From: Candidatus Hopanoidivorans cymbastelae
Lineage (GTDB): Bacteria; Actinomycetota; Acidimicrobiia; Acidimicrobiales; Hopanoidiivorantaceae
Direction of reading: 5' to 3'
DNA length: 52,496 nucleotides
Assembly (NCBI GenBank): GCA_028283145.1
Contig: JAPYNY010000085.1
Span: 1 to 52,496 of the forward strand
Shown: positions 1 to 52,496 of the stretch, in pieces
Position numbering within the stretch: the stretch's first letter is position 1
Layout of the letters: each line of letters begins with the position of its first letter
The notes under the pieces: generated by a model
The model's input: only the letters and a program-made list of their open reading frames with translations
Database searches by the model: none
What the model was told of the DNA's origin: nothing
Made by a program: the position numbers and the translations under genes

Positions 1-188
1 GACGAAAGGCGAACGAAGGGGGATGGTGCGAACCGATGCAACAATGGCAGCAAAGGCCGCCCAAGCTAACTCCCAAACCAGCTAAAAATTCGTTTTAAGG
101 TAGCTTTAAGTAATGCCTTCATGTTGTTTGGCAGCAAGCTGAAAAACTATCGTTGCCGAAAGCTCTTGCTGCCAACTGAAATTCCATA

Positions 189-2093
189 GTGAATTCTTCC
201 GATAAATCCAAAGCCTCAAAAGTTGGGGTTCCTAATCCTGGCACGGTCAAGGTTTCCGACGCGGGCAACGCAGGCGCCGTGACATCCAATTCGTCTTTCC
301 TTGGTGCCTCCAATTCACCTGTCGCCAACGCACCCAACTCAGCTTTCTCCGAAGAGGGACACCCCCAGCGCTGGTTCATTTTGGGCTTTCTATGTTTGTC
401 GCTGGTGCTGATCGTGGCCAGTGTGTCGTCTGTCAATGTGGCTCTCCCTAGTATCCAACGCGATTTGAATGCGACCAACTCCGACTTGCAGTGGATTGTC
501 GACTCCTATGCTCTGGTCTTCGCCGGGCTGCTGTTGCCCTTAGGGTCTCTGGGCGACCACTACGGCCGCCGCAAAGTTCTGATCGCCGGACTACTGATTT
601 TCGGAGTTGCCACAGGCATTGCTTCGGCCGCGGATGCAGCCAACCAGATCATCGTCATGAGAGCCATCATGGGGGTGGGAGCTGCTCTGATCATGCCGGC
701 TACTTTGTCCATCATCACCGAGGTGTTCTCCAACAAAGAGCAACCCAAGGCCATAGCCATCTGGGCTGGTTTTGCAGGAGCAGGCGGCATGATCGGCCCG
801 GTCGGTGCGGGTCTGGCACTCAAGTGGTTTTGGTGGGGCGGGGTGTTCTTGCTGACGATTCCAATTGTGCTGGTGGCGCTGTTCGGGTCAATCTTTGTGG
901 TGCCTCCGTCTCACAGGCGCGAACACCACTTCCCGTTTGACCCCTTGGGGGCATTGTTGTCAATCGTGGCCATTGGCACCTTGGTTTTTGCCGTGATTGA
1001 AGGGCCGAATTATGGCTGGACCGACCCGGCTGTGCTGGGGTCGTTCGCCTTGGGCTTCTTGACGACTATATGTTTCATCATTTGGGAGCGCTCCACCCAG
1101 CACCCAATGCTGAACCCTGTCTATTTCAAGAACAGGAGCTTCACGCTGAATTCGCTGGTGATGACAGTGGTGTTTTTCGGCTTGTTCGGCTGGCTGTTCA
1201 TGCTGACGCAGTATTTCCAGTTCGCCCAGGGGCATTCGGCGCTGGATGCCGGCCTGCGGATGTCTCCTTCAGCTGTGGTGATGCTGCTGGTGGCGCCCCG
1301 CAGTGCTGCCTTGGCCGCCAAAATCGGCACGCGGAAAATCGTCTCACGCGGGCTGCTTCTGGTGAGCTTGGGCATAGCCGGGCTGGCCATTATTACTCCA
1401 GCTATGCCCTATTGGAGTGTCTTGTTGTGCCTGCTGGTGGGTGCTTGTGGGGCGGCTTTGCTTATGCCGACCGTCACCCAGCGCATTGTCAGTTCGCTGC
1501 CAAGTGATGAAGCCGGGGTCGGTTCGGCTGTGAACGACACCACCAGAGAAGTGGGCGGGTCTATCGGGATTGCCATTGTGGGAAGTTTGTTGTCGGTCGG
1601 CTACCGGCGTGAGATTGGCAGCACGATAGATGAGCTGTCAGTTGAGGCGTCTGTCTCAGGGTCTCAAGAAGCGGTGGGCGCTTTGGAAAGCGCTCAGGAT
1701 TCCATAGGTCGGGCTTTGATCGCTTCCATGAGGATTGGCGGCAGTATAGGTGAGCGCTTGCAGATAGCAGCTGTGGACGCTTTTGACGATGGTATGACAT
1801 TGGGGCTAGGTGTGGCGGCTGGGGTTGTTTTCTTGACCTGTTTGATTGTGGTTTTTTTCTACCCGAAGGAAGATGTTGATCTTGACGATGAAGCTGGGTC
1901 TGAGATTTTGCCTAGTGAGAAGTTGGATTTGGCGGCTACGGGGCTGGTTGCGGCGCCGGCTGAAGCTAGCCGTGTTAACTCTGTCAACTCAGCTTCGGTG
2001 GATTCCGTGCCGGTGGCTTCTACGCAGGCTGTGTTTGACACAGATGCTTCGCCGCCAACAGCCCCTGCTCCGGACGGCGCGCCCGGGCTTTGA
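189..2093 (+). CDS. MFS efflux transporter, DHA2 (EmrB/QacA-like) group
   Basis: Predicted proton-driven exporter of the major facilitator superfamily, 14-helix DHA2 group, in the cytoplasmic membrane. Hydrophobic helices run from about residue 62 to 560, and the loop after helix 2 carries the family motif A as GSLGDHYGRRKV. Two parts are not transport core: about 60 Ser/Asn/Ala/Pro-rich residues before helix 1 and about 75 acidic then Ala/Val/Ser-rich residues after the last helix. The start is GTG with no clear Shine-Dalgarno, so a later start nearer helix 1 is possible. The substrate cannot be read from sequence. The next gene on the same strand begins 26 nt downstream, so the two may be co-transcribed. 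A second DHA2 pump lies at 10870-12405. Confidence 0.88.
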   Translation: MNSSDKSKASKVGVPNPGTVKVSDAGNAGAVTSNSSFLGASNSPVANAPNSAFSEEGHPQRWFILGFLCLSLVLIVASVSSVNVALPSIQRDLNATNSDLQWIVDSYALVFAGLLLPLGSLGDHYGRRKVLIAGLLIFGVATGIASAADAANQIIVMRAIMGVGAALIMPATLSIITEVFSNKEQPKAIAIWAGFAGAGGMIGPVGAGLALKWFWWGGVFLLTIPIVLVALFGSIFVVPPSHRREHHFPFDPLGALLSIVAIGTLVFAVIEGPNYGWTDPAVLGSFALGFLTTICFIIWERSTQHPMLNPVYFKNRSFTLNSLVMTVVFFGLFGWLFMLTQYFQFAQGHSALDAGLRMSPSAVVMLLVAPRSAALAAKIGTRKIVSRGLLLVSLGIAGLAIITPAMPYWSVLLCLLVGACGAALLMPTVTQRIVSSLPSDEAGVGSAVNDTTREVGGSIGIAIVGSLLSVGYRREIGSTIDELSVEASVSGSQEAVGALESAQDSIGRALIASMRIGGSIGERLQIAAVDAFDDGMTLGLGVAAGVVFLTCLIVVFFYPKEDVDLDDEAGSEILPSEKLDLAATGLVAAPAEASRVNSVNSASVDSVPVASTQAVFDTDASPPTAPAPDGAPGL

Positions 2094-2119
2094 ACGCGCG
2101 GCCCGCATTGGAGGCTTAG

Positions 2120-3292
2120 ATGGCCCTGGGCGTAATCTATTGCATCATTGGATTGGCGGTGCTCGGATTCGCTTCTGACAGGCTGGTAGTCCATGCAGGC
2201 CAAATCGCCACCCGATTCAATATCTCGCAGGTCATCATCGGCGCCGTCATAGTCGGCTTTGGCACCAGCGCCCCTGAGCTGGCGGTTTCCGGCTGGGCTG
2301 CTGCTAGCGGAGATGTTGACTTGGGCGTGGGAAACATAATCGGCTCAAATGTTGCCAACGTAACGCTGGTTCTGGGGGTTGCCGCCTTGATTACGCCTGT
2401 TCCAGTCCGCCGGCAGCAGATTTACAGAGAACTGCCAGCTTGTCTGACCTCGGTGGTGGTTTTTGCCATGTTGGTTCAAGACGGATTGTCACGAATAGAA
2501 GGAGTGATTTTGTTTGTCGCTCTGGTGGTGGTGATGCTTAGCCTCTATGCCAGGGAGTTTCTGGCAGTTCTAAGACCTGGTTCGGCATCAGGCGTTTCCG
2601 ACTTTGAAGCAGCACTCAAATGGCTCAAAGACGAAAGTTCGGGGCCAAGATTCGGGACGGCCGACATTGAAAAGGCCGACAGTGAGGCCGATGCGGAATC
2701 CGTCCCTTCGCCTGAGGAGTTCACAGATGAGGAGTTCTCAGCAGCCGAACCAGCAGACACCGATGCCGCAGTTAGCACGAAATCAGACTGGAAAAAGGTT
2801 TTGACGCATGGGTTTGGCAGCAAAAGCGGCAAGCTTGAGGAATACAGTTTAGCTAGTGACGTAGTCTGGCTCTTGGTAGGGATACTCGGAACAGTCGGGG
2901 GCGCTCAATTGCTTGTAGCCGGGGCGGAAAGGATCGCCGACGAACTGGACTTGGGGTCGGGATTTGTGGGGCTGACGGTGGTAGCAGTAGGCACGTCTTT
3001 GCCCGAACTAGTTACTGCTGCAGCTGCCAGCCGCCGGGGCATGAATCAACTTTTAGTGGGCAATGTTTTGGGGAGCAATATATTTAATTGTCTGGCAGTT
3101 GGGGGGCTTGTGGGAGTGCTTGGGAATTCTGGGCTGGAAGACAGCAACCTGTCAAGCATTGCTACCTTCATCATGGTCGGAATGATGTTCTGGATGGCTA
3201 TCTCAGCCACCACACGCCAAAAAATCAGCCGCTGGGAGTCGGCATTGCTGCTGGCATCTTGGTTTGTGTCCATGCCGTTCATCATCTCTTGA
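2120..3292 (+). CDS. Calcium/sodium antiporter (CaCA family, YrbG-like)
   Basis: Membrane exchanger of the Ca2+:cation antiporter family, expected to swap Na+ (or K+/H+) for Ca2+. The two inverted alpha repeats that form the ion site are both visible: GFGTSAPELAVS with GNIIGSNVANV near residues 46-81, and VAVGTSLPELVTAA with LLVGNVLGSNIFN near residues 285-325. An acidic, Asp/Glu-rich cytoplasmic loop of about 85 residues separates the halves, longer than in compact family members. The start ATG follows a GGAGG at 2110-2114 at good spacing. Overall length (390 residues) is at the long end for the family because of this loop. Confidence 0.9.
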   Translation: MALGVIYCIIGLAVLGFASDRLVVHAGQIATRFNISQVIIGAVIVGFGTSAPELAVSGWAAASGDVDLGVGNIIGSNVANVTLVLGVAALITPVPVRRQQIYRELPACLTSVVVFAMLVQDGLSRIEGVILFVALVVVMLSLYAREFLAVLRPGSASGVSDFEAALKWLKDESSGPRFGTADIEKADSEADAESVPSPEEFTDEEFSAAEPADTDAAVSTKSDWKKVLTHGFGSKSGKLEEYSLASDVVWLLVGILGTVGGAQLLVAGAERIADELDLGSGFVGLTVVAVGTSLPELVTAAAASRRGMNQLLVGNVLGSNIFNCLAVGGLVGVLGNSGLEDSNLSSIATFIMVGMMFWMAISATTRQKISRWESALLLASWFVSMPFIIS

Positions 3293-3360
3293 GCATGTCG
3301 TCTGAATTCTAGCACCCTCTCTATTTTCCGCTCAAACTTGACTGAAGGAATTGGGCAAAA

Positions 3361-3371
3361 TGTCAGACCCC
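3361..3371 (+). repeat. Dispersed TGTCAGACCCC motif, copy upstream of Gp37/Gp68 gene
   Basis: Identical 11-mer to 8323-8333, followed by a TAAT a few bases later in both. It lies 18 nt before the ATG of the Gp37/Gp68 gene. Confidence 0.4.
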
Positions 3372-3388
3372 TTGGGTAATCTTTGGAC

Positions 3389-4141
3389 ATGGCTCAAACA
3401 AGCGATATTGAGTGGACCGAAGCAACTTGGAATCCCACAACGGGTTGCGACCGAATTTCCCCAGGTTGTGACCATTGCTATGCCCTGCGTCTAGCGGGGC
3501 GACTGAAGTTGATGGGGTCAGCTAAATACCAATTTGATGGCTCTTTGAAAACGAGCGGCCCCGGTTTTGGCTTGCAGTGTCATGAGAATGCTTTGGGAAT
3601 TCCATACCGCTGGAAGCGCGGCAGGTTGATTTTTGTCAATTCCATGTCTGACTTGTTTCACCCTCAAGTACCTCTTGATTTCATTAAGCGAGTGTTTGGG
3701 GTAATGGCAGATACTCCTCAACACACCTATCAAGTTTTGACGAAGCGCAGCAAGCGATTAGCCGAGGTGGCTAAAGATTTGCCTTGGGAAGAAAATATTT
3801 GGATGGGTGTTTCCATTGAGAACTCTCGCTACGTTTTCAGAGCTGACCACCTTCGTGAAACTCCGGCAAAAATAAAGTTCCTTTCGGCCGAACCTCTTTT
3901 GGGTCCACTAAAGCTGGATTTGACTGGTTTGGACTGGGTGATCGCAGGTGGCGAATCTGGGCTAGGCGCTCGCCCAGTTGATGCAGATTGGCTACGGGAA
4001 TTACGGGACATTTGCATTGAAGCCGATGTGCCTTTCTTCTTCAAACAGTGGGGTGGTCTCACACCTAAGGCAGGTGGTCGTGAGTTAGATGGGCAACTTT
4101 GGAGCCAAATCCCCATGGGAGTAAAGGAGGTGCTGACATGA
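3389..4141 (+). CDS. Gp37/Gp68 family (DUF5131) protein
   Basis: Member of the phage Gp37/Gp68 family, a radical-SAM-like group of unknown substrate found in phages and many bacterial genomes. The N-terminus holds the signature IEWTEATWNPTTGC and a three-cysteine cluster (Cys20, Cys27, Cys30, spaced C-x6-C-x2-C, ending HCY) that probably binds an iron-sulfur cluster; KFLSAEPLLGPL, AGGESG and FFFKQWGG are further family landmarks. ATG 3389 is preferred over an upstream in-frame TTG at 3383. The gene begins 18 nt after a TGTCAGACCCC motif that recurs elsewhere in the window, which fits acquisition on a mobile element. It is followed by rimO on the same strand. Confidence 0.85.
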   Translation: MAQTSDIEWTEATWNPTTGCDRISPGCDHCYALRLAGRLKLMGSAKYQFDGSLKTSGPGFGLQCHENALGIPYRWKRGRLIFVNSMSDLFHPQVPLDFIKRVFGVMADTPQHTYQVLTKRSKRLAEVAKDLPWEENIWMGVSIENSRYVFRADHLRETPAKIKFLSAEPLLGPLKLDLTGLDWVIAGGESGLGARPVDADWLRELRDICIEADVPFFFKQWGGLTPKAGGRELDGQLWSQIPMGVKEVLT

Positions 4142-4201
4142 ATCCGCTGTAGCAACGTTAAAGGGCTACCTGCACGGTAATTCATTCATAAGCTAAATTT
4201 G

Positions 4202-5461
4202 ATGACAGAAAGCTATTGGATAGAGACGCTCGGGTGTCCCAAGAACCAGGTTGATTCTGAGAAAATCGCAGGTTTCTTGGCCTCAGATGGGATGAGTTTG
4301 GCGGTTGATCCCACAGAGGCTGATTTGGTGGTGGTCAATACCTGTGCTTTTGTGGAATCTGCCCGGGAGGAATCGATTGACACAATTTTGAGCTTGACCG
4401 GTCGGCTCAAGAGTGGCCCCTCACAGCTAGTTGTGACAGGCTGTTTGGCAGAGCGCTACGGGGCCGAGTTGGAAGCTGAGTTGCCGGAGGTTGATGCGGT
4501 AGTTGGTTTCGGGGTGCCGGTTACTATTGGCACAAAGCCCGCGGCACCAGGCAAGACAACTTTGCCCACTATGGACTTGCTCAATATGGCTCGCCCCGCT
4601 TCTGAGTTGCCTTGGGCTTATGTGAAGATAGCCGAGGGCTGCGACCGCAAGTGCGGTTATTGTGCCATCCCTCAGTTTCGTGGCCCGCAGCGTTCCCGCA
4701 CAATCCAGTCAATCTGTGAAGAGATAGCGGCACTTGGGGTGCGTGAAGTTGTGCTGGTAGCACAGGATTTGGCAGCTTTTGGGCGAGACCAAGGCAACAA
4801 GCAAATAGTCCAGCTGTTGGAAACTGTCTCTTCCCAAGTTGACTGGGTGCGCCTGCTCTACCTCTACCCGTCAGATTTGACCGATGAGTTGGCATCAGCC
4901 ATTTGTGCTACCGAAGTCCCGTATTTTGACCTCTCGCTTCAGCACGTCTCGCGCTCCTTGTTGCGCCGAATGCGCCGCTGGGGCGACAGCGAGAAATTCT
5001 TGGCTCGCATAGCCGATGTCCGCAGACAAGAGCCGCAAGCAGCCTTCCGCTCCAACTTCATAGTTGGTTACCCAGGTGAGACTGAACACGACCACGAACA
5101 ACTGCTGGAATTCATTGAGGAAGCGCAACTGGACTGGTGCGCCTTTTTCGAATTCTCGCCCGAAGAGGGAACCTATGCCCAAACTTTAGACGGTCAAGTC
5201 CCCAAAGAACTGATGGCAGATCGGTTGGCTGAGTTGCGTTCCGCCCAAGAGACCATCAGTGAGAATCGTCGCCTCAAATTAATCGGGCAGCAGATCGAAG
5301 TTCTGGTGGACACCCACGGAGTGGCACGCAGCTATCGTGAGGCCCCAGAGATTGACGGCATCATCAACGTGCCTGACGATTTGGCAGTGGGGGAGTTTGC
5401 CCAAGTTGAAGTTGTAGGCGCAGTCGGGCTTGACTTGGAAGCAAAACCCCAAGAGGTCTGA
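4202..5461 (+). CDS. rimO: Ribosomal protein S12 methylthiotransferase RimO
   Basis: Radical-SAM enzyme that adds a methylthio group to an aspartate of ribosomal protein S12. The N-terminal UPF0004 domain has its three cluster-binding cysteines (LGCPKNQVDSEK, NTCAF, TGCLAERYG); the radical-SAM cluster is EGCDRKCGYC (CxxxCxxC) near residue 145; a TRAM-like RNA-binding region closes the protein. GCPKNQVD identifies RimO rather than MiaB. Length (about 419 residues) is normal. ATG 4202 is taken over a TTG three bases earlier. The stop is 6 nt from pgsA, so rimO-pgsA-cinA probably form one transcript, a common actinobacterial order leading into recA. Confidence 0.95.
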   Translation: MTESYWIETLGCPKNQVDSEKIAGFLASDGMSLAVDPTEADLVVVNTCAFVESAREESIDTILSLTGRLKSGPSQLVVTGCLAERYGAELEAELPEVDAVVGFGVPVTIGTKPAAPGKTTLPTMDLLNMARPASELPWAYVKIAEGCDRKCGYCAIPQFRGPQRSRTIQSICEEIAALGVREVVLVAQDLAAFGRDQGNKQIVQLLETVSSQVDWVRLLYLYPSDLTDELASAICATEVPYFDLSLQHVSRSLLRRMRRWGDSEKFLARIADVRRQEPQAAFRSNFIVGYPGETEHDHEQLLEFIEEAQLDWCAFFEFSPEEGTYAQTLDGQVPKELMADRLAELRSAQETISENRRLKLIGQQIEVLVDTHGVARSYREAPEIDGIINVPDDLAVGEFAQVEVVGAVGLDLEAKPQEV

Positions 5462-5467
5462 GGCCAG

Positions 5468-6118
5468 ATGTCTAAGCAGCCAAGCCAACGAGCCGCCAGA
5501 ATCCAACATCCCAGCAAAATGGCTAGCAGACTGAGCTCTCCCGGTCTCAAAGTCTCCTCCAATTCTGTCATCGGGTGGCCCAATGCGCTTACAATCAGCC
5601 GATTTTTTATGGCGCCAGTTGTGTTTTGGCTGGTGTTGCGAGCCGAAGACGACAAAGGTGCCTCCTGGGGGCTGGTGGTGATGGCATGCGCGGTTGCCCT
5701 GAGCGATGCCTTAGACGGCTGGTTGGCCAGGCACTATCAGGTGGAGAGCCGCTTGGGGGCATTTCTGGATCCTTTTGCCGACAAAGTTGTGGTGTTGGGA
5801 TGCGCCGCCTGTTTTGTGGCAGTCGGACGTTACTGGTGGCTGCCCGTGGCACTGATTTGGCTGCGAGACATCGGCATGAGCGTCTTAAGAGTCTTCTACG
5901 CTCGCAAGGGCATCTCGCTGCCTGCCCGCAAGCTAGCCAAATGGAAAGTCGCTCTTCAGGGAACTACGCTCACGGCAGCTGCTCTGTTGCCGCTGAAAGA
6001 CCTGGATGAGCTGCACACTGCATTAATTTGGGCTTCGGTGGCCATCACTTTTTACACCGGCGCCCAATATGTCTGGGACGGACGCCCCCAGTCGTCAGAA
6101 ATCAGCGTTCAAGACTAA
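5468..6118 (+). CDS. pgsA: CDP-alcohol phosphatidyltransferase, probable PgsA
   Basis: Membrane enzyme making phosphatidylglycerol phosphate from CDP-diacylglycerol and glycerol-3-phosphate, or a close relative. The complete CDP-alcohol phosphotransferase motif D-x2-DG-x2-AR-x8-G-x3-D-x3-D is present: DALDGWLARH, then the glycine, then DPFAD, with four or more hydrophobic helices. About 35 basic, Ser/Gln-rich residues precede the domain, so a later start is conceivable, but ATG 5468 directly follows rimO. Position between rimO and cinA supports the PgsA assignment over phosphatidylinositol-phosphate synthases, which share the motif. Confidence 0.88.
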   Translation: MSKQPSQRAARIQHPSKMASRLSSPGLKVSSNSVIGWPNALTISRFFMAPVVFWLVLRAEDDKGASWGLVVMACAVALSDALDGWLARHYQVESRLGAFLDPFADKVVVLGCAACFVAVGRYWWLPVALIWLRDIGMSVLRVFYARKGISLPARKLAKWKVALQGTTLTAAALLPLKDLDELHTALIWASVAITFYTGAQYVWDGRPQSSEISVQD

Positions 6119-6151
6119 ATCGTAACACCACCAAACCACCAAGGAGAAAAA

Positions 6152-7420
6152 ATGAACTGCGAAGTAGTTGCGGTAGGCACCGAGCTATTGCTAGGGCAAA
6201 TTGTGGACACCAATTCCTCCTGGATTGGCGAGCGCTTGGCGGAGCTGGGCATCGACTCCTACCATCAGACCAAGGTCGGCGACAACTTCAATCGGATGTT
6301 CGCCGTCATCTCCCAGGCGGTTGAACGCAGTGACGCGGTCATCGTCTGTGGCGGGCTGGGACCCACCCACGACGACATCACCAGAGAAGTGCTGGCTGCC
6401 GTGATGGGTGCCGAACTAGTCCAGAACGAAACCGCTGCCGAGCGTATCCGTTCCATCTTCACCGACCGAGGCAGAGACATGCCCAGCAACAATCTGCGCC
6501 AAGCCGATGTGCCAGACGGAGCCAAGGTCAGCTCAATCATCCCAGGCACGGCGCCGGGGTTGATGTGCCCTGTCAGAACCAAAGGGCCTCAAGGCGAAGC
6601 TCTGGAGAAAGTTGTCTATGCGGTGCCAGGTGTGCCGTGGGAGATGAAAGTGCTGATGGAAGAGTGGGTCATTCCCGATCTGCAGCAGCGCGCCGGGATA
6701 ACCCAGGTCATCGTCAGCCGGACGTTGCGCACTTGGGGCGATTCCGAATCGGGTCTGGCGGAGAAGCTGTCGGGTGAGATTGAGCGCCTTGACAGACTGG
6801 GACATGCCACCATTGCTTTTCTGGCTAGTGCTCTGGACGGGCTGAAGGTGCGCATAACCGCCAAGGGTGACTCCGAGGCATCCGTGCGGGAAATCCTGGA
6901 TTCTGAGGAAGCAGCCGTCAGGCGAGCGATAGGCAATGAAGCAGTTTTCGGGGTGGATGACGAGACGATGGAATCAGCAGTGTTGCAGCTCTGCCGGGAG
7001 CGGGGCGAGACGCTGGCCGCAGCCGAATCTCTCACAGGCGGGCTGGTGGCTGCTCGGCTGGCGGCCGTGCCTGGGGCGAGCGACGTGCTGAAGGGAGGCG
7101 TGGTGAGCTATGCCCCCGAAGTGAAGTTTGACTTGCTGGGCGTGCCTGAAGGCCCAGTCGTCTCCACCGCAGCAGCTGAGCAGATGGCTCTGGGCGTGTG
7201 CGACTTGCTTGGGACGACATGTGCTGTAGCCACAACTGGTGTGGCTGGGCCCGACTCCTTGGAGGGACACCCGCCGGGAACCGTCTGCATGGCAACGGCA
7301 GTGCGCGGCGAAGTGGAGAGCATGAAGGTGGACTTGCCTTTTGCGCGAGAGCAGGTCCAGTTGTTTACGGTTTTGACGGTGCTGAACAATCTCCGCCGAC
7401 GCCTGCTGGCTTTGGGTTGA
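6152..7420 (+). CDS. cinA: CinA-like protein (NMN deamidase / MoCF-domain fusion)
   Basis: Two-domain competence/damage-inducible protein. Residues 1-170 form the molybdopterin-binding-like (MoCF) domain, with GTELLLGQIVDTNSSW and CGGLGPTHDD; roughly the last 160 residues form the CinA_C domain, with AAESLTGGLVAARLAAVPGAS and TGVAGPD, which in characterised homologues hydrolyses nicotinamide mononucleotide to recycle pyridine nucleotides. Length 422 matches full-length CinA. AAGGAG sits 7-8 nt before the ATG. It is the last gene of the rimO-pgsA-cinA run; recA lies beyond the oppositely oriented msrB. Confidence 0.94.
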   Translation: MNCEVVAVGTELLLGQIVDTNSSWIGERLAELGIDSYHQTKVGDNFNRMFAVISQAVERSDAVIVCGGLGPTHDDITREVLAAVMGAELVQNETAAERIRSIFTDRGRDMPSNNLRQADVPDGAKVSSIIPGTAPGLMCPVRTKGPQGEALEKVVYAVPGVPWEMKVLMEEWVIPDLQQRAGITQVIVSRTLRTWGDSESGLAEKLSGEIERLDRLGHATIAFLASALDGLKVRITAKGDSEASVREILDSEEAAVRRAIGNEAVFGVDDETMESAVLQLCRERGETLAAAESLTGGLVAARLAAVPGASDVLKGGVVSYAPEVKFDLLGVPEGPVVSTAAAEQMALGVCDLLGTTCAVATTGVAGPDSLEGHPPGTVCMATAVRGEVESMKVDLPFAREQVQLFTVLTVLNNLRRRLLALG

Positions 7421-7500
7421 GTTTGGCGTTAGGTTGCGGTCGTCGTTTGGCTGAGTCAGGTGCCGGGGCTTGAGTTGGGCGTGGGACTTTTGGGTTTGCG

Positions 7501-7544
7501 CAAGCTTTGAATTTGAGCTTGTCAGCTTTCCAAAGCTAGTTTTG
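7501..7544. terminator. Hairpin pair between convergent cinA and msrB
   Basis: CAAGCT at 7501-7506 pairs with AGCTTG at 7516-7521. A second small stem (AGCTT 7524-7528, AAGCT 7533-7537) is followed by AGTTTTG. The position between two convergent genes suits a transcription terminator, but the T-run is short. Confidence 0.4.
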
Positions 7545-7549
7545 CCGCT

Positions 7550-7954
7550 CTAATCTTGCGGAGCTTCCTCCAAGCGCAGCGAAGCAGAATTCATGCAGTA
7601 GCGTTCGCCTGTGGGTCGGGGGCCATCAGGGAAAACATGCCCTAGGTGTGCCCCGCAACTGGCGCATACGGCTTCGGTGCGCATCATGCCGTAAGACATG
7701 TCTGTATGGCGTTCCACCTTGCCTTGGCTGATTTCTTCCCAGAAACTTGGCCAGCCAGTTCCGGAGTCGTATTTGGCACCGCTGGAAAACAGCTCTATAT
7801 CGCAAACAATGCAGTGGTAGGTGCCGTCTTTATGGCAGTCCCAGTATTGTCCGCTGAAAGCCCGTTCAGTGCCGGCATGTTGGGTTACCTCGTATTGCTC
7901 ACGAGTGAGACGCTGCCTGAGTTCGGCATCATTTGGCTTGTCGGTGGTGCTCAT
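7550..7954 (-). CDS. msrB: Peptide-methionine (R)-S-oxide reductase MsrB
   Basis: Repairs oxidised proteins by reducing the R-epimer of methionine sulfoxide, usually with thioredoxin. The open frame extends upstream to 8104, but MsrB homology starts with MSTTDK and ATG 7954 has GGAG about 8 nt upstream, giving a normal 134-residue protein. Visible landmarks are the zinc-binding CxxC pairs (CIVC, CASC), GTGWPSF, HLGHVF and the catalytic cysteine in RYCMNSASL. The rest of the frame upstream overlaps the putative SOS-box region and is non-coding. Convergent with cinA. Confidence 0.95.
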
Positions 7955-8089
7955 TGGACTGCTCCGAAGTCGGTTTGGGGAATTGGTTTGGTGGGTTTGG
8001 CTATATGCCAATTTTATTGGAAATGGTTGTCTATAGGAAGTCAGGCAGTCGACTGGCTCAGTGCAGCACCACCACTTAAATATGAAATA

Positions 8090-8103
8090 CGAACAAATGT
8101 TCA
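8090..8103. promoter_or_regulatory. Putative LexA/SOS box upstream of recA
   Basis: CGAACAAATGTTCA fits the Gram-positive/actinobacterial LexA operator pattern CGAAC-N4-GTTC, with a perfect GAAC/GTTC dyad, and is the only such match noticed in the window. It lies about 280 nt before the recA start, which implies a long leader, and also just upstream of the divergent msrB. No lexA gene is present here. Assignment rests on motif and neighbour only. Confidence 0.6.
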
Positions 8104-8322
8104 CCTATGCAGCTTTGACGGATAAACTAAAAGCGATGGCTAAACCGGATGTCGTTAAAAGCAAGGGCTGGATTGCGCAGCCTGCTGCCAAGAAGTGGCA
8201 GTGCAGTTGCTCGCTGGGGCCGGCCGCGAAGCCCGTCAACACATTACCCGTCAATCCATTAGTTGTGCAACCCGCTGGCTGGGAAAATAATTTGCAGCCA
8301 GCGTCTGGACTTCGGGTAATAA

Positions 8323-8333
8323 TGTCAGACCCC
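8323..8333 (+). repeat. Dispersed TGTCAGACCCC motif, copy upstream of recA
   Basis: Shares TGTCAGACCCC with the copy at 3361-3371 and, less one base, with 42257-42266. Related sequence forms the terminal inverted repeats of the IS1595-like element at 40776-41813. Probably an IS or MITE end. Confidence 0.4.
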
Positions 8334-8383
8334 CTCTCTAATATCGCTTAATAACAAAAAACAAGCCAAGAAAGGATAAAAAT

Positions 8384-9601
8384 ATGGCACAGACAACAAC
8401 CACAAAAAGGAGCAACACCGTGAGCACACCTCCCGGAAGTGGCCCAACTCCCAACTCAGTTCCACAAGGCGCAACCACCCAAGTGCCTGCCAAGCCAGCC
8501 AGTGCCCCAACTGCCCCAGGCTCAAAGCCGGCACCGGCATCAGTAGCAGCCAATGGCTCAACTGCAGCCCGCGGTGGCGGCAGTTCCGCCCCATCCCGCG
8601 ATACCACCGAGCGCGACAAAATCTTGGACATGACGTTGCAGCAGATTCAAAAACGTCATGGTCTGGGGGCCATCATGAAGATGAGCGAGCGCGCTGCCAT
8701 GCGAGTGGAAGCCATTCCCACCGGAGCTTTGGCGCTTGATATTGCCTTGGGCATCGGCGGGGTTCCCCGTGGGCGAGTAACGGAGATCTATGGGCCCGAA
8801 TCTTCAGGCAAGACAACTCTGGCACTGCATATAGTGGCAGAAGCCCAGAAATCAGGCGGAGTGTGCGCGTTCATTGATGCCGAGCATGCCTTGGATCCCA
8901 TCTATGCCAAAGCTATCGGAGTTGACATTGACAACTTGCTGATCTCACAGCCCGACACCGGCGAGCAGGCCCTTGACATTGCCGACCAGCTGATTCGCTC
9001 TGGAGCAGTTGACGTAATTGTGGTTGACTCGGTGGCAGCCCTTACTCCGCGAGCCGAGTTGGAAGGCGAAATGGGAGATGCTCACGTGGGGCTTCAGGCT
9101 CGCCTCATGTCACAAGCCATGCGCAAGCTGACTGCCAACTTGAACAAGTCGCATACCACATGCGTATTCATCAACCAGTTGCGTGAAAAGGTAGGCGTGA
9201 TGTTTGGTTCGCCCGAGGTCACTCCTGGCGGTCGGGCGCTAAAGTTCTACTCTTCGGTGCGCATAGACGTGAGGCGAATTGAAGCCATCAAGAACGGCAC
9301 CGACATGATCGGCAACCGAACGAGAGCCAAAGTCGCCAAAAACAAGTGCGCCCCACCCTTCAGAGTGGCTGAGTTTGACATCATGTATTCACAGGGCATC
9401 AGCCTAGAAGGTTCGCTGCTGGATGTCGGTGTTGACAGGGACGTAGTCAACAAGTCTGGTGCTTGGTACACCTTTGAGGGTGAAAAACTGGGCCAGGGCA
9501 AAGAGAACGCCAAGCTTCACCTGAAGGAAAATCCAGAGTTGGCCGACATCATTCGAGACAACATTTTGGAAGTGCTGAGATCGGCTGAGGCCCAAGCTTA
9601 G
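8384..9601 (+). CDS. recA: Recombinase RecA with long N-terminal extension
   Basis: DNA strand-exchange ATPase for homologous recombination and SOS induction. The core is textbook: [14 protein letters not shown], Walker [10 protein letters not shown] (residues 137-145), the [10 protein letters not shown] strand, [32 protein letters not shown] and [10 protein letters not shown]. Two features are unusual. About 70 Pro/Ala/Ser/Thr-rich residues precede the core, and the acidic C-terminal tail of many RecAs is absent. Two starts have credible ribosome sites: ATG 8384 (AGAAAGGA) and in-frame GTG 8420 (AAAAGGAG, 7 nt away); even the later one leaves about 60 extra residues. No recX follows. Confidence 0.96.
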
Positions 9602-9730
9602 CCGGCATAGCCGTTTCCCTAGACAACTAGACAAGCTGTTTATGTTCAGGCGGGTTTTGGAACCTGAAACCCAATTGAACCAGCACTGGCAGTCAAGGCC
9701 AGCAGTTCATCAGATAGCAGGCTAGTATTG

Positions 9731-9801
9731 AGCGGGTGAGGGGAATCGAACCCCCGCTCTCAGCTTGGGAAGCTGATGTTCTACCATTGAACTACACCCG
9801 C
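9731..9801 (-). tRNA. tRNA-Gly (anticodon CCC)
   Basis: Read on the minus strand, the 7-bp acceptor GCGGGTG/CACCCGC, D-arm (GTTC/GAAC), anticodon stem TCAGC/GCTGA with loop TTCCCAA and T-arm with loop TTCGATT all fold without mismatches except a G-T at the base of the T-stem. Anticodon CCC reads GGG. CCA is not encoded. Confidence 0.95.
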
Positions 9802-9852
9802 CAATAAGATTTATTCTAGCCATCGTAATCTACAGCCAGCACAGGAGGCAAA

Positions 9853-10770
9853 ATGTTAAAGCACAAGACAATTGTCATCACAGGTTTGACAGGACAAGTC
9901 GGCAAGCCCGTTGCGGAGGCTTTGGCACGCGATAACGACGTCATAGGCTTGGCCCGTTTTTCTAATCCTTCCCTGCGAGAGCAGCTTGAGGCAGCCGGAG
10001 TCAACTGTGTAGTCGCAGATTTAGGGTCGGGAGAATTCAGCGAGACACCCCGCAACCCTGACTACGTTTTACACTTCGCTGTTGCCAAGACTTCGAGCTT
10101 TGAAGACGACTTGAAAGCGAATGCTGAGGGAACTGGTTTGTTGATGGATCACTGCCAGAGCGCAACTGCTTTTTTGCACTGCTCTTCCACGGCGGTCTAT
10201 CAGCCCAATAACCACCATCCATTTGCCGAAGAAGATCCCCTTGGCGACAACCACAGAGTGCCAATGATGGAAAGCTTCATGCCGACCTACAGCATTTGCA
10301 AGATTGCCAGCGAAAGCTCAGCCAGGCTGATGGCCCGACTACTGGAACTTCCGACTGTTATAGCCCGCCTGAACGTTCCCTACGGCCACAGCGGTGGCTG
10401 GCCGTTGATGCATTTGGAGATGATTCTGGCCGACCAGCCTGTTCATGTTCATTCAAACAGCCCTAGCGTCTACAACCCAATTCACGATGACGACATCTTG
10501 CGTCAAATTCCCAAGCTGCTGAATGTAGCTTCCGTGCCGGCTATAACTTTGAATTGGGCCGGCAAAGAGACTGTCAGCATTGAGGAATGGAGTGAATTTC
10601 TAGCTGGTCTAGTTGGCAAAGAAGCCAAAATTGAGTCCACGCCTGATGTTTTGCAGAGCGTAATCACCAACAACAGCCGCATGCACTCACTAGTTGGCGA
10701 GACTGAAGTCAGTTGGCAAGACGGCATGCGTCGCATGGTGGAGCATTATCATCCAGAGTTGTTGAGTTAA
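9853..10770 (+). CDS. NAD(P)-dependent epimerase/dehydratase family protein
   Basis: Extended short-chain dehydrogenase/reductase acting on an unknown, probably nucleotide-sugar or steroid-like, substrate. The dinucleotide fold opens with VITGLTGQVGKPV (TGxxGxxG), followed by HCSSTAVYQP and the catalytic pair in YSICKIASE (YxxxK); ARLNVPYG marks the substrate side. At 305 residues it is a typical single-domain member. Start ATG 9853 is preceded by AGGAGG. It lies between tRNA-Gly and a convergent efflux pump, so context does not suggest a pathway. Confidence 0.85.
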   Translation: MLKHKTIVITGLTGQVGKPVAEALARDNDVIGLARFSNPSLREQLEAAGVNCVVADLGSGEFSETPRNPDYVLHFAVAKTSSFEDDLKANAEGTGLLMDHCQSATAFLHCSSTAVYQPNNHHPFAEEDPLGDNHRVPMMESFMPTYSICKIASESSARLMARLLELPTVIARLNVPYGHSGGWPLMHLEMILADQPVHVHSNSPSVYNPIHDDDILRQIPKLLNVASVPAITLNWAGKETVSIEEWSEFLAGLVGKEAKIESTPDVLQSVITNNSRMHSLVGETEVSWQDGMRRMVEHYHPELLS

Positions 10771-10869
10771 CCCGATTTGAGTTTGCCCTTTAAATTTGCC
10801 AACAAACTGGGCTGGCAGGTCAGGACTGCTTGGCCCGTGTCGGCTGTTTAGTGACTGTCAATATTGATT

Positions 10870-12405
10870 TTAATATTGATTTAATTCGGAACTTCTAATG
10901 AAGCTGGAAGAGAAAACAGCCAAGATGCTTATGCCACATCCCACAAGATAGGCAGCAGAGAAATCTCCAGGAGAGCGTCCGTCTCCTAGCACCAGCAGCA
11001 AAGTCTGGATTCCGGAGGCTACGGCAAGGCTGGACAATGTCTGGGTAACGCCCATAGCCACGCCCAGATCTTCTGGTGGGATGGTCTTGGATATCACAAG
11101 CTGCAGAGATGGCATCACAAAACCAAAACAGGCGCCCGACAAGGCCAGCCCGATGATGGCCATCCACAACATGTCCAAATGAGGGCTGACGGCAAAAACC
11201 GCCATTGACGCCACCATGCAAACCGATCCCAGCACCGTGGCAAAACGCTCTCCCGGGTGCTTGGCCAGCATTCCCCCGAAGGGTGATCCCAAACTAAAGG
11301 TCAGTGGCCGGATAAGCAAAAACAGCGTTACTACCGCTAGTTCAATCCCAAAATGGTCCTGCAGCAAAAGGGGAGTAACCACAAAGCCCCCCATGTAGAC
11401 AAAGTTGGTCAAAGCCAAAGTAGCGGCCGAGCCGGAGTAGTTGGCCAAGCGAAAATATTTAAGCGGAACTAGAGGCTGCGCTCGGTTGACGGCCAGAATT
11501 TTGGCACCAGCCAGCGAACCATTTTTTGAAAGCAAGCTTTCAAATCTCATCTGCGAAGCCAGAAACAGCACAAACCCCATCACACCAGTAGCCAAAAGGG
11601 CCAGCGCAAACCCACTGCCAAATCCCTGACTGGCGCCCCTGTCTATACCCAGCAACAAGCCTGTAGCTGTAACCGCCAGCAGCACTGAACCAACATAATC
11701 AACGGAAACATTTTCTTTGCGCGCTGTTGATCGAAACACGAAGTAGGCGAACACTCCGCCTGCCAGTGCGAACGGCCCATACAGAAAGAAAACGGCCCGC
11801 CAGCCCAGCAAATCCACAACCGAGCCGCCCACTGCCAGACCCACTGCCGGGCCGCCCGTAGCTACTGCATGAAACCAGCCCAGTGCGCGAGCACGCATGT
11901 TCACCGGAAAGGCAATCATGATCATGGCCATGCCTGTCGGGATCATCATGGAACCCCCCAACCCCGACAAAATGCGAAAACCAATCAAACTTATCGGATT
12001 CCATGCAAACCCGCTGGAAAACAAGCCCAGCACAAACAAGCTGCAGCCGGCCAGATATACATTGCGGTGCCCGTAAAGGTCGCCCAGCTTGCCGGCTATG
12101 GTGGTGCCGATGGCCTGCGCCAGGAAAGCACCAGTCAATGTCCATGCCAACAGAGTTTCTGTTGTGTCTAGATCATCTGAGATCTGTTTGAGTGAGGCTC
12201 CAATGATGGTAAGGGTTGATCCATGCGCCAAAAGTCCTAAAAGCACAATGAAAAGAAGTTTCCAAGCATACCCAATAGGCTTAGACGGGTCCAGTTGCGT
12301 GTCTTCAGGGCTATAGCCTGCAAAATCGGTCCCATTTTGAAACCGCCCGCTGTCCTCAGCTTGGTCAATAGAGGAATGCGGTGTGTTTGGCTGCTGAAGC
12401 GACAT
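10870..12405 (-). CDS. MFS transporter, DHA2 group
   Basis: Second 14-helix major facilitator exporter. After about 45 polar residues the hydrophobic core begins at WKLLFIVLLGLLAHGS; motif A appears as GKLGDLYGHRNVYL, and the LSGLGGSMMIPTGMAM helix is typical of the EmrB/LfrA group. It is only distantly similar to the pump at 189-2093 and lacks its long tails. It lies upstream of and opposite to the epimerase-like gene, and downstream of ribA on the same strand, 33 nt after the ribA end is reached in the other direction. Substrate unknown. Confidence 0.88.
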   Translation of the reverse strand: MSLQQPNTPHSSIDQAEDSGRFQNGTDFAGYSPEDTQLDPSKPIGYAWKLLFIVLLGLLAHGSTLTIIGASLKQISDDLDTTETLLAWTLTGAFLAQAIGTTIAGKLGDLYGHRNVYLAGCSLFVLGLFSSGFAWNPISLIGFRILSGLGGSMMIPTGMAMIMIAFPVNMRARALGWFHAVATGGPAVGLAVGGSVVDLLGWRAVFFLYGPFALAGGVFAYFVFRSTARKENVSVDYVGSVLLAVTATGLLLGIDRGASQGFGSGFALALLATGVMGFVLFLASQMRFESLLSKNGSLAGAKILAVNRAQPLVPLKYFRLANYSGSAATLALTNFVYMGGFVVTPLLLQDHFGIELAVVTLFLLIRPLTFSLGSPFGGMLAKHPGERFATVLGSVCMVASMAVFAVSPHLDMLWMAIIGLALSGACFGFVMPSLQLVISKTIPPEDLGVAMGVTQTLSSLAVASGIQTLLLVLGDGRSPGDFSAAYLVGCGISILAVFSSSFIRSSELNQY

Positions 12406-12438
12406 TGCCTTATCGCTTGTGTGGAGAAGTATTCACCT

Positions 12439-13068
12439 TCACAAGCGGTTCAAGAAATGTCCAAGCTTGTCTCGCTTAGTCCGAAGGTAGCCGATGTTTT
12501 CCTGAGACGGCAATGTCTCAAGCGGAACTCGCTCTGAGATGGTGATGCCGAGTTGGGCCAGTTGCTCAATCTTGGCGGGGTTGTTGGTCAGCAGCCGAAT
12601 TGTTGAAATGCCAAGCTGTCTGAGCATCTTCACGGCGATGTCGTAGTCCCGTGCATCAATGGGAACACCTTGGTGCAAGTTGGCTTCAACGGTGTCATGA
12701 CCGGCATCTTGAAGTTCATACGCCCTGAGTTTGTGCTTCAGCCCGATGCCCCTGCCTTCGTGGTTGCGCAAATACAGCAACACACCCCTTCCAGCAGTGC
12801 CGATCAGCTCCATTGCCATTTCCAACTGCGTGCCGCAGTCGCAGCGCTGCGACCCCAGCACATCTCCGGTTATGCACTCAGAATGCACGCGCACCAACAC
12901 GGGTTCTTGGCCTGCAATATCTCCCCACACACAGGCCAAATGCTCTCTGTGGCAGCTTTCATCGGCAAAGGCATGGGCTGTGAATTCGCCAAAATGAGTG
13001 GGGATGCGAGCCGTAGCGACAGGACGAATTCTGGAACTGCTGCTTTGTGAGTTGCTCTGGATGTTCAT
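12439..13068 (-). CDS. ribA: GTP cyclohydrolase II
   Basis: First committed enzyme of riboflavin synthesis, opening the GTP imidazole ring and releasing formate and pyrophosphate. Zinc ligands are in CITGDVLGSQRCDCG, and the catalytic NHEGRGIGL, VPIDARDY and LLTNNPAKI motifs are all present. At 209 residues it is a stand-alone RibA, not a RibBA fusion; no other rib genes are nearby and no FMN riboswitch was recognised. The first 17 residues, Ser/Gln-rich, are extra relative to E. coli RibA. The sequence before the ATG is CCTCCA, not a Shine-Dalgarno, so a leaderless or weakly translated start is possible. Confidence 0.94.
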   Translation of the reverse strand: MNIQSNSQSSSSRIRPVATARIPTHFGEFTAHAFADESCHREHLACVWGDIAGQEPVLVRVHSECITGDVLGSQRCDCGTQLEMAMELIGTAGRGVLLYLRNHEGRGIGLKHKLRAYELQDAGHDTVEANLHQGVPIDARDYDIAVKMLRQLGISTIRLLTNNPAKIEQLAQLGITISERVPLETLPSQENIGYLRTKRDKLGHFLNRL

Positions 13069-13245
13069 TGGAGGTTGCCGGCACGGATTTACTGAATTTC
13101 TAGGCTACTTACTTTTGCCAAAGCTTCTTGGCTGGTGACAAGCGCAAACGGGAGGGTGATGCAGCAGCAGCGCAGATTGGGATGCAACAGTGCCGATTTA
13201 AAATCTGGGCCAGCAGCAGCCTGCTAACAGCACGGAGGTCAAAAA

Positions 13246-13776
13246 ATGTTTTTAGCTGATATTTCTTGGCTTGACACAGCCATTGAAATTGCTACCACTC
13301 TGAGTTTGGTGTTGGGTGTATCCATAGCCTGGATTTACGGTGCCCACGCTCAGGGGCGGGAACAAATCTTGGATGCCCAAGAAGCAATCAAAAATTCAGT
13401 TGAGTTTGTGCTGGCTTCAGGCATTGAAGGAGACTTGCCGGAGATTGTGAGCCAGGACATGTATTTCAGACGGCCATTTTTGGTGGGGAAGCGATCGCGC
13501 AGGGATATTACAGTTGTGAAAATTGACGACAATACCCAAAAAGTTGGTGTTTCTCTAGTATTTTCAAGCCAAAAGCTCAGATCTGGGGCTGTTGAACAAG
13601 CTTTGCAGTCTATTTCAGCTAAAATTGTGTTAGGTGAAGAAACAAAAGCTATACTGGACAGAGTATTCAATGAAACTGGGCGTTACCGTTTCAGCACTGA
13701 CTTTGGCAACGCTCAAATTTTAATTTTCGTTCTTGATAAAAGACAGAAGAAAAACTCAAAGAAAAGGAGGAAGTGA
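13246..13776 (+). CDS. Membrane-anchored protein of unknown family (module copy 1)
   Basis: No known domain recognised. One transmembrane segment at about residues 15-33 is followed by a charged, probably cytoplasmic region: REQILDAQEAI, an acidic IEGDLPEI, then DMYFRRPF and KVGVSLVFSS, and a very basic C-terminus (KKNSKKRRK). It is a clear paralogue of 29244-29768: shared blocks are R-x-x-x-LDA-x-E-x-I, the IE-x-DL acidic turn, DM(Y/F)-x-RR, KVGVS with Ser-Ser, and an Ile-rich helix after it. GGAGG precedes the ATG. Its stop overlaps the start of the next small gene by one base (TGATG), so the pair is translationally coupled. The same order, membrane protein then microprotein ending in VRYP, recurs at 29.2-30.4 kb. 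Confidence 0.75.
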   Translation: MFLADISWLDTAIEIATTLSLVLGVSIAWIYGAHAQGREQILDAQEAIKNSVEFVLASGIEGDLPEIVSQDMYFRRPFLVGKRSRRDITVVKIDDNTQKVGVSLVFSSQKLRSGAVEQALQSISAKIVLGEETKAILDRVFNETGRYRFSTDFGNAQILIFVLDKRQKKNSKKRRK

Positions 13777-13961
13777 TGGGTTTCAGGAGATTGTTTTTTT
13801 GGAAGAGGGCTTCGGATGATGAGGATTCCGGTGAGATCTCCGAGGTGGTAAATTTGGTGCCGCCAAACCCGGAGAATTCGGTTTTGCGAAATCAGCATTT
13901 TTCTCCCGATCCCATTAAGCGGGAGCCTGCTAAAGCGACTGTTCGCTATCCCAGGAGGTGA
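13776..13961 (+). CDS. VRYP-type microprotein, copy 1
   Basis: A 61-residue hydrophilic protein with a basic amphipathic N-terminus (GFRRLFFWKR), an acidic stretch (DDEDSGE) and the C-terminus KATVRYPRR. The ending matches the two microproteins at 29813-29977 and 30175-30351, which finish FVRYPY, and all three follow a membrane protein of one family. AGGAGG lies inside the end of the upstream gene and the ATG overlaps its stop codon, so expression is tied to it. No known function; the fixed C-terminal motif suggests a conserved binding or recognition tail. Confidence 0.65.
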   Translation: MGFRRLFFWKRASDDEDSGEISEVVNLVPPNPENSVLRNQHFSPDPIKREPAKATVRYPRR

Positions 13962-13996
13962 GGGCAAGGGTGGTTTTTACACTGCCGCCCCTACCG

Positions 13997-14494
13997 CTAC
14001 CTCAGTATCACCGACCGGTCTGCCGCTTCAAATCCAGCAGCCACTTGCCTGGTTGCCTGACCCAGTTGTTCATAGGTGGTCTTGAGCGATGACATGGCCG
14101 ACATGAACTGCCCTGATATGACAGTCTCCTCATAGTTGGCCACGAACTCGGCCAGCTTGGTTTTGAAATCCTGTGCGGTGGTTTGGGCGTTGTCCAAAAT
14201 CCGGTTGAGGTTGACGGCCAAGTTGGCTTCCGCGTCTTCCACCACCAGCCGAGAATTACCCTGCCAGTTGGTGCTGGCAAAAACCGACCGCATCGCCTGA
14301 GCTTGGCTGCGACACTCCGCTGCCTTGGAGTTGATGTGGTTGACGAGAGCGTTCGCCAAGGCGTCGTACTCGGCTTGCTGGCTGCGAGCAAAAGCTGAGA
14401 CTTCCTGGCTGCGGGCAAACGTGTCTTGCCCGGTCAGCGCAAACCGCCCGGCCGCGCTTTCCATTTCTGAGATATTGCCTCCGATGAGTGGCAT
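13997..14494 (-). CDS. WXG100/ESAT-6-like protein
   Basis: All-helical, Ala/Gln-rich protein with a central Trp-Gln-Gly (residues 77-79, in STNWQGNSR), the hallmark of WXG100-type substrates of type VII (ESX) secretion. At 165 residues it is longer than the usual 100, so it may be two helical hairpins in tandem. The open frame extends upstream to 14602, but ATG 14494 has AGAAAGGA at ideal distance and begins the helical domain. No ESX ATPase, second WXG partner or toxin gene is in the window, so it is an orphan here; it could alternatively be an unrelated coiled-coil protein with a chance WxG. Confidence 0.7.
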   Translation of the reverse strand: MPLIGGNISEMESAAGRFALTGQDTFARSQEVSAFARSQQAEYDALANALVNHINSKAAECRSQAQAMRSVFASTNWQGNSRLVVEDAEANLAVNLNRILDNAQTTAQDFKTKLAEFVANYEETVISGQFMSAMSSLKTTYEQLGQATRQVAAGFEAADRSVILR

Positions 14495-14745
14495 AAGATT
14501 TCCTTTCTGTGTGGTTGTTGGCTGGATGCAGGAGCGTGGCACAAAGGCACCGGCACTCCCAACGCCAGTATTGCATATCAGTATTGCACAGCAGTGTTGC
14601 ACACAAACTCGAGCTCACCAAAACCCCGCGGCTAATTTCCACTACTATAAAAAATGGACAACATGGAGACCAGCGCAAAGCCCAGAGCAAAAAATCTTCA
14701 TATCACCTCCATGAGCCAAATCAAAAACCGACAGAAAGGGAACAC

Positions 14746-15549
14746 ATGGCATTATCAGAAGGTCGCGTAGCCGGCAAGGTAGCCCTGATCACGGGTGCCG
14801 CCAGAGGTCAGGGCGAAGCTGAAGCCCGACTTTTCGCCAGCGAAGGAGCCAAAGTTATAGTTGCCGACGTGCTAGATGAACAAGGCGAAGCTGTTGCCGC
14901 CGACATCGGCGAAGCAGCTACTTTCGTGCATCTTGACGTCAGCTCAGAATCCGACTGGGCCCACGCTGCTGCCGTTGTCGCCGACATCGGAGGTGCTTCA
15001 GTGCTGGTCAACAACGCCGCCATCTTGGTTCCGGCAGCCATTGAGAACACCTCTCTGGAAGACTATATGAAGGTCATCAACGTCAACCAGATTGGAACTT
15101 TCCTGGGCATGAAAGCGGTGTTCCCGCAAATGAAATCCAAGGGGGGCGGTTCAATAGTCAACATCTCCTCCATAGACGGGATGCAGTCCAAAAATGGCCT
15201 CATTTCCTACACCGCATCCAAGTTTGCCATTCGAGGCATGACCAAGACCGCCGCTATTGAATGGGGGCGCTTCGGCATCAGGGTCAATTCAGTCCATCCC
15301 GGCGGAGTCAACACCCTGATGGGCAACCCCATGAACGACCCTACCGCTGAAAAAGAGCCGTATCAATTCCAAGCCATCAACCGCATCGGACGCCCTGAAG
15401 AAATCGCCAACGCCGTGCTGTTCTTGGCCAGCGATGCAGCTTCATACGTTACAGGCGCGGAGCTTTCGGTGGACGGAGGCTGGAGAGCGGGGTTGATCAC
15501 GCCGGGGCTGCCAGGCACTGAGTTCACCGTGGAATACGGTTACAGTTGA
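14746..15549 (+). CDS. Short-chain dehydrogenase/reductase (hydroxysteroid dehydrogenase-like)
   Basis: Classical SDR oxidoreductase, probably NAD-dependent. Landmarks are the cofactor loop TGAARGQGEAEA, the NNAAI strand, catalytic serine in NISSIDGMQ, and YTASK (YxxxK), followed by PGGVNT and a C-terminal GAELSVDGGWRAG. The pattern resembles 3-alpha/20-beta-hydroxysteroid dehydrogenases. ATG 14746 with AGAAAGGG is chosen over an upstream in-frame start at 14509, since the extra 79 residues look non-coding. It opens a run of co-directional genes (P450, DUF1214, phosphatase, two acyl-CoA dehydrogenases) that looks like one catabolic unit. Confidence 0.9.
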   Translation: MALSEGRVAGKVALITGAARGQGEAEARLFASEGAKVIVADVLDEQGEAVAADIGEAATFVHLDVSSESDWAHAAAVVADIGGASVLVNNAAILVPAAIENTSLEDYMKVINVNQIGTFLGMKAVFPQMKSKGGGSIVNISSIDGMQSKNGLISYTASKFAIRGMTKTAAIEWGRFGIRVNSVHPGGVNTLMGNPMNDPTAEKEPYQFQAINRIGRPEEIANAVLFLASDAASYVTGAELSVDGGWRAGLITPGLPGTEFTVEYGYS

Positions 15550-15605
15550 AAACCGCCCGACGCCGCCCATAATACTGCACAATACCACCCAACACCACGC
15601 AAAAA

Positions 15606-16844
15606 ATGACGCTTACCACCACAACTTCCGCCGACCAGGCAGTAGCCGACGGCGAGGTCAATCTGCTGGATGGCGAACTATACGTCAACCCTTGGGATAC
15701 CTACGCCAACTTGCGAAACAACGCCCCCTGCTACTGGGACAAGCTTCACAAGCTCTGGGGCATCTCCCGCTATGAAGACGTCATCACCATAGAGAAAAAC
15801 GCCAAACTCTACTCTTCGGCTTCGGGTTCGCGCCCCCGCATCCAATCGGGCGATTCCATGATCAACAAGGACGACCCCCGCCACCAAAACCAGCGCCGGC
15901 TGGTAGCCAGGGATTTCACCCCCAGAGCCGTCAAGCAACTGGAAGACGAAATCCGAGCGCACGTAACGCATCTCATAGACAAGGTAGCTCCGCATGGCCA
16001 TTGCGAGGTGATACGGGATCTGGCAGCGCCTCTGCCGGCCAATATCATCTCGGCCAAGCTGGGTTTCCCGCCTGAACTTTGGGATGGCTGCAGGGAAGTG
16101 TCTGAAGTGACCATGCATGAAGCCGGGCAGTATCCGCTGGATGGCAGCGAGCGCCCCTTGGACGGGCCTTCCACCGATTTGATCCTCTGGTTTGCTCAGG
16201 AATGCATTCAGATCATGGAACAGCGCCGAGACGACCCTCGGGATGACCTAATCTCAACCTGGGTTCATGCCAGACTTGACGGCGAGCCGCTGACCGATGA
16301 CGAAATCGTGCACGAAGCTCTGCTGGTGCTAGACGGCGGCGCTGAGACGACGCGCACGGTCATTGGGGCTATCTGCTATGAGTTGATACGCCACCCAGAC
16401 CAGCGAGAAATCTTGCAAAACGACCTGTCAATCCTGGGTGAGACCGGGGTAGAGGAATTCATCCGCTGGGTGTCGCCCATCTTGAATATGCGACGCACCA
16501 CGATGGCCGACCACGAATTCCGCTCCCAGCACATCCGAGCGGGCGATGAAATCCTGCTGATGTACGGCTCGGCCAACCGGGACGAGCGAGTGTTTGAGGC
16601 CCCCGATGTCTTCGACGTGAGACGCCAGCACAATCACCATGTTGCTTTCGGCTTCGGCACCCACTTTTGCCTTGGCGCCAGCTTGGCTCGCATTGAAATT
16701 CGGGTCATGTTTGAAGAGCTCCTTCAGCGATTGGGCGATATGCGACTAGCCGAGGGTGCGCCCGAACCCAAGATCGTCCCTGCAGTTTTCACCAGAGCGT
16801 ACGATTCCATAGAAGTGGAATTCACACCGAGCGCAGCCAACTGA
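15606..16844 (+). CDS. Cytochrome P450
   Basis: Heme-thiolate monooxygenase that hydroxylates a lipophilic substrate using ferredoxin/reductase partners not encoded here. Landmarks are the I-helix oxygen-binding LDGGAETTRT, the K-helix ExxR as EFIR, and the heme loop FGFGTHFCLGASLAR with its cysteine ligand. At 412 residues it is a normal soluble bacterial P450. Neighbouring SDR and acyl-CoA dehydrogenases fit steroid or terpenoid degradation, but the CYP subfamily cannot be assigned from motifs. The start ATG follows an A-rich run without a clear ribosome site. Confidence 0.95.
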   Translation: MTLTTTTSADQAVADGEVNLLDGELYVNPWDTYANLRNNAPCYWDKLHKLWGISRYEDVITIEKNAKLYSSASGSRPRIQSGDSMINKDDPRHQNQRRLVARDFTPRAVKQLEDEIRAHVTHLIDKVAPHGHCEVIRDLAAPLPANIISAKLGFPPELWDGCREVSEVTMHEAGQYPLDGSERPLDGPSTDLILWFAQECIQIMEQRRDDPRDDLISTWVHARLDGEPLTDDEIVHEALLVLDGGAETTRTVIGAICYELIRHPDQREILQNDLSILGETGVEEFIRWVSPILNMRRTTMADHEFRSQHIRAGDEILLMYGSANRDERVFEAPDVFDVRRQHNHHVAFGFGTHFCLGASLARIEIRVMFEELLQRLGDMRLAEGAPEPKIVPAVFTRAYDSIEVEFTPSAAN

Positions 16845-16958
16845 AGCCCGCCAACTGAAGCCCGCCGAAGCCGACCCGACCACCAGCACCGACCCTGCAA
16901 CCCCGCCAGTTTTCCCCCTCCCCCCACAACGCAACCAGCACCACGAAAGGCAACCCCA

Positions 16959-18074
16959 ATGTCAGAATCCACATCATCCGCACCAACCCAATACCAAACC
17001 ACCGCCGTCTTCAAGGAATTGATGGAAATCCTGTCGTCCATGGATGAGAAATTCCTCAAGGGCGAAAAGGCAATCCAAGGCGATCCGTCCGGTGTTTTAG
17101 AGGGATACAAATGGATTTTCTCCATCACGCAGGTGGCTATGGAAGTGTATGTCTGGGGCGACAAATTCAAGCCCCGCTTTGTGGAGATTGTCGGCCCAGT
17201 CAAAAAATGGGGAGGCGACAACAGCGATGCCTTCTATTTCATGGCTCCGATTGACCCGTCCCGAACCTACAAAGCAACGGTTGACCCAGGCGATGCCGTC
17301 TACCTTTCGCTCACCGTTTATGGCGGGCCAGATGACGGGCGTTACTCTGAGCGCATCGTCGGGATGTTGAATACCACCCAGATGGATGCGAATCCAGACG
17401 GCACTTACACTATGATTTTGAGCCCGAACGAGCACGAGGGCAACTGGATCAAGCTGGAGTCCGACGCGGTGGTGGCCATCACCCGCGATTACATGAACGA
17501 CCCGGTCAATGGCCGCAAAGCCGTCTGGGATATTGAATGTCTGGACGAAGCTCCGCCCTATGAGTTGACCGACGAGGAGTTGGCGCGCCGATTCAGGACG
17601 GTCGTCACTTGGTTGAAAGACCAAGCCGCTATGGTGCCGCTTGATTTGGGGCAGGTCAATCACGTCAGCGACCCATTCCCCGTGCCAAAAGTCACTTTCG
17701 GCTGGGCCGCAGGCGATGCTGCTTATGCGATGGGGGCATTTGAGTTGGGCGATGGCGAAGCTTTGGTGCTGAGGGGGCGCAATCCCAAGTGTGTATTTTG
17801 GAATGTCTGTTTGTGGAATCAATTCCTTCACACCTTTAATTACGATTACGACCCGGTTACCGCCAACGGCTCACGTATTGACACAGACGAAGACGGAAAC
17901 TGGGAGATCATCATCTCCCACGAAGACCCCGGTGTGCCCAACTGGATTTCCACTCAGAGACGTCCGCACGGCAGGATTTTCTTCAGATGGTTCTTACCCG
18001 ACAGCACGCCTGGGCCAGTGGCAGCTGAAGTTGTGCCATTGTCTGAGTTGGCGTCTGAAGTAGCCAAAAGTTAG
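16959..18074 (+). CDS. DUF1214 domain-containing protein
   Basis: Protein of the DUF1214 family, widespread beside P450 and lipid-degradation genes in actinobacteria; molecular role unknown. The C-terminal third holds the recognisable domain: PKCVFWNVCLWN, QFLHTFNYDYDP, DGNWEIIISHEDPG and RIFFRWFLPD. The N-terminal two thirds are beta-rich (YLSLTVYGGPDDGRYS, TMILSPNEHEGNW) with no membrane segment or signal peptide. GAAAGG lies ahead of the ATG. The stop codon TAG shares its last base with the GTG start of the next gene. Confidence 0.75.
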   Translation: MSESTSSAPTQYQTTAVFKELMEILSSMDEKFLKGEKAIQGDPSGVLEGYKWIFSITQVAMEVYVWGDKFKPRFVEIVGPVKKWGGDNSDAFYFMAPIDPSRTYKATVDPGDAVYLSLTVYGGPDDGRYSERIVGMLNTTQMDANPDGTYTMILSPNEHEGNWIKLESDAVVAITRDYMNDPVNGRKAVWDIECLDEAPPYELTDEELARRFRTVVTWLKDQAAMVPLDLGQVNHVSDPFPVPKVTFGWAAGDAAYAMGAFELGDGEALVLRGRNPKCVFWNVCLWNQFLHTFNYDYDPVTANGSRIDTDEDGNWEIIISHEDPGVPNWISTQRRPHGRIFFRWFLPDSTPGPVAAEVVPLSELASEVAKS

Positions 18075-18841
18075 TGGGTTCAGACGAAATAGCCATCGGG
18101 TGGCCCTCGGTGGGGGAGGGCGAAGGGGTGGATGGCGAGGGCAGCCGCAGGCTCTCAAACACACCCAGGCTCTCTAAAAAACCTAGGCCCCAGGTCAAAC
18201 CCAAGCTCTCCACGACCACCCCCAAGCTCCCACTGCTCAAACCCAAGTTCCCCCAGGTCAAACCCAAGCTGCTGTATGTTTGCACCGGCAACGCTGCTAG
18301 GTCGGTCATGGCTGCTGTCATCACCCGTCATCGCAGTGATTTGTTTGAAGTGAAGGGGGCGGGTACGCATGTTATTGAAGGTTGTCCTATGGGCATGCGC
18401 ACCAGGCAGTCGCTGGCATCGCTGGGTATGTCCGACCCAACTCACCGAAGCACCCAGTTGACTCAATACAATGCCAACTGGGCCGATCTGATTATCACCA
18501 TGGCGCCTGACCATGTGGCGTATGTGCGTCGAGTGCTGCCTGAATATGCGCCCAAGACAGTCACCCTGAAGCGGTTTGTCAAAGAGTTTCCGGTGGCGCA
18601 AACCAGTTCGCCAGCGAATTCCTCAGCAAACGGTGCTCTTACCCGTAGCAGTCGGTCAAGCAGCCTGCAAAACTGGCTGCAAGAGCAAGTCAAACAGATG
18701 GAACTAGACAAGGCCACTTTGGAAACCTGGGAAGAAATAGCCGACCCAGCCTCAGGCGAGTTGCCCGATTTCCTGGAAACGCTGGGCGAGATAAACCAGT
18801 TGGTGGATGAGTTCTTGGCGCAGTTCAGCAGCAATAAATGA
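18074..18841 (+). CDS. Low-molecular-weight phosphotyrosine phosphatase-like protein with repeat N-terminus
   Basis: LMW-PTP/arsenate-reductase fold. The phosphate loop is VCTGNAARS (C-x5-R-S) around residue 75, and a DPASG near residue 220 may supply the general acid. The ~70 residues before it are unusual: imperfect Pro/Lys/Leu repeats around the unit QVKPKL, reflected in repeated CCCCAGGTCAAACCCAAGCT-like DNA. The GTG start overlaps the DUF1214 stop by one base, so the repeat region is probably translated, but no ATG lies between it and the catalytic domain and the true start is uncertain. Its presence inside a catabolic cluster is unexplained; protein-tyrosine and arsenate substrates are both possible. 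Confidence 0.75.
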   Translation: MGSDEIAIGWPSVGEGEGVDGEGSRRLSNTPRLSKKPRPQVKPKLSTTTPKLPLLKPKFPQVKPKLLYVCTGNAARSVMAAVITRHRSDLFEVKGAGTHVIEGCPMGMRTRQSLASLGMSDPTHRSTQLTQYNANWADLIITMAPDHVAYVRRVLPEYAPKTVTLKRFVKEFPVAQTSSPANSSANGALTRSSRSSSLQNWLQEQVKQMELDKATLETWEEIADPASGELPDFLETLGEINQLVDEFLAQFSSNK

Positions 18842-18867
18842 GTTTTAGCGCGGTTTAAGAGGTCTAG

Positions 18868-20055
18868 ATGGATTTGCGATTCACTCCTGAAGAGTTGGCA
18901 TTCAGACAGCAGCTAGTTGACTGGCTGGAGGAAGTTTTGCCCTCCGTCGGCGCCCCGCCCGACAGAATGGACTGGGCTGGCAGGCGCGAATACGACTGCG
19001 CGTGGCAGAAGATGCTCTATGACGCAGGCTATGCAGGCATCAACTGGCCCAAGGAATATGGGGGCAGGGGAGCCACACCCACCGAGCACCTGATCTTCTT
19101 GGAGGAAACCACCAAGCGGGGCGCTCCTTACGTGGGGATGAATTTCGTGGGCTTGTTGCATGCCGGCCCAACCCTCATCCAAGAGGCCAAAGACGAGCAA
19201 AAGCAACGTCATCTGCCGCGCATATTGAAGGGCGAGGAAATATGGTGTCAGGGATTTTCTGAGCCAGGCGCGGGCTCTGATTTAGCTTCGCTGCAGACCC
19301 GTGCCTTCCGTGATGGAGACGACTATGTAGTCAGCGGGCAGAAAATCTGGACTTCCTTTGGGCATGCGGCGGACTATTGCGAACTGCTTGTGCGAACCGA
19401 CACCGAAGCTCCCAAGCACCGCGGCATTACTTGGCTGATTTGCCCCATGGACATCCCCGGCATCACGCCGCGTCCCATTCGCACGATTGTCGGCTCAGAA
19501 GAGTTCTGCGAAGTTTTCTTTGACGAAGTGCGGGTGCCTGTGGCTAACCGAGTCGGCCCTGAAAACGATGGCTGGCGAGTTGCCATGGTGACTTTCAGCT
19601 TTGAGCGAGGCACAGCCTTCATCAGCGAGCAACTCACAGCTATGGCGCAGGTGGCTGAGCTGGCGGAGTTAGCCAAGAAGGTCACTCGGCGCTCAGGAAC
19701 TGCCTGGGAAGACGCAGCTCTGCGCAAAGAAATCGGGCGTCTTGCGGCGCAGCTGGATGCTTTGTGGGCCTTGACTTTGCGCAATGTGTCGCAAGCTCAG
19801 CGCACTGGCGTGCCTGGGCCAGGGGGGTCGGTCTTCAAGTTGGCTTTTGCGTCTGCCAAAACCAAGCTGTGCGATTTGGGCGCCAAACTTCAGGGCCGCG
19901 CCGCCCTAGAGCTTCACGAAAGCGATGACCCTACTTCTGGCGATTTCACCGAGCAGCGGCTGTATGCGTTGTCGCTTTCCATCGCTGCAGGCACAAGTCA
20001 GATTCAACGCAATATCATCGGTGAGCGCATTTTGGGTCTGCCCAAGGAGCGCTAG
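18868..20055 (+). CDS. Acyl-CoA dehydrogenase, larger subunit type
   Basis: FAD-dependent acyl-CoA dehydrogenase for beta-oxidation. The FAD/acyl-CoA loop is WCQGFSEPGAGSDLASLQT; the C-terminal helical domain ends IAAGTSQIQRNIIGERILGLP. The Glu of the common YEGTSQIQ motif is Ala here, so the catalytic base, if present, lies elsewhere or in the partner. Together with the gene at 20172 it matches the paired architecture of actinobacterial FadE heterotetramers (alpha2-beta2) that act on steroid side chains or rings. Start ATG 18868 follows the phosphatase gene by 26 nt. Confidence 0.92.
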   Translation: MDLRFTPEELAFRQQLVDWLEEVLPSVGAPPDRMDWAGRREYDCAWQKMLYDAGYAGINWPKEYGGRGATPTEHLIFLEETTKRGAPYVGMNFVGLLHAGPTLIQEAKDEQKQRHLPRILKGEEIWCQGFSEPGAGSDLASLQTRAFRDGDDYVVSGQKIWTSFGHAADYCELLVRTDTEAPKHRGITWLICPMDIPGITPRPIRTIVGSEEFCEVFFDEVRVPVANRVGPENDGWRVAMVTFSFERGTAFISEQLTAMAQVAELAELAKKVTRRSGTAWEDAALRKEIGRLAAQLDALWALTLRNVSQAQRTGVPGPGGSVFKLAFASAKTKLCDLGAKLQGRAALELHESDDPTSGDFTEQRLYALSLSIAAGTSQIQRNIIGERILGLPKER

Positions 20056-20171
20056 CAGGGGCAAGTCAGGAATAGCAGCAGTAGTGGAAAAGCCACAGGG
20101 AACAAACAGCAAAGAACAGCAGCAACAGCGGGGACAGCAGAAGACAGCATCAGCCGGAGACAATAGCAGCC

Positions 20172-21143
20172 GTGGATTTTGAACTTTCAGACGACCAGCT
20201 AGCCCTTAAGGAGGGCGTCCAAGCCTTCTGCCAAAGCCGCTTCAGCAGCGAAAAGCTGCATGAGTTGGCCGACAGCCAAGCCATGACACGCCAGCTTTGG
20301 GGCGAACTAGCTGAAATGGGAGTGTTCAGTTTGGGCTTGCCGGAGGAGTTGGGCGGGGCAGGTCTCGGATGGGTGGAAGCAGTGGTCGTGTTTGAGGAGT
20401 TGGGCAAATACTTGGTGCCCGGTCCGCTGGCGGCAACCTATCTGTTGGCGATGCAAAGCGAGGGGGCGCCAAACAAGGCAGCTAGCGGCGAAGAGATTGC
20501 CACTCTAGCTGTTGCCGGAGAAGCCCCGCACTTCATAGAGCATCCAGAGTTGGCTAATGCCATTTTGGTGGAAGGCGAAGAGGAGGTTGGCTTGGTGGAT
20601 GGGCCTGCAAGCGGGCAGCTGTTGGAGCAGGCGGAAGTTGTGCCGGCTTTAGACCCGCTGACCCCGGTAGCCAAACTGGAGGCGCCATTGCCGCCAGGTG
20701 AAATTCTTGAGGGAGCTTGGCAACAAGGCGCCGCCCTGGTATCTGCCCAGCAGTTGGGTTTGGCAGCCGGGGCTTTGGAGCAAGCCGTGGCTTATGCGGG
20801 GGAGCGCAAGCAGTTTGGCAAGTCGATTGGTCAGTTCCAAGCAGTCAAGCATCTCTGCGCTGACATGCTGACCGCGGTAGAAGTAGCCAGAGCAGCGGTG
20901 TATTATGCTGGGGCTCTGTTGGACGATCCCGATATAGCAGATGTTGGCCGAGCGGTGTCGGTGGCCCGGATTACAGCTTCAGAAGCGGCTGAGTTGTGCG
21001 GCCGCCACTGCGTCCAGATACACGGTGGTATGGGCTACACCTGGGAGATGGACGCCCACCTGTTCCTGAAGCGAGCGTGGGTGCTGGACACCGTTTTCGG
21101 CACCGCCGACACCCACGCTGAAAAACTAGCCGCGTTTTGTTAA
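20172..21143 (+). CDS. Acyl-CoA dehydrogenase, smaller subunit type
   Basis: Second acyl-CoA dehydrogenase, 323 residues, shorter than usual (about 380). The N-terminal helical domain (FELSDDQLALKEGVQAFC) is intact; the middle FAD loop (the SEPGAGSD equivalent) is not recognisable, and the C-terminal domain has RKQFGKSIGQFQAVKHLCADM and QIHGGMGYTWE. This fits the beta partner of a heteromeric FadE pair, as in steroid catabolism, rather than a stand-alone enzyme. GTG start. It follows its presumed partner by 116 nt and ends the cluster. Confidence 0.88.
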   Translation: MDFELSDDQLALKEGVQAFCQSRFSSEKLHELADSQAMTRQLWGELAEMGVFSLGLPEELGGAGLGWVEAVVVFEELGKYLVPGPLAATYLLAMQSEGAPNKAASGEEIATLAVAGEAPHFIEHPELANAILVEGEEEVGLVDGPASGQLLEQAEVVPALDPLTPVAKLEAPLPPGEILEGAWQQGAALVSAQQLGLAAGALEQAVAYAGERKQFGKSIGQFQAVKHLCADMLTAVEVARAAVYYAGALLDDPDIADVGRAVSVARITASEAAELCGRHCVQIHGGMGYTWEMDAHLFLKRAWVLDTVFGTADTHAEKLAAFC

Positions 21144-21234
21144 TGGAATTCAATATTCCAGATGACCGAAACCGAAGTGCTGCCCGGGATTATGAAATTT
21201 TGTTTGACATCTTTATTGGCCAACCTCAGATTTC

Positions 21235-22167
21235 CTAGTCTCCAGTATCAAGAACATAAATCTGTTTCAGAGGTAGCATAGCTTTACCATCTTGTGGAAT
21301 CGCGTCGATATGCTCACCCCAGAGTTCAATAAAGCGACTCAAATCAATCAGAGTGACATAAGGATACAATCCCTTTCTAGCGTCCTTTTCTGCTTCACGT
21401 GAAAAACCCTTTACGCTGACAAAAACTCCATGGGCATTGTCAGATTGGCAAAGGCTGTCAAGACTTCTAATTTCATTAGCAGATGTTCCTGACTGGGATG
21501 CGTCTTTGGAATGTTTAACTTGAATCTTGATTACTTTGCCTTCTGCAGCAATGGGGTCTTTATGAGCTATGAGGTCAACACCACCGTCTGGACCTTTTTC
21601 TGCAATAAAGGGTACTGTGTATCCCATGCCATTAAACAAAAATCCCACAAGCTCCTGAAACTCATACGGGCTAAGTTGTTCAATATGGCTAATTATCTCA
21701 GACCAAGTTTCATCTTCATCAAATGATTTCGATTTATCTGGCTGTTTTACTTCCAGATATTTCTCGTTTTTAACTGACTCTCGCTCAAATTGTTTGTCCA
21801 TCTCACCAAGATATTGCATGCCATCAGATTCTTTACCTTGATATTGCTTTAGAAAATTTTCTCCCTCCTCGGTTATCCCCCAGTAGCCGTTGCGCCCGCT
21901 TTTGAAATCTAATTTCTTCAGCAGTGTCCCAGCCCAGCTAAGGTGATACAGCCAATTCAACTCTCCATCTTTAGTGAATTTTGTTGCAAATTCTAAGTTG
22001 TGAAAGGAATGCTGATCTAGATTCTCGAACATATAAACTTTCAAGTCGTTGTATTTAATTGGTGATACATTGTTGGGACGAAGATTCTTCAGTGATTTTA
22101 GAGCAAACCAAGCAACCTGTCCAATGAGCCTGTTGGTGTTATTGAGTTCAGCATTTTGTTCTGTCAT
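21235..22167 (-). CDS. Mrr-type restriction endonuclease
   Basis: Type IV-like restriction protein. The N-terminal half resembles the Mrr winged-helix domain (GRNGYWGITEEGENFL), and the C-terminal half is the Mrr nuclease: YEFQELVGFLFNGMGY, then GPDGGVDLIA and IKIQVKHS supply the D...QxK active-site pattern, with NAHGVFVSVKGFSREA after it. Mrr enzymes cleave DNA carrying foreign methylation or act within restriction loci. The gene is visibly A+T-rich compared with flanking metabolic genes, as are the next three, marking this as an imported defence island. Confidence 0.85.
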   Translation of the reverse strand: MTEQNAELNNTNRLIGQVAWFALKSLKNLRPNNVSPIKYNDLKVYMFENLDQHSFHNLEFATKFTKDGELNWLYHLSWAGTLLKKLDFKSGRNGYWGITEEGENFLKQYQGKESDGMQYLGEMDKQFERESVKNEKYLEVKQPDKSKSFDEDETWSEIISHIEQLSPYEFQELVGFLFNGMGYTVPFIAEKGPDGGVDLIAHKDPIAAEGKVIKIQVKHSKDASQSGTSANEIRSLDSLCQSDNAHGVFVSVKGFSREAEKDARKGLYPYVTLIDLSRFIELWGEHIDAIPQDGKAMLPLKQIYVLDTGD

Positions 22168-22229
22168 ATCCTTATATTACACAAATTTCCTGGTTTTGCA
22201 ACCTGTAAGGATTAGAATGCTAAAATAAT

Positions 22230-22238
22230 CTCAGACCC
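22230..22238 (+). repeat. Degenerate TCAGACCC motif
   Basis: AATAATCTCAGACCC resembles AATAATGTCAGACCCC upstream of recA. It lies 77 nt before the methyltransferase gene at 22315. Weak member of the dispersed family. Confidence 0.25.
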
Positions 22239-22314
22239 AAATGTCAATATGAGCGAAACTCTCACAAAAAGCTAGGTCAGTGAAGCCAGAATCTAAGTTC
22301 TGTCGCCAGCAGAT

Positions 22315-23004
22315 ATGATGGATACCTTGGCTAGTGCACCCACCGTCAAGGCAACAATTCTCGACCCGTGGTATAACAGAGGCATTGGAGGCGAAAGGGA
22401 TGATTACAACGAGTGGCTTGCGGAGGTGGTGCATGCTGCCTGCCATGTCTCGGAACACGTTTTTTTGTGGGGCTTTCCTGAAATTCTGGCTTATCAAATT
22501 CCAGCTATCCCAAAGGGATTTCGGTTGCTGGCGTGGTTAACTTGGTACTACAAGAACTGCCCTTCGGTCGTTGGTGGGTGGCGGTCGGCACAAAACACTT
22601 GCCTGCATCTTGCAGTGGATGACGTAGCCGTTTATCCTGAGCATTTTTTGAATCAGGAACAATTGGAAAGATGGAAATCCGGGAAAATGCGCTTCATCCC
22701 CGGTCCTACATCAGTTATTGAGACTCCTCTGAATATCGGGTTTGTCGGTAAAAGAGAACAAACTGGACATCCGGCACAAAAGCCATTGGCCGTTATCGAA
22801 CTTTTGGTTTTGATGGCAACGCGGCCAGGCAATACGGTACTCGACCCAATGTGCGGTTCAGGGACAACAGGTGAGGCATGTCGACGACTTCAGCGCCACA
22901 CCATCCTATGCGATAGTTCGCCTGATTATCTCGACATAACCTGTAAGCGGCTATATGCCAGAAGGAGTCAGGTGGATGACACCTACGGGTCACAATTAGA
23001 ATAA
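22315..23004 (+). CDS. Site-specific DNA methyltransferase (adenine-N6 type)
   Basis: S-adenosylmethionine-dependent DNA methyltransferase with beta-class motif order: the catalytic motif IV comes first as ILDPWYNRG (a DPPY variant with Trp), and the SAM-binding motif I comes last as VLDPMCGSGTTGEACRRL. At 229 residues it has little room for a separate target-recognition domain, so it may need a partner or belong to a compact group. It is the only plus-strand gene in the restriction island and converges with the second methyltransferase, overlapping it by 9 nt. Its cognate nuclease could be the Mrr-type gene upstream. Confidence 0.85.
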   Translation: MMDTLASAPTVKATILDPWYNRGIGGERDDYNEWLAEVVHAACHVSEHVFLWGFPEILAYQIPAIPKGFRLLAWLTWYYKNCPSVVGGWRSAQNTCLHLAVDDVAVYPEHFLNQEQLERWKSGKMRFIPGPTSVIETPLNIGFVGKREQTGHPAQKPLAVIELLVLMATRPGNTVLDPMCGSGTTGEACRRLQRHTILCDSSPDYLDITCKRLYARRSQVDDTYGSQLE

Positions 23005-23847
23005 TGAATCAGCAGTTTTAGTCACTTTGGGTGTATAAATTCTTTCTGATTTTCTTTGGCTTGATGTCTTCTTCACAACATGGAGTCTGCATTCTTTCTC
23101 TATCTTTTCCCTGTCATCTTCACAATTGACTAGCCTATTTTTAGCATAATCCAAATATTCCTGGCTTATGTCTATCCCAACATAGTCGAACCCCAATAGT
23201 TTAGCAGCAACGGCTGTTGTGCCACTTCCTACATAGGGGTCAAACACAAGTGCCTCAGTTTTTCTGGGAAGCAGTGATAAAATAATTCTGGCTGGAAGCC
23301 ATATTGGGAAAGGTGCAGGATGGGGGTTTTGCGCTTCTGGCACAGCCCTCCATATTGAAGTCATCTTTGCATCTTTTGACTCTAGTTCAGTTCCTTTTTT
23401 ATTGTCGTTTACCGGCTTATACAGCCAATAAATTCTTTCCTCAACCTGCCAAAACCTCCATCCTCGTATATTTCCAGCTATTGTTCTGTCCCAAATGATT
23501 TCTTGCCTTATAACCCACTTGGTTTTCCTCAACCAGTCCATGGGGTGAAACATTTCACCATTTACCCATCTTGTTTTGTGATTGTAGAAAAATGATCCCC
23601 CATCTTTTGTGACTCTGTATATTTCATCCAGCACTTCAACTTGCTTACTTTGATAATCCTCCTCTGGCAGCTTGTCCTTAAAATCAGCATAAATTACTTT
23701 GCTGACAAGTCTGCCGTTATTTTTCTCTTGCTTGTTATAGGGAGGTGATGTGATTCCCAAATCAAAGATCTCATCAGGGAAACCGCTCAGTATTGAAAAG
23801 GCATCGCCTTGTATGAGTTGATTCCTGCAGCTGACTTGCTCAGTCAT
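22996..23847 (-). CDS. Site-specific DNA methyltransferase (TSPPY, probably cytosine-N4)
   Basis: Beta-class DNA methyltransferase. Motif IV TSPPYNKQ is near the N-terminus, and TSPPY favours N4-cytosine methylation; motif I is VFDPYVGSGTTAVAAKLL, with DYVGIDIS as the SAM-ribose strand. The 283-residue length is normal for a solitary type II enzyme. Its start overlaps the end of the putative nuclease gene at 23840 by 8 nt on the same strand, the classic arrangement of a type II restriction-modification pair. Strongly A+T-rich. Confidence 0.88.
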   Translation of the reverse strand: MTEQVSCRNQLIQGDAFSILSGFPDEIFDLGITSPPYNKQEKNNGRLVSKVIYADFKDKLPEEDYQSKQVEVLDEIYRVTKDGGSFFYNHKTRWVNGEMFHPMDWLRKTKWVIRQEIIWDRTIAGNIRGWRFWQVEERIYWLYKPVNDNKKGTELESKDAKMTSIWRAVPEAQNPHPAPFPIWLPARIILSLLPRKTEALVFDPYVGSGTTAVAAKLLGFDYVGIDISQEYLDYAKNRLVNCEDDREKIEKECRLHVVKKTSSQRKSERIYTPKVTKTADSLF

Positions 23848-24535
23848 TTGAAGCTTCTTTCAATTTAGAATATAATTGCTGGGTCATGAATTCTTTGTAG
23901 TTGGCTAATTCATCTCTTGCTACGAAAACTTCTATGCTCAGTTCCTTGATATCTCTATAGTCTTTGAAAGAAAATTTTGCATTTCGCAAGTATTCACCAT
24001 ATATATCTTTGCCTTCAGGAAATCTCTTGATTAATTTAGCTCTTAGATTGTCAGTAAATGGCCTAGAATTAAATGGAAATCTAAAGATATGGATCAATCT
24101 TCCATCAATAAAGCCGCCTATTATCATCAGTGGGTTTTCCTCTATATCTTTTTCCAGTCTTTTAAAGGTATAGTCAGTGAAGTTGCCTCCTCCATTTAAT
24201 TTCTTTACAGGCTTTCCCTTTGATTGCTTCTCCTTTTCGTCATTAGTATTTATATTCGTTGGCTTGGCCTCACAAAATTCTGAAATTGCTCCATCTATGT
24301 TTGTTTGCTTATACCCATTATAGCCAATTTTTCTTTCACTGGGGGTAAATCCGCTGAGATCAACTATAACATATTCGCGCAGGGTAGAGGAGTTTTTGTC
24401 GTTAAAGTATAGGGTCAGTAAATCAGTTAAAATGGCAGTTATGTTTTGCTTTGACTTTGCGGCAAGAACTTTTACAAGTTCTGTTTCGCTGCTGGTGGCG
24501 TATGTTTTGATGATCTCAGCTAGGTCAGCGTTCAT
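23840..24535 (-). CDS. Putative type II restriction endonuclease
   Basis: Not assigned to a named family. At 231 residues it is soluble and mixed alpha/beta. A plausible PD-(D/E)xK core is IDGAISEFCEAKP (Asp, then Glu-x-Lys) near residues 83-95, followed by a conserved-looking GGGNFTDYTFKRL. The function rests mainly on its tight coupling to the methyltransferase at 22996. The open frame continues upstream to 24742 through tRNA-Val, so the start is set at ATG 24535, which gives sensible protein from MNADLAEII onward. No good ribosome site is visible; a run of nine C residues (minus strand) ends 20 nt before the ATG. Confidence 0.6.
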   Translation of the reverse strand: MNADLAEIIKTYATSSETELVKVLAAKSKQNITAILTDLLTLYFNDKNSSTLREYVIVDLSGFTPSERKIGYNGYKQTNIDGAISEFCEAKPTNINTNDEKEKQSKGKPVKKLNGGGNFTDYTFKRLEKDIEENPLMIIGGFIDGRLIHIFRFPFNSRPFTDNLRAKLIKRFPEGKDIYGEYLRNAKFSFKDYRDIKELSIEVFVARDELANYKEFMTQQLYSKLKEASND

Positions 24536-24555
24536 GAATTCAACTATACCAATCT

Positions 24556-24564
24556 GGGGGGGGG
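24556..24564. repeat. Nine-G homopolymer tract upstream of nuclease gene
   Basis: Nine consecutive G on the plus strand (C9 in the sense of the nuclease gene), 20 nt upstream of its ATG. The position would fall in the promoter or 5' leader, where slippage could change expression. Confidence 0.6.
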
Positions 24565-24658
24565 AGGCTAAGTTCTTTTGACGTGAGAGGGCCGTGAGCC
24601 AATGGAGGCGCTTGCGCGCAAAAAGAGAAAGCTTAGCTGGGCCACCCAAGAGGGTGGG

Positions 24659-24732
24659 TGGACCGTACTGGACTTGAACCAGTGACCTCTCGCGTGTGAG
24701 GCGAGCGCTCTGGCCGGCTGAGCTAACGGTCC
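24659..24732 (-). tRNA. tRNA-Val (anticodon CAC)
   Basis: On the minus strand it starts GGACCGT and ends ACGGTCC with discriminator A. D-arm GCTC/GAGC, anticodon stem CTCGC/GCGAG with loop CTCACAC, and a T-arm with loop TTCAAGT all pair. Anticodon CAC reads GTG. Just past its 3' end, CCACCC-TCTT-GGGTGG forms a small hairpin that may end the transcript. The restriction island lies directly beyond this 3' end. Confidence 0.94.
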
Positions 24733-24742
24733 AAAGTTGCAA

Positions 24743-26116
24743 TTACAACTCTAGCAGGCGTTGGGCTAAATTTTCCAAGCCAACCACACGGCTGGCTTTT
24801 ACTAGCACAGCATCACCCGCTGTCAACTCTCCCAGCCGCTCCATAACGGCTTCTTGGTTGGGCTCGGTGGGCAGCCCGTAGGCAGGCTCGTCTATGGTTA
24901 TGAGTTCCAGCCCCAAGGTAGCTGCCAGCTCGGCTGTCTCGCGATGTCCTTCTTGGTGAAAGTCTCCTAGCTCAGCCATCGTCCCCAGAACGGCCACCTT
25001 TCTCTTAGCTGGCAACTCCCGCAAAGCTTGCAGGGCAGCCGCCACAGACATCGGGTTGGCGTTGTAGCAGTCGTTCAGCACCCAAAACCCCCTTTTAGCT
25101 CTCCTCAAATCCATGCGCCCAAGTGAGATTTCTGCCTGTCTCAACTCCCTAGCAACCGTCGCAGGCTTGAGCCCAAGGCTTAGCGCAACAGTAGCAGCCG
25201 CCAAAGAGTTGAGCACATTATGCGAACCCGGCACACCCAACCGCACCTGCGCATCACCCCAGGGCGACCTCAACGTATAGTTAGCACAGCCCAACTCATC
25301 CACCGAAATATCTTCCGCTTTCACATCGGCTTCAGTCGCAACCCCAAACGTCAGAATTGTGCCTGCGCTTGTGCGACCTCGCTGCGACATCACAAGTCGG
25401 TCATCGCAGTTCAGCACAGCCACGCCCCCCGCCGGCAGAGCTTCCAGCAACTCGCCCTTGGCCTGAACCAGATTTTCAACGCTGCCGAAGCTGGCCATGT
25501 GAGCCAACCCAATGGATATCAACACCCCATAGCTGGGGCGCGCCACCCCGCACAAAAATGAAATATCCCCAACGGCCCTGGCACCCATCTCGGCTACTAT
25601 CACATCACAATTGTCGGGGGCATTCAATATCGTAAGCGACACCCCCAGATCGTTGTTGTAAGATTTTTGGCTGGCAGCGCAGACCAACTCGGCCGCCAGA
25701 ACTTTGGCGACGAAGTCTTTGGTTGTGGTTTTGCCGACAGAGCCGGTAATGCCTATGACCGTTGGGGTGGCTTGCACGCCGCTGGTGTGCGGGGCTAAGC
25801 GAGTTGGAGCCAGGCGAGCCGCCCGGGCTAAGTCAGCCAAGGCCGCTTGAGTGTCATGCACTCTAACCGCAGGTATTGGCAGCTCCAGCGGCTCTTCGGC
25901 AGTGAGATAGCCAGCCGCTCCCGCATCCAAAGCTGCCCCTATGTAGTCGTGTCCGTTGCGTTCAGCCACAATCGGCACAAATAGCTGCCCAGCTTCCAGC
26001 GTGCGTGAGTCAATGGAGACGCCATCAAAACTGGTCTGCTTATGCGCTCCTCCGGTGTTCGGCAGGCAAATTTTCCCGCTGGTTGCTTCAGCAACAAATG
26101 CCAGTGGCAGTTCCAC
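24743..26116 (-). CDS. murF: UDP-N-acetylmuramoyl-tripeptide--D-alanyl-D-alanine ligase
   Basis: Cytoplasmic ATP-dependent ligase that adds D-Ala-D-Ala to the UDP-MurNAc tripeptide, the last soluble step of peptidoglycan precursor synthesis. Mur-ligase landmarks are SIDSRTLEAGQLFVPI in the N-terminal substrate domain, the P-loop GITGSVGKTTTKD, the VAEMGARAVGDI strand of the central domain and LNDCYNANPMS in the C-terminal domain. Length 457 is normal. The GTG start at 26116 has weak ribosome signals. murF usually sits in the division and cell-wall cluster; here it stands alone between a tRNA and an accessory island, so it may be the sole or a relocated copy. Confidence 0.93.
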   Translation of the reverse strand: MELPLAFVAEATSGKICLPNTGGAHKQTSFDGVSIDSRTLEAGQLFVPIVAERNGHDYIGAALDAGAAGYLTAEEPLELPIPAVRVHDTQAALADLARAARLAPTRLAPHTSGVQATPTVIGITGSVGKTTTKDFVAKVLAAELVCAASQKSYNNDLGVSLTILNAPDNCDVIVAEMGARAVGDISFLCGVARPSYGVLISIGLAHMASFGSVENLVQAKGELLEALPAGGVAVLNCDDRLVMSQRGRTSAGTILTFGVATEADVKAEDISVDELGCANYTLRSPWGDAQVRLGVPGSHNVLNSLAAATVALSLGLKPATVARELRQAEISLGRMDLRRAKRGFWVLNDCYNANPMSVAAALQALRELPAKRKVAVLGTMAELGDFHQEGHRETAELAATLGLELITIDEPAYGLPTEPNQEAVMERLGELTAGDAVLVKASRVVGLENLAQRLLEL

Positions 26117-26136
26117 AGCAAGAATTTTAGATTGTG

Positions 26137-26176
26137 TCTGAGCGAAGTTGCGGAATTCTGAGCGGAGTTGCGGAAT
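26137..26176. repeat. 20-bp tandem duplication upstream of murF
   Basis: Two adjacent 20-nt units, TCTGAGCG(A/G)AGTTGCGGAAT, with one mismatch, starting 21 nt before the murF start codon. They would fall in its leader or promoter. Confidence 0.8.
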
Positions 26177-26367
26177 GTTGACGAAGTTATGAAGGGGAGC
26201 TATTGTTTTGACTCACCGTTTTCGGGCTTGCTGCACCCTTTCCGTTTCTGCTACAGCCAGGATGCCGCGGTTCTCACGCACATAGATGAAGGGCTGCGCA
26301 CAACTGAGAAGCCGGGGGATTTCATGTAAGCTGCCGGCTGGAAACTTTGTTTCAGCCCTTGTCAGTT

Positions 26368-26616
26368 TTAGGAACGCAATTTTGCTTCCGCACTGTCAAA
26401 ATAGGGCTTCCACTGCTTTTCGCTTTCTTCAAGGTCTTCCGGGTGCATGCCATGGTCGTATTCCAGCAGTCTTTTCCAGATTGGATACATGCGCTCACTA
26501 AGACTTTCATGGTCCGCCGCCGGCTTTAAAACTGACAGACAGACAAACAGGAGGAAGGGGAAGGCTATCCGAACAACGGCCAGCAGCCTAGTCGGGCCGT
26601 CAGCGGGTGGAAGCAA
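26368..26616 (-). CDS. Small membrane protein, uncertain
   Basis: An 82-codon frame with one hydrophobic segment (AFPFLLFVCLSVL) followed by a polar, protein-like tail (MYPIWKRLLEYDHG, EDLEESEKQWKPYF). The only upstream start is TTG 26616, which lies too close to an AGGAGG to be ideal. Another short sense-like frame (containing YVRENRGILAVAETER) runs on after it to about 26220 in a different phase, so this may be the remains of a larger or frameshifted gene. No homology recognised. Confidence 0.35.
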   Translation of the reverse strand: MLPPADGPTRLLAVVRIAFPFLLFVCLSVLKPAADHESLSERMYPIWKRLLEYDHGMHPEDLEESEKQWKPYFDSAEAKLRS

Positions 26617-26660
26617 ACCTCCTCTAGGCTTTTTCTAGTGCGAGAGCGCGGCTGTTCCAG

Positions 26661-27287
26661 TCAGTGCTGCCGGTGGACTGCTTGTTCTATCTCTGCAATG
26701 CGGCGCAGCAACCGACTGGAAACAGCAGGGCAGTTATGGCCTGATCCGAGGGTTGTCAGGTGTTGCCTGATGGTGCCTTGTTCCATCGGACAGAGAGTCA
26801 GCGTCAAAGCATCCAAGAACCCGTCGGTATTGCGCTCGAAAACATCGCACAGGAACTCGTTCAAACTAATCGCTTTGAAATGATCGGGTAGTCTGAGAAA
26901 TCGGTTGTGGCGGTTTTCCAGAAGATCTGACGGGAAATCACCCAGATCGTCGGTCACCAGAACATCCGCTCGAACAGTTGCCGCTGCAAATAGGACATGC
27001 TTGTCTTTGACGTCGGGTAGCAAAACCTTTGCGAATCTTCTAGCCTCTGAGCGTATAAACACCTGCTAACGAGGAAGCTCCTTTTGAATATCTGTAATGA
27101 CCATGTCCACTTTTTGAGGCTTCAACCCGTACTCCACCAACTCCCTTCGGCATTCCTCCATGACGAGGTCAGAGTACCAAATATGGCAGGCTCCTACTTG
27201 ATGCAGATTTACGCACAAATACCTCGGTAGTGTCTGGAACCAGACGTTGGTGTCTACAAAAGCGGACAGGACACCTCCGTCTGCCAT
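26661..27287 (-). pseudogene. PIN-domain (VapC-like) nuclease interrupted by an in-frame stop
   Basis: PIN-domain toxin split by one TAG codon at about 27066-27068. The first part starts at ATG 27287 with AFVDTNVWF (first catalytic Asp) and the MEECRREL acidic helix. The second part continues in the same reading phase with KDKHVLFAAATVRADVLVTDDLGDFP, the C-terminal PIN motif with the remaining acidic residues. Joined, the product would be about 208 residues, normal for stand-alone PIN proteins; with the stop the nuclease site is incomplete. The gene starts 2 nt after the frame at 27290-27577 on the same strand, the layout of a toxin-antitoxin pair. Inactivation is inferred; suppression of the stop cannot be excluded. 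Confidence 0.75.
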
Positions 27288-27289
27288 CG

Positions 27290-27577
27290 CTAACCCAGTG
27301 AAATGCGGTTTTTTCCAGCAGGTGGGGCGTTGAACGGAGGTTCGAAAAGCCCGTTTTCCTCAGCCCAGCGAATTTGGGCGTCTCTTCTGGCCCACCCTTC
27401 GGGGTCGGACTCTTTGTGACGTTTGACTCTGAGGTGCAGCTCATAGGCTGCTTTTGAGGTGAACCCGGGCGGGAGTTCCAAATCGCTGTCTGGGTTTTCG
27501 TTGGGATCCGGCGCAGGCTGGGGGCGGAGAGGCTGCGCCGTGGTTCTGGCTTGGGGTTTCGGACTGGGAGTTGCCAT
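27290..27577 (-). CDS. Putative antitoxin upstream of PIN gene
   Basis: A 95-residue protein with a Pro/Gln/Thr-rich N-terminus followed by a charged helical region (KAAYELHLRVKRHKESD, WARRDAQIRWAEENGLF). No known DNA-binding motif was identified. It ends 2 nt before the PIN-domain frame, so the two are likely co-translated, and an antitoxin or accessory role is inferred from this alone. If the PIN partner is dead, this gene may be a relic. Confidence 0.5.
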   Translation of the reverse strand: MATPSPKPQARTTAQPLRPQPAPDPNENPDSDLELPPGFTSKAAYELHLRVKRHKESDPEGWARRDAQIRWAEENGLFEPPFNAPPAGKNRISLG

Positions 27578-27824
27578 TAGCGTGCCTATTCATAAAGTAT
27601 AGGGGGGGACTGATTTCTTGGAGACCGGCAAATCTCCTGCGACAGGACAGAGACTGTAATACTGTCTACCCGCTATGGTGACCGTGGCCAGCCCGGCAAC
27701 CGGGCTGTTTGGGTGAAAGACAACTGCGACACCAAGAAAGGAAAGGATTTCATCAAAGACCCGACCAAAACGCTGGTAGAGCAACCATCTCTGCCGACCA
27801 CAACTGGCTGAGTCTAAGAAGCTG
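27578..27824. other. Intergenic stretch, no convincing gene
   Basis: A 64-codon minus-strand frame (27590-27784) is open but has no ribosome site or recognisable features. A 7-G run lies at 27602-27608. Nothing else seen. Confidence 0.3.
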
Positions 27825-27898
27825 TCCCTACCGCAGGAATCGAACCTGCAAATTTCGGGTCAAAAGCTCGTTGCTCTGCTGAGTTGAGCGAGACAGGG
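27825..27898 (-). tRNA. tRNA-Lys-like (anticodon TTT)
   Basis: Minus-strand acceptor CCCTGTC/GGTAGGG pairs over all 7 positions (two G-U), the D-arm is GCTC/GAGC, and the T-arm GCAGG/CCTGC has loop TTCGATT. The anticodon loop CTTTTGA gives TTT, but its stem has an A-C and an A-A mismatch. Probably a divergent, phage- or island-type tRNA, possibly decaying. Confidence 0.65.
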
Positions 27899-28147
27899 AA
27901 AAGACAGCTTCGCAAGTATCCGTTCAAGACAGGCTCCCGCGTTTGCTCTGTTTGTTCCAGCACCCTCTTCAGTCGGTCGGGGTGCAACGGATGTCGCTAA
28001 TATCCGCGGCATCAAGAACATGGGATCCCGCCGGCATGTCGGAAGAGGAGAGCTTGATGTTTACCCTTCGCTGTCTTATATTCGCTGCCGTATAGTGATA
28101 TGCACAGTGCCGAGGCCGCAGATGAAAAACAAAACAATTAAAAACAA

Positions 28148-28582
28148 TTAGTTGTTAAGGTCGTGGTTTTCGTCTTGTTCCTGGACGAATTCTTCAGCGT
28201 GGTCCTGCAGTTGCGCTGCTATCACTTTCAGACTGTCTGCCAGGCTGGTGTCGTTTCGCATGAGGTCTGCATCTGGGAGCATTTTCCATATTTCCTCTGC
28301 GAAGACAGTGGAGTATGTGTCATAGCAGCCTTTCACCGCTCCTTCCATGTAGCTGGCACCGAGCATGAACCCTAGGAGGAAACAGTTCAGTTCGTGTCTG
28401 TCTACGATTACGGGCATGCGAAGTTCGTAGACTGCGGGGTTGCCGTCAAGCTCTTCTTGCGGGTATCTTGTTGGGTAGCGTTCTGTGGCTTGGTTGTATT
28501 TGTTGAAAACCAGACTGTCTACGGCTTCTCCGCTTCGGAAGACGGTGTTTCTGGGTTTGGTGGTGATGAGTTGAACTGGCAT
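28148..28582 (-). CDS. Hypothetical protein
   Basis: A 144-residue protein of unknown family. The N-terminus (PVQLITTKPRN, VDSLVFNKYNQATERYP) is mixed; residues 65-95 contain a moderately hydrophobic CFLLGFMLGASYMEGAVKG; the C-terminus is acidic and Gln/Asp/Asn-rich (VQEQDENHDLNN). No signal peptide. No clear Shine-Dalgarno is seen, but codon usage and amino-acid composition look coding on this strand. It lies between two tRNA groups in the accessory island, which suggests phage or island cargo. Confidence 0.5.
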   Translation of the reverse strand: MPVQLITTKPRNTVFRSGEAVDSLVFNKYNQATERYPTRYPQEELDGNPAVYELRMPVIVDRHELNCFLLGFMLGASYMEGAVKGCYDTYSTVFAEEIWKMLPDADLMRNDTSLADSLKVIAAQLQDHAEEFVQEQDENHDLNN

Positions 28583-28628
28583 GGGATGGTCCGTTTTGTG
28601 GTTTGTTTCAGGTTTACGCTTAGTGACG

Positions 28629-28699
28629 CTGGAGCGGAAGGACTTGAACCTTCACTAACGGGGCAACAACCCGTTGTGCTGCCATTACACCACGCTCCA
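28629..28699 (-). tRNA. tRNA-Asn (anticodon GTT)
   Basis: Minus-strand acceptor TGGAGCG/CGCTCCA is perfect with discriminator G, as expected for tRNA-Asn. D-arm GTGT/GCAC (one U-G), anticodon stem ACGGG/CCCGT with loop TTGTTGC, and T-arm GAAGG/CCTTC with loop TTCAAGT all fold. The only oddity is G at position 37, where A is usual. Confidence 0.85.
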
Positions 28700-28702
28700 A
28701 TG

Positions 28703-28777
28703 CTGAGCAGCAGGGAGTTGAACCCCCAACCTCCTGATAGACAATCAGGTGCTCTGACCGAATTGAACTACTACGCC
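28703..28777 (-). tRNA. tRNA-Asp-like, degenerate (anticodon GTC)
   Basis: D-arm GTTC/GAGC is partly paired, and anticodon stem CCTGA/TCAGG with loop TTGTCTA gives GTC. The T-loop TTCAACT is present, but the T-stem has a G-G clash and the acceptor strands (GGCGTAG against CTGCTCA) mispair at two or more positions. It may be a pseudogene. Confidence 0.5.
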
Positions 28778-28785
28778 GTCTCGTG

Positions 28786-28898
28786 GGAGCAGGCGGGAGT
28801 TGAACCCACGTCAGATTTTTCTCTGCCCGCTCTTGCTGAATGACCTTGCTGAATGATTTGGTCGTTCTATAGCGGTCTGGTCTGCCCTAAACTGCTCC
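28786..28898 (-). ncRNA. tRNA-like remnant
   Basis: A good T-arm (GTGGG/CCCGC, loop TTCAACT) and a 3' acceptor CTGCTCC are followed by CA. A perfectly complementary GGAGCAG lies 113 nt away at the 5' side, but the interior lacks a clear D-arm or anticodon arm and holds a short direct repeat (ATTCAGCAAG twice). Probably a decayed or expanded tRNA. Confidence 0.3.
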
Positions 28899-29243
28899 TC
28901 AGCCGACGTCCCCGCTTCGTGCGCGTTCCCGCCTATTTCAATCTGTTTCACCACCAGCCAAGCCAATAAAGGCAAATGCTGATGGGCGGGGGCTGTATCC
29001 ACGGGTGTCAGCTTGATTCCATTATGCCGTTATCATCTCCGAAAAACAACCTCATCGTCAGACAAATCCCAAAATTTTCATTCAACTTGTCTTTTCAGAT
29101 GCTCGTTTTTTGCGGCGGCTTTTTCAGCAGCAGTTTTCCGCATTCAACCTGATCCGAATCGTGTAGTCGCACGTGTCGCACCGGAAACGCACCATGCTCC
29201 GAGTTGTGCCTTCATCCAGCTATCACCCGTTAGGCTGCCCTTT

Positions 29244-29768
29244 GTGATTGGCGCAATTTCTGTTTCAACTGCCACCAGTATCACATCAGTGGTTTTGTTG
29301 GGCTTGGGGCTGTTTATTGGGTGGGTGTTTGCTTGGCGCGCTCAGGTGCGGGAGAGGACGTTGGACGCACGCGAGAGAATTACCTCCATTATTGAAATAT
29401 TTTTACTAGAAGTATCTATCGAGGATTTGTCCGAAGCCCGTGAGACGCTGCTGCATAAAATCGGCGAAGACATGTTTTACCGTCGCAGGCGGATCGTTCC
29501 ATGGAATAGGCCAAACTGGTATATAACCACTGCGGTCATCAATGTGAGGCACAAGAAAGTTGGTGTTTCTTTTGCCTCTTCTCGTGAACAGGATAAAGAT
29601 GTGGTAGCGCAGAGCGTATTGCGGTCCATTGTCGTGTCTATACCCGAAGTGAGTGACTCGTTGTCCCTGCCCGGTGGGCGGGCGGCGGGCAAAGACAAAA
29701 CCGATTACCATATTTACACATATCGGATCGCGCCTCAAACGATTGTGTTGCTACTTATGACCAGTTAA
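29244..29768 (+). CDS. Membrane-anchored protein of unknown family (module copy 2)
   Basis: Paralogue of 13246-13776. The frame is open from 29013, but the extra N-terminus has no counterpart in copy 1; GTG 29244 gives 174 residues against 176 and places the transmembrane segment (VVLLGLGLFIGWVFAW) correctly. Shared blocks after it are RERTLDARERI, SIEDLSEA, DMFYRRRR, KVGVSFASS and a C-terminal Ile/Val-rich strand. Unlike copy 1 the C-terminus is not basic. It is followed 45 nt later by two tandem microprotein genes ending FVRYPY, reproducing the layout at 13.2-14.0 kb. Function unknown; a membrane-tethered sensor or effector with a small soluble partner is a guess. Confidence 0.65.
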   Translation: MIGAISVSTATSITSVVLLGLGLFIGWVFAWRAQVRERTLDARERITSIIEIFLLEVSIEDLSEARETLLHKIGEDMFYRRRRIVPWNRPNWYITTAVINVRHKKVGVSFASSREQDKDVVAQSVLRSIVVSIPEVSDSLSLPGGRAAGKDKTDYHIYTYRIAPQTIVLLLMTS

Positions 29769-29812
29769 GCCTAATATGGAATTAGCAAGCCACACAAAGG
29801 AAGGGAGTAACC

Positions 29813-29977
29813 GTGACTGCATCTGGCAAGCCTGCTGGCTCCGAAGACAAGCCTGAAATTCCCTCTCAAGACCAGAGCGCGGAGGAAAAGGAGGAATTTG
29901 TTCCTACCGCGTGGAGATACAGCGGGCGTTTTCCTGAAGGTCCAGTAGCCAAGAGGTTTGTCCGCTACCCTTACTAG
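29813..29977 (+). CDS. VRYP-type microprotein, copy 2
   Basis: A 54-residue, highly charged protein from GTG 29813 with a strong AAGGAAGGGAG upstream. It has an acidic middle (DQSAEEKEEF) and a conserved C-terminal third: WRYSGRF, VAKRFVRYPY. About 70 percent identical over the C-terminal half to the next microprotein and sharing the VRYP ending with 13776-13961. Too short for most gene finders. No signal peptide or membrane segment; function unknown. Confidence 0.65.
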   Translation: MTASGKPAGSEDKPEIPSQDQSAEEKEEFVPTAWRYSGRFPEGPVAKRFVRYPY

Positions 29978-30174
29978 GCGCTCCCCACCAGCCAGAATGC
30001 GCTTCGTGGGTTTACATTCTTAGGGCATGCTGCGGTGTTGTATTCCTAAGTCCACCGTCGCTGATAGAAACTCCGGCTGAAGCGTCAAACCGGTGGGCTG
30101 ATAGGCTTGGTTCTAGATGGAGTGGCTGATGTCTACTAGGCAGTCTGTTCAAAAACAGGAAGGGAAAGGGAACT

Positions 30175-30351
30175 ATGACTACACCTACTGAGCCTGCTTC
30201 TTCCAAAGATAAGCCTGAAATTCCTCCTGAAGACCAGACTGAAGATCAGAGCGCGGAGGAAGAGGAAAAGTTTGTTCCCAGGGTGTGGAGATACCGCGGG
30301 CGTTTTCATGATGGGCCTGTGGTCAAGAGGTTCGTCCGCTACCCTTACTAG
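30175..30351 (+). CDS. VRYP-type microprotein, copy 3
   Basis: A 58-residue tandem duplicate of 29813-29977, starting at ATG 30175 after AGGAAGGGAAAGGG. It keeps KPEIP, the acidic block, WRYRGRF and VVKRFVRYPY. The 3' flank is duplicated too: CACCAGCCAGAATGCGCT and TTTACATTC follow both genes, so the repeat unit is about 362 nt. Retention of both frames with mostly conservative changes argues they are, or recently were, under selection. Confidence 0.65.
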   Translation: MTTPTEPASSKDKPEIPPEDQTEDQSAEEEEKFVPRVWRYRGRFHDGPVVKRFVRYPY

Positions 30352-30557
30352 ATGCTCGCCACCAGCCAGAATGCGCTCTGTGTGTTTACATTCGTGGGCC
30401 ACGCCGACGGAGACAGACTTACAATGTGCGGCACTGGTTTGCTCCTCATAGCAGGTGGCAGCGTCGCTGGGGTGAGAACAATCTCAATCAGCGTCACGCC
30501 AGATTTATGAGCGTGTGCCCAACCTGTAGTTGATTTTGTGTCGCAAGGTTGGAGAAT

Positions 30558-31057
30558 ATGAGGCAAGCTCCGACTGACTGGTTGGCAATACATGCCAGCA
30601 GGCTCCCGAAGATAGATGACGACGGCGGCCCGCCATTGCCGTCTGAGTTATTTGCCGAGTTCCGCGCAGAGTTGGAAAAGCTCAGTGTCGTGAAATTTAC
30701 GACACGCTCAGCCAGGCAGAACAAGTGGGGTGCGTCTGCGCGCTGGCTGGTTGGCTAGCGGACCTGTCTGGAGAGTGGATCCCCAAAAGCGAATTCGCTC
30801 AGGCTATGGCGTCTGTTGGCTACGACCAGCAGCAAGCCTTGCAGAAATACAGAATGTACGCAGAGATGAAACTCAGTGAAGAAGCGGAGCCTGAACTCAA
30901 GAGATTTGGGGCGGAGGCTGAGAATGCTTACAACTGGAAAGTGGAAAAAGCATGCCCTCAAACGCACAGAGCCTTCCACTCTGCCATAAAAGTCAGCAGA
31001 GAAAGGTATAACAGAATATATGAGGACTTGGAAAAGATAATGTCCATATCAGACTAA
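30558..31057 (+). pseudogene. Frameshifted hypothetical gene
   Basis: Two overlapping frames join into one protein of about 166 residues if one base is restored near 30685. The first (from ATG 30558, GGAG just upstream) reads PTDWLAIHASRLPK to ELFAEFRAELEKL. The second continues CREIYDTLSQAEQVG, LADLSGEWIPKSEFAQAM, YDQQQALQKYRMYAEMKL and ends KIMSISD. The helical, charged C-terminus is clearly protein-like. No family recognised. It could alternatively be two overlapping small genes. Confidence 0.5.
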
Positions 31058-31362
31058 ATGGTTTTGAAAAGTCTGAACTGCTGAGTCTTCGTGTGGCAGA
31101 TTGCATTTGGGGATTATATGTTTAACCTGTCTTGGTTGGTTGTGGGTGTATGTTTGGGGGTTTAGGCGTTTAGTTGGGGGTAGGTGAGTTGTTTGCCTAT
31201 GAGTTGTCGGGCTGTGTGGCGCATTTGACGCAGGGTGGTCTTCGTCTGAGGTTTTTCCTGCCGGCGAATTAACTGACGTGTCTGGCTAGGCGCTAAGGCT
31301 CCAGCGGCGACGTTGGTGTCGGAGGCAGCGAAGCGGAAGCCCCAAAGCCCCCAGCCCCAGTT
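31058..31362. other. Intergenic stretch, nothing recognised
   Basis: G/T-rich sequence between the frameshifted gene and cysH with no supported gene or RNA. It marks the right edge of the accessory island. Confidence 0.4.
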
Positions 31363-32052
31363 TCAGCCGTGCCCGTGCAACCCGCACTCTGTCTTGTCTT
31401 GCCCAGCCCAGCGCCCAGAGCGAATGTCTTCCACCCCAGGCGCCACTGGTTGCGTGCACGGCTGGCAACCGATTGAAAGATACCCTTGGTCTAGCAGTGG
31501 GTTATAGGGCACGTTGTGCTCCTGGATGTAGCTGGCCACCTGCTCGTTAGTCCAGTTGGCTATCGGGTTGACCTTCACCAGCCCCCGCAGGTCGTGCAGC
31601 ACGATGGGATTAGCCGCCCGCAGTTCAGATTCTGCCCGGCGCAGGCCGCTCATCCAGGCCAGTTTGCCGTCCAAAGCCCTGTCCAGTTGCCCAACCTTCA
31701 CAGCCGAACAACAATTCCGCGGGTCAACCACCCACAGCTTTTCATCGTGCGGTTTGACCGTCATGATCTTCATGTTCAGGCCGTAATGCCGGCGCACTAT
31801 CTCCAGCGTTTCCAGCGTTTCAGGGAAGTGATAGCCCGTGTCAATGAACACCACTTCAATAGCCGGGTGGATTTGAGTGGCCAAGTCAATCAGCACAGCA
31901 TCGGTCATTGAAGCTGTCAGGCTCAGATGCGGAGCAAAGCGGTCAACGGCCCACTGGATTATCTCGGTGGCTTCAGCGGTCTCGAATTCCTGGCTGATTT
32001 CCGACAGCTCTTGTGTGGTATAGGTTTGTGGCTGGGCCTGAATTTGAGTCAT
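31363..32052 (-). CDS. cysH: Assimilatory APS/PAPS reductase
   Basis: Reduces adenylyl sulfate (or PAPS) to sulfite in sulfate assimilation. It carries the PP-loop-like core (SLTASMTDAVLI, VFIDTGYHFPETLE) and the two cysteine pairs that bind a 4Fe-4S cluster in APS reductases (NCCSAVK and GCQPC), plus the catalytic C-terminal cysteine in ECGLH. The CC...CxxC pattern favours adenylyl sulfate as substrate over PAPS. It lies downstream of the sulfite reductase gene on the same strand, so the two make a sulfate-to-sulfide branch. Upstream of its ATG there is no Shine-Dalgarno but seven A, a G and ten C residues. Confidence 0.93.
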   Translation of the reverse strand: MTQIQAQPQTYTTQELSEISQEFETAEATEIIQWAVDRFAPHLSLTASMTDAVLIDLATQIHPAIEVVFIDTGYHFPETLETLEIVRRHYGLNMKIMTVKPHDEKLWVVDPRNCCSAVKVGQLDRALDGKLAWMSGLRRAESELRAANPIVLHDLRGLVKVNPIANWTNEQVASYIQEHNVPYNPLLDQGYLSIGCQPCTQPVAPGVEDIRSGRWAGQDKTECGLHGHG

Positions 32053-32060
32053 TTTTTTTC

Positions 32061-32070
32061 GGGGGGGGGG
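32061..32070. repeat. Ten-G homopolymer tract at the cysH start
   Basis: Ten consecutive G (C10 in the sense of cysH), separated from its ATG only by a G and seven A. This is where a ribosome site would be expected. Confidence 0.7.
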
Positions 32071-32259
32071 AGTTGGTGTGCGGTTTTTTGGTGGCGGGGT
32101 GTGGGATGAACGTGTGTGTGTGGCAGGGTAGGAATGAACGTGTGTGTGGCAGGGTGCTAAGGAACGGGTGCGGGGCCAGATGAGATGGAACGGGCGTGGT
32201 AGGTGCGGCAGTCTAGAAGTAGCGAGCGCCTAGCTGTCTGAGCCCAAGCGCCAACCGCA

Positions 32260-34185
32260 TCAAGTCGCGCATTCTGAGTCGCCCACCATTACTTCATAGG
32301 GCCCAGTCTCGTCAAAGTCGGTGTAGAACTCAGGCGCAACATCAGGAGCCGGAAAGTCATCCAAATCCTTCAGCCCCAACCCGACTTCCTTGGCACCTCC
32401 CGACCGCTCCAACCACTCATGGAACAACTCACCAAGATGCCGCTCGTCCACGAATCGCCGCGCCACGCGCACCACCGCCTCAGGCGCGTTCTTGGCAGGC
32501 AGACGCAATGCCCTCTTGCCGAAGTGGATTTTCTCCTGCCCGACATATCCCCCAAGCAGCATCTGATAGCCGGGGGCGGGCTGGTTGTGCGCCCGTCTTT
32601 CAGCCCCGAAGAAGCCGATGTCAAAGGCGTGGTGTTGCCCGCAAGAGTTGGTGCAGCCTGAGATGTTCGTTCTGATGCCGCCAATGTCAGCCAAGCCTTC
32701 TTCTTCCAGGCGCTCCCCAATAGCCACAGCCAGCCCACGCGACTGGGTTACAGCCAGGTTGCAGGTGTCAGCCCCAGGGCAAGCCACCACATCACGGGCC
32801 AGTTCAGCCCCAGGCAGAGCCATGTCCAGTTCGGTCAGCCGAGCGAAGAGTTGCGGCAGTTGCCCTTCAGTCAGGTCGCGGAATACCAGATTCTGGCGGT
32901 TGGTCACCCGCACCTCAGCCCCGAAATCCGAAGAGACAGCAGCCAGCCCTCTGAATTGCTCGGAAGTAATGTCTCCCAGCCGAGCCCAGGCGTAAGCCGA
33001 GACGGTGCCCTTGGCTACCCCTCTCACCACGTTGGCATCCGACCAGCGCTCGTAGTCGCCAGGTCGCCGCAGCGTAACCGGCGTGCCCTGACCCATAGGC
33101 GTGGGCACCACTTCAGTGCTGACACCAGCCGGGTCGTCGCCGTGCTCCAACACTTCCTGCGGTATGCCGCCAGGCCAGTTGGCACTGGCCAGCAAAAACC
33201 TGCGCTCGTGAAAGATGCGTCGGCGCAGCTCGTCAATCCCTAGAGTGTCAACCAGCCATTTCATACGCGCCCTGAGTTTGTTGTCGCGGTTGCCGTAGCG
33301 GTCAAACACCCGCACGCAGGCTTCTAGAGTTGGGAGCAGGTCTTCCTTGGAGGTGAAGTCTTCCAACGCGAGCGCTGGATGCGGATTGGCTCCCAGCCCC
33401 CCTGCCACATACACTCTGAAACCACGCTCAGGGGCCGTGCCGTTGGTGGATACGGCGGACGGAGCCGGGGGATCAGAGCCGTTGGATGAAGGGGCAGAAC
33501 CATTGGCAGACGGCACCACACCATTGGCCGCAAAAGCAGACGGAGTGCGCACGGCAGCGATGATGCCAATGTCGTTGAACATGGCCTGCCCGCAATCAGT
33601 GGCACAGCCAGAGAAATTGATCTTGAATTTGCGAGGCAGGCGCTGGGCGATGGGATTGTGCAGGAAGTGTCGGTAAGTAGCTTGTGCCCAAGCGGAAATA
33701 TCTAAAACCTCATGCGGGCAGGCGCCTGCCAGATGGCAACCTTGGACGTTGCGGACAGTGTCGCCACAGGCTTCCCGCGTGGTGAGCCCAACCGAAGCCA
33801 AATCTCTAAGCACAGACGGCACATCATCCAGCTGAACGTAGTGGAACTGGACATTTTGGCGGGTGGTGATATGGCCCCAGCCCCTGGAATAAGTATCAGC
33901 GATATACCCCAGCATGCTCAGCTGTTGCGGACTCAAGATACCAGCCGGAATCTTGACACGCACCATCTGGTTTTCACCGCCTTGGCGCTGCCCGTAAATG
34001 CCGTTAGTCAAGCGGAAGACGCGGAAGACTTCAGCGTCAAGCTCGCCTGAGCGATAGCGAGCCAGTTGAGCCTCGAATTTTTCAATGTCGGCTAGCTGGG
34101 CTGGGTCAAGCTCAGTGTCTGGGGCGAGCGTAGTGCCTGACACTGCCTCTGCAATTTCTGTTTCGTTGTGGGTTATGATTACCAT
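32260..34185 (-). CDS. Ferredoxin-dependent nitrite/sulfite reductase
   Basis: Siroheme and 4Fe-4S enzyme catalysing the six-electron reduction of sulfite to sulfide (nitrite reduction is the alternative). The two cluster-ligating cysteine pairs are CPGADTC and SGCTNSCGQHH, with the earlier VQGCHLAGACP and FSGCATDCGQ characteristic of the family. About 35 Ser/Asn/Pro/Ala-rich residues (ANGVVPSANGSAP onward, near residue 220) are inserted in the first half and absent from typical members. Pairing with cysH and a shared upstream palindrome favour the sulfite role. Start ATG 34185. Confidence 0.92.
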   Translation of the reverse strand: MVIITHNETEIAEAVSGTTLAPDTELDPAQLADIEKFEAQLARYRSGELDAEVFRVFRLTNGIYGQRQGGENQMVRVKIPAGILSPQQLSMLGYIADTYSRGWGHITTRQNVQFHYVQLDDVPSVLRDLASVGLTTREACGDTVRNVQGCHLAGACPHEVLDISAWAQATYRHFLHNPIAQRLPRKFKINFSGCATDCGQAMFNDIGIIAAVRTPSAFAANGVVPSANGSAPSSNGSDPPAPSAVSTNGTAPERGFRVYVAGGLGANPHPALALEDFTSKEDLLPTLEACVRVFDRYGNRDNKLRARMKWLVDTLGIDELRRRIFHERRFLLASANWPGGIPQEVLEHGDDPAGVSTEVVPTPMGQGTPVTLRRPGDYERWSDANVVRGVAKGTVSAYAWARLGDITSEQFRGLAAVSSDFGAEVRVTNRQNLVFRDLTEGQLPQLFARLTELDMALPGAELARDVVACPGADTCNLAVTQSRGLAVAIGERLEEEGLADIGGIRTNISGCTNSCGQHHAFDIGFFGAERRAHNQPAPGYQMLLGGYVGQEKIHFGKRALRLPAKNAPEAVVRVARRFVDERHLGELFHEWLERSGGAKEVGLGLKDLDDFPAPDVAPEFYTDFDETGPYEVMVGDSECAT

Positions 34186-34289
34186 GTTCTTGTAGGCTGT
34201 GTAGTGTGTTTTTTGAACTGCCTTTGTTGGCTGGAACTAGGTCGGAACCAAGCTCGTTAATTCAGTCTAGCAAAAGTTGACAGAATTGG

Positions 34290-34325
34290 TCAAGAATTAT
34301 TCTTGATTATTTTAGTCAAGAATTC
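34290..34325. promoter_or_regulatory. Palindromic operator upstream of sulfite reductase
   Basis: TCAAGAATTATTCTTGA (34290-34306) is a perfect inverted repeat with 8-nt arms around one central T. A third half-site, GTCAAGAATTC, follows at 34315-34325, about 26 nt centre to centre. It lies 105-140 nt before the sulfite reductase start codon, where a sulfur-responsive regulator would bind. The regulator is not encoded nearby. Confidence 0.65.
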
Positions 34326-34448
34326 AAAGTCGGCGGCAGGCCGTAATTTGGAAGCGGCGGATGGCAGGGGAGGGGGGAGATTGTCGGGAGCGGAAGAAGT
34401 TGTTGCGGTGCCGACCAGTGGGGTAGCAGCAAACCGAGCACAGACCTC

Positions 34449-35033
34449 CTACGGCTTGCTATGCACGTGCTGATTCACCCAGCAAAACATGGCTATTCCG
34501 CTAGCCACTCCAGCATTGATTGAGCGGGTTGAGCCAAACTGCGTTATGGCGCAAATCTCCCGGCATACCTTCTGGGCCTCGCTGGACAAGCCCGGCCCCT
34601 CCTGCCCAAAAAGCAACACACAGCTTTCCGGCAGCGAGAATTTTTCTATAGGCACCGACCCCGGCAGGTTGTCAATCCCGATGATGGGCAACGACTCAGA
34701 AGCAGCCCACTCAGCGAAGACATCAACAGTTTCATGGTGGAAGATATGCTGGTAGCGGTCTGTAACCATTGCGCCACGACGATTCCAGCGTTTCTTGCCG
34801 GCTATATGCACAGCTTTGGCCAAAAAGGCGTTGGCATTTCTCACCACAGCGCCAATGTTGAAATCGTGTTGCCAATTCTCAATCGCCACGTGAAAGCTGT
34901 GCCGCCTGCTGTCAAGGTCGGACACAATGGCATCATGCTTCCAGTAGCGATACTTATCAACTACGTTGCGCTGGTCGCCTTCCGCTAAGAGTTGAGGATC
35001 TAGGTTGTCATCAAATTGCCCAGAGGCTGGCAT
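34449..35033 (-). CDS. TrmH/SpoU-family RNA 2'-O-methyltransferase
   Basis: SPOUT-fold methyltransferase that uses SAM to methylate the 2'-OH of tRNA or rRNA. The three family motifs are NIGAVVRNANAF, LLFGQEGPGLS and RSINAGVASGIAMF, which form the trefoil knot. The open frame reaches 35135, but that part overlaps the end of the upstream gene; starts at 35084 and 35033 are both possible and neither has a good ribosome site. 35033 is chosen as the first start after that gene's stop. Target RNA cannot be assigned. Confidence 0.85.
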   Translation of the reverse strand: MPASGQFDDNLDPQLLAEGDQRNVVDKYRYWKHDAIVSDLDSRRHSFHVAIENWQHDFNIGAVVRNANAFLAKAVHIAGKKRWNRRGAMVTDRYQHIFHHETVDVFAEWAASESLPIIGIDNLPGSVPIEKFSLPESCVLLFGQEGPGLSSEAQKVCREICAITQFGSTRSINAGVASGIAMFCWVNQHVHSKP

Positions 35034-35058
35034 GCGTTTGATTAATTCTTGTACCGGA

Positions 35059-37344
35059 CTACGAAATTGCAGCTGTTGCTGCATTAGGGACGATATCAGG
35101 ATATGGGCAACTGCTATCATTTGAAGTCCATGCACGAGCAGAATATGATTTGCCTGCCTCAGTCACAATGGGGTTGAATGTACCACTGCCATCAAACTCA
35201 AGCGCGCTATAAGTGAAACTTCCAGCATCTACGTCAATCATTACTGAAGCATTTCCTATTGTAATCATTGAGTTTGAGAACTCTACCGACACAGAAATTT
35301 CAGCTTCGCCACTACCACCAGGTTGATCATTCCATTTGTCATCAGTATCAGGATCGCCCTCAGGTGGAAGCAGGATATCAAAACATAAATAGTAAGAAAG
35401 TCTGCCCAAAATATAGCGCTCATCATTTGGAGCTAAATTTCCAGTTAGTTCTAGATTATCAGGGTCAAGAGGTGTAAGAGTAACCAAAGTCATATCAATT
35501 TCTGGAATTATAGGTTCTGGTTCATCTGTTATCTCTCGAGAGGTGAATACCCTTTCAGTATTACCATTACGATAAATTGCATTAATACATATGTAATAGC
35601 CTACATTTCCAGTTAATAATGGAAACGTTTCAGTCAAAATAGTACCCATTTCCAAAGTTTTTGGAAGGACTGTCCTGAAAAATATAACTTGATTTTCCAC
35701 GCAATCTGAATCGCTACTTACAATAGCATTATAATGTGAGACTTCAGAGGGGTTAGTAGCTTGCCAGCTAACGCTTACCTCTCTGGCCCCTATAATGGTT
35801 TGCCCTAGAGGTGGTGGAGAAGTCTTTATTCTAACTAGAGAACTTTGCCCTAAGTTAGACATTGATAAAACATCGATGCAATAAGCTTCAACTGTGGTTA
35901 TTTCAGTAATTGCAACTTGATTAGAACCGTTGGAAAGCCTTATCGTCTGGCGATCACTACCGCATGATGGGGCGAATCCCACTTCATATTCATCAACTAG
36001 AGCATTTGCTTCAAGTTCAGGAGCATCCCATAAAATCACAAGCCTTGTAGGTGTTTCCCAACGAAACCTGACATTTCTGGGTGGAGCAGGTTTTTCAGGT
36101 TGGCCAGTATTAACCCAAGTTATGATTTTAGACCTTTGACTAATACCAAGATCATTGGTAGCCAATGCCCAAATTGAATAATTTTTTTCGCTTTCATCCA
36201 CAGCACTGACAGGTAAAGTTTTTTCGCAACCAGTGAAAGTTAGACTTTCTTCTGTTTGTGGCTTTCCAACTTCCGCCCAGAAGAAAGTAAAAAAAGTGTT
36301 GTTGTCAGTCTCATCGATATCACATGGTTTAGATGTTATGCTGATGTATGGGAGAGTTTGAGTTGATAGACCTGTTGATACACCTACAGGCATAACAGAA
36401 AATTCTGGCATAGCTGGTGCGCCAAATATACCTTCAAATGTAATGCTATTCTCACTAAAATTGTCATTATCTATACAATCTTCTTTACTTTCAGAAAGAT
36501 TCATCCTTGAGACAGTTAGCTCGATAACATAAATTTCGTTAGCTTCAGGAAAAGTTGCTGGAGGACTCTCATGTAAATCTGGTTGCATTGCAATATTGGG
36601 GATTTCTTGTGTGAAGTCGCCGGTATTCGAAGAATTCACACAAAGTAAGTAGTCATCATCCGTGATCAAGCCGTCATTCTGGTAATCAATAAGAAAGCGA
36701 TAAACTGTTACTTCTCCAGTATCTTCCCAAGACACGACAATGGCATTTTCAGTGCTAGATGTCTGCACATTTTGTGGAAATAGTGCCTGGCTACTCAAAT
36801 CTAAGGGAATTGGAACTCCAAGGAAGCCTCCAACATTTGAAACATTTATAGTAAAGACAAGTTCGTATCCTGTGTCATCGCTGACCATAAAGTCATCCCA
36901 CATGCAAGTATTACTTGTAGAGAAGTGATCGTTAGTTGGATTGATAGGTCTTGACTCTTCTATATCTAGATAGTAGTCACAGGAACTTGGTGCCGTGGTT
37001 GCAACGCCATCAACTTCACGAACTCCCGGTGAGTAACCCTGCAAAGTATTTTCTCCGACGTAGCTAGGTGCATCCCATGAAATTTCGATATCAAAGGCAT
37101 CTTCTCTATCAAGGGCAGACACGTTTATTTCCAAATTCTGGGGGCCTGCAGGTTCACCAAAAAATGTTTCAGACCCGCCAACAATATTATCTGTGCTATC
37201 TCTCAAAACAGCATAGACAACAGTAAAAGTTATAGTGGCAGCCAGTACTAAAATAGCAATAATTATCAGGGTTTGCATAGTGTAACCCCTCTCCGATTGA
37301 GTCTGCCAGCGTTGTGAAGCGCCAAAAAATTTCTGGTGATCCAT
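35059..37344 (-). CDS. Prepilin-like surface protein with fibronectin-type domains, second of pair
   Basis: A 761-residue protein with a prepilin-like N-terminus: ERGYTMQTLIIIAILVL followed by a hydrophobic helix to about residue 45. The peptidase-type Gly-aromatic-Thr junction is present, but the usual Glu at position +5 of pilins is Thr. The rest is predicted extracellular, beta-rich, with several fibronectin type III-like units (for example APPRNVRFRWETPTRLVILW then YEVGF) and many cysteines. Strongly A+T-rich. It is a paralogue of the preceding gene, of identical length, and its start overlaps that gene's stop by one base (TAATG). Likely a pseudopilin-tethered adhesin. Confidence 0.7.
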   Translation of the reverse strand: MDHQKFFGASQRWQTQSERGYTMQTLIIIAILVLAATITFTVVYAVLRDSTDNIVGGSETFFGEPAGPQNLEINVSALDREDAFDIEISWDAPSYVGENTLQGYSPGVREVDGVATTAPSSCDYYLDIEESRPINPTNDHFSTSNTCMWDDFMVSDDTGYELVFTINVSNVGGFLGVPIPLDLSSQALFPQNVQTSSTENAIVVSWEDTGEVTVYRFLIDYQNDGLITDDDYLLCVNSSNTGDFTQEIPNIAMQPDLHESPPATFPEANEIYVIELTVSRMNLSESKEDCIDNDNFSENSITFEGIFGAPAMPEFSVMPVGVSTGLSTQTLPYISITSKPCDIDETDNNTFFTFFWAEVGKPQTEESLTFTGCEKTLPVSAVDESEKNYSIWALATNDLGISQRSKIITWVNTGQPEKPAPPRNVRFRWETPTRLVILWDAPELEANALVDEYEVGFAPSCGSDRQTIRLSNGSNQVAITEITTVEAYCIDVLSMSNLGQSSLVRIKTSPPPLGQTIIGAREVSVSWQATNPSEVSHYNAIVSSDSDCVENQVIFFRTVLPKTLEMGTILTETFPLLTGNVGYYICINAIYRNGNTERVFTSREITDEPEPIIPEIDMTLVTLTPLDPDNLELTGNLAPNDERYILGRLSYYLCFDILLPPEGDPDTDDKWNDQPGGSGEAEISVSVEFSNSMITIGNASVMIDVDAGSFTYSALEFDGSGTFNPIVTEAGKSYSARAWTSNDSSCPYPDIVPNAATAAIS

Positions 37345-39629
37345 TATGGTGTTCCAGTTGCTGTAACTGTTGCCGGTTCTGAAGCACGATCAGTATAAAT
37401 TGCAAAAATAGTTACTTCCAGTTGTATGTCTGTATCAACGTCATCAGGTACGGTGCATTCACCCGCCAAGTTGTCACTGTTAATTGTACAAATAATCTCC
37501 TTGTCATCTGTATCAAGGCGATTATCATGGTTAAAACTAATTATATGATCTCCGTCTTCATCTACTTCTAGAGATGAAGTCACAGTGGCTTGCGTCCCAT
37601 CATCTCTGAACAGCGTAAAGGTTGCCAAATAAAGTTCAAAATTATCTATATTTGACGGAGCAGCCCATCTAACTGTCCAGTTCATATCCACACCGCTGTT
37701 GTACATTAGCATTGGACTCCCAGGCATTATATCACTTGGACTAATATTACTAGTTGCAGATGTTGTCATAGCGTTTGCTACAACTGGGAATGAAGCAAAT
37801 GGTGATGCATTATTACCTATTTCCTTTCTAGTGGCATCGCAATTCGTGCCGGCGATTACTTCTACTGTGTATTCTGTATCTTCATCAAGAGCACTAACTA
37901 TAATTTCTGTTTCAAGGCCTATATCAACAGGGGCATCCCTGCAGATGACAATGTCTTCAGAAGTGCATGTTGTATTGGGAAAGAGATCTGGTGGGTCAGT
38001 ACAATTAGTTTCCTTGAAAATACGTATTTTATATTGATCATCCAAAGTTAAACCAATTGAAGGGGGTTGGCAAGTGTTACTTTCAAGACAAAAACTTTCA
38101 AATTGGCAGTATCTTGCTTGGTTGGGTTTCATAATATTTATTTTCAATTCATCACCTCTTGGAATAACGGAAAGATTGGGGGTAAGATATCTATGTTCTG
38201 TAGCGACGGTAGTGCAAACTTCTAATGGATCGCTAATACCTTGAGAGTTGCGTGCCCATAGTGAAAAGTTATAGGCAACTCCGTTGTTTAAACTTAAGAT
38301 AATTGGGTCTTCTGTGAACTCCCGTGATTCAACTGTTCCAGTTCCATCTGCTCTATTCCATTGGAAGAGATAGGAATCTACAGAGGCATCTGAAGTCCAG
38401 TCAATTGTAAAACTAACTAGTTCTTCGGTTAAATCACTTTCCACTAATGGCTGTGCATTAAATGAACTGGGATCTGAGTCAGTTGGAAATATAGAAGAGA
38501 TCGTTGGGGTTTCAGGAATTTTAAATGACTCAAAAGTTAGGTCTAATAATTCAATGACTGAATTTTCGTCACCAGAGATAACTTCATCAGGGTTGCGACA
38601 ATCGGATTCATTTTGAAAAACGTTGTCACTATTTAAAGCATCTTCCCTTATCATCTCTATATCGCCTGCTATTATTATTTGAGGTGTGATTCTTATGTCA
38701 AATAGTTTATTATCTAGCCTATTATCCATAGTAGACAATATAAAAAAATTGTTAAAAGTGCAATCTGTATTCATTGGCTCATATTCATAAAGATCTGGTC
38801 GGTCATCACCTGCCGCTCTAGATCTCTGTTCAACTTGGTAGATCAGTCTTTCATGGTCATTTGTTCCTAAATATTCTGGGTTCTCCCAAGATATCATCAA
38901 ACGTTGTAGGGTTCCTAGTTCTATCGATCTGACTTCAAGAATTTCAGGTACTGTAGGAGTCTTAGAGATTGTAAAGCGGTGCTCTGCAGATATGCCGTCG
39001 ATTTCTGTTCCATCAGCCTCGCACGGTGTGATTGGGCTTGGCTCTGGACAAGTGAATGCACTCACTCTTATGAGGCAGTGTATTGTCAGGTAATCGTCAT
39101 AATCTATGGTGGATCCCAAAACGTCTTGGCGATTTCCGACTAATTCAATCTGTAGTAATTCTGGTCGCATAAGTTCTTCGGGCATATCTGTGTCAGGTAT
39201 GGTAACATCTTCCAAGTCTGAGCCTTCACTGTCTTCGCAATGATGGGTGGTTTTATAGCCCAACAAAGTGGGTGAACCAGCCAACTGAGGTTGTCCAGTA
39301 TAAAGCGGAGGTGACCAGCGTACTCTAGCTGAAGGAATATATTCTGGGTTGTCAGCATCAGGGTCATCAGTATGCAAATAGTGCTCAACGGAAAATCCGT
39401 GGGGGCGTGTGGGGGCGTTATCTCCTGTAAGGTCGGCAAAGGCTCGCACGTCAGTGTTGGTTGTGATAGCTCTGTATAGCACAACACTGGCTAACACAGC
39501 TGTTGAGAGCAAGATAGCTGAGACAATTACGGTTTGCAGTGTGTAGCCACGGGTATCTCTTGAAGTCGGGCTGGAGGCCTGAAACCTTGCCTGCCTAGCA
39601 AGCCAGTGTTTTTTAAATAGGGAAATCAT
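37344..39629 (-). CDS. Prepilin-like surface protein with fibronectin-type domains, first of pair
   Basis: Also 761 residues. After a basic leader, residues 30-55 read TRGYTLQTVIVSAILLSTAV, a pilin-like Gly-Tyr-Thr-Leu junction and membrane helix with Thr instead of Glu at +5. Downstream are beta-sandwich repeats of fibronectin type III character (RLMISWENPEYLG, FTIDWTSDASVDSYLFQW, MNWTVRWAAPSNIDNFELY) and scattered cysteines. Its ATG overlaps the stop of the TadE/G-like gene by 4 nt (ATGA), so all three genes are translationally coupled. No pilus ATPase or prepilin peptidase is encoded in the window. Confidence 0.7.
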   Translation of the reverse strand: MISLFKKHWLARQARFQASSPTSRDTRGYTLQTVIVSAILLSTAVLASVVLYRAITTNTDVRAFADLTGDNAPTRPHGFSVEHYLHTDDPDADNPEYIPSARVRWSPPLYTGQPQLAGSPTLLGYKTTHHCEDSEGSDLEDVTIPDTDMPEELMRPELLQIELVGNRQDVLGSTIDYDDYLTIHCLIRVSAFTCPEPSPITPCEADGTEIDGISAEHRFTISKTPTVPEILEVRSIELGTLQRLMISWENPEYLGTNDHERLIYQVEQRSRAAGDDRPDLYEYEPMNTDCTFNNFFILSTMDNRLDNKLFDIRITPQIIIAGDIEMIREDALNSDNVFQNESDCRNPDEVISGDENSVIELLDLTFESFKIPETPTISSIFPTDSDPSSFNAQPLVESDLTEELVSFTIDWTSDASVDSYLFQWNRADGTGTVESREFTEDPIILSLNNGVAYNFSLWARNSQGISDPLEVCTTVATEHRYLTPNLSVIPRGDELKINIMKPNQARYCQFESFCLESNTCQPPSIGLTLDDQYKIRIFKETNCTDPPDLFPNTTCTSEDIVICRDAPVDIGLETEIIVSALDEDTEYTVEVIAGTNCDATRKEIGNNASPFASFPVVANAMTTSATSNISPSDIMPGSPMLMYNSGVDMNWTVRWAAPSNIDNFELYLATFTLFRDDGTQATVTSSLEVDEDGDHIISFNHDNRLDTDDKEIICTINSDNLAGECTVPDDVDTDIQLEVTIFAIYTDRASEPATVTATGTP

Positions 39630-40645
39630 GCAGGCACGCCACCTTCAAACAGAGGGACAACGGCAGCAGCTGAAGCTTCGCGCGCTGAAGCTTGTGCCAA
39701 GAAACTACCAACTCCTTCGGCTACATCACATCTACGCCCAGGATTTCTGGACAGAGCTGCACATTGGGCCAGCCTCAAGTTGGCCCCTTGGCTATAATCG
39801 CAAAGCAGATGCACCTGAATCTGCCCGACAGGTTCGTCTGCCCCCAGCGGGTCTAGCATGGTGGATTCAAAACCTGTGCCAAAGTTGCTGGCGGGGGAGC
39901 GCAGTGAAAGAGTATTGCCGGCAAAATCTTGGCGTTCGCTGGGCTGCAGAGGAAAAAAGGGCGCATCTAGGGCATCTGGGTCTGGAGCTTGTGGAGTATC
40001 AGTGTTAGGGTCATTATCAGGATCAGGGTTGCCAAATATATCATCTAGAGTCACTCCGGCAGCATCGGCACCCCTGTCGGGCCAGAATTGAGTGTTCAGC
40101 AGCACCGAGCCTATCCCATAGGCGTAAATCAAACCGCCTTCGTAGTCCAGATACTCCACTACCATTCCCGTGGCATTGGTATTGAGGCAAAATAATCTGC
40201 GGTTGTCCAAGAGCAGGGAACGAATGGTCGTTTCCACTATCAAGCCGACCTCCCTCAGTGTGCAAGGTTCCTTGACAGTTGCTGTGGCCCCGGACGCTTC
40301 CCGTGCGGCAGAGCCGACTGGCAGGGATTCGGCAGGTGTCAGATTAACGCAGTTGGCTCCGGCCCTGGCAGCACTGGTGGCTGCCCACGCTAGGTCGTGG
40401 TCGGCTTGGGAAAGTCGGCTGTTGAACAAAGTAAGCCCAGTCAGCAGCAAAAGCGGAACGGCCATTATGAGGACGGTAATGCCACCGACCACGCCTGCTT
40501 GATCATCTCTGGGTGGGGCATCAACGGAATCGGAGCTGGGTGTGTGGGCTGTGGCGTCTTTGGTGGCGTTGTGGCTGGCTAGTGATTTGAATTGTAGTTG
40601 CTGCAAGAGGCCCTTGATTTTTTGCCGCCGGCTTGAAGTTGCCAT
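39626..40645 (-). CDS. TadE/TadG-like pilus-associated membrane protein
   Basis: A 339-residue protein with one N-terminal membrane helix (GGITVLIMAVPLLLLTGLTL, about residues 54-73) followed by HDLAWAATSAARAGANCV, the helix typical of TadE/TadG-like pseudopilins where newly exported protein packs against the pilus. The rest is extracytoplasmic, Asp/Pro-rich (PDPDNDPNTDTPQAPDPD). First gene of the three-gene surface operon. The A+T-rich sequence just upstream contains TATAAT seven bases before the ATG with no Shine-Dalgarno, which suggests a leaderless transcript. G+C content is higher than in the two genes it precedes. Confidence 0.65.
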   Translation of the reverse strand: MATSSRRQKIKGLLQQLQFKSLASHNATKDATAHTPSSDSVDAPPRDDQAGVVGGITVLIMAVPLLLLTGLTLFNSRLSQADHDLAWAATSAARAGANCVNLTPAESLPVGSAAREASGATATVKEPCTLREVGLIVETTIRSLLLDNRRLFCLNTNATGMVVEYLDYEGGLIYAYGIGSVLLNTQFWPDRGADAAGVTLDDIFGNPDPDNDPNTDTPQAPDPDALDAPFFPLQPSERQDFAGNTLSLRSPASNFGTGFESTMLDPLGADEPVGQIQVHLLCDYSQGANLRLAQCAALSRNPGRRCDVAEGVGSFLAQASAREASAAAVVPLFEGGVPA

Positions 40646-40651
40646 TTACCG

Positions 40652-40657
40652 AATTAT
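40652..40657 (-). promoter_or_regulatory. -10 element, possibly leaderless, of the pilin-like operon
   Basis: On the minus strand TATAAT is followed by TCGGTAA and ATG, so transcription would start at or next to the start codon. No convincing -35 box at the right distance. Confidence 0.4.
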
Positions 40658-40775
40658 ATATTGTAAAAGCAAAAAATAGATTACATTCTGGGAAGATTTT
40701 TTGAAATTTGGGGACTATGTACTTTACTGGCCGGTTTTGGGGTTTTGGATTTGGTGGCGGTGTTTTGGTGCTGAA

Positions 40776-41813
40776 TGTCAGACTCCTAGGTGATAATGGT
40801 TTTTATGGCTATACGTAAGTGGATTGTGAGCAGGTAGGTTCGCAGGTTTGAGCGCCGTGATAGTGTCAGTGTTTTGGAGTTGTTCCCCGACGACGAGGCT
40901 GCTGAGGACTGGCTCGCCTAGGTGCGCTGGCCTGATGGGGTGCTCAGCTGCGATTGCAGCAGCAGTCGGGTGTCTGTGCCGTCGCATCGGCAGATGCGGT
41001 GGCGTTACCGTCAGTGCCGTGGGTTCTCTTCCATCAAAAAGGGCACTGTGATGTGGTTATCTAAAACAGGTGTGTGCAATTAGCTGGTCGCCAATCTCAA
41101 GAGGGTGTCGAGCAGGAAATCGGCCAGGGACCCGAGCATCATGCAGAAGTCGGCGTGGCATATGAACCATCGCATACGAAAAGCGTTTGAGCAAGGCAGA
41201 TCTGAGCTTCTATGCGGCATAGTTGAGGCGAATGAGACCTATGTAGGTGGCAGGGAGCGCAATAAGCACAACTAGCGAAAACAGCGTCTGGGCCGAGGGC
41301 CTGTCGGCAAGGCAGTCATAGCCGGAGCCGTCCTACGAGGCGGCGATATCGCAACTGTGCCTGTCCCTGCGGTAGCCGGTAGGAGTTGGTTAGGTCTTAG
41401 AACGCAACGTCCAGCTAGGGGCGTTGGTGTTCCCTGACTAGCACCGCTCTTGCACAGATCTAGGGTTGGAATATGGGCATACTGTGGTGTCGCACAGAGC
41501 TGACGAATACGTCCGCGGACTGGCGCCCACCAACAACGTCGAGTTGTTTTAGGCTTTGTTCCAACGAAACATGGTACGGCGCCGTACCACTACATGAGTG
41601 CCAAGCACTTGGTTAGGTCTATATTAATGGAAAAGTACACTCGGCACTGCTGGTACCGCCAGCGCACCTAGTAAACTACCTGTTCAGTGTTCTCATTGTC
41701 AAAAAAAGTCTCAAAAGCTCGAAAACACTGATGCTCGCCGAGGCAAACAGTGTCCAGCCGATTGCCTGCTGAGAGCCCAACCTCTTGAGTCTAAAACCAT
41801 TATGAGTCTGACA
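40776..41813 (+). mobile_element. Degenerate IS1595-family (ISXO2-like) insertion sequence
   Basis: A 1038-bp element bounded by inverted repeats: TGTCAGACTC at 40776-40785 and its complement at 41804-41813, each followed inward by ATAATGGTTTT (after a 7-nt insertion on the left). Length and the encoded transposase remnant fit IS1595. No target-site duplication was seen. Confidence 0.75.
40805..41671 (+). pseudogene. IS1595-family transposase, dead
   Basis: Translating one phase through stop codons gives the family pattern: LFPDDEAAEDWLA, RWPDGVLSCDCSSSRVS (degenerate zinc ribbon), RQCRGFSSIKKGTVMW, SAWHMNHRIRKAFEQG, VEANETYVGGRERNKHN (first catalytic region), then DEYVRGLAPTNNVELF and MSAKHL. 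At least five TAG stops interrupt it, and a frameshift lies near 41570. Several stops look like single transitions from CAG or TGG codons. It cannot encode an active transposase. Confidence 0.8.
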
Positions 41814-41902
41814 ATTTACCTTGAAAGCACCAGCCACAACAGAAAAAAGGTATGATAAGGCAAAAAATAACATAATGCCAGGTTTCATAAGGAGGTACAG
41901 AA

Positions 41903-42220
41903 ATGGAACAAGGACAGTTTGAGACATCAATAGACATGATGGCTGAAAATCTAGATCCACCGCTACACGAAATTCTGGAAAGGATGCGTGAGATTAGTGG
42001 CTTTTACGGAGAATTTAAGGTATTAAATGCCTGTTTATCTCACGAATCGGAAATACAACCCACATCGGTCCCGGGCGAGAAGCAAGACATGGAACATACA
42101 GGTCGGCAGAGATTTTCCCTTGTTTTTGAAACAGAATTAATTGAGACAACAGAAAATCAAGCTAGAAATTCTGAAACAGCTTTTTACCCCAAAGACAAAA
42201 ACAGGGAACTACATACTTAA
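41903..42220 (+). CDS. Hypothetical small acidic protein
   Basis: A 105-residue soluble protein with a perfect AAGGAGG 8 nt before the ATG, the best ribosome site in this region. The N-terminal half is helical (FETSIDMMAENLDPPLHEILERMREI), the rest polar. No family recognised. It lies between the dead IS element and its partial second copy, so it may be cargo carried with them or a resident gene. Confidence 0.55.
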   Translation: MEQGQFETSIDMMAENLDPPLHEILERMREISGFYGEFKVLNACLSHESEIQPTSVPGEKQDMEHTGRQRFSLVFETELIETTENQARNSETAFYPKDKNRELHT

Positions 42221-42255
42221 CTTAACTTACTGGTTTTGGGTTTTTCGGGGGGGGA

Positions 42256-42534
42256 AGTCAGACCCCTTGATGATAATGGGTTTATGGCTATAATAAGGTG
42301 GATTGCAAACAGGCAGGCACGTCAGGCTGCGCGCCGTGATGGTGTGAGTGTTTTGGGGTTGTTCCCCGACGACGAGGCTGCTGAGGACTGGCTCCCTAGG
42401 TGCGCTGGCCTGATGGGGTGCTCAGCTGCGATTGCAGCAGCAGTCGGGTGTCGGTGTCTTTGCGCCGACAGATGCGGTGCCGTTGCCAGTACTACCACGG
42501 GCTCTTTTCCGTCAAGAAAAGCATTGCCATGTGG
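42256..42534 (+). mobile_element. 5' fragment of a second IS1595-like copy
   Basis: The first ~280 bp matches 40779-41060: same end (GTCAGACCCC, GATAATGG, ATGGCTAT) and same transposase start (MAIIRWIANRQARQAARRDG to EDWL). It shares the TAG-containing sequence after EDWL with the first copy and has lost one further base there. Homology stops abruptly near GTGGTGTGCC, where the broken secreted-protein gene begins on the other strand. An 8-G run precedes it. Confidence 0.75.
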
Positions 42535-43852
42535 TGTGCCGTTAATGACGATCACTCCGAAGGTGGTGTGGCAGCAACTCATCCGAACCCACGCTTGGAA
42601 CTGGCCAACGTCCACATCTATTGCGAGATTTTCTCTGGTCAGCGGGTTACGGACGTTCAGCATGTCAGCCGAGTTCAAAGCGGAAGCGAACGTTCTCAGA
42701 TATCGCCCGTCCGAACGGCACCAGAAAGTATTCGCTGTGGGCTGCCAATTCAAAGAACTCAAACGTCCGCCCAGTGCCTGAACCTATCCGCCACCGCCGA
42801 GTCCTCTCCTCTGGGATGCAAACCCGCCGAGCACGCGTTCTCAGCTGTGTCCAACCTCAACGAATTCAGATCGCCCCATGAACCGTATTGCGCCCACGCT
42901 GCTGGGATGTGAGCCATCAGATTACCATCACTGTTATATTCCACGGGTTTGTCGAACACCAGTTCGATGCTGATGACAAGCCCGGGCTCTCCGCGTCTGC
43001 TTGCGCTCGTAGCGGAGTCGTAGTACGCTAATTCAACCGACGCGTTCCCTTCGCCTGAGGGCTGATATCCAAAAATCCAGCCTGTCCTTGTATCTGGATT
43101 CTTTAGGCACAAACCCGAGGTTGTCAACTCCTCCCGCGCTTTCTACTCTGAAGTCGACGACTTGGGGAATGAGAAGCGGGTCGGCTTGCGGGCCGCGGCT
43201 TTTTGCATTCCAGCCTCTGTAACGCTCTCCACCGTTGGAGAAAACGGACGGGAACGCGTCGCGGTCTATCATTAAATGCGCAGGGGTGTTCCGCTAGCGA
43301 CTACCCACTGCTGCTGTCGGAAGCCAGATACACACCGCCGTTGCTGACCATCTGCGTTTTGACTGTGTTCTGGCCTTCGGTGAACGAACGGCAGGTATTG
43401 ACCGGGTCATTTTTAACAGCTCCGCCTGTATCGGTCCATTCGACTGTGGATAAGTCTTTCACACCAGTTCCGTTGGCGGTGGTCTGGTAGAAACCCGATG
43501 ACACTCCGTTGGTGTTGCACTCGCTGGTTCTGGCTCCACTGTTGTAGTCAAAGATCTGTATCCCGAAAGCTCCTGCCCGGTATCTGCGGTTACCTAAATT
43601 GCCGAAGGAGTTGGGCTAAGTGCTGATGCTGATGAAATCCAGCTTGTCAATATCCCAACCCTTCACTCAAGAATCCCCCATAAGGTTACCTCCACCATGT
43701 GGATCATCAGCTTGAGCGGCAGCCCTGTCAACATCCACACCGTTCGCAACAAACACCGAGACAGGCGCCAACACGACAACTAACATCGCCAAAACAACCA
43801 CAGCGCAGCCCGCACACCCCAGTCGAACTGAACGAAAAAACGCGGCAACCAC
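42535..43852 (-). pseudogene. Broken gene for a secreted protein
   Basis: Minus-strand protein-like segments in shifting phases read as one product of roughly 430 residues. First comes a signal-peptide-like region (GCAVVVLAMLVVVLAPVSVFVA, split here as about 20 hydrophobic residues after RLGC), then TGA and TAG stops, then NRRYRAGAFGIQIFDYNSG and TVEWTDTGGAVKND. A frameshift leads to RDAFPSVFSNGGERYRGWN, another to VELAYYDSATSASRR and IELVFDKPVEY, and another to LNWQPTANTFWCRSDG. It ends at the IS fragment. Beta-rich and extracellular in character; family unknown. Confidence 0.6.
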
Positions 43853-43873
43853 GCAGCCACAGGTTGCCGCGTT
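43835..43873 (-). terminator. Strong rho-independent terminator-like hairpin
   Basis: A perfect 12-bp stem, AACGCGGCAACC (43839-43850) with GGTTGCCGCGTT (43862-43873), and an 11-nt loop; on the minus strand it runs straight into T6. It overlaps the apparent start of the broken secreted-protein frame, so it may be an attenuator in its leader or the end of a lost upstream gene. Confidence 0.7.
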
Positions 43874-43897
43874 GCTGGATGGCTAAGCTGAGTTTAT

Positions 43898-44101
43898 ATG
43901 GCATTGTGCAACATCAAAACGCCGTCTGTTCTATGCCGTGACGACCTCATAGCCAAATCCGCTGGCGGCAGCTACAAGGATGAGAAGCTGCAGCTGCTGT
44001 GCGGCTCATGCAACCGCTCGCTGGAACACTTGCTTGACAGACTCATGGCGGAACGCGTGCGAAAACATAGCATGAGAACAAGTAGAATGTACTTAAGATG
44101 A
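43898..44101 (+). pseudogene. HNH endonuclease fragment
   Basis: A 67-residue frame with the second half of an HNH motif: CRDDLIAKSAGGSYKDEKLQLLCGSCNR (shown here in parts: SAGGSYKDEKLQLL, CGSCNR). The expected first His is Asp (DDLI instead of DHI), and the upstream zinc cysteine pair and downstream lysine helix are missing or altered. Probably the remains of a phage- or IS-borne HNH nuclease. Confidence 0.55.
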
Positions 44102-44165
44102 ATAAGCCTCACTAATGCATTTGCTGGGGTGATTTCATGAGATTTCATTAGACTAGGCAATTGTG

Positions 44166-45506
44166 ATGAGTTCATTAAAAGCAAATATTGAATTTCTAGA
44201 TCCACCAAGGGTGCCAATGGTTTCGGACATCCCTCTGTTTCCGGAGCGACACGCGATTTACAATGCGAATCGTCTTTTAAATATATCGTCCATAACCAGT
44301 GATGATAAATATACTTATTATAGAACGAAAAGTATGTATAAAGGCAATTGGGTAGGATGCCTTGTCAAAGGGAGTTTGATAAAAGAATTTGACGAGCATA
44401 TATTCAAATCATTATCATTTGATTTTGAGCATGCGAAACAATGGAGTGCCCCCAAAACACTTCGATTTCCTTCCACTGGAAAGTTATCGCTGGAATATGC
44501 TGTCAACTATCTGACCATAGTAAGACTCATTTATAACTTGGGCGTCAACAGACCATCAGACTTGATATCTATACAAGGGAAATTGGTAGATGGAAGTCCA
44601 GTGGAATTATTATTGTTCACTCCTCGCATGAGTATGAACAGATCAAAGGCACTAGATATACCTGTCCAAGATGAAATATTTTTTAGTTTTGATGACATTG
44701 GTGGGGAAAAAGGTTTGTTTGAGATAGTATCAGCTTTTGTGCCAGAAAATGGGAAATATAGTGAAGCATTCAACGCTCTGTTTGGAACTGTTCTGAAGTA
44801 TTATATTGAAATGGAATCAGAGTATGATTTGCTGCAAAATCAATATGAATTGATAAAGCGGTGCTTGCTAGAGAAAAAAGCTGATGAAAACTCTTCTTAT
44901 AAACTGCTGTGTGAATTTCTTTATTCAGATGACTTCTATCCATTTATTAATTTATTTGAATGCGACACCACACCCCAAAAAATGTTGCAGTGTTGGCTGG
45001 AAAGGATTAATAAAATGAGGAACAAAACCGCGCACCATGATTATCAATGGTTCTCTGAAACAGAAAATCTAGATATAGACGGTAGAGTTGCATCTTTTTT
45101 AGCTTTCCAAATTTTGTTTGTTGTGTTTGTTCTAAAGAAAACGCTTTGTGCAAACCAGCTAGATTTTCTTAGGAAAACAGTGTCATTCAAGCATGCAAGA
45201 GTAGGTATTAGAACTGTAGTGGCTCATGCACGACTACTAGACCCTACGAAACACTTTGTGGATAATCATTTTAATATCACAATTGAACAGAAGGAAAATT
45301 GGTTGAATATTATTTATAAGTGCAAGACATGCGGAGAAAAACTGAAATGCTTCTATAATGATTCACAAGGAACGATACGAATAGAGGCGTTCGGAGAGCA
45401 TGAAAAATATCCTCTTGTAGATAAAGCTCAATCATGTGAAGTTGCAAAAATGGTTGAACATCAGAACAGACACTATAAAAAGGATGGGTTTCCAACTTGG
45501 ATTTAG
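44166..45506 (+). CDS. HEPN-domain protein, ApeA-like candidate defence ribonuclease
   Basis: A 446-residue A+T-rich gene. The C-terminal part contains MRNKTAHH, an R-N-x3-H signature of HEPN ribonucleases (Arg about residue 285, His about 290), on a helix after CWLERINK. The N-terminal region (KGNWVGCLVKGSL, SLSFDFEHAKQW) resembles the beta-rich sensor domain of ApeA abortive-infection proteins. A late CKTCGEKL may bind zinc. ATG 44166 is used; a GTG three bases earlier is possible. The ribonuclease role is inferred from the motif. It sits between mobile-element debris and a restriction-modification gene, a defence-island context. Confidence 0.65.
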   Translation: MSSLKANIEFLDPPRVPMVSDIPLFPERHAIYNANRLLNISSITSDDKYTYYRTKSMYKGNWVGCLVKGSLIKEFDEHIFKSLSFDFEHAKQWSAPKTLRFPSTGKLSLEYAVNYLTIVRLIYNLGVNRPSDLISIQGKLVDGSPVELLLFTPRMSMNRSKALDIPVQDEIFFSFDDIGGEKGLFEIVSAFVPENGKYSEAFNALFGTVLKYYIEMESEYDLLQNQYELIKRCLLEKKADENSSYKLLCEFLYSDDFYPFINLFECDTTPQKMLQCWLERINKMRNKTAHHDYQWFSETENLDIDGRVASFLAFQILFVVFVLKKTLCANQLDFLRKTVSFKHARVGIRTVVAHARLLDPTKHFVDNHFNITIEQKENWLNIIYKCKTCGEKLKCFYNDSQGTIRIEAFGEHEKYPLVDKAQSCEVAKMVEHQNRHYKKDGFPTWI

Positions 45507-45525
45507 GTGATAAATTCATATCAGG

Positions 45526-47848
45526 TCATAGCGCGGCTTTGTGGTAGATGTCGCACATGTGACTGAAATCTATGTTGCCTTGGCTGTCGGTTGGGAGGTG
45601 TATTCGTAAGGCTTCAAGCCCGGTTTTGGAGAATTTGCGGGCGTAATCGAACCGCCATTTTTCAGCGTTGATGGCAGTGCACACAAATACGGCTAGAGGT
45701 TTCTGGTTGTATGGGGGTTTGAGTGTTACCGCCCAGACGTCAGAGTTGGCTGCGAATTCATAATCGTGGTAAGCGGCGTAGCAGCAGCCGCCGTTCGAGG
45801 AGATGGTAACAGTGCCTTGGGCGTAGACCTTATCGCATTTGCCTTCGTCCACGAACGTGGATACAGCGTTTTCGGTTTCGCTGCAAGAAATCAGAGGCAT
45901 GTCTCCTAACGGCAGGTTTTTGTTGCGTCCGCTTCTGCCTTTCTCATAGGTTTCGAGTATGTCAGTCAGCAGCACTGCTTTTGTGGATGCCAAAGGAGAG
46001 TCCTCTGCCTTCAAGTTTTCGTGGCGGGCGCGTTTGTGGTTGCCGTCTGAGACGCTTTGAAGCGTTTGTCGTAGGTTCACTGCTGAGCTGGTGCGGTTGC
46101 GTCCGATATAGTACTCAGGAGCGAAACTGACAACCCGGCTGGTAAATTCTGCGGTCTCCGTCACATCTTTGCCAACCTCGATTTTTTCTTCTGCAATTGC
46201 CGAGATATCCAGCGGCTGGCAGTCTATTTTCTTGTCCGCCAGTTGTGGAGTTCTCGCTAGTGTCACGAAATTCCTCACAGCGTCGCAAACTTCTTGGAGG
46301 TTGCCCGTCTTTGATGTTTGCGGTTTAGCCAATTTACTTCTCACGATGTCGTCGTCCAGCATTGCCCAGACGACCTTGTCTCCGGGCTGGTGTGGTCTGT
46401 GCGCTTTTATCACCGCCCCGTAAGTACCGGCCTTGACATGAGGATAGAACAACTTCGGCGGGAAATGCACCACAGCTTTCAGCGTGTGCTTTTTCAGTAG
46501 ATTTGCGCGCCACACAGCACCTCCCCGGTTGCTTGTCTGCGAGTTGAGAAGCGATTTGGGAAGCACTGAGAAAAGCAGACCACCTTCTTTCATGTCAGCG
46601 AGCGCACGGTCTACGAACTTGTGCTCAAAATCCTCAGGCATAGAAAACGGGGGATTCATCAGAACTTTAGTCGGCTTCACACCGCCTAGGGGGTGTGCGA
46701 GACCGTCAGCTTCGACGATGTTGCTAGACCCGTCGCCTCGGAAAATCATGTTCACAATAGCGAGCGCAGCTATAGATGCGTCTTGTTCTATACCGTAGAG
46801 ATTATCTGTCTTGAAGCTATCCACGTCTCCGCCTGCGTCTATGATCTTGTCTAGAGCCGCGACTAGGAACCCTCCCGTCCCGCAAGCAGGGTCAAACACA
46901 ATGTCGTTTTGCTGCACATCCGCAGCTTCAGCCGCGAACCGGGTTATGTGCCTAGGAGTGAACACGATGCCATGCTCTTTGGCGTCGTTGGCGTACTTCA
47001 AGAATTCCTCGTAGAACTCTCCTAGGATATCACGACCGGCGCTTATCGCCGAGCCTATGTTCAACTCGCGCAGCGACTCCGCTATTTTCTGCAGCACTCC
47101 ACGGTGGCGGCTGTGGTTCTCATCAGTCGGGGGGGGGTAATCTTTATCTGCTCAAAAAACTCCGGCTTGCCGTGCTGACGCAATTTCTGCTCCGCGCGGG
47201 TGTTCAAATCGGCAATAAGCGTCAAAGGTTGTCGCTCAACTGCATCCCAGGGTCCTGTACCACCGCTAAAAGCAGGCAAGCGAGCACGCCAGCGCGGTTG
47301 CGTTTATTGATGGAACCGCTGTGAAGCAGCTCGTTGATCCTGCTTGTAGCACTCACGAACTCGAAATCGCCCAACTGGAAATCCGAGCTGTCCGCACCGC
47401 CGGATGCCAAAGCGCTCAGTATCTGCCCACGGGTCAAAAAACCAGTGGAGACACGCCCGTTGATTGTATGAGGTTGCCACGCTCCATCCACCAGCACACG
47501 CGTTTCCACATAGCGGGTCGTGTCATCAGAACCGGCGACTCCTGAAACGACAGGGCACAACACTCCTGAGCTGTTCGCCACATCAGCTACACCTTGAGCC
47601 TGGGAGACAGCTTTGCCTATATCACCGGGAGATGCTTTCGCTTCTATAACCCAAAAAACATCAGAGTCCACCTTGACTACACAATCAGGCACCCGCCCCG
47701 ACAATGCCGTTTTTAACTTGCTGTTCCGATGTGCTTCGTGCTGCTCATACACGACACCGTTTTTATCAGGGTTGGAAGTGTCCCACCCCTTAGCTTTTAA
47801 CTGGTCGTATATGTAACGATACGTTCTGGTCTCACTTAAGGTTCCCAT
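45526..47848 (-). pseudogene. Fused restriction-modification gene, off by two one-base losses (possible phase variation)
   Basis: Type I/IIG-like single polypeptide on the minus strand. ATG 47848 (GGAGGG upstream) begins a nuclease domain with CVVKVDSDVFWVIEAKAS (PD-ExK type), running to about 47222. The methylase part has HGIVFTPRHITRF, FDPACGTGGFL (SAM motif I) and MNPPFSMP (N6-adenine motif IV), then a C-terminal target-recognition region to 45526. The phases are broken twice: restoring one T in CTTTGACG near 47225 and one C in the C9 tract at 47129-47137 (minus strand) gives a continuous protein of about 774 residues. As read, the methylase part has no nuclease domain and the protein ends early. 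Confidence 0.75.
47129..47137. repeat. Nine-G tract inside the restriction-modification gene
   Basis: Nine G on the plus strand. With ten, the phase reading FFEQIKITPP would run on through PTDENHSRHRG into the methylase; with nine it ends at a TAG within 20 codons. Confidence 0.75.
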
Positions 47849-48228
47849 CACACCGTGCCCTCCCAAAATAGACAAAGATGATATGAGACTTTACCACATC
47901 TGGAACCTGCGTGCTGAAACAACAGCCCCCAGCACCGCCAAGCGGAATGGACACTACTGAAGTGCCCGGCAGGGACAGGTCTTATTGCATAACCAAGCGA
48001 AGGGGATGCTAGATGAGCCTTACCAAGTTTCAAGGCTGGCTGTCTCAGCTGTTGCTATGTGTATGGTGACGGCAGCCCGCTTCGACAACGACAGAGACAC
48101 TGCTACGCCTGCGCCCACCACTATGGTCGCGCCGTTTTAAACCGAGCCGGTGCAGACTGCTAAGTCAACTCCCGGCCTGCCTATAAACCCTTAATAAAAA
48201 AGACCTACACATGCAGGATATTTGGGTT
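47849..48228. other. Gap with a possible secreted-protein remnant
   Basis: No supported gene. A plus-strand stretch near 48026-48140 reads like a decayed signal peptide and linker (LAVSAVAMCMVTAARF, then Thr/Ala/Pro-rich) but is interrupted and very short. Confidence 0.3.
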
Positions 48229-48519
48229 TCAATTGCTGTGCACGTAAGCGATTACAGAACGAAGATTAATGAGATGTTGAATCTCTTCAGCGTGTGAATT
48301 AAGCTGATTCTTCAAATTTTCAAGTGCAGCATAAAATTCCGAATCCTCTTCTATGAACTTGCTAGCCCAGACATCGTCGCCACCTGAGGAGTGACAACTC
48401 GCACTTAGCGCGACTCCTACTTCCGAAGGGAATTGCTCTTTGAGTACTTTTAAGAACTCTTGAATTACGTCAGTATAACCCTGAAGGATTTTACGATTCT
48501 GCTCAGTCTTGTCTATCAT
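48229..48519 (-). CDS. Hypothetical helical protein
   Basis: A 96-residue, mostly helical, soluble protein (KILQGYTDVIQEFLKVLKEQF and FYAALENLKNQLNSHAEEI) with a Ser/Gly-rich turn CHSSGGDD in the middle. It follows 48576-48860 on the same strand after 56 nt, so they may be co-transcribed. A+T-rich. No family recognised; small paired genes next to defence loci are often toxin-antitoxin or accessory factors, but nothing here proves that. Confidence 0.5.
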   Translation of the reverse strand: MIDKTEQNRKILQGYTDVIQEFLKVLKEQFPSEVGVALSASCHSSGGDDVWASKFIEEDSEFYAALENLKNQLNSHAEEIQHLINLRSVIAYVHSN

Positions 48520-48575
48520 ATTATTATTGCCTATCTGCTTCGTATTGGATTGTCTACTTATGGGAAAACATTACG

Positions 48576-48860
48576 TTATGATACGACTACAGGTATTCCA
48601 CCAGTGCCTTCCTCGTCTGTATCCTGTGGGATTAGTCCAAGACGCTTGGCCACAGACATACGCTCCTGAGCTATACTACGCCATTTAGGTAGGATATCTC
48701 CCCAGCCTGAAACTTTACGTTCAATAGCTGTAAAAAGCTGATCTTCAACTAGCAAAAGTCGCGCGTAGTCTTCAACCATATGTTTATCCACTTCTTCAAG
48801 TCGGTCTTCTAACTGCTCTTCAGTTTCTTCCACAAAATCTTCTAGTTTCTTGATAGGCAT
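48576..48860 (-). CDS. Hypothetical coiled-coil protein
   Basis: A 94-residue protein starting at ATG 48860 with a strong GGGAGGAATAA upstream. The first 35 residues are a Glu-rich probable coiled coil (VEETEEQLEDRLEEVDKHM), the rest a basic helix and an acidic tail (DTDEEGTGG). No family recognised. First of a possible two-gene unit with 48229-48519. Confidence 0.55.
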   Translation of the reverse strand: MPIKKLEDFVEETEEQLEDRLEEVDKHMVEDYARLLLVEDQLFTAIERKVSGWGDILPKWRSIAQERMSVAKRLGLIPQDTDEEGTGGIPVVVS

Positions 48861-49037
48861 TTATTCCTCCCTTGAATATTGTTAAGTTGATATTTTGCCT
48901 TCCTTCAGTATATCAAAGCTCAATGAGTTTCACAACCCTTAGGCAATAAAAATTTGGCCTTCTTTGAAGTCATAGGCCGAAGTGCTAAAAGCCGTAGCTA
49001 TAAGCGTTTGTTGCCGAAATAGTTTAGCAGATATTGT

Positions 49038-49463
49038 CTAGTTCGGGAATGTGAGCAGATCTTGGACGGTGTAGATACGCTGACCGCATGGGAACAGCTC
49101 ATAGGTTTTACCGGCTAAAGCCTGATCTCTCTTGGGGAGAATGCTGAGGAACAGGTCAGTGGTTCCGCGGAGTGTGAAAGCTTCCTCACAGTTGGCGAAC
49201 CGATCTCCTTCTATGCTTGAAGTTCCGTCCAACTCTTTATCGGTGCCGTCTTCCCAGATGAGCACGCTCATCCCGTGTGGAGAGCCGCGTTGGTATTTAC
49301 TGGCGTCAGATCCAGTGTAGCAGTGGGCTACCAGTCCGACCCGTTCAGAAACCGCGAAGAACATGGGCAGTGGGTCGTCATTATCCGCTATGCCACCCAA
49401 GACCGCCAACGCGACCTGCCCGAAGAATGCGGAGACGCCACCCCCCAGACAGTCGCGCCGCAA
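49038..49463 (-). CDS. Hypothetical protein, uncertain
   Basis: A 141-codon frame from TTG 49463 (GGAG about 11 nt upstream), or about 108 codons from ATG 49364. The segment GMSVLIWEDGTDKEL to FTLRGTTDLFLSILPKRD looks protein-like. It competes with an opposite-strand frame over 49275-49463, so at most one of the two is real there. No family recognised. Confidence 0.35.
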   Translation of the reverse strand: MRRDCLGGGVSAFFGQVALAVLGGIADNDDPLPMFFAVSERVGLVAHCYTGSDASKYQRGSPHGMSVLIWEDGTDKELDGTSSIEGDRFANCEEAFTLRGTTDLFLSILPKRDQALAGKTYELFPCGQRIYTVQDLLTFPN

Positions 49464-50237
49464 CGATACAACTCCAACAAACTAGGCACCCTGCTCACAT
49501 CAGGTCTGTGGTAAGCCGACCAGAACAGCCCCCTCATCGTCTGGACTGAACATTCCAGCTGGTACGCTGCGAACACCGGTGCTCCCATCTGGGAACCCCG
49601 ATGGTACTTCTCCGACCAGCAGCTCGACTTCCCAGGCTTCGGCCCGGCAGGCACGCTCGCGTCCTACGAAATACCCGACAGCTCGCAATCCCAGCCAGAC
49701 CCTGCCACAGCCCCGGCTGTCGGAGACACGATCTGGCTGTACGGCGAACATACTGAAGTCGAAAGCATGGGCGTCAACACCGAGTGACACGCTGTGCGCA
49801 TCAACGGACGGCCAGTAGTCCGCTTAGAAGACCACGAAATGGCCCTAGTGAACATAGTCGTCTACGACCGCTCAGACTGGGTGGAACCCATCGGCATCCG
49901 ACAACAGATATACAACTGCAACCGCTACGACCTCGTGCCGTTCGACCAGGCATGCCCCGACTGGCTGGAGACCGCCGACCCGAAACCCGCGGACAGCCAA
50001 TGCCCAGTCTTCACGACCACCCAATGCCGCCCCATCATAGACTGCTCACAACCCGGCTGGTACTGCCTAGCCGCCCAACAAAGAGGCTGGGGCATAGACG
50101 AATTCGACTGGCTCGCCCACCGCGACCTGCGAATAGGCTTCCAACACCGTCTCCCCAGATGGCAAGCCAACGTCTCCACCCTAGGCCACACCAACCCAAC
50201 CCGCAGAAACATGCCCAGATGCAGCCCCGCAGCATAA
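49275..50237 (+). pseudogene. Broken hypothetical gene, one phase with two stops
   Basis: A single plus-strand phase reads as protein across a TAA (49512) and a TGA (49785): SDPFRNREEHGQWVVIIRYA, then LIVWTEHSSWYAANTGAPIW, GDTIWLYGEHTEVESMGV, then VRINGRPVVRLEDHEMALV, DRSDWVEPIGIRQQIYNC and a C-terminus rich in Trp and Cys. The TGA sits where a Trp codon would fit. The true 5' end is unclear. Family unknown; perhaps a secreted or phage-structural protein. Confidence 0.45.
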
Positions 50238-50286
50238 GCTAAACGCAAACACCCGACAGAGCGGCACGAACCGCAGAAAGACAGCC

Positions 50287-50628
50287 GTGGAAGTCAAATT
50301 CGCAAACAGGAGACTAGAGAGACTTGTCAGCAACTATAGGCAACTGGTACGAGACTACGGAACCGCAGTCGCAAAAGCAGTCCCAAAAAAAATCGACGAC
50401 TTGAGATCGGCGGAAAACATAGCCGACTACATACTGAACTATCCAGGCAAGTCCAAAGAACTTACCGACAGCTTCAAAGGCCAATTCTCAGTACGCCTTG
50501 ACGACAAAGTGAGGCTCGTGTTCTCACCGAACGAGCAGGAGACACCCCGGAAACCAGACGGCGGGCTGGACTGGCACAGAATCACAAAAATAGTCATAAC
50601 AGCAATTGTGGACTATCACCTTGGATGA
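50287..50628 (+). CDS. HigB-like RelE-family toxin
   Basis: A 113-residue member of the RelE/ParE superfamily, HigB (plasmid maintenance killer) subgroup, whose members cleave mRNA on the ribosome. The helical N-terminus (LERLVSNYRQLVRDYG), the AENIADYILNYPGKSKEL turn and the strand pair GQFSVRLDDKVRLVF are typical. Toxin-first order with a helix-turn-helix antitoxin 29 nt downstream is the hallmark of higBA. GTG start with AGAAAG upstream. Confidence 0.82.
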   Translation: MEVKFANRRLERLVSNYRQLVRDYGTAVAKAVPKKIDDLRSAENIADYILNYPGKSKELTDSFKGQFSVRLDDKVRLVFSPNEQETPRKPDGGLDWHRITKIVITAIVDYHLG

Positions 50629-50657
50629 CATGCTAAGCTTTGCACAGGAGAAAAAAC

Positions 50658-51056
50658 ATGAGTGAACAAAACAGCATCAACTACGACTGCGTCATTCCCG
50701 ACGACGGGAGAACCCTTGGAGAAGTTCTTGCTGGGCCGCTTTATCCGTTTGACCCGGACAAATGCGACTGGTATGTCATCCCCGGAGCAACTCTAGAGGA
50801 TCTGATGGAAGAACGCAACCTGACCGTCGCTGAAACGGCCGCCCGAAGCGGTCTTTCGCCTGCGACAATCTGGGGTGTGCTCACAGCCGAGATAGCGATA
50901 ACCGAAGAAATCGCAGTTGGCTTGGAAAAAGGGACAGGCATATCATCCCGAGGGTGGCTGAAAAAGCAAAGCAACTACGAAAGGCAAAAAACCCGCCTGG
51001 ACACAAAACAACAGCAGCAGACAAGCCAAACGCTACGAGCCGCGGCGGCTCTATAA
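50658..51056 (+). CDS. HigA-like antitoxin (XRE helix-turn-helix)
   Basis: A 132-residue partner of the upstream toxin. Residues 43-95 hold the HTH: PGATLEDLMEERNLTVAE, SGLSPATIWGVL, then ITEEIAVGLEKGTGISSRGWL, matching the HigA/VapI pattern. A CAGGAG box precedes ATG 50658. The first 40 residues and the Gln/Thr-rich tail are longer than in minimal HigA proteins. It likely neutralises the toxin and represses the operon. Confidence 0.82.
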   Translation: MSEQNSINYDCVIPDDGRTLGEVLAGPLYPFDPDKCDWYVIPGATLEDLMEERNLTVAETAARSGLSPATIWGVLTAEIAITEEIAVGLEKGTGISSRGWLKKQSNYERQKTRLDTKQQQQTSQTLRAAAAL

Positions 51057-51378
51057 ACAAGCGCAACTATTGAAGATGCTGCACAGCGGGGGGGAAAACC
51101 GAACCTATGGCGCCGCCTCGACAGGACAGCAGGTTGCTGCCACCTCGCCACGCCAAGTTGTGTCTGGAGAACAAACCATTCTTGTCTGCCCTGACCAGCT
51201 AATCTCTTAGCCGCCGCCGCTTCTGCAGAGCCCAGACACCCGCACCCCAGGCACCCGCACAGAAAAAAGTTGGCGGGCCCGGCTGCGGCAGGATTTCATA
51301 CCCGCATCTCCCAGAAACACAGCACAAATGCCGCTACTGGGCGGAGTTGAAGCTTACCCCTAAACCGGGCCAGTGCCG
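51057..51378. other. Intergenic stretch, nothing recognised
   Basis: Between the HigA-like gene and tRNA-Thr. It contains a 7-G run at 51088-51094 and no supported gene. Confidence 0.4.
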
Positions 51379-51450
51379 TGCCCCGTGAAGACTTGAACTC
51401 CAAACCTGCCGGTTACAAGCCGGCTGCTCTTCCAGTTGAGCTACAAGGGC
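51379..51450 (-). tRNA. tRNA-Thr-like (anticodon TGT)
   Basis: D-arm GCTC/GAGC, perfect anticodon stem GCCGG/CCGGC with loop CTTGTAA, and T-arm TGGAG/CTTCA with loop TTCAAGT. The acceptor GCCCTTG/CGGGGCA pairs only at five positions, two of them G-U, so the end of the stem has decayed or is divergent. Reads ACA. Confidence 0.7.
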
Positions 51451-51537
51451 TGACATCCACACACTCGCTTAGCGCGCGTTCTGAACGGATTTAATGTGCA
51501 TGCCGTTCAGGGCTGTGTCCGCAGGTGTGGGGCTTTG

Positions 51538-51608
51538 AAGCGAGAGGAGGATTCGCGCCCCCGACTCCAACGTATAAGACAGGTGTGATACTGCTTCACT
51601 ATCCCGCT
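51538..51608 (-). tRNA. tRNA-Ile-like (anticodon TAT), non-canonical
   Basis: The acceptor AGCGGGA/TCTCGCT pairs at all seven positions, the D-arm is GTGA/TCAC and the T-stem is GGGGG/CCTCC. The anticodon loop CTTATAC gives TAT (reads ATA), but its stem has only two Watson-Crick pairs and the T-loop is CGCGAAT instead of TTCRAAT. Confidence 0.5.
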
Positions 51609-51739
51609 TCGGTGTGGTCTAACAGTCGCGCAGACGAAACGCTACCCGCCCGACGGCTGAGCGTGTCAACGCCCGAAACTGCGAACAATAGGTAACCCTA
51701 CCACTCTCGGTTCGATGAACAAACGCCCGACCGGTTTCG

Positions 51740-51934
51740 TCACGGCTTCATCTTGTCCGATTTAATTCCATCCGCCAATTGTTTCGCCGCATCCACTGTC
51801 CGCTGGGCTACAGCCATGGCCTTTTCGCGCACATCGTCCTGGCCGGTCTCATACGTGCCCACAATGTCTGCACATTTGATGCTGTTGTCGTCTGTCCATA
51901 TAGTGCCGCTGCGCCTAGGATGTCGTATTATCAT
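51740..51934 (-). CDS. Hypothetical small protein
   Basis: A 64-residue protein with a perfect AAGGAGG at the right distance from ATG 51934, which makes it very likely to be translated. The N-terminus is basic (IIRHPRRSG), the rest helical and charged (DDVREKAMAVAQRTVDAAKQL). No family recognised. It follows 51996-52487 on the same strand after 61 nt, so both may share a transcript. Confidence 0.6.
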   Translation of the reverse strand: MIIRHPRRSGTIWTDDNSIKCADIVGTYETGQDDVREKAMAVAQRTVDAAKQLADGIKSDKMKP

Positions 51935-51995
51935 CGCTGTTCCCTCCTTGTTTCTTGTTTGCGGGTTCCGCCGTTTCGGTTTCGTCGGGCTGGCC

Positions 51996-52487
51996 TTATC
52001 CTGGGAACTCGTCTCCTAGCAGCCAGATCGAATTCGCGTCGTCAGGGCCGTCTTCTAGCCACGAATGGTCGGACAGCACTTCCAGGTGGATGCTCATCAG
52101 CGGTTCGTCATTGGCTAGTCGCAGTTTCCCCAATGAAAACAGTTCAGCTCGGATGTGCTTTTCTTGTTCTTGTTGCTTGGCGCGGTCTGTCGGGTTGGGG
52201 AACACCCATACGATCCGTTCCTTTTCGTAGATCACGCAGTCGTCCCAGTTCCCGTACCGCAGCTCGCCTTGGAACACCCGTAGATGCTCGTACCCTTCAC
52301 CTTGTCGGCCCATGCGCATTTCAACGCCGCTGAGGTGTAAATGCGGGTTGTAAGGCGGCGCTGGGTGCTCCCAATGTCTGCGTTCCAATTCGACTAGGTG
52401 GAATGTGGCGAACGTTTTGCTTTGCGGCTGCGAACCGCCTGTTTCAGCCATCAGCACGCCCCTGCGTGGCATGGCTGTAAGCCTCAT
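51996..52487 (-). CDS. Hypothetical protein
   Basis: A 163-residue soluble protein with an aromatic/His-rich N-terminal half (ERRHWEHPAPPYNPHLHLSG), then GNWDDCVIYEKERIVWVFPN and an acidic C-terminus (DGPDDANSIWLLGDEFPG). Several in-frame starts exist (52487, 52472, 52451), and the gene could begin beyond the window edge in principle, but ATG 52487 is the first seen. No family recognised. Upstream of 51740-51934 in the same direction. Confidence 0.45.
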   Translation of the reverse strand: MRLTAMPRRGVLMAETGGSQPQSKTFATFHLVELERRHWEHPAPPYNPHLHLSGVEMRMGRQGEGYEHLRVFQGELRYGNWDDCVIYEKERIVWVFPNPTDRAKQQEQEKHIRAELFSLGKLRLANDEPLMSIHLEVLSDHSWLEDGPDDANSIWLLGDEFPG

Positions 52488-52496
52488 TGTCGTTGT

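What the first reader, a model, noticed from the sequence alone, without database searches (positions are those of the whole stretch)
45526..47848. Fused restriction-modification gene interrupted at a nine-G tract: possible phase-variable switch
A nuclease-methylase-specificity polypeptide is out of frame at a G9/C9 homopolymer, and adding exactly one base reconnects the phases. Slippage at poly-G is the classic switch of phase-variable restriction systems. A second one-base loss (CTTTGACG, 47225) is needed too, so the allele may instead be decayed or contain sequencing errors at homopolymers.
Basis: partly seen in the sequence, partly recalled or inferred. Interest (0 to 1): 0.65.

Follow-up and report, generated by a model that had tools for sequence, protein, structure and literature searches.

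The report
Genome-wide poly-G switch, restriction gene included
The broken restriction gene carries one of about 67 long runs of G in this bacterium that look like on/off mutation switches in defence and surface genes; in a complete genome of the same genus the runs nearly all lie on the same strand relative to DNA replication, a pattern the papers I could search do not describe.

Summary
Observation confirmed: G9 at 47129-47137 (C9 on the coding strand) separates reading frames of one nuclease-methylase-specificity gene, and a second -1 shift lies near 47225. Homologues keep nuclease and methylase fused across the second site, so it is a real lesion or an error, not a gene boundary. The genome has 67 G/C runs of 9 or more but only 8 of exactly 8: a two-humped distribution peaking at 9-10, shared by a single-contig genome of the same genus. 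The runs sit in restriction/methylase genes, a pilin-like paralogue family (3 predicted ON, 8 OFF) and signal peptides of secreted LRR proteins. So the tract is very probably a contingency switch, OFF here; but the second lesion means this allele cannot make the full enzyme by tract change alone. Unexpectedly, in the relative 59 of 60 runs have G on the same strand relative to replication; 7- and 8-base runs do not. Paralogues carry the tract at the same place, as G when co-directional with replication and as C when head-on. The focal gene is a new member of a known kind (cf. Cj0031); the replication-polarised switch set is a new variant. Switching itself is inferred: no reads.

The parts
47225..47848 (-). 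nuclease part (frame A): PD-(D/E)xK-like stretch VPDCVVKVDSDVFWVIEAK, followed by TGA
   Evidence: weak HSDR_N match; aligned with nuclease parts of homologues
47085..47303 (-). middle segment (second frame) linking nuclease and methylase: TLIADLNTRAEQKLRQHGKPEFFEQIKI
47220..47230 (-). second -1 frame step (CTTTGACG), located only to within a few bases
47129..47137 (+). G9 tract (C9 on the coding strand, Pro codons): inferred slippage switch, out of frame at 9
45526..47151 (-). methylase-specificity part (frame B), 541 aa open frame
   Evidence: PADLOC Type IIG REase-MTase 1.7e-39
46639..47034 (-). N-6 adenine methyltransferase domain, best Pfam stretch; motif I DPACGTGGF lies within it, NPPF just downstream
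   Evidence: (residues 40-171)
45580..45969 (-). single target-recognition (Methylase_S) domain
   Evidence: residues 395-524
24556..24564 (+). another G9 tract of the genome-wide set, about 20 nt before the likely ATG of a minus-strand gene
32061..32070 (+). G10 tract of the genome-wide set, 8 nt before the ATG of a PAPS-reductase (cysH-like) gene

Best explanation
The locus is a Type IIG restriction-modification gene (nuclease, N6-adenine methylase and one recognition domain fused) whose linker carries a poly-C/G contingency tract. Slippage by one base during replication moves the methylase-specificity part in and out of frame, so cells would differ in methylation and phage restriction. It is one of about 67 such tracts in a genome that uses them to vary restriction, pilin-like and secreted LRR proteins. 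In this assembly the tract is in an OFF length, and a second -1 shift upstream means the allele is also damaged (or mis-sequenced). Tract base identity follows replication: G on the strand inferred to be leading, hence C in this minus-strand gene. Shown: frames, domains, the genome-wide two-humped length distribution, target genes, predicted ON/OFF states of paralogues, strand polarity. Inferred: slippage, protein expression, function as defence, and which strand is leading.
For: Frames and tract. Domains and Type IIG profile. Runs of 9 or more exceed runs of 8 in this genome (67 against 8) and in the same-genus genome (60 listed against 7), while two other genomes of the order have 5 and 2 eight-runs and almost no nine-runs. 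Tracts cluster in a pilin-like family (29), LRR secreted proteins (23), Type ISP enzymes (14) and single Type IIG, Type III-like, Eco57I/MmeI-like, HmaB-like, HsdM, HsdS and C5-methylase genes. Pilin-like genes have a conserved RBS+ATG before the tract; 3 predicted ON, 8 OFF. Tract position is conserved between the two species with length changes (Type ISP; SspD-like C9 against C10). Length spectrum matches Campylobacter (52% 9G, 30% 10G; PMC6321876). Experimental precedent: Cj0031, Type IIG with a nine-G tract (PMC4889913).
Against: The second shift near 47225 breaks the same gene, so no tract length restores the full protein. No reads or second isolate were available: length variation at this tract was not seen. 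The nuclease domain is only a weak profile match. The same-genus genome has no orthologue of this gene to compare.
Confidence: 0.78

Rival explanations
1. Plain pseudogene: the gene is decaying, two independent frameshifts are fixed, and the tract merely marks one of them.
For: Two lesions in one gene; OFF alleles are free to collect further damage.
Against: Catalytic and SAM-binding motifs and the long frames are intact; the tract belongs to a genome-wide class peaking at 9-10 in switch-type genes.
Confidence: 0.3
2. Assembly or sequencing error at one or both sites; the real gene is intact or has only the tract shift.
For: The genome is a 90-contig draft, and some contigs end at or near G tracts (C32, C13). 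Illumina reading through G-tracts is reported to fail in a Bifidobacterium study (PMC9187656).
Against: Site 47225 is not a homopolymer longer than three; frame switches elsewhere without a nearby start are rare; the single-contig sister genome shows the same tract class, so the tracts as such are not errors.
Confidence: 0.25
3. Two genes by design: the nuclease stops at TGA and a TTG overlapping it (TTGA) starts a separate methylase-specificity protein, switched on its own by the tract.
For: TTGA is a classic stop-start overlap; the middle frame has an in-frame TTG there.
Against: All five homologues aligned are continuous through this point; no ribosome-binding site was tested.
Confidence: 0.1
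4. The runs are not switches but a strand-polar chromosome mark (like FtsK-orienting or other architecture sequences), which happens to break genes.
For: Near-perfect strand polarity by replichore in G001 (59 of 60) and strong within-contig concordance in G000 (49 of 52); some tracts are intergenic.
Against: They concentrate in restriction and surface gene families, at conserved places inside leaders, signal peptides and C-terminal tails, and the base changes with gene direction while the place stays.
Confidence: 0.07
5. Programmed transcriptional or ribosomal slippage at C9 yields some full protein without mutation.
For: Long homopolymers can cause polymerase slippage; the tract lies in a linker.
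Against: Would not bridge the 47225 shift; the paralogue family shows different lengths and frames rather than one fixed slippery length.
Confidence: 0.06

Closest known systems
Cj0031 (Campylobacter jejuni NCTC11168), phase-variable Type IIG enzyme
   Same: Single-chain restriction-methylation enzyme split into two frames at a nine-base G tract; the paper reports methylation and phage restriction changing with tract state (PMC4889913).
   Different: Cj0031 is 1243 aa; the focal gene is about 770 aa, reads C on the coding strand, and has a second lesion. No switching shown here.
BcgI-like fused nuclease-methylase (RM) subunits with a separate S subunit (plasmid homologues L162-L165)
   Same: N-terminal nuclease followed directly by N6 methylase at about the same spacing; alignable across the linker. 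The name BcgI-like is my own reading; the plasmid genes are annotated N-6 DNA methylase, most of them followed by a subunit S gene.
   Different: Recognition domain is fused to the methylase in the focal gene and single; tracts in these homologues were not looked for.
Campylobacter phasome (PhasomeIt study)
   Same: Dozens of poly-G/C tracts, lengths mostly 9 and 10, restriction genes among targets (PMC6321876).
   Different: [quoted passage not shown] here about a third (G000) to a half (G001) of tract genes do, following replication direction.
Bifidobacterium breve pilus G-tract switch
   Same: Poly-G replication slippage controlling surface pili in an actinobacterium (PMC9187656).
   Different: Two pilus clusters studied there; here about 60 or more tracts per genome, other protein families, no switching data.

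Membership tests
Type IIG restriction-modification enzyme | nuclease and methylase in one polypeptide | tested here: inconclusive
   Order and homology fit a fusion, but two frameshifts separate the parts in this assembly.
Type IIG restriction-modification enzyme | N6-adenine methylase motifs and matching family profile | tested here: met
   N6_Mtase 6.5e-31; Type IIG REase-MTase profile 1.7e-39; DPACGTGGF and NPPF present.
Type IIG restriction-modification enzyme | PD-(D/E)xK nuclease | tested here: inconclusive
   Weak HSDR_N match under the curated cut-off; motif-like residues seen by eye and aligned; no PADLOC hit for the nuclease part.
Type IIG restriction-modification enzyme | cleavage outside the recognition site, methylation of one site | not testable with these tools
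   Needs protein or methylome data.
BcgI-like (RM subunit plus separate S) | recognition subunit encoded by a separate gene | tested here: not met
   Methylase_S lies in the same frame as the methylase; three of four plasmid relatives have an annotated separate S gene.
SSR-mediated phase-variable (contingency) locus | homopolymer of 8-9 or more whose length sets the reading frame | tested here: met
   G9; frames either side differ by one step.
SSR-mediated phase-variable (contingency) locus | such tracts over-represented and of the same class in the genome | tested here: met
SSR-mediated phase-variable (contingency) locus | related genes found in both ON and OFF lengths | tested here: met
   For the pilin-like family, 3 ON and 8 OFF by prediction; not for the focal gene itself.
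SSR-mediated phase-variable (contingency) locus | a one-base change in the tract alone restores the full protein | tested here: not met
   The second shift near 47225 also has to be bridged.
SSR-mediated phase-variable (contingency) locus | length variation within a population | not testable with these tools
   No reads.

The most novel reading that the evidence does not exclude
In this lineage the stability of poly-G switches depends on replication direction: runs of 9 or more persist only with G on one strand (inferred leading), so switch genes evolve Gly tracts when co-directional with replication and Pro tracts, at the same place, when head-on. Selection fixes where the switch sits; the replication fork fixes which base it is made of.
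Probability: 0.55. Interest if true: 0.78.

Novelty: new variant of a known kind. Interest (0 to 1): 0.62.

Why it matters
Most phase-variation genetics comes from a few host-associated pathogens. Two genomes of another lineage (probably Actinomycetota) with 60 or more tracts in defence and surface genes would extend it. The strand rule, if it holds, turns an old question (how replication fork direction affects homopolymer slippage) into something directly testable: predict the letter of each tract from gene direction, and measure slippage of the same tract in both orientations. It also warns that genes broken at G runs in such genomes should not be called pseudogenes from one assembly.

Tried and rejected
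Close homologue with the nuclease part, to date the second shift: none close. Genome contigs gave one remote locus, a draw of 396 genomes of the phylum gave only methylase-level hits, and plasmids gave 30-54% partial matches. Natural gene boundary at TTGA: rejected on alignment. GC skew as cause of polarity: skew in the fetched G001 stretches is small and variable, and exact 7- and 8-runs do not follow polarity (11 of 26 and 2 of 7 concordant); replichore limits were chosen after seeing the tracts, so P values are indicative. HMM frame-switch scan found only 3 switches at tracts in each genome because leaders are short; it is weak evidence either way. CRISPR spacer carrying G10 in G001: no convincing match in held sequence. 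Other genomes of the order with hundreds of G9 windows appear, from the listed places, to have much longer runs (20 or more) and were not pursued; possible sequencing artefact. Two paper look-ups failed on term rules and were reworded (then 63, 64).

Full report
What is there. On the minus strand, window 47848-45526 encodes a nuclease part, an N6-adenine methylase and one recognition domain in three successive frames. The step between the middle and last frames falls exactly at G9 47129-47137, read as C9 in the gene. The other step lies near 47225. PADLOC profiles call the methylase part Type IIG REase-MTase (1.7e-39) with a Type II specificity match. The nuclease part is supported only by a weak HSDR_N match, an EAK motif and alignment to the N-terminal parts of related enzymes.

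The second shift. Four plasmid relatives (L162-L165) and a family-level relative (L004, G002; 816 aa open frame) are continuous from nuclease to methylase where the focal gene breaks at 47225. So it is a lesion or an error, not a boundary, although the TTGA overlap would allow a restart. No tract length alone gives the full enzyme.

The tract belongs to a class. Genome-wide exact counts of G/C runs in G000 are 43 (7), 8 (8), 40 (9), 23 (10), 3 (11), 1 (12). A single declining curve would give one or two nine-runs. The same-genus genome G001, one contig, shows 77 sevens, of which 44 are the repeats of one CRISPR array, 7 eights, and 60 listed tracts of 9 or more (33, 18, 7, 1, 1 for 9, 10, 11, 12, 14). 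Two near-complete genomes of the order (G034, G013) have 54 and 129 sevens, 2 and 5 eights, and 0 and 1 nine-windows. Runs of A/T of 9 or more were absent in 276 kb of fetched sequence. Length shares resemble Campylobacter, 52% 9G and 30% 10G (PMC6321876).

Which genes. Clustering the tract-associated frames of both genomes gives a pilin-like family (29 tracts, no Pfam match), secreted leucine-rich-repeat proteins (23), Type ISP enzymes (14) and many single restriction or methylase genes: Type III-like, Eco57I/MmeI-like, HmaB-like, HsdM, HsdS and a C5 methylase with G14. A minority are near ordinary genes, for example PEPCK in G001 and the cysH-like gene in the window, and some are intergenic. 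I did not measure what share of the genome these families occupy, so the enrichment is described, not tested.

ON and OFF states. In eleven pilin-like genes of G000 a purine-rich ribosome-binding site and ATG lie 84-137 nt before the tract and the conserved GITLQTLI core about 30 nt after it; three are in frame and eight are not. In LRR genes the tract lies inside the signal peptide in some, with both states predicted. Type ISP genes of both species have tracts at about +110, +265 and, in two, +530 nt from the same FPR motif, with different lengths. An SspD-like pair has C9 in one species and C10 in the other near the same place.

Strand polarity. In G001 tracts are G on + up to 928 kb, G on - from 930 kb to 1.72 Mb, and G on + from 1.97 Mb; one of 60 disagrees. 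dnaA is at 2.036 Mb, so an origin between 1.72 and 2.04 Mb and a terminus near 0.93 Mb would put G on the leading strand; this is inferred. The boundaries were read from the tracts themselves. Runs of exactly 7 outside a CRISPR array agree in 11 of 26 cases and runs of 8 in 2 of 7 (Fisher 5e-9 and 1e-5 against 59 of 60). Tract genes in G001 count 26 leading with G, 26 lagging with C, 1 leading with C. In G000, 49 of 52 tracts on multi-tract contigs share their contig's majority polarity (permutation P below 5e-5); all six runs of 7 or more in the window are G on +. Within the pilin-like family the tract keeps its place but is G or C by gene direction, including two adjacent divergent genes on contig C58. 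[quoted passage not shown]

Reading. The likeliest account is that the G9 is one contingency switch among many, now OFF, in a Type IIG gene that also has a second defect in this assembly. Closest precedents are Cj0031 and the Bifidobacterium pilus G-tracts. What I did not find described in the library searched is the replication polarity; literature searches cover open-licence papers only.

Noticed in passing
L095 about 510-3660 (G001 C1:50422-53534): CRISPR array with 44 copies of a repeat GTTTCGGGGGGCGGTCAGCCCCCCCTTCATTGAAG; one spacer contains a G10 run, with no convincing match in the sequence held.
   Followed up: partly
window 32052-32070: T8 and G10 on the + strand, 8 nt before the ATG of a cysH-like minus-strand gene next to a sulfite-reductase gene: a tract beside an ordinary metabolic gene.
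   Followed up: no
window 35059-39629: Two adjacent 761-aa ORFs with fibronectin type III domains, probably surface or secreted proteins.
   Followed up: no
L109 (G001 C1:926093-941832): Array of pilin-like paralogues at the place where tract polarity flips, near the inferred replication terminus.
   Followed up: partly
L100 and L113 (G001), L084 (G000): Type ISP genes with two to four G tracts in or after the C-terminal tail, suggesting switching of the C-terminal sequence rather than simple ON/OFF.
   Followed up: partly
genomes G036, G037, G076, G086, G096, G098: Relatives in the order with hundreds of G9 windows, apparently from runs of 20 or more G where places were listed (G036, G037); real tracts or sequencing artefact not decided.
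   Followed up: no
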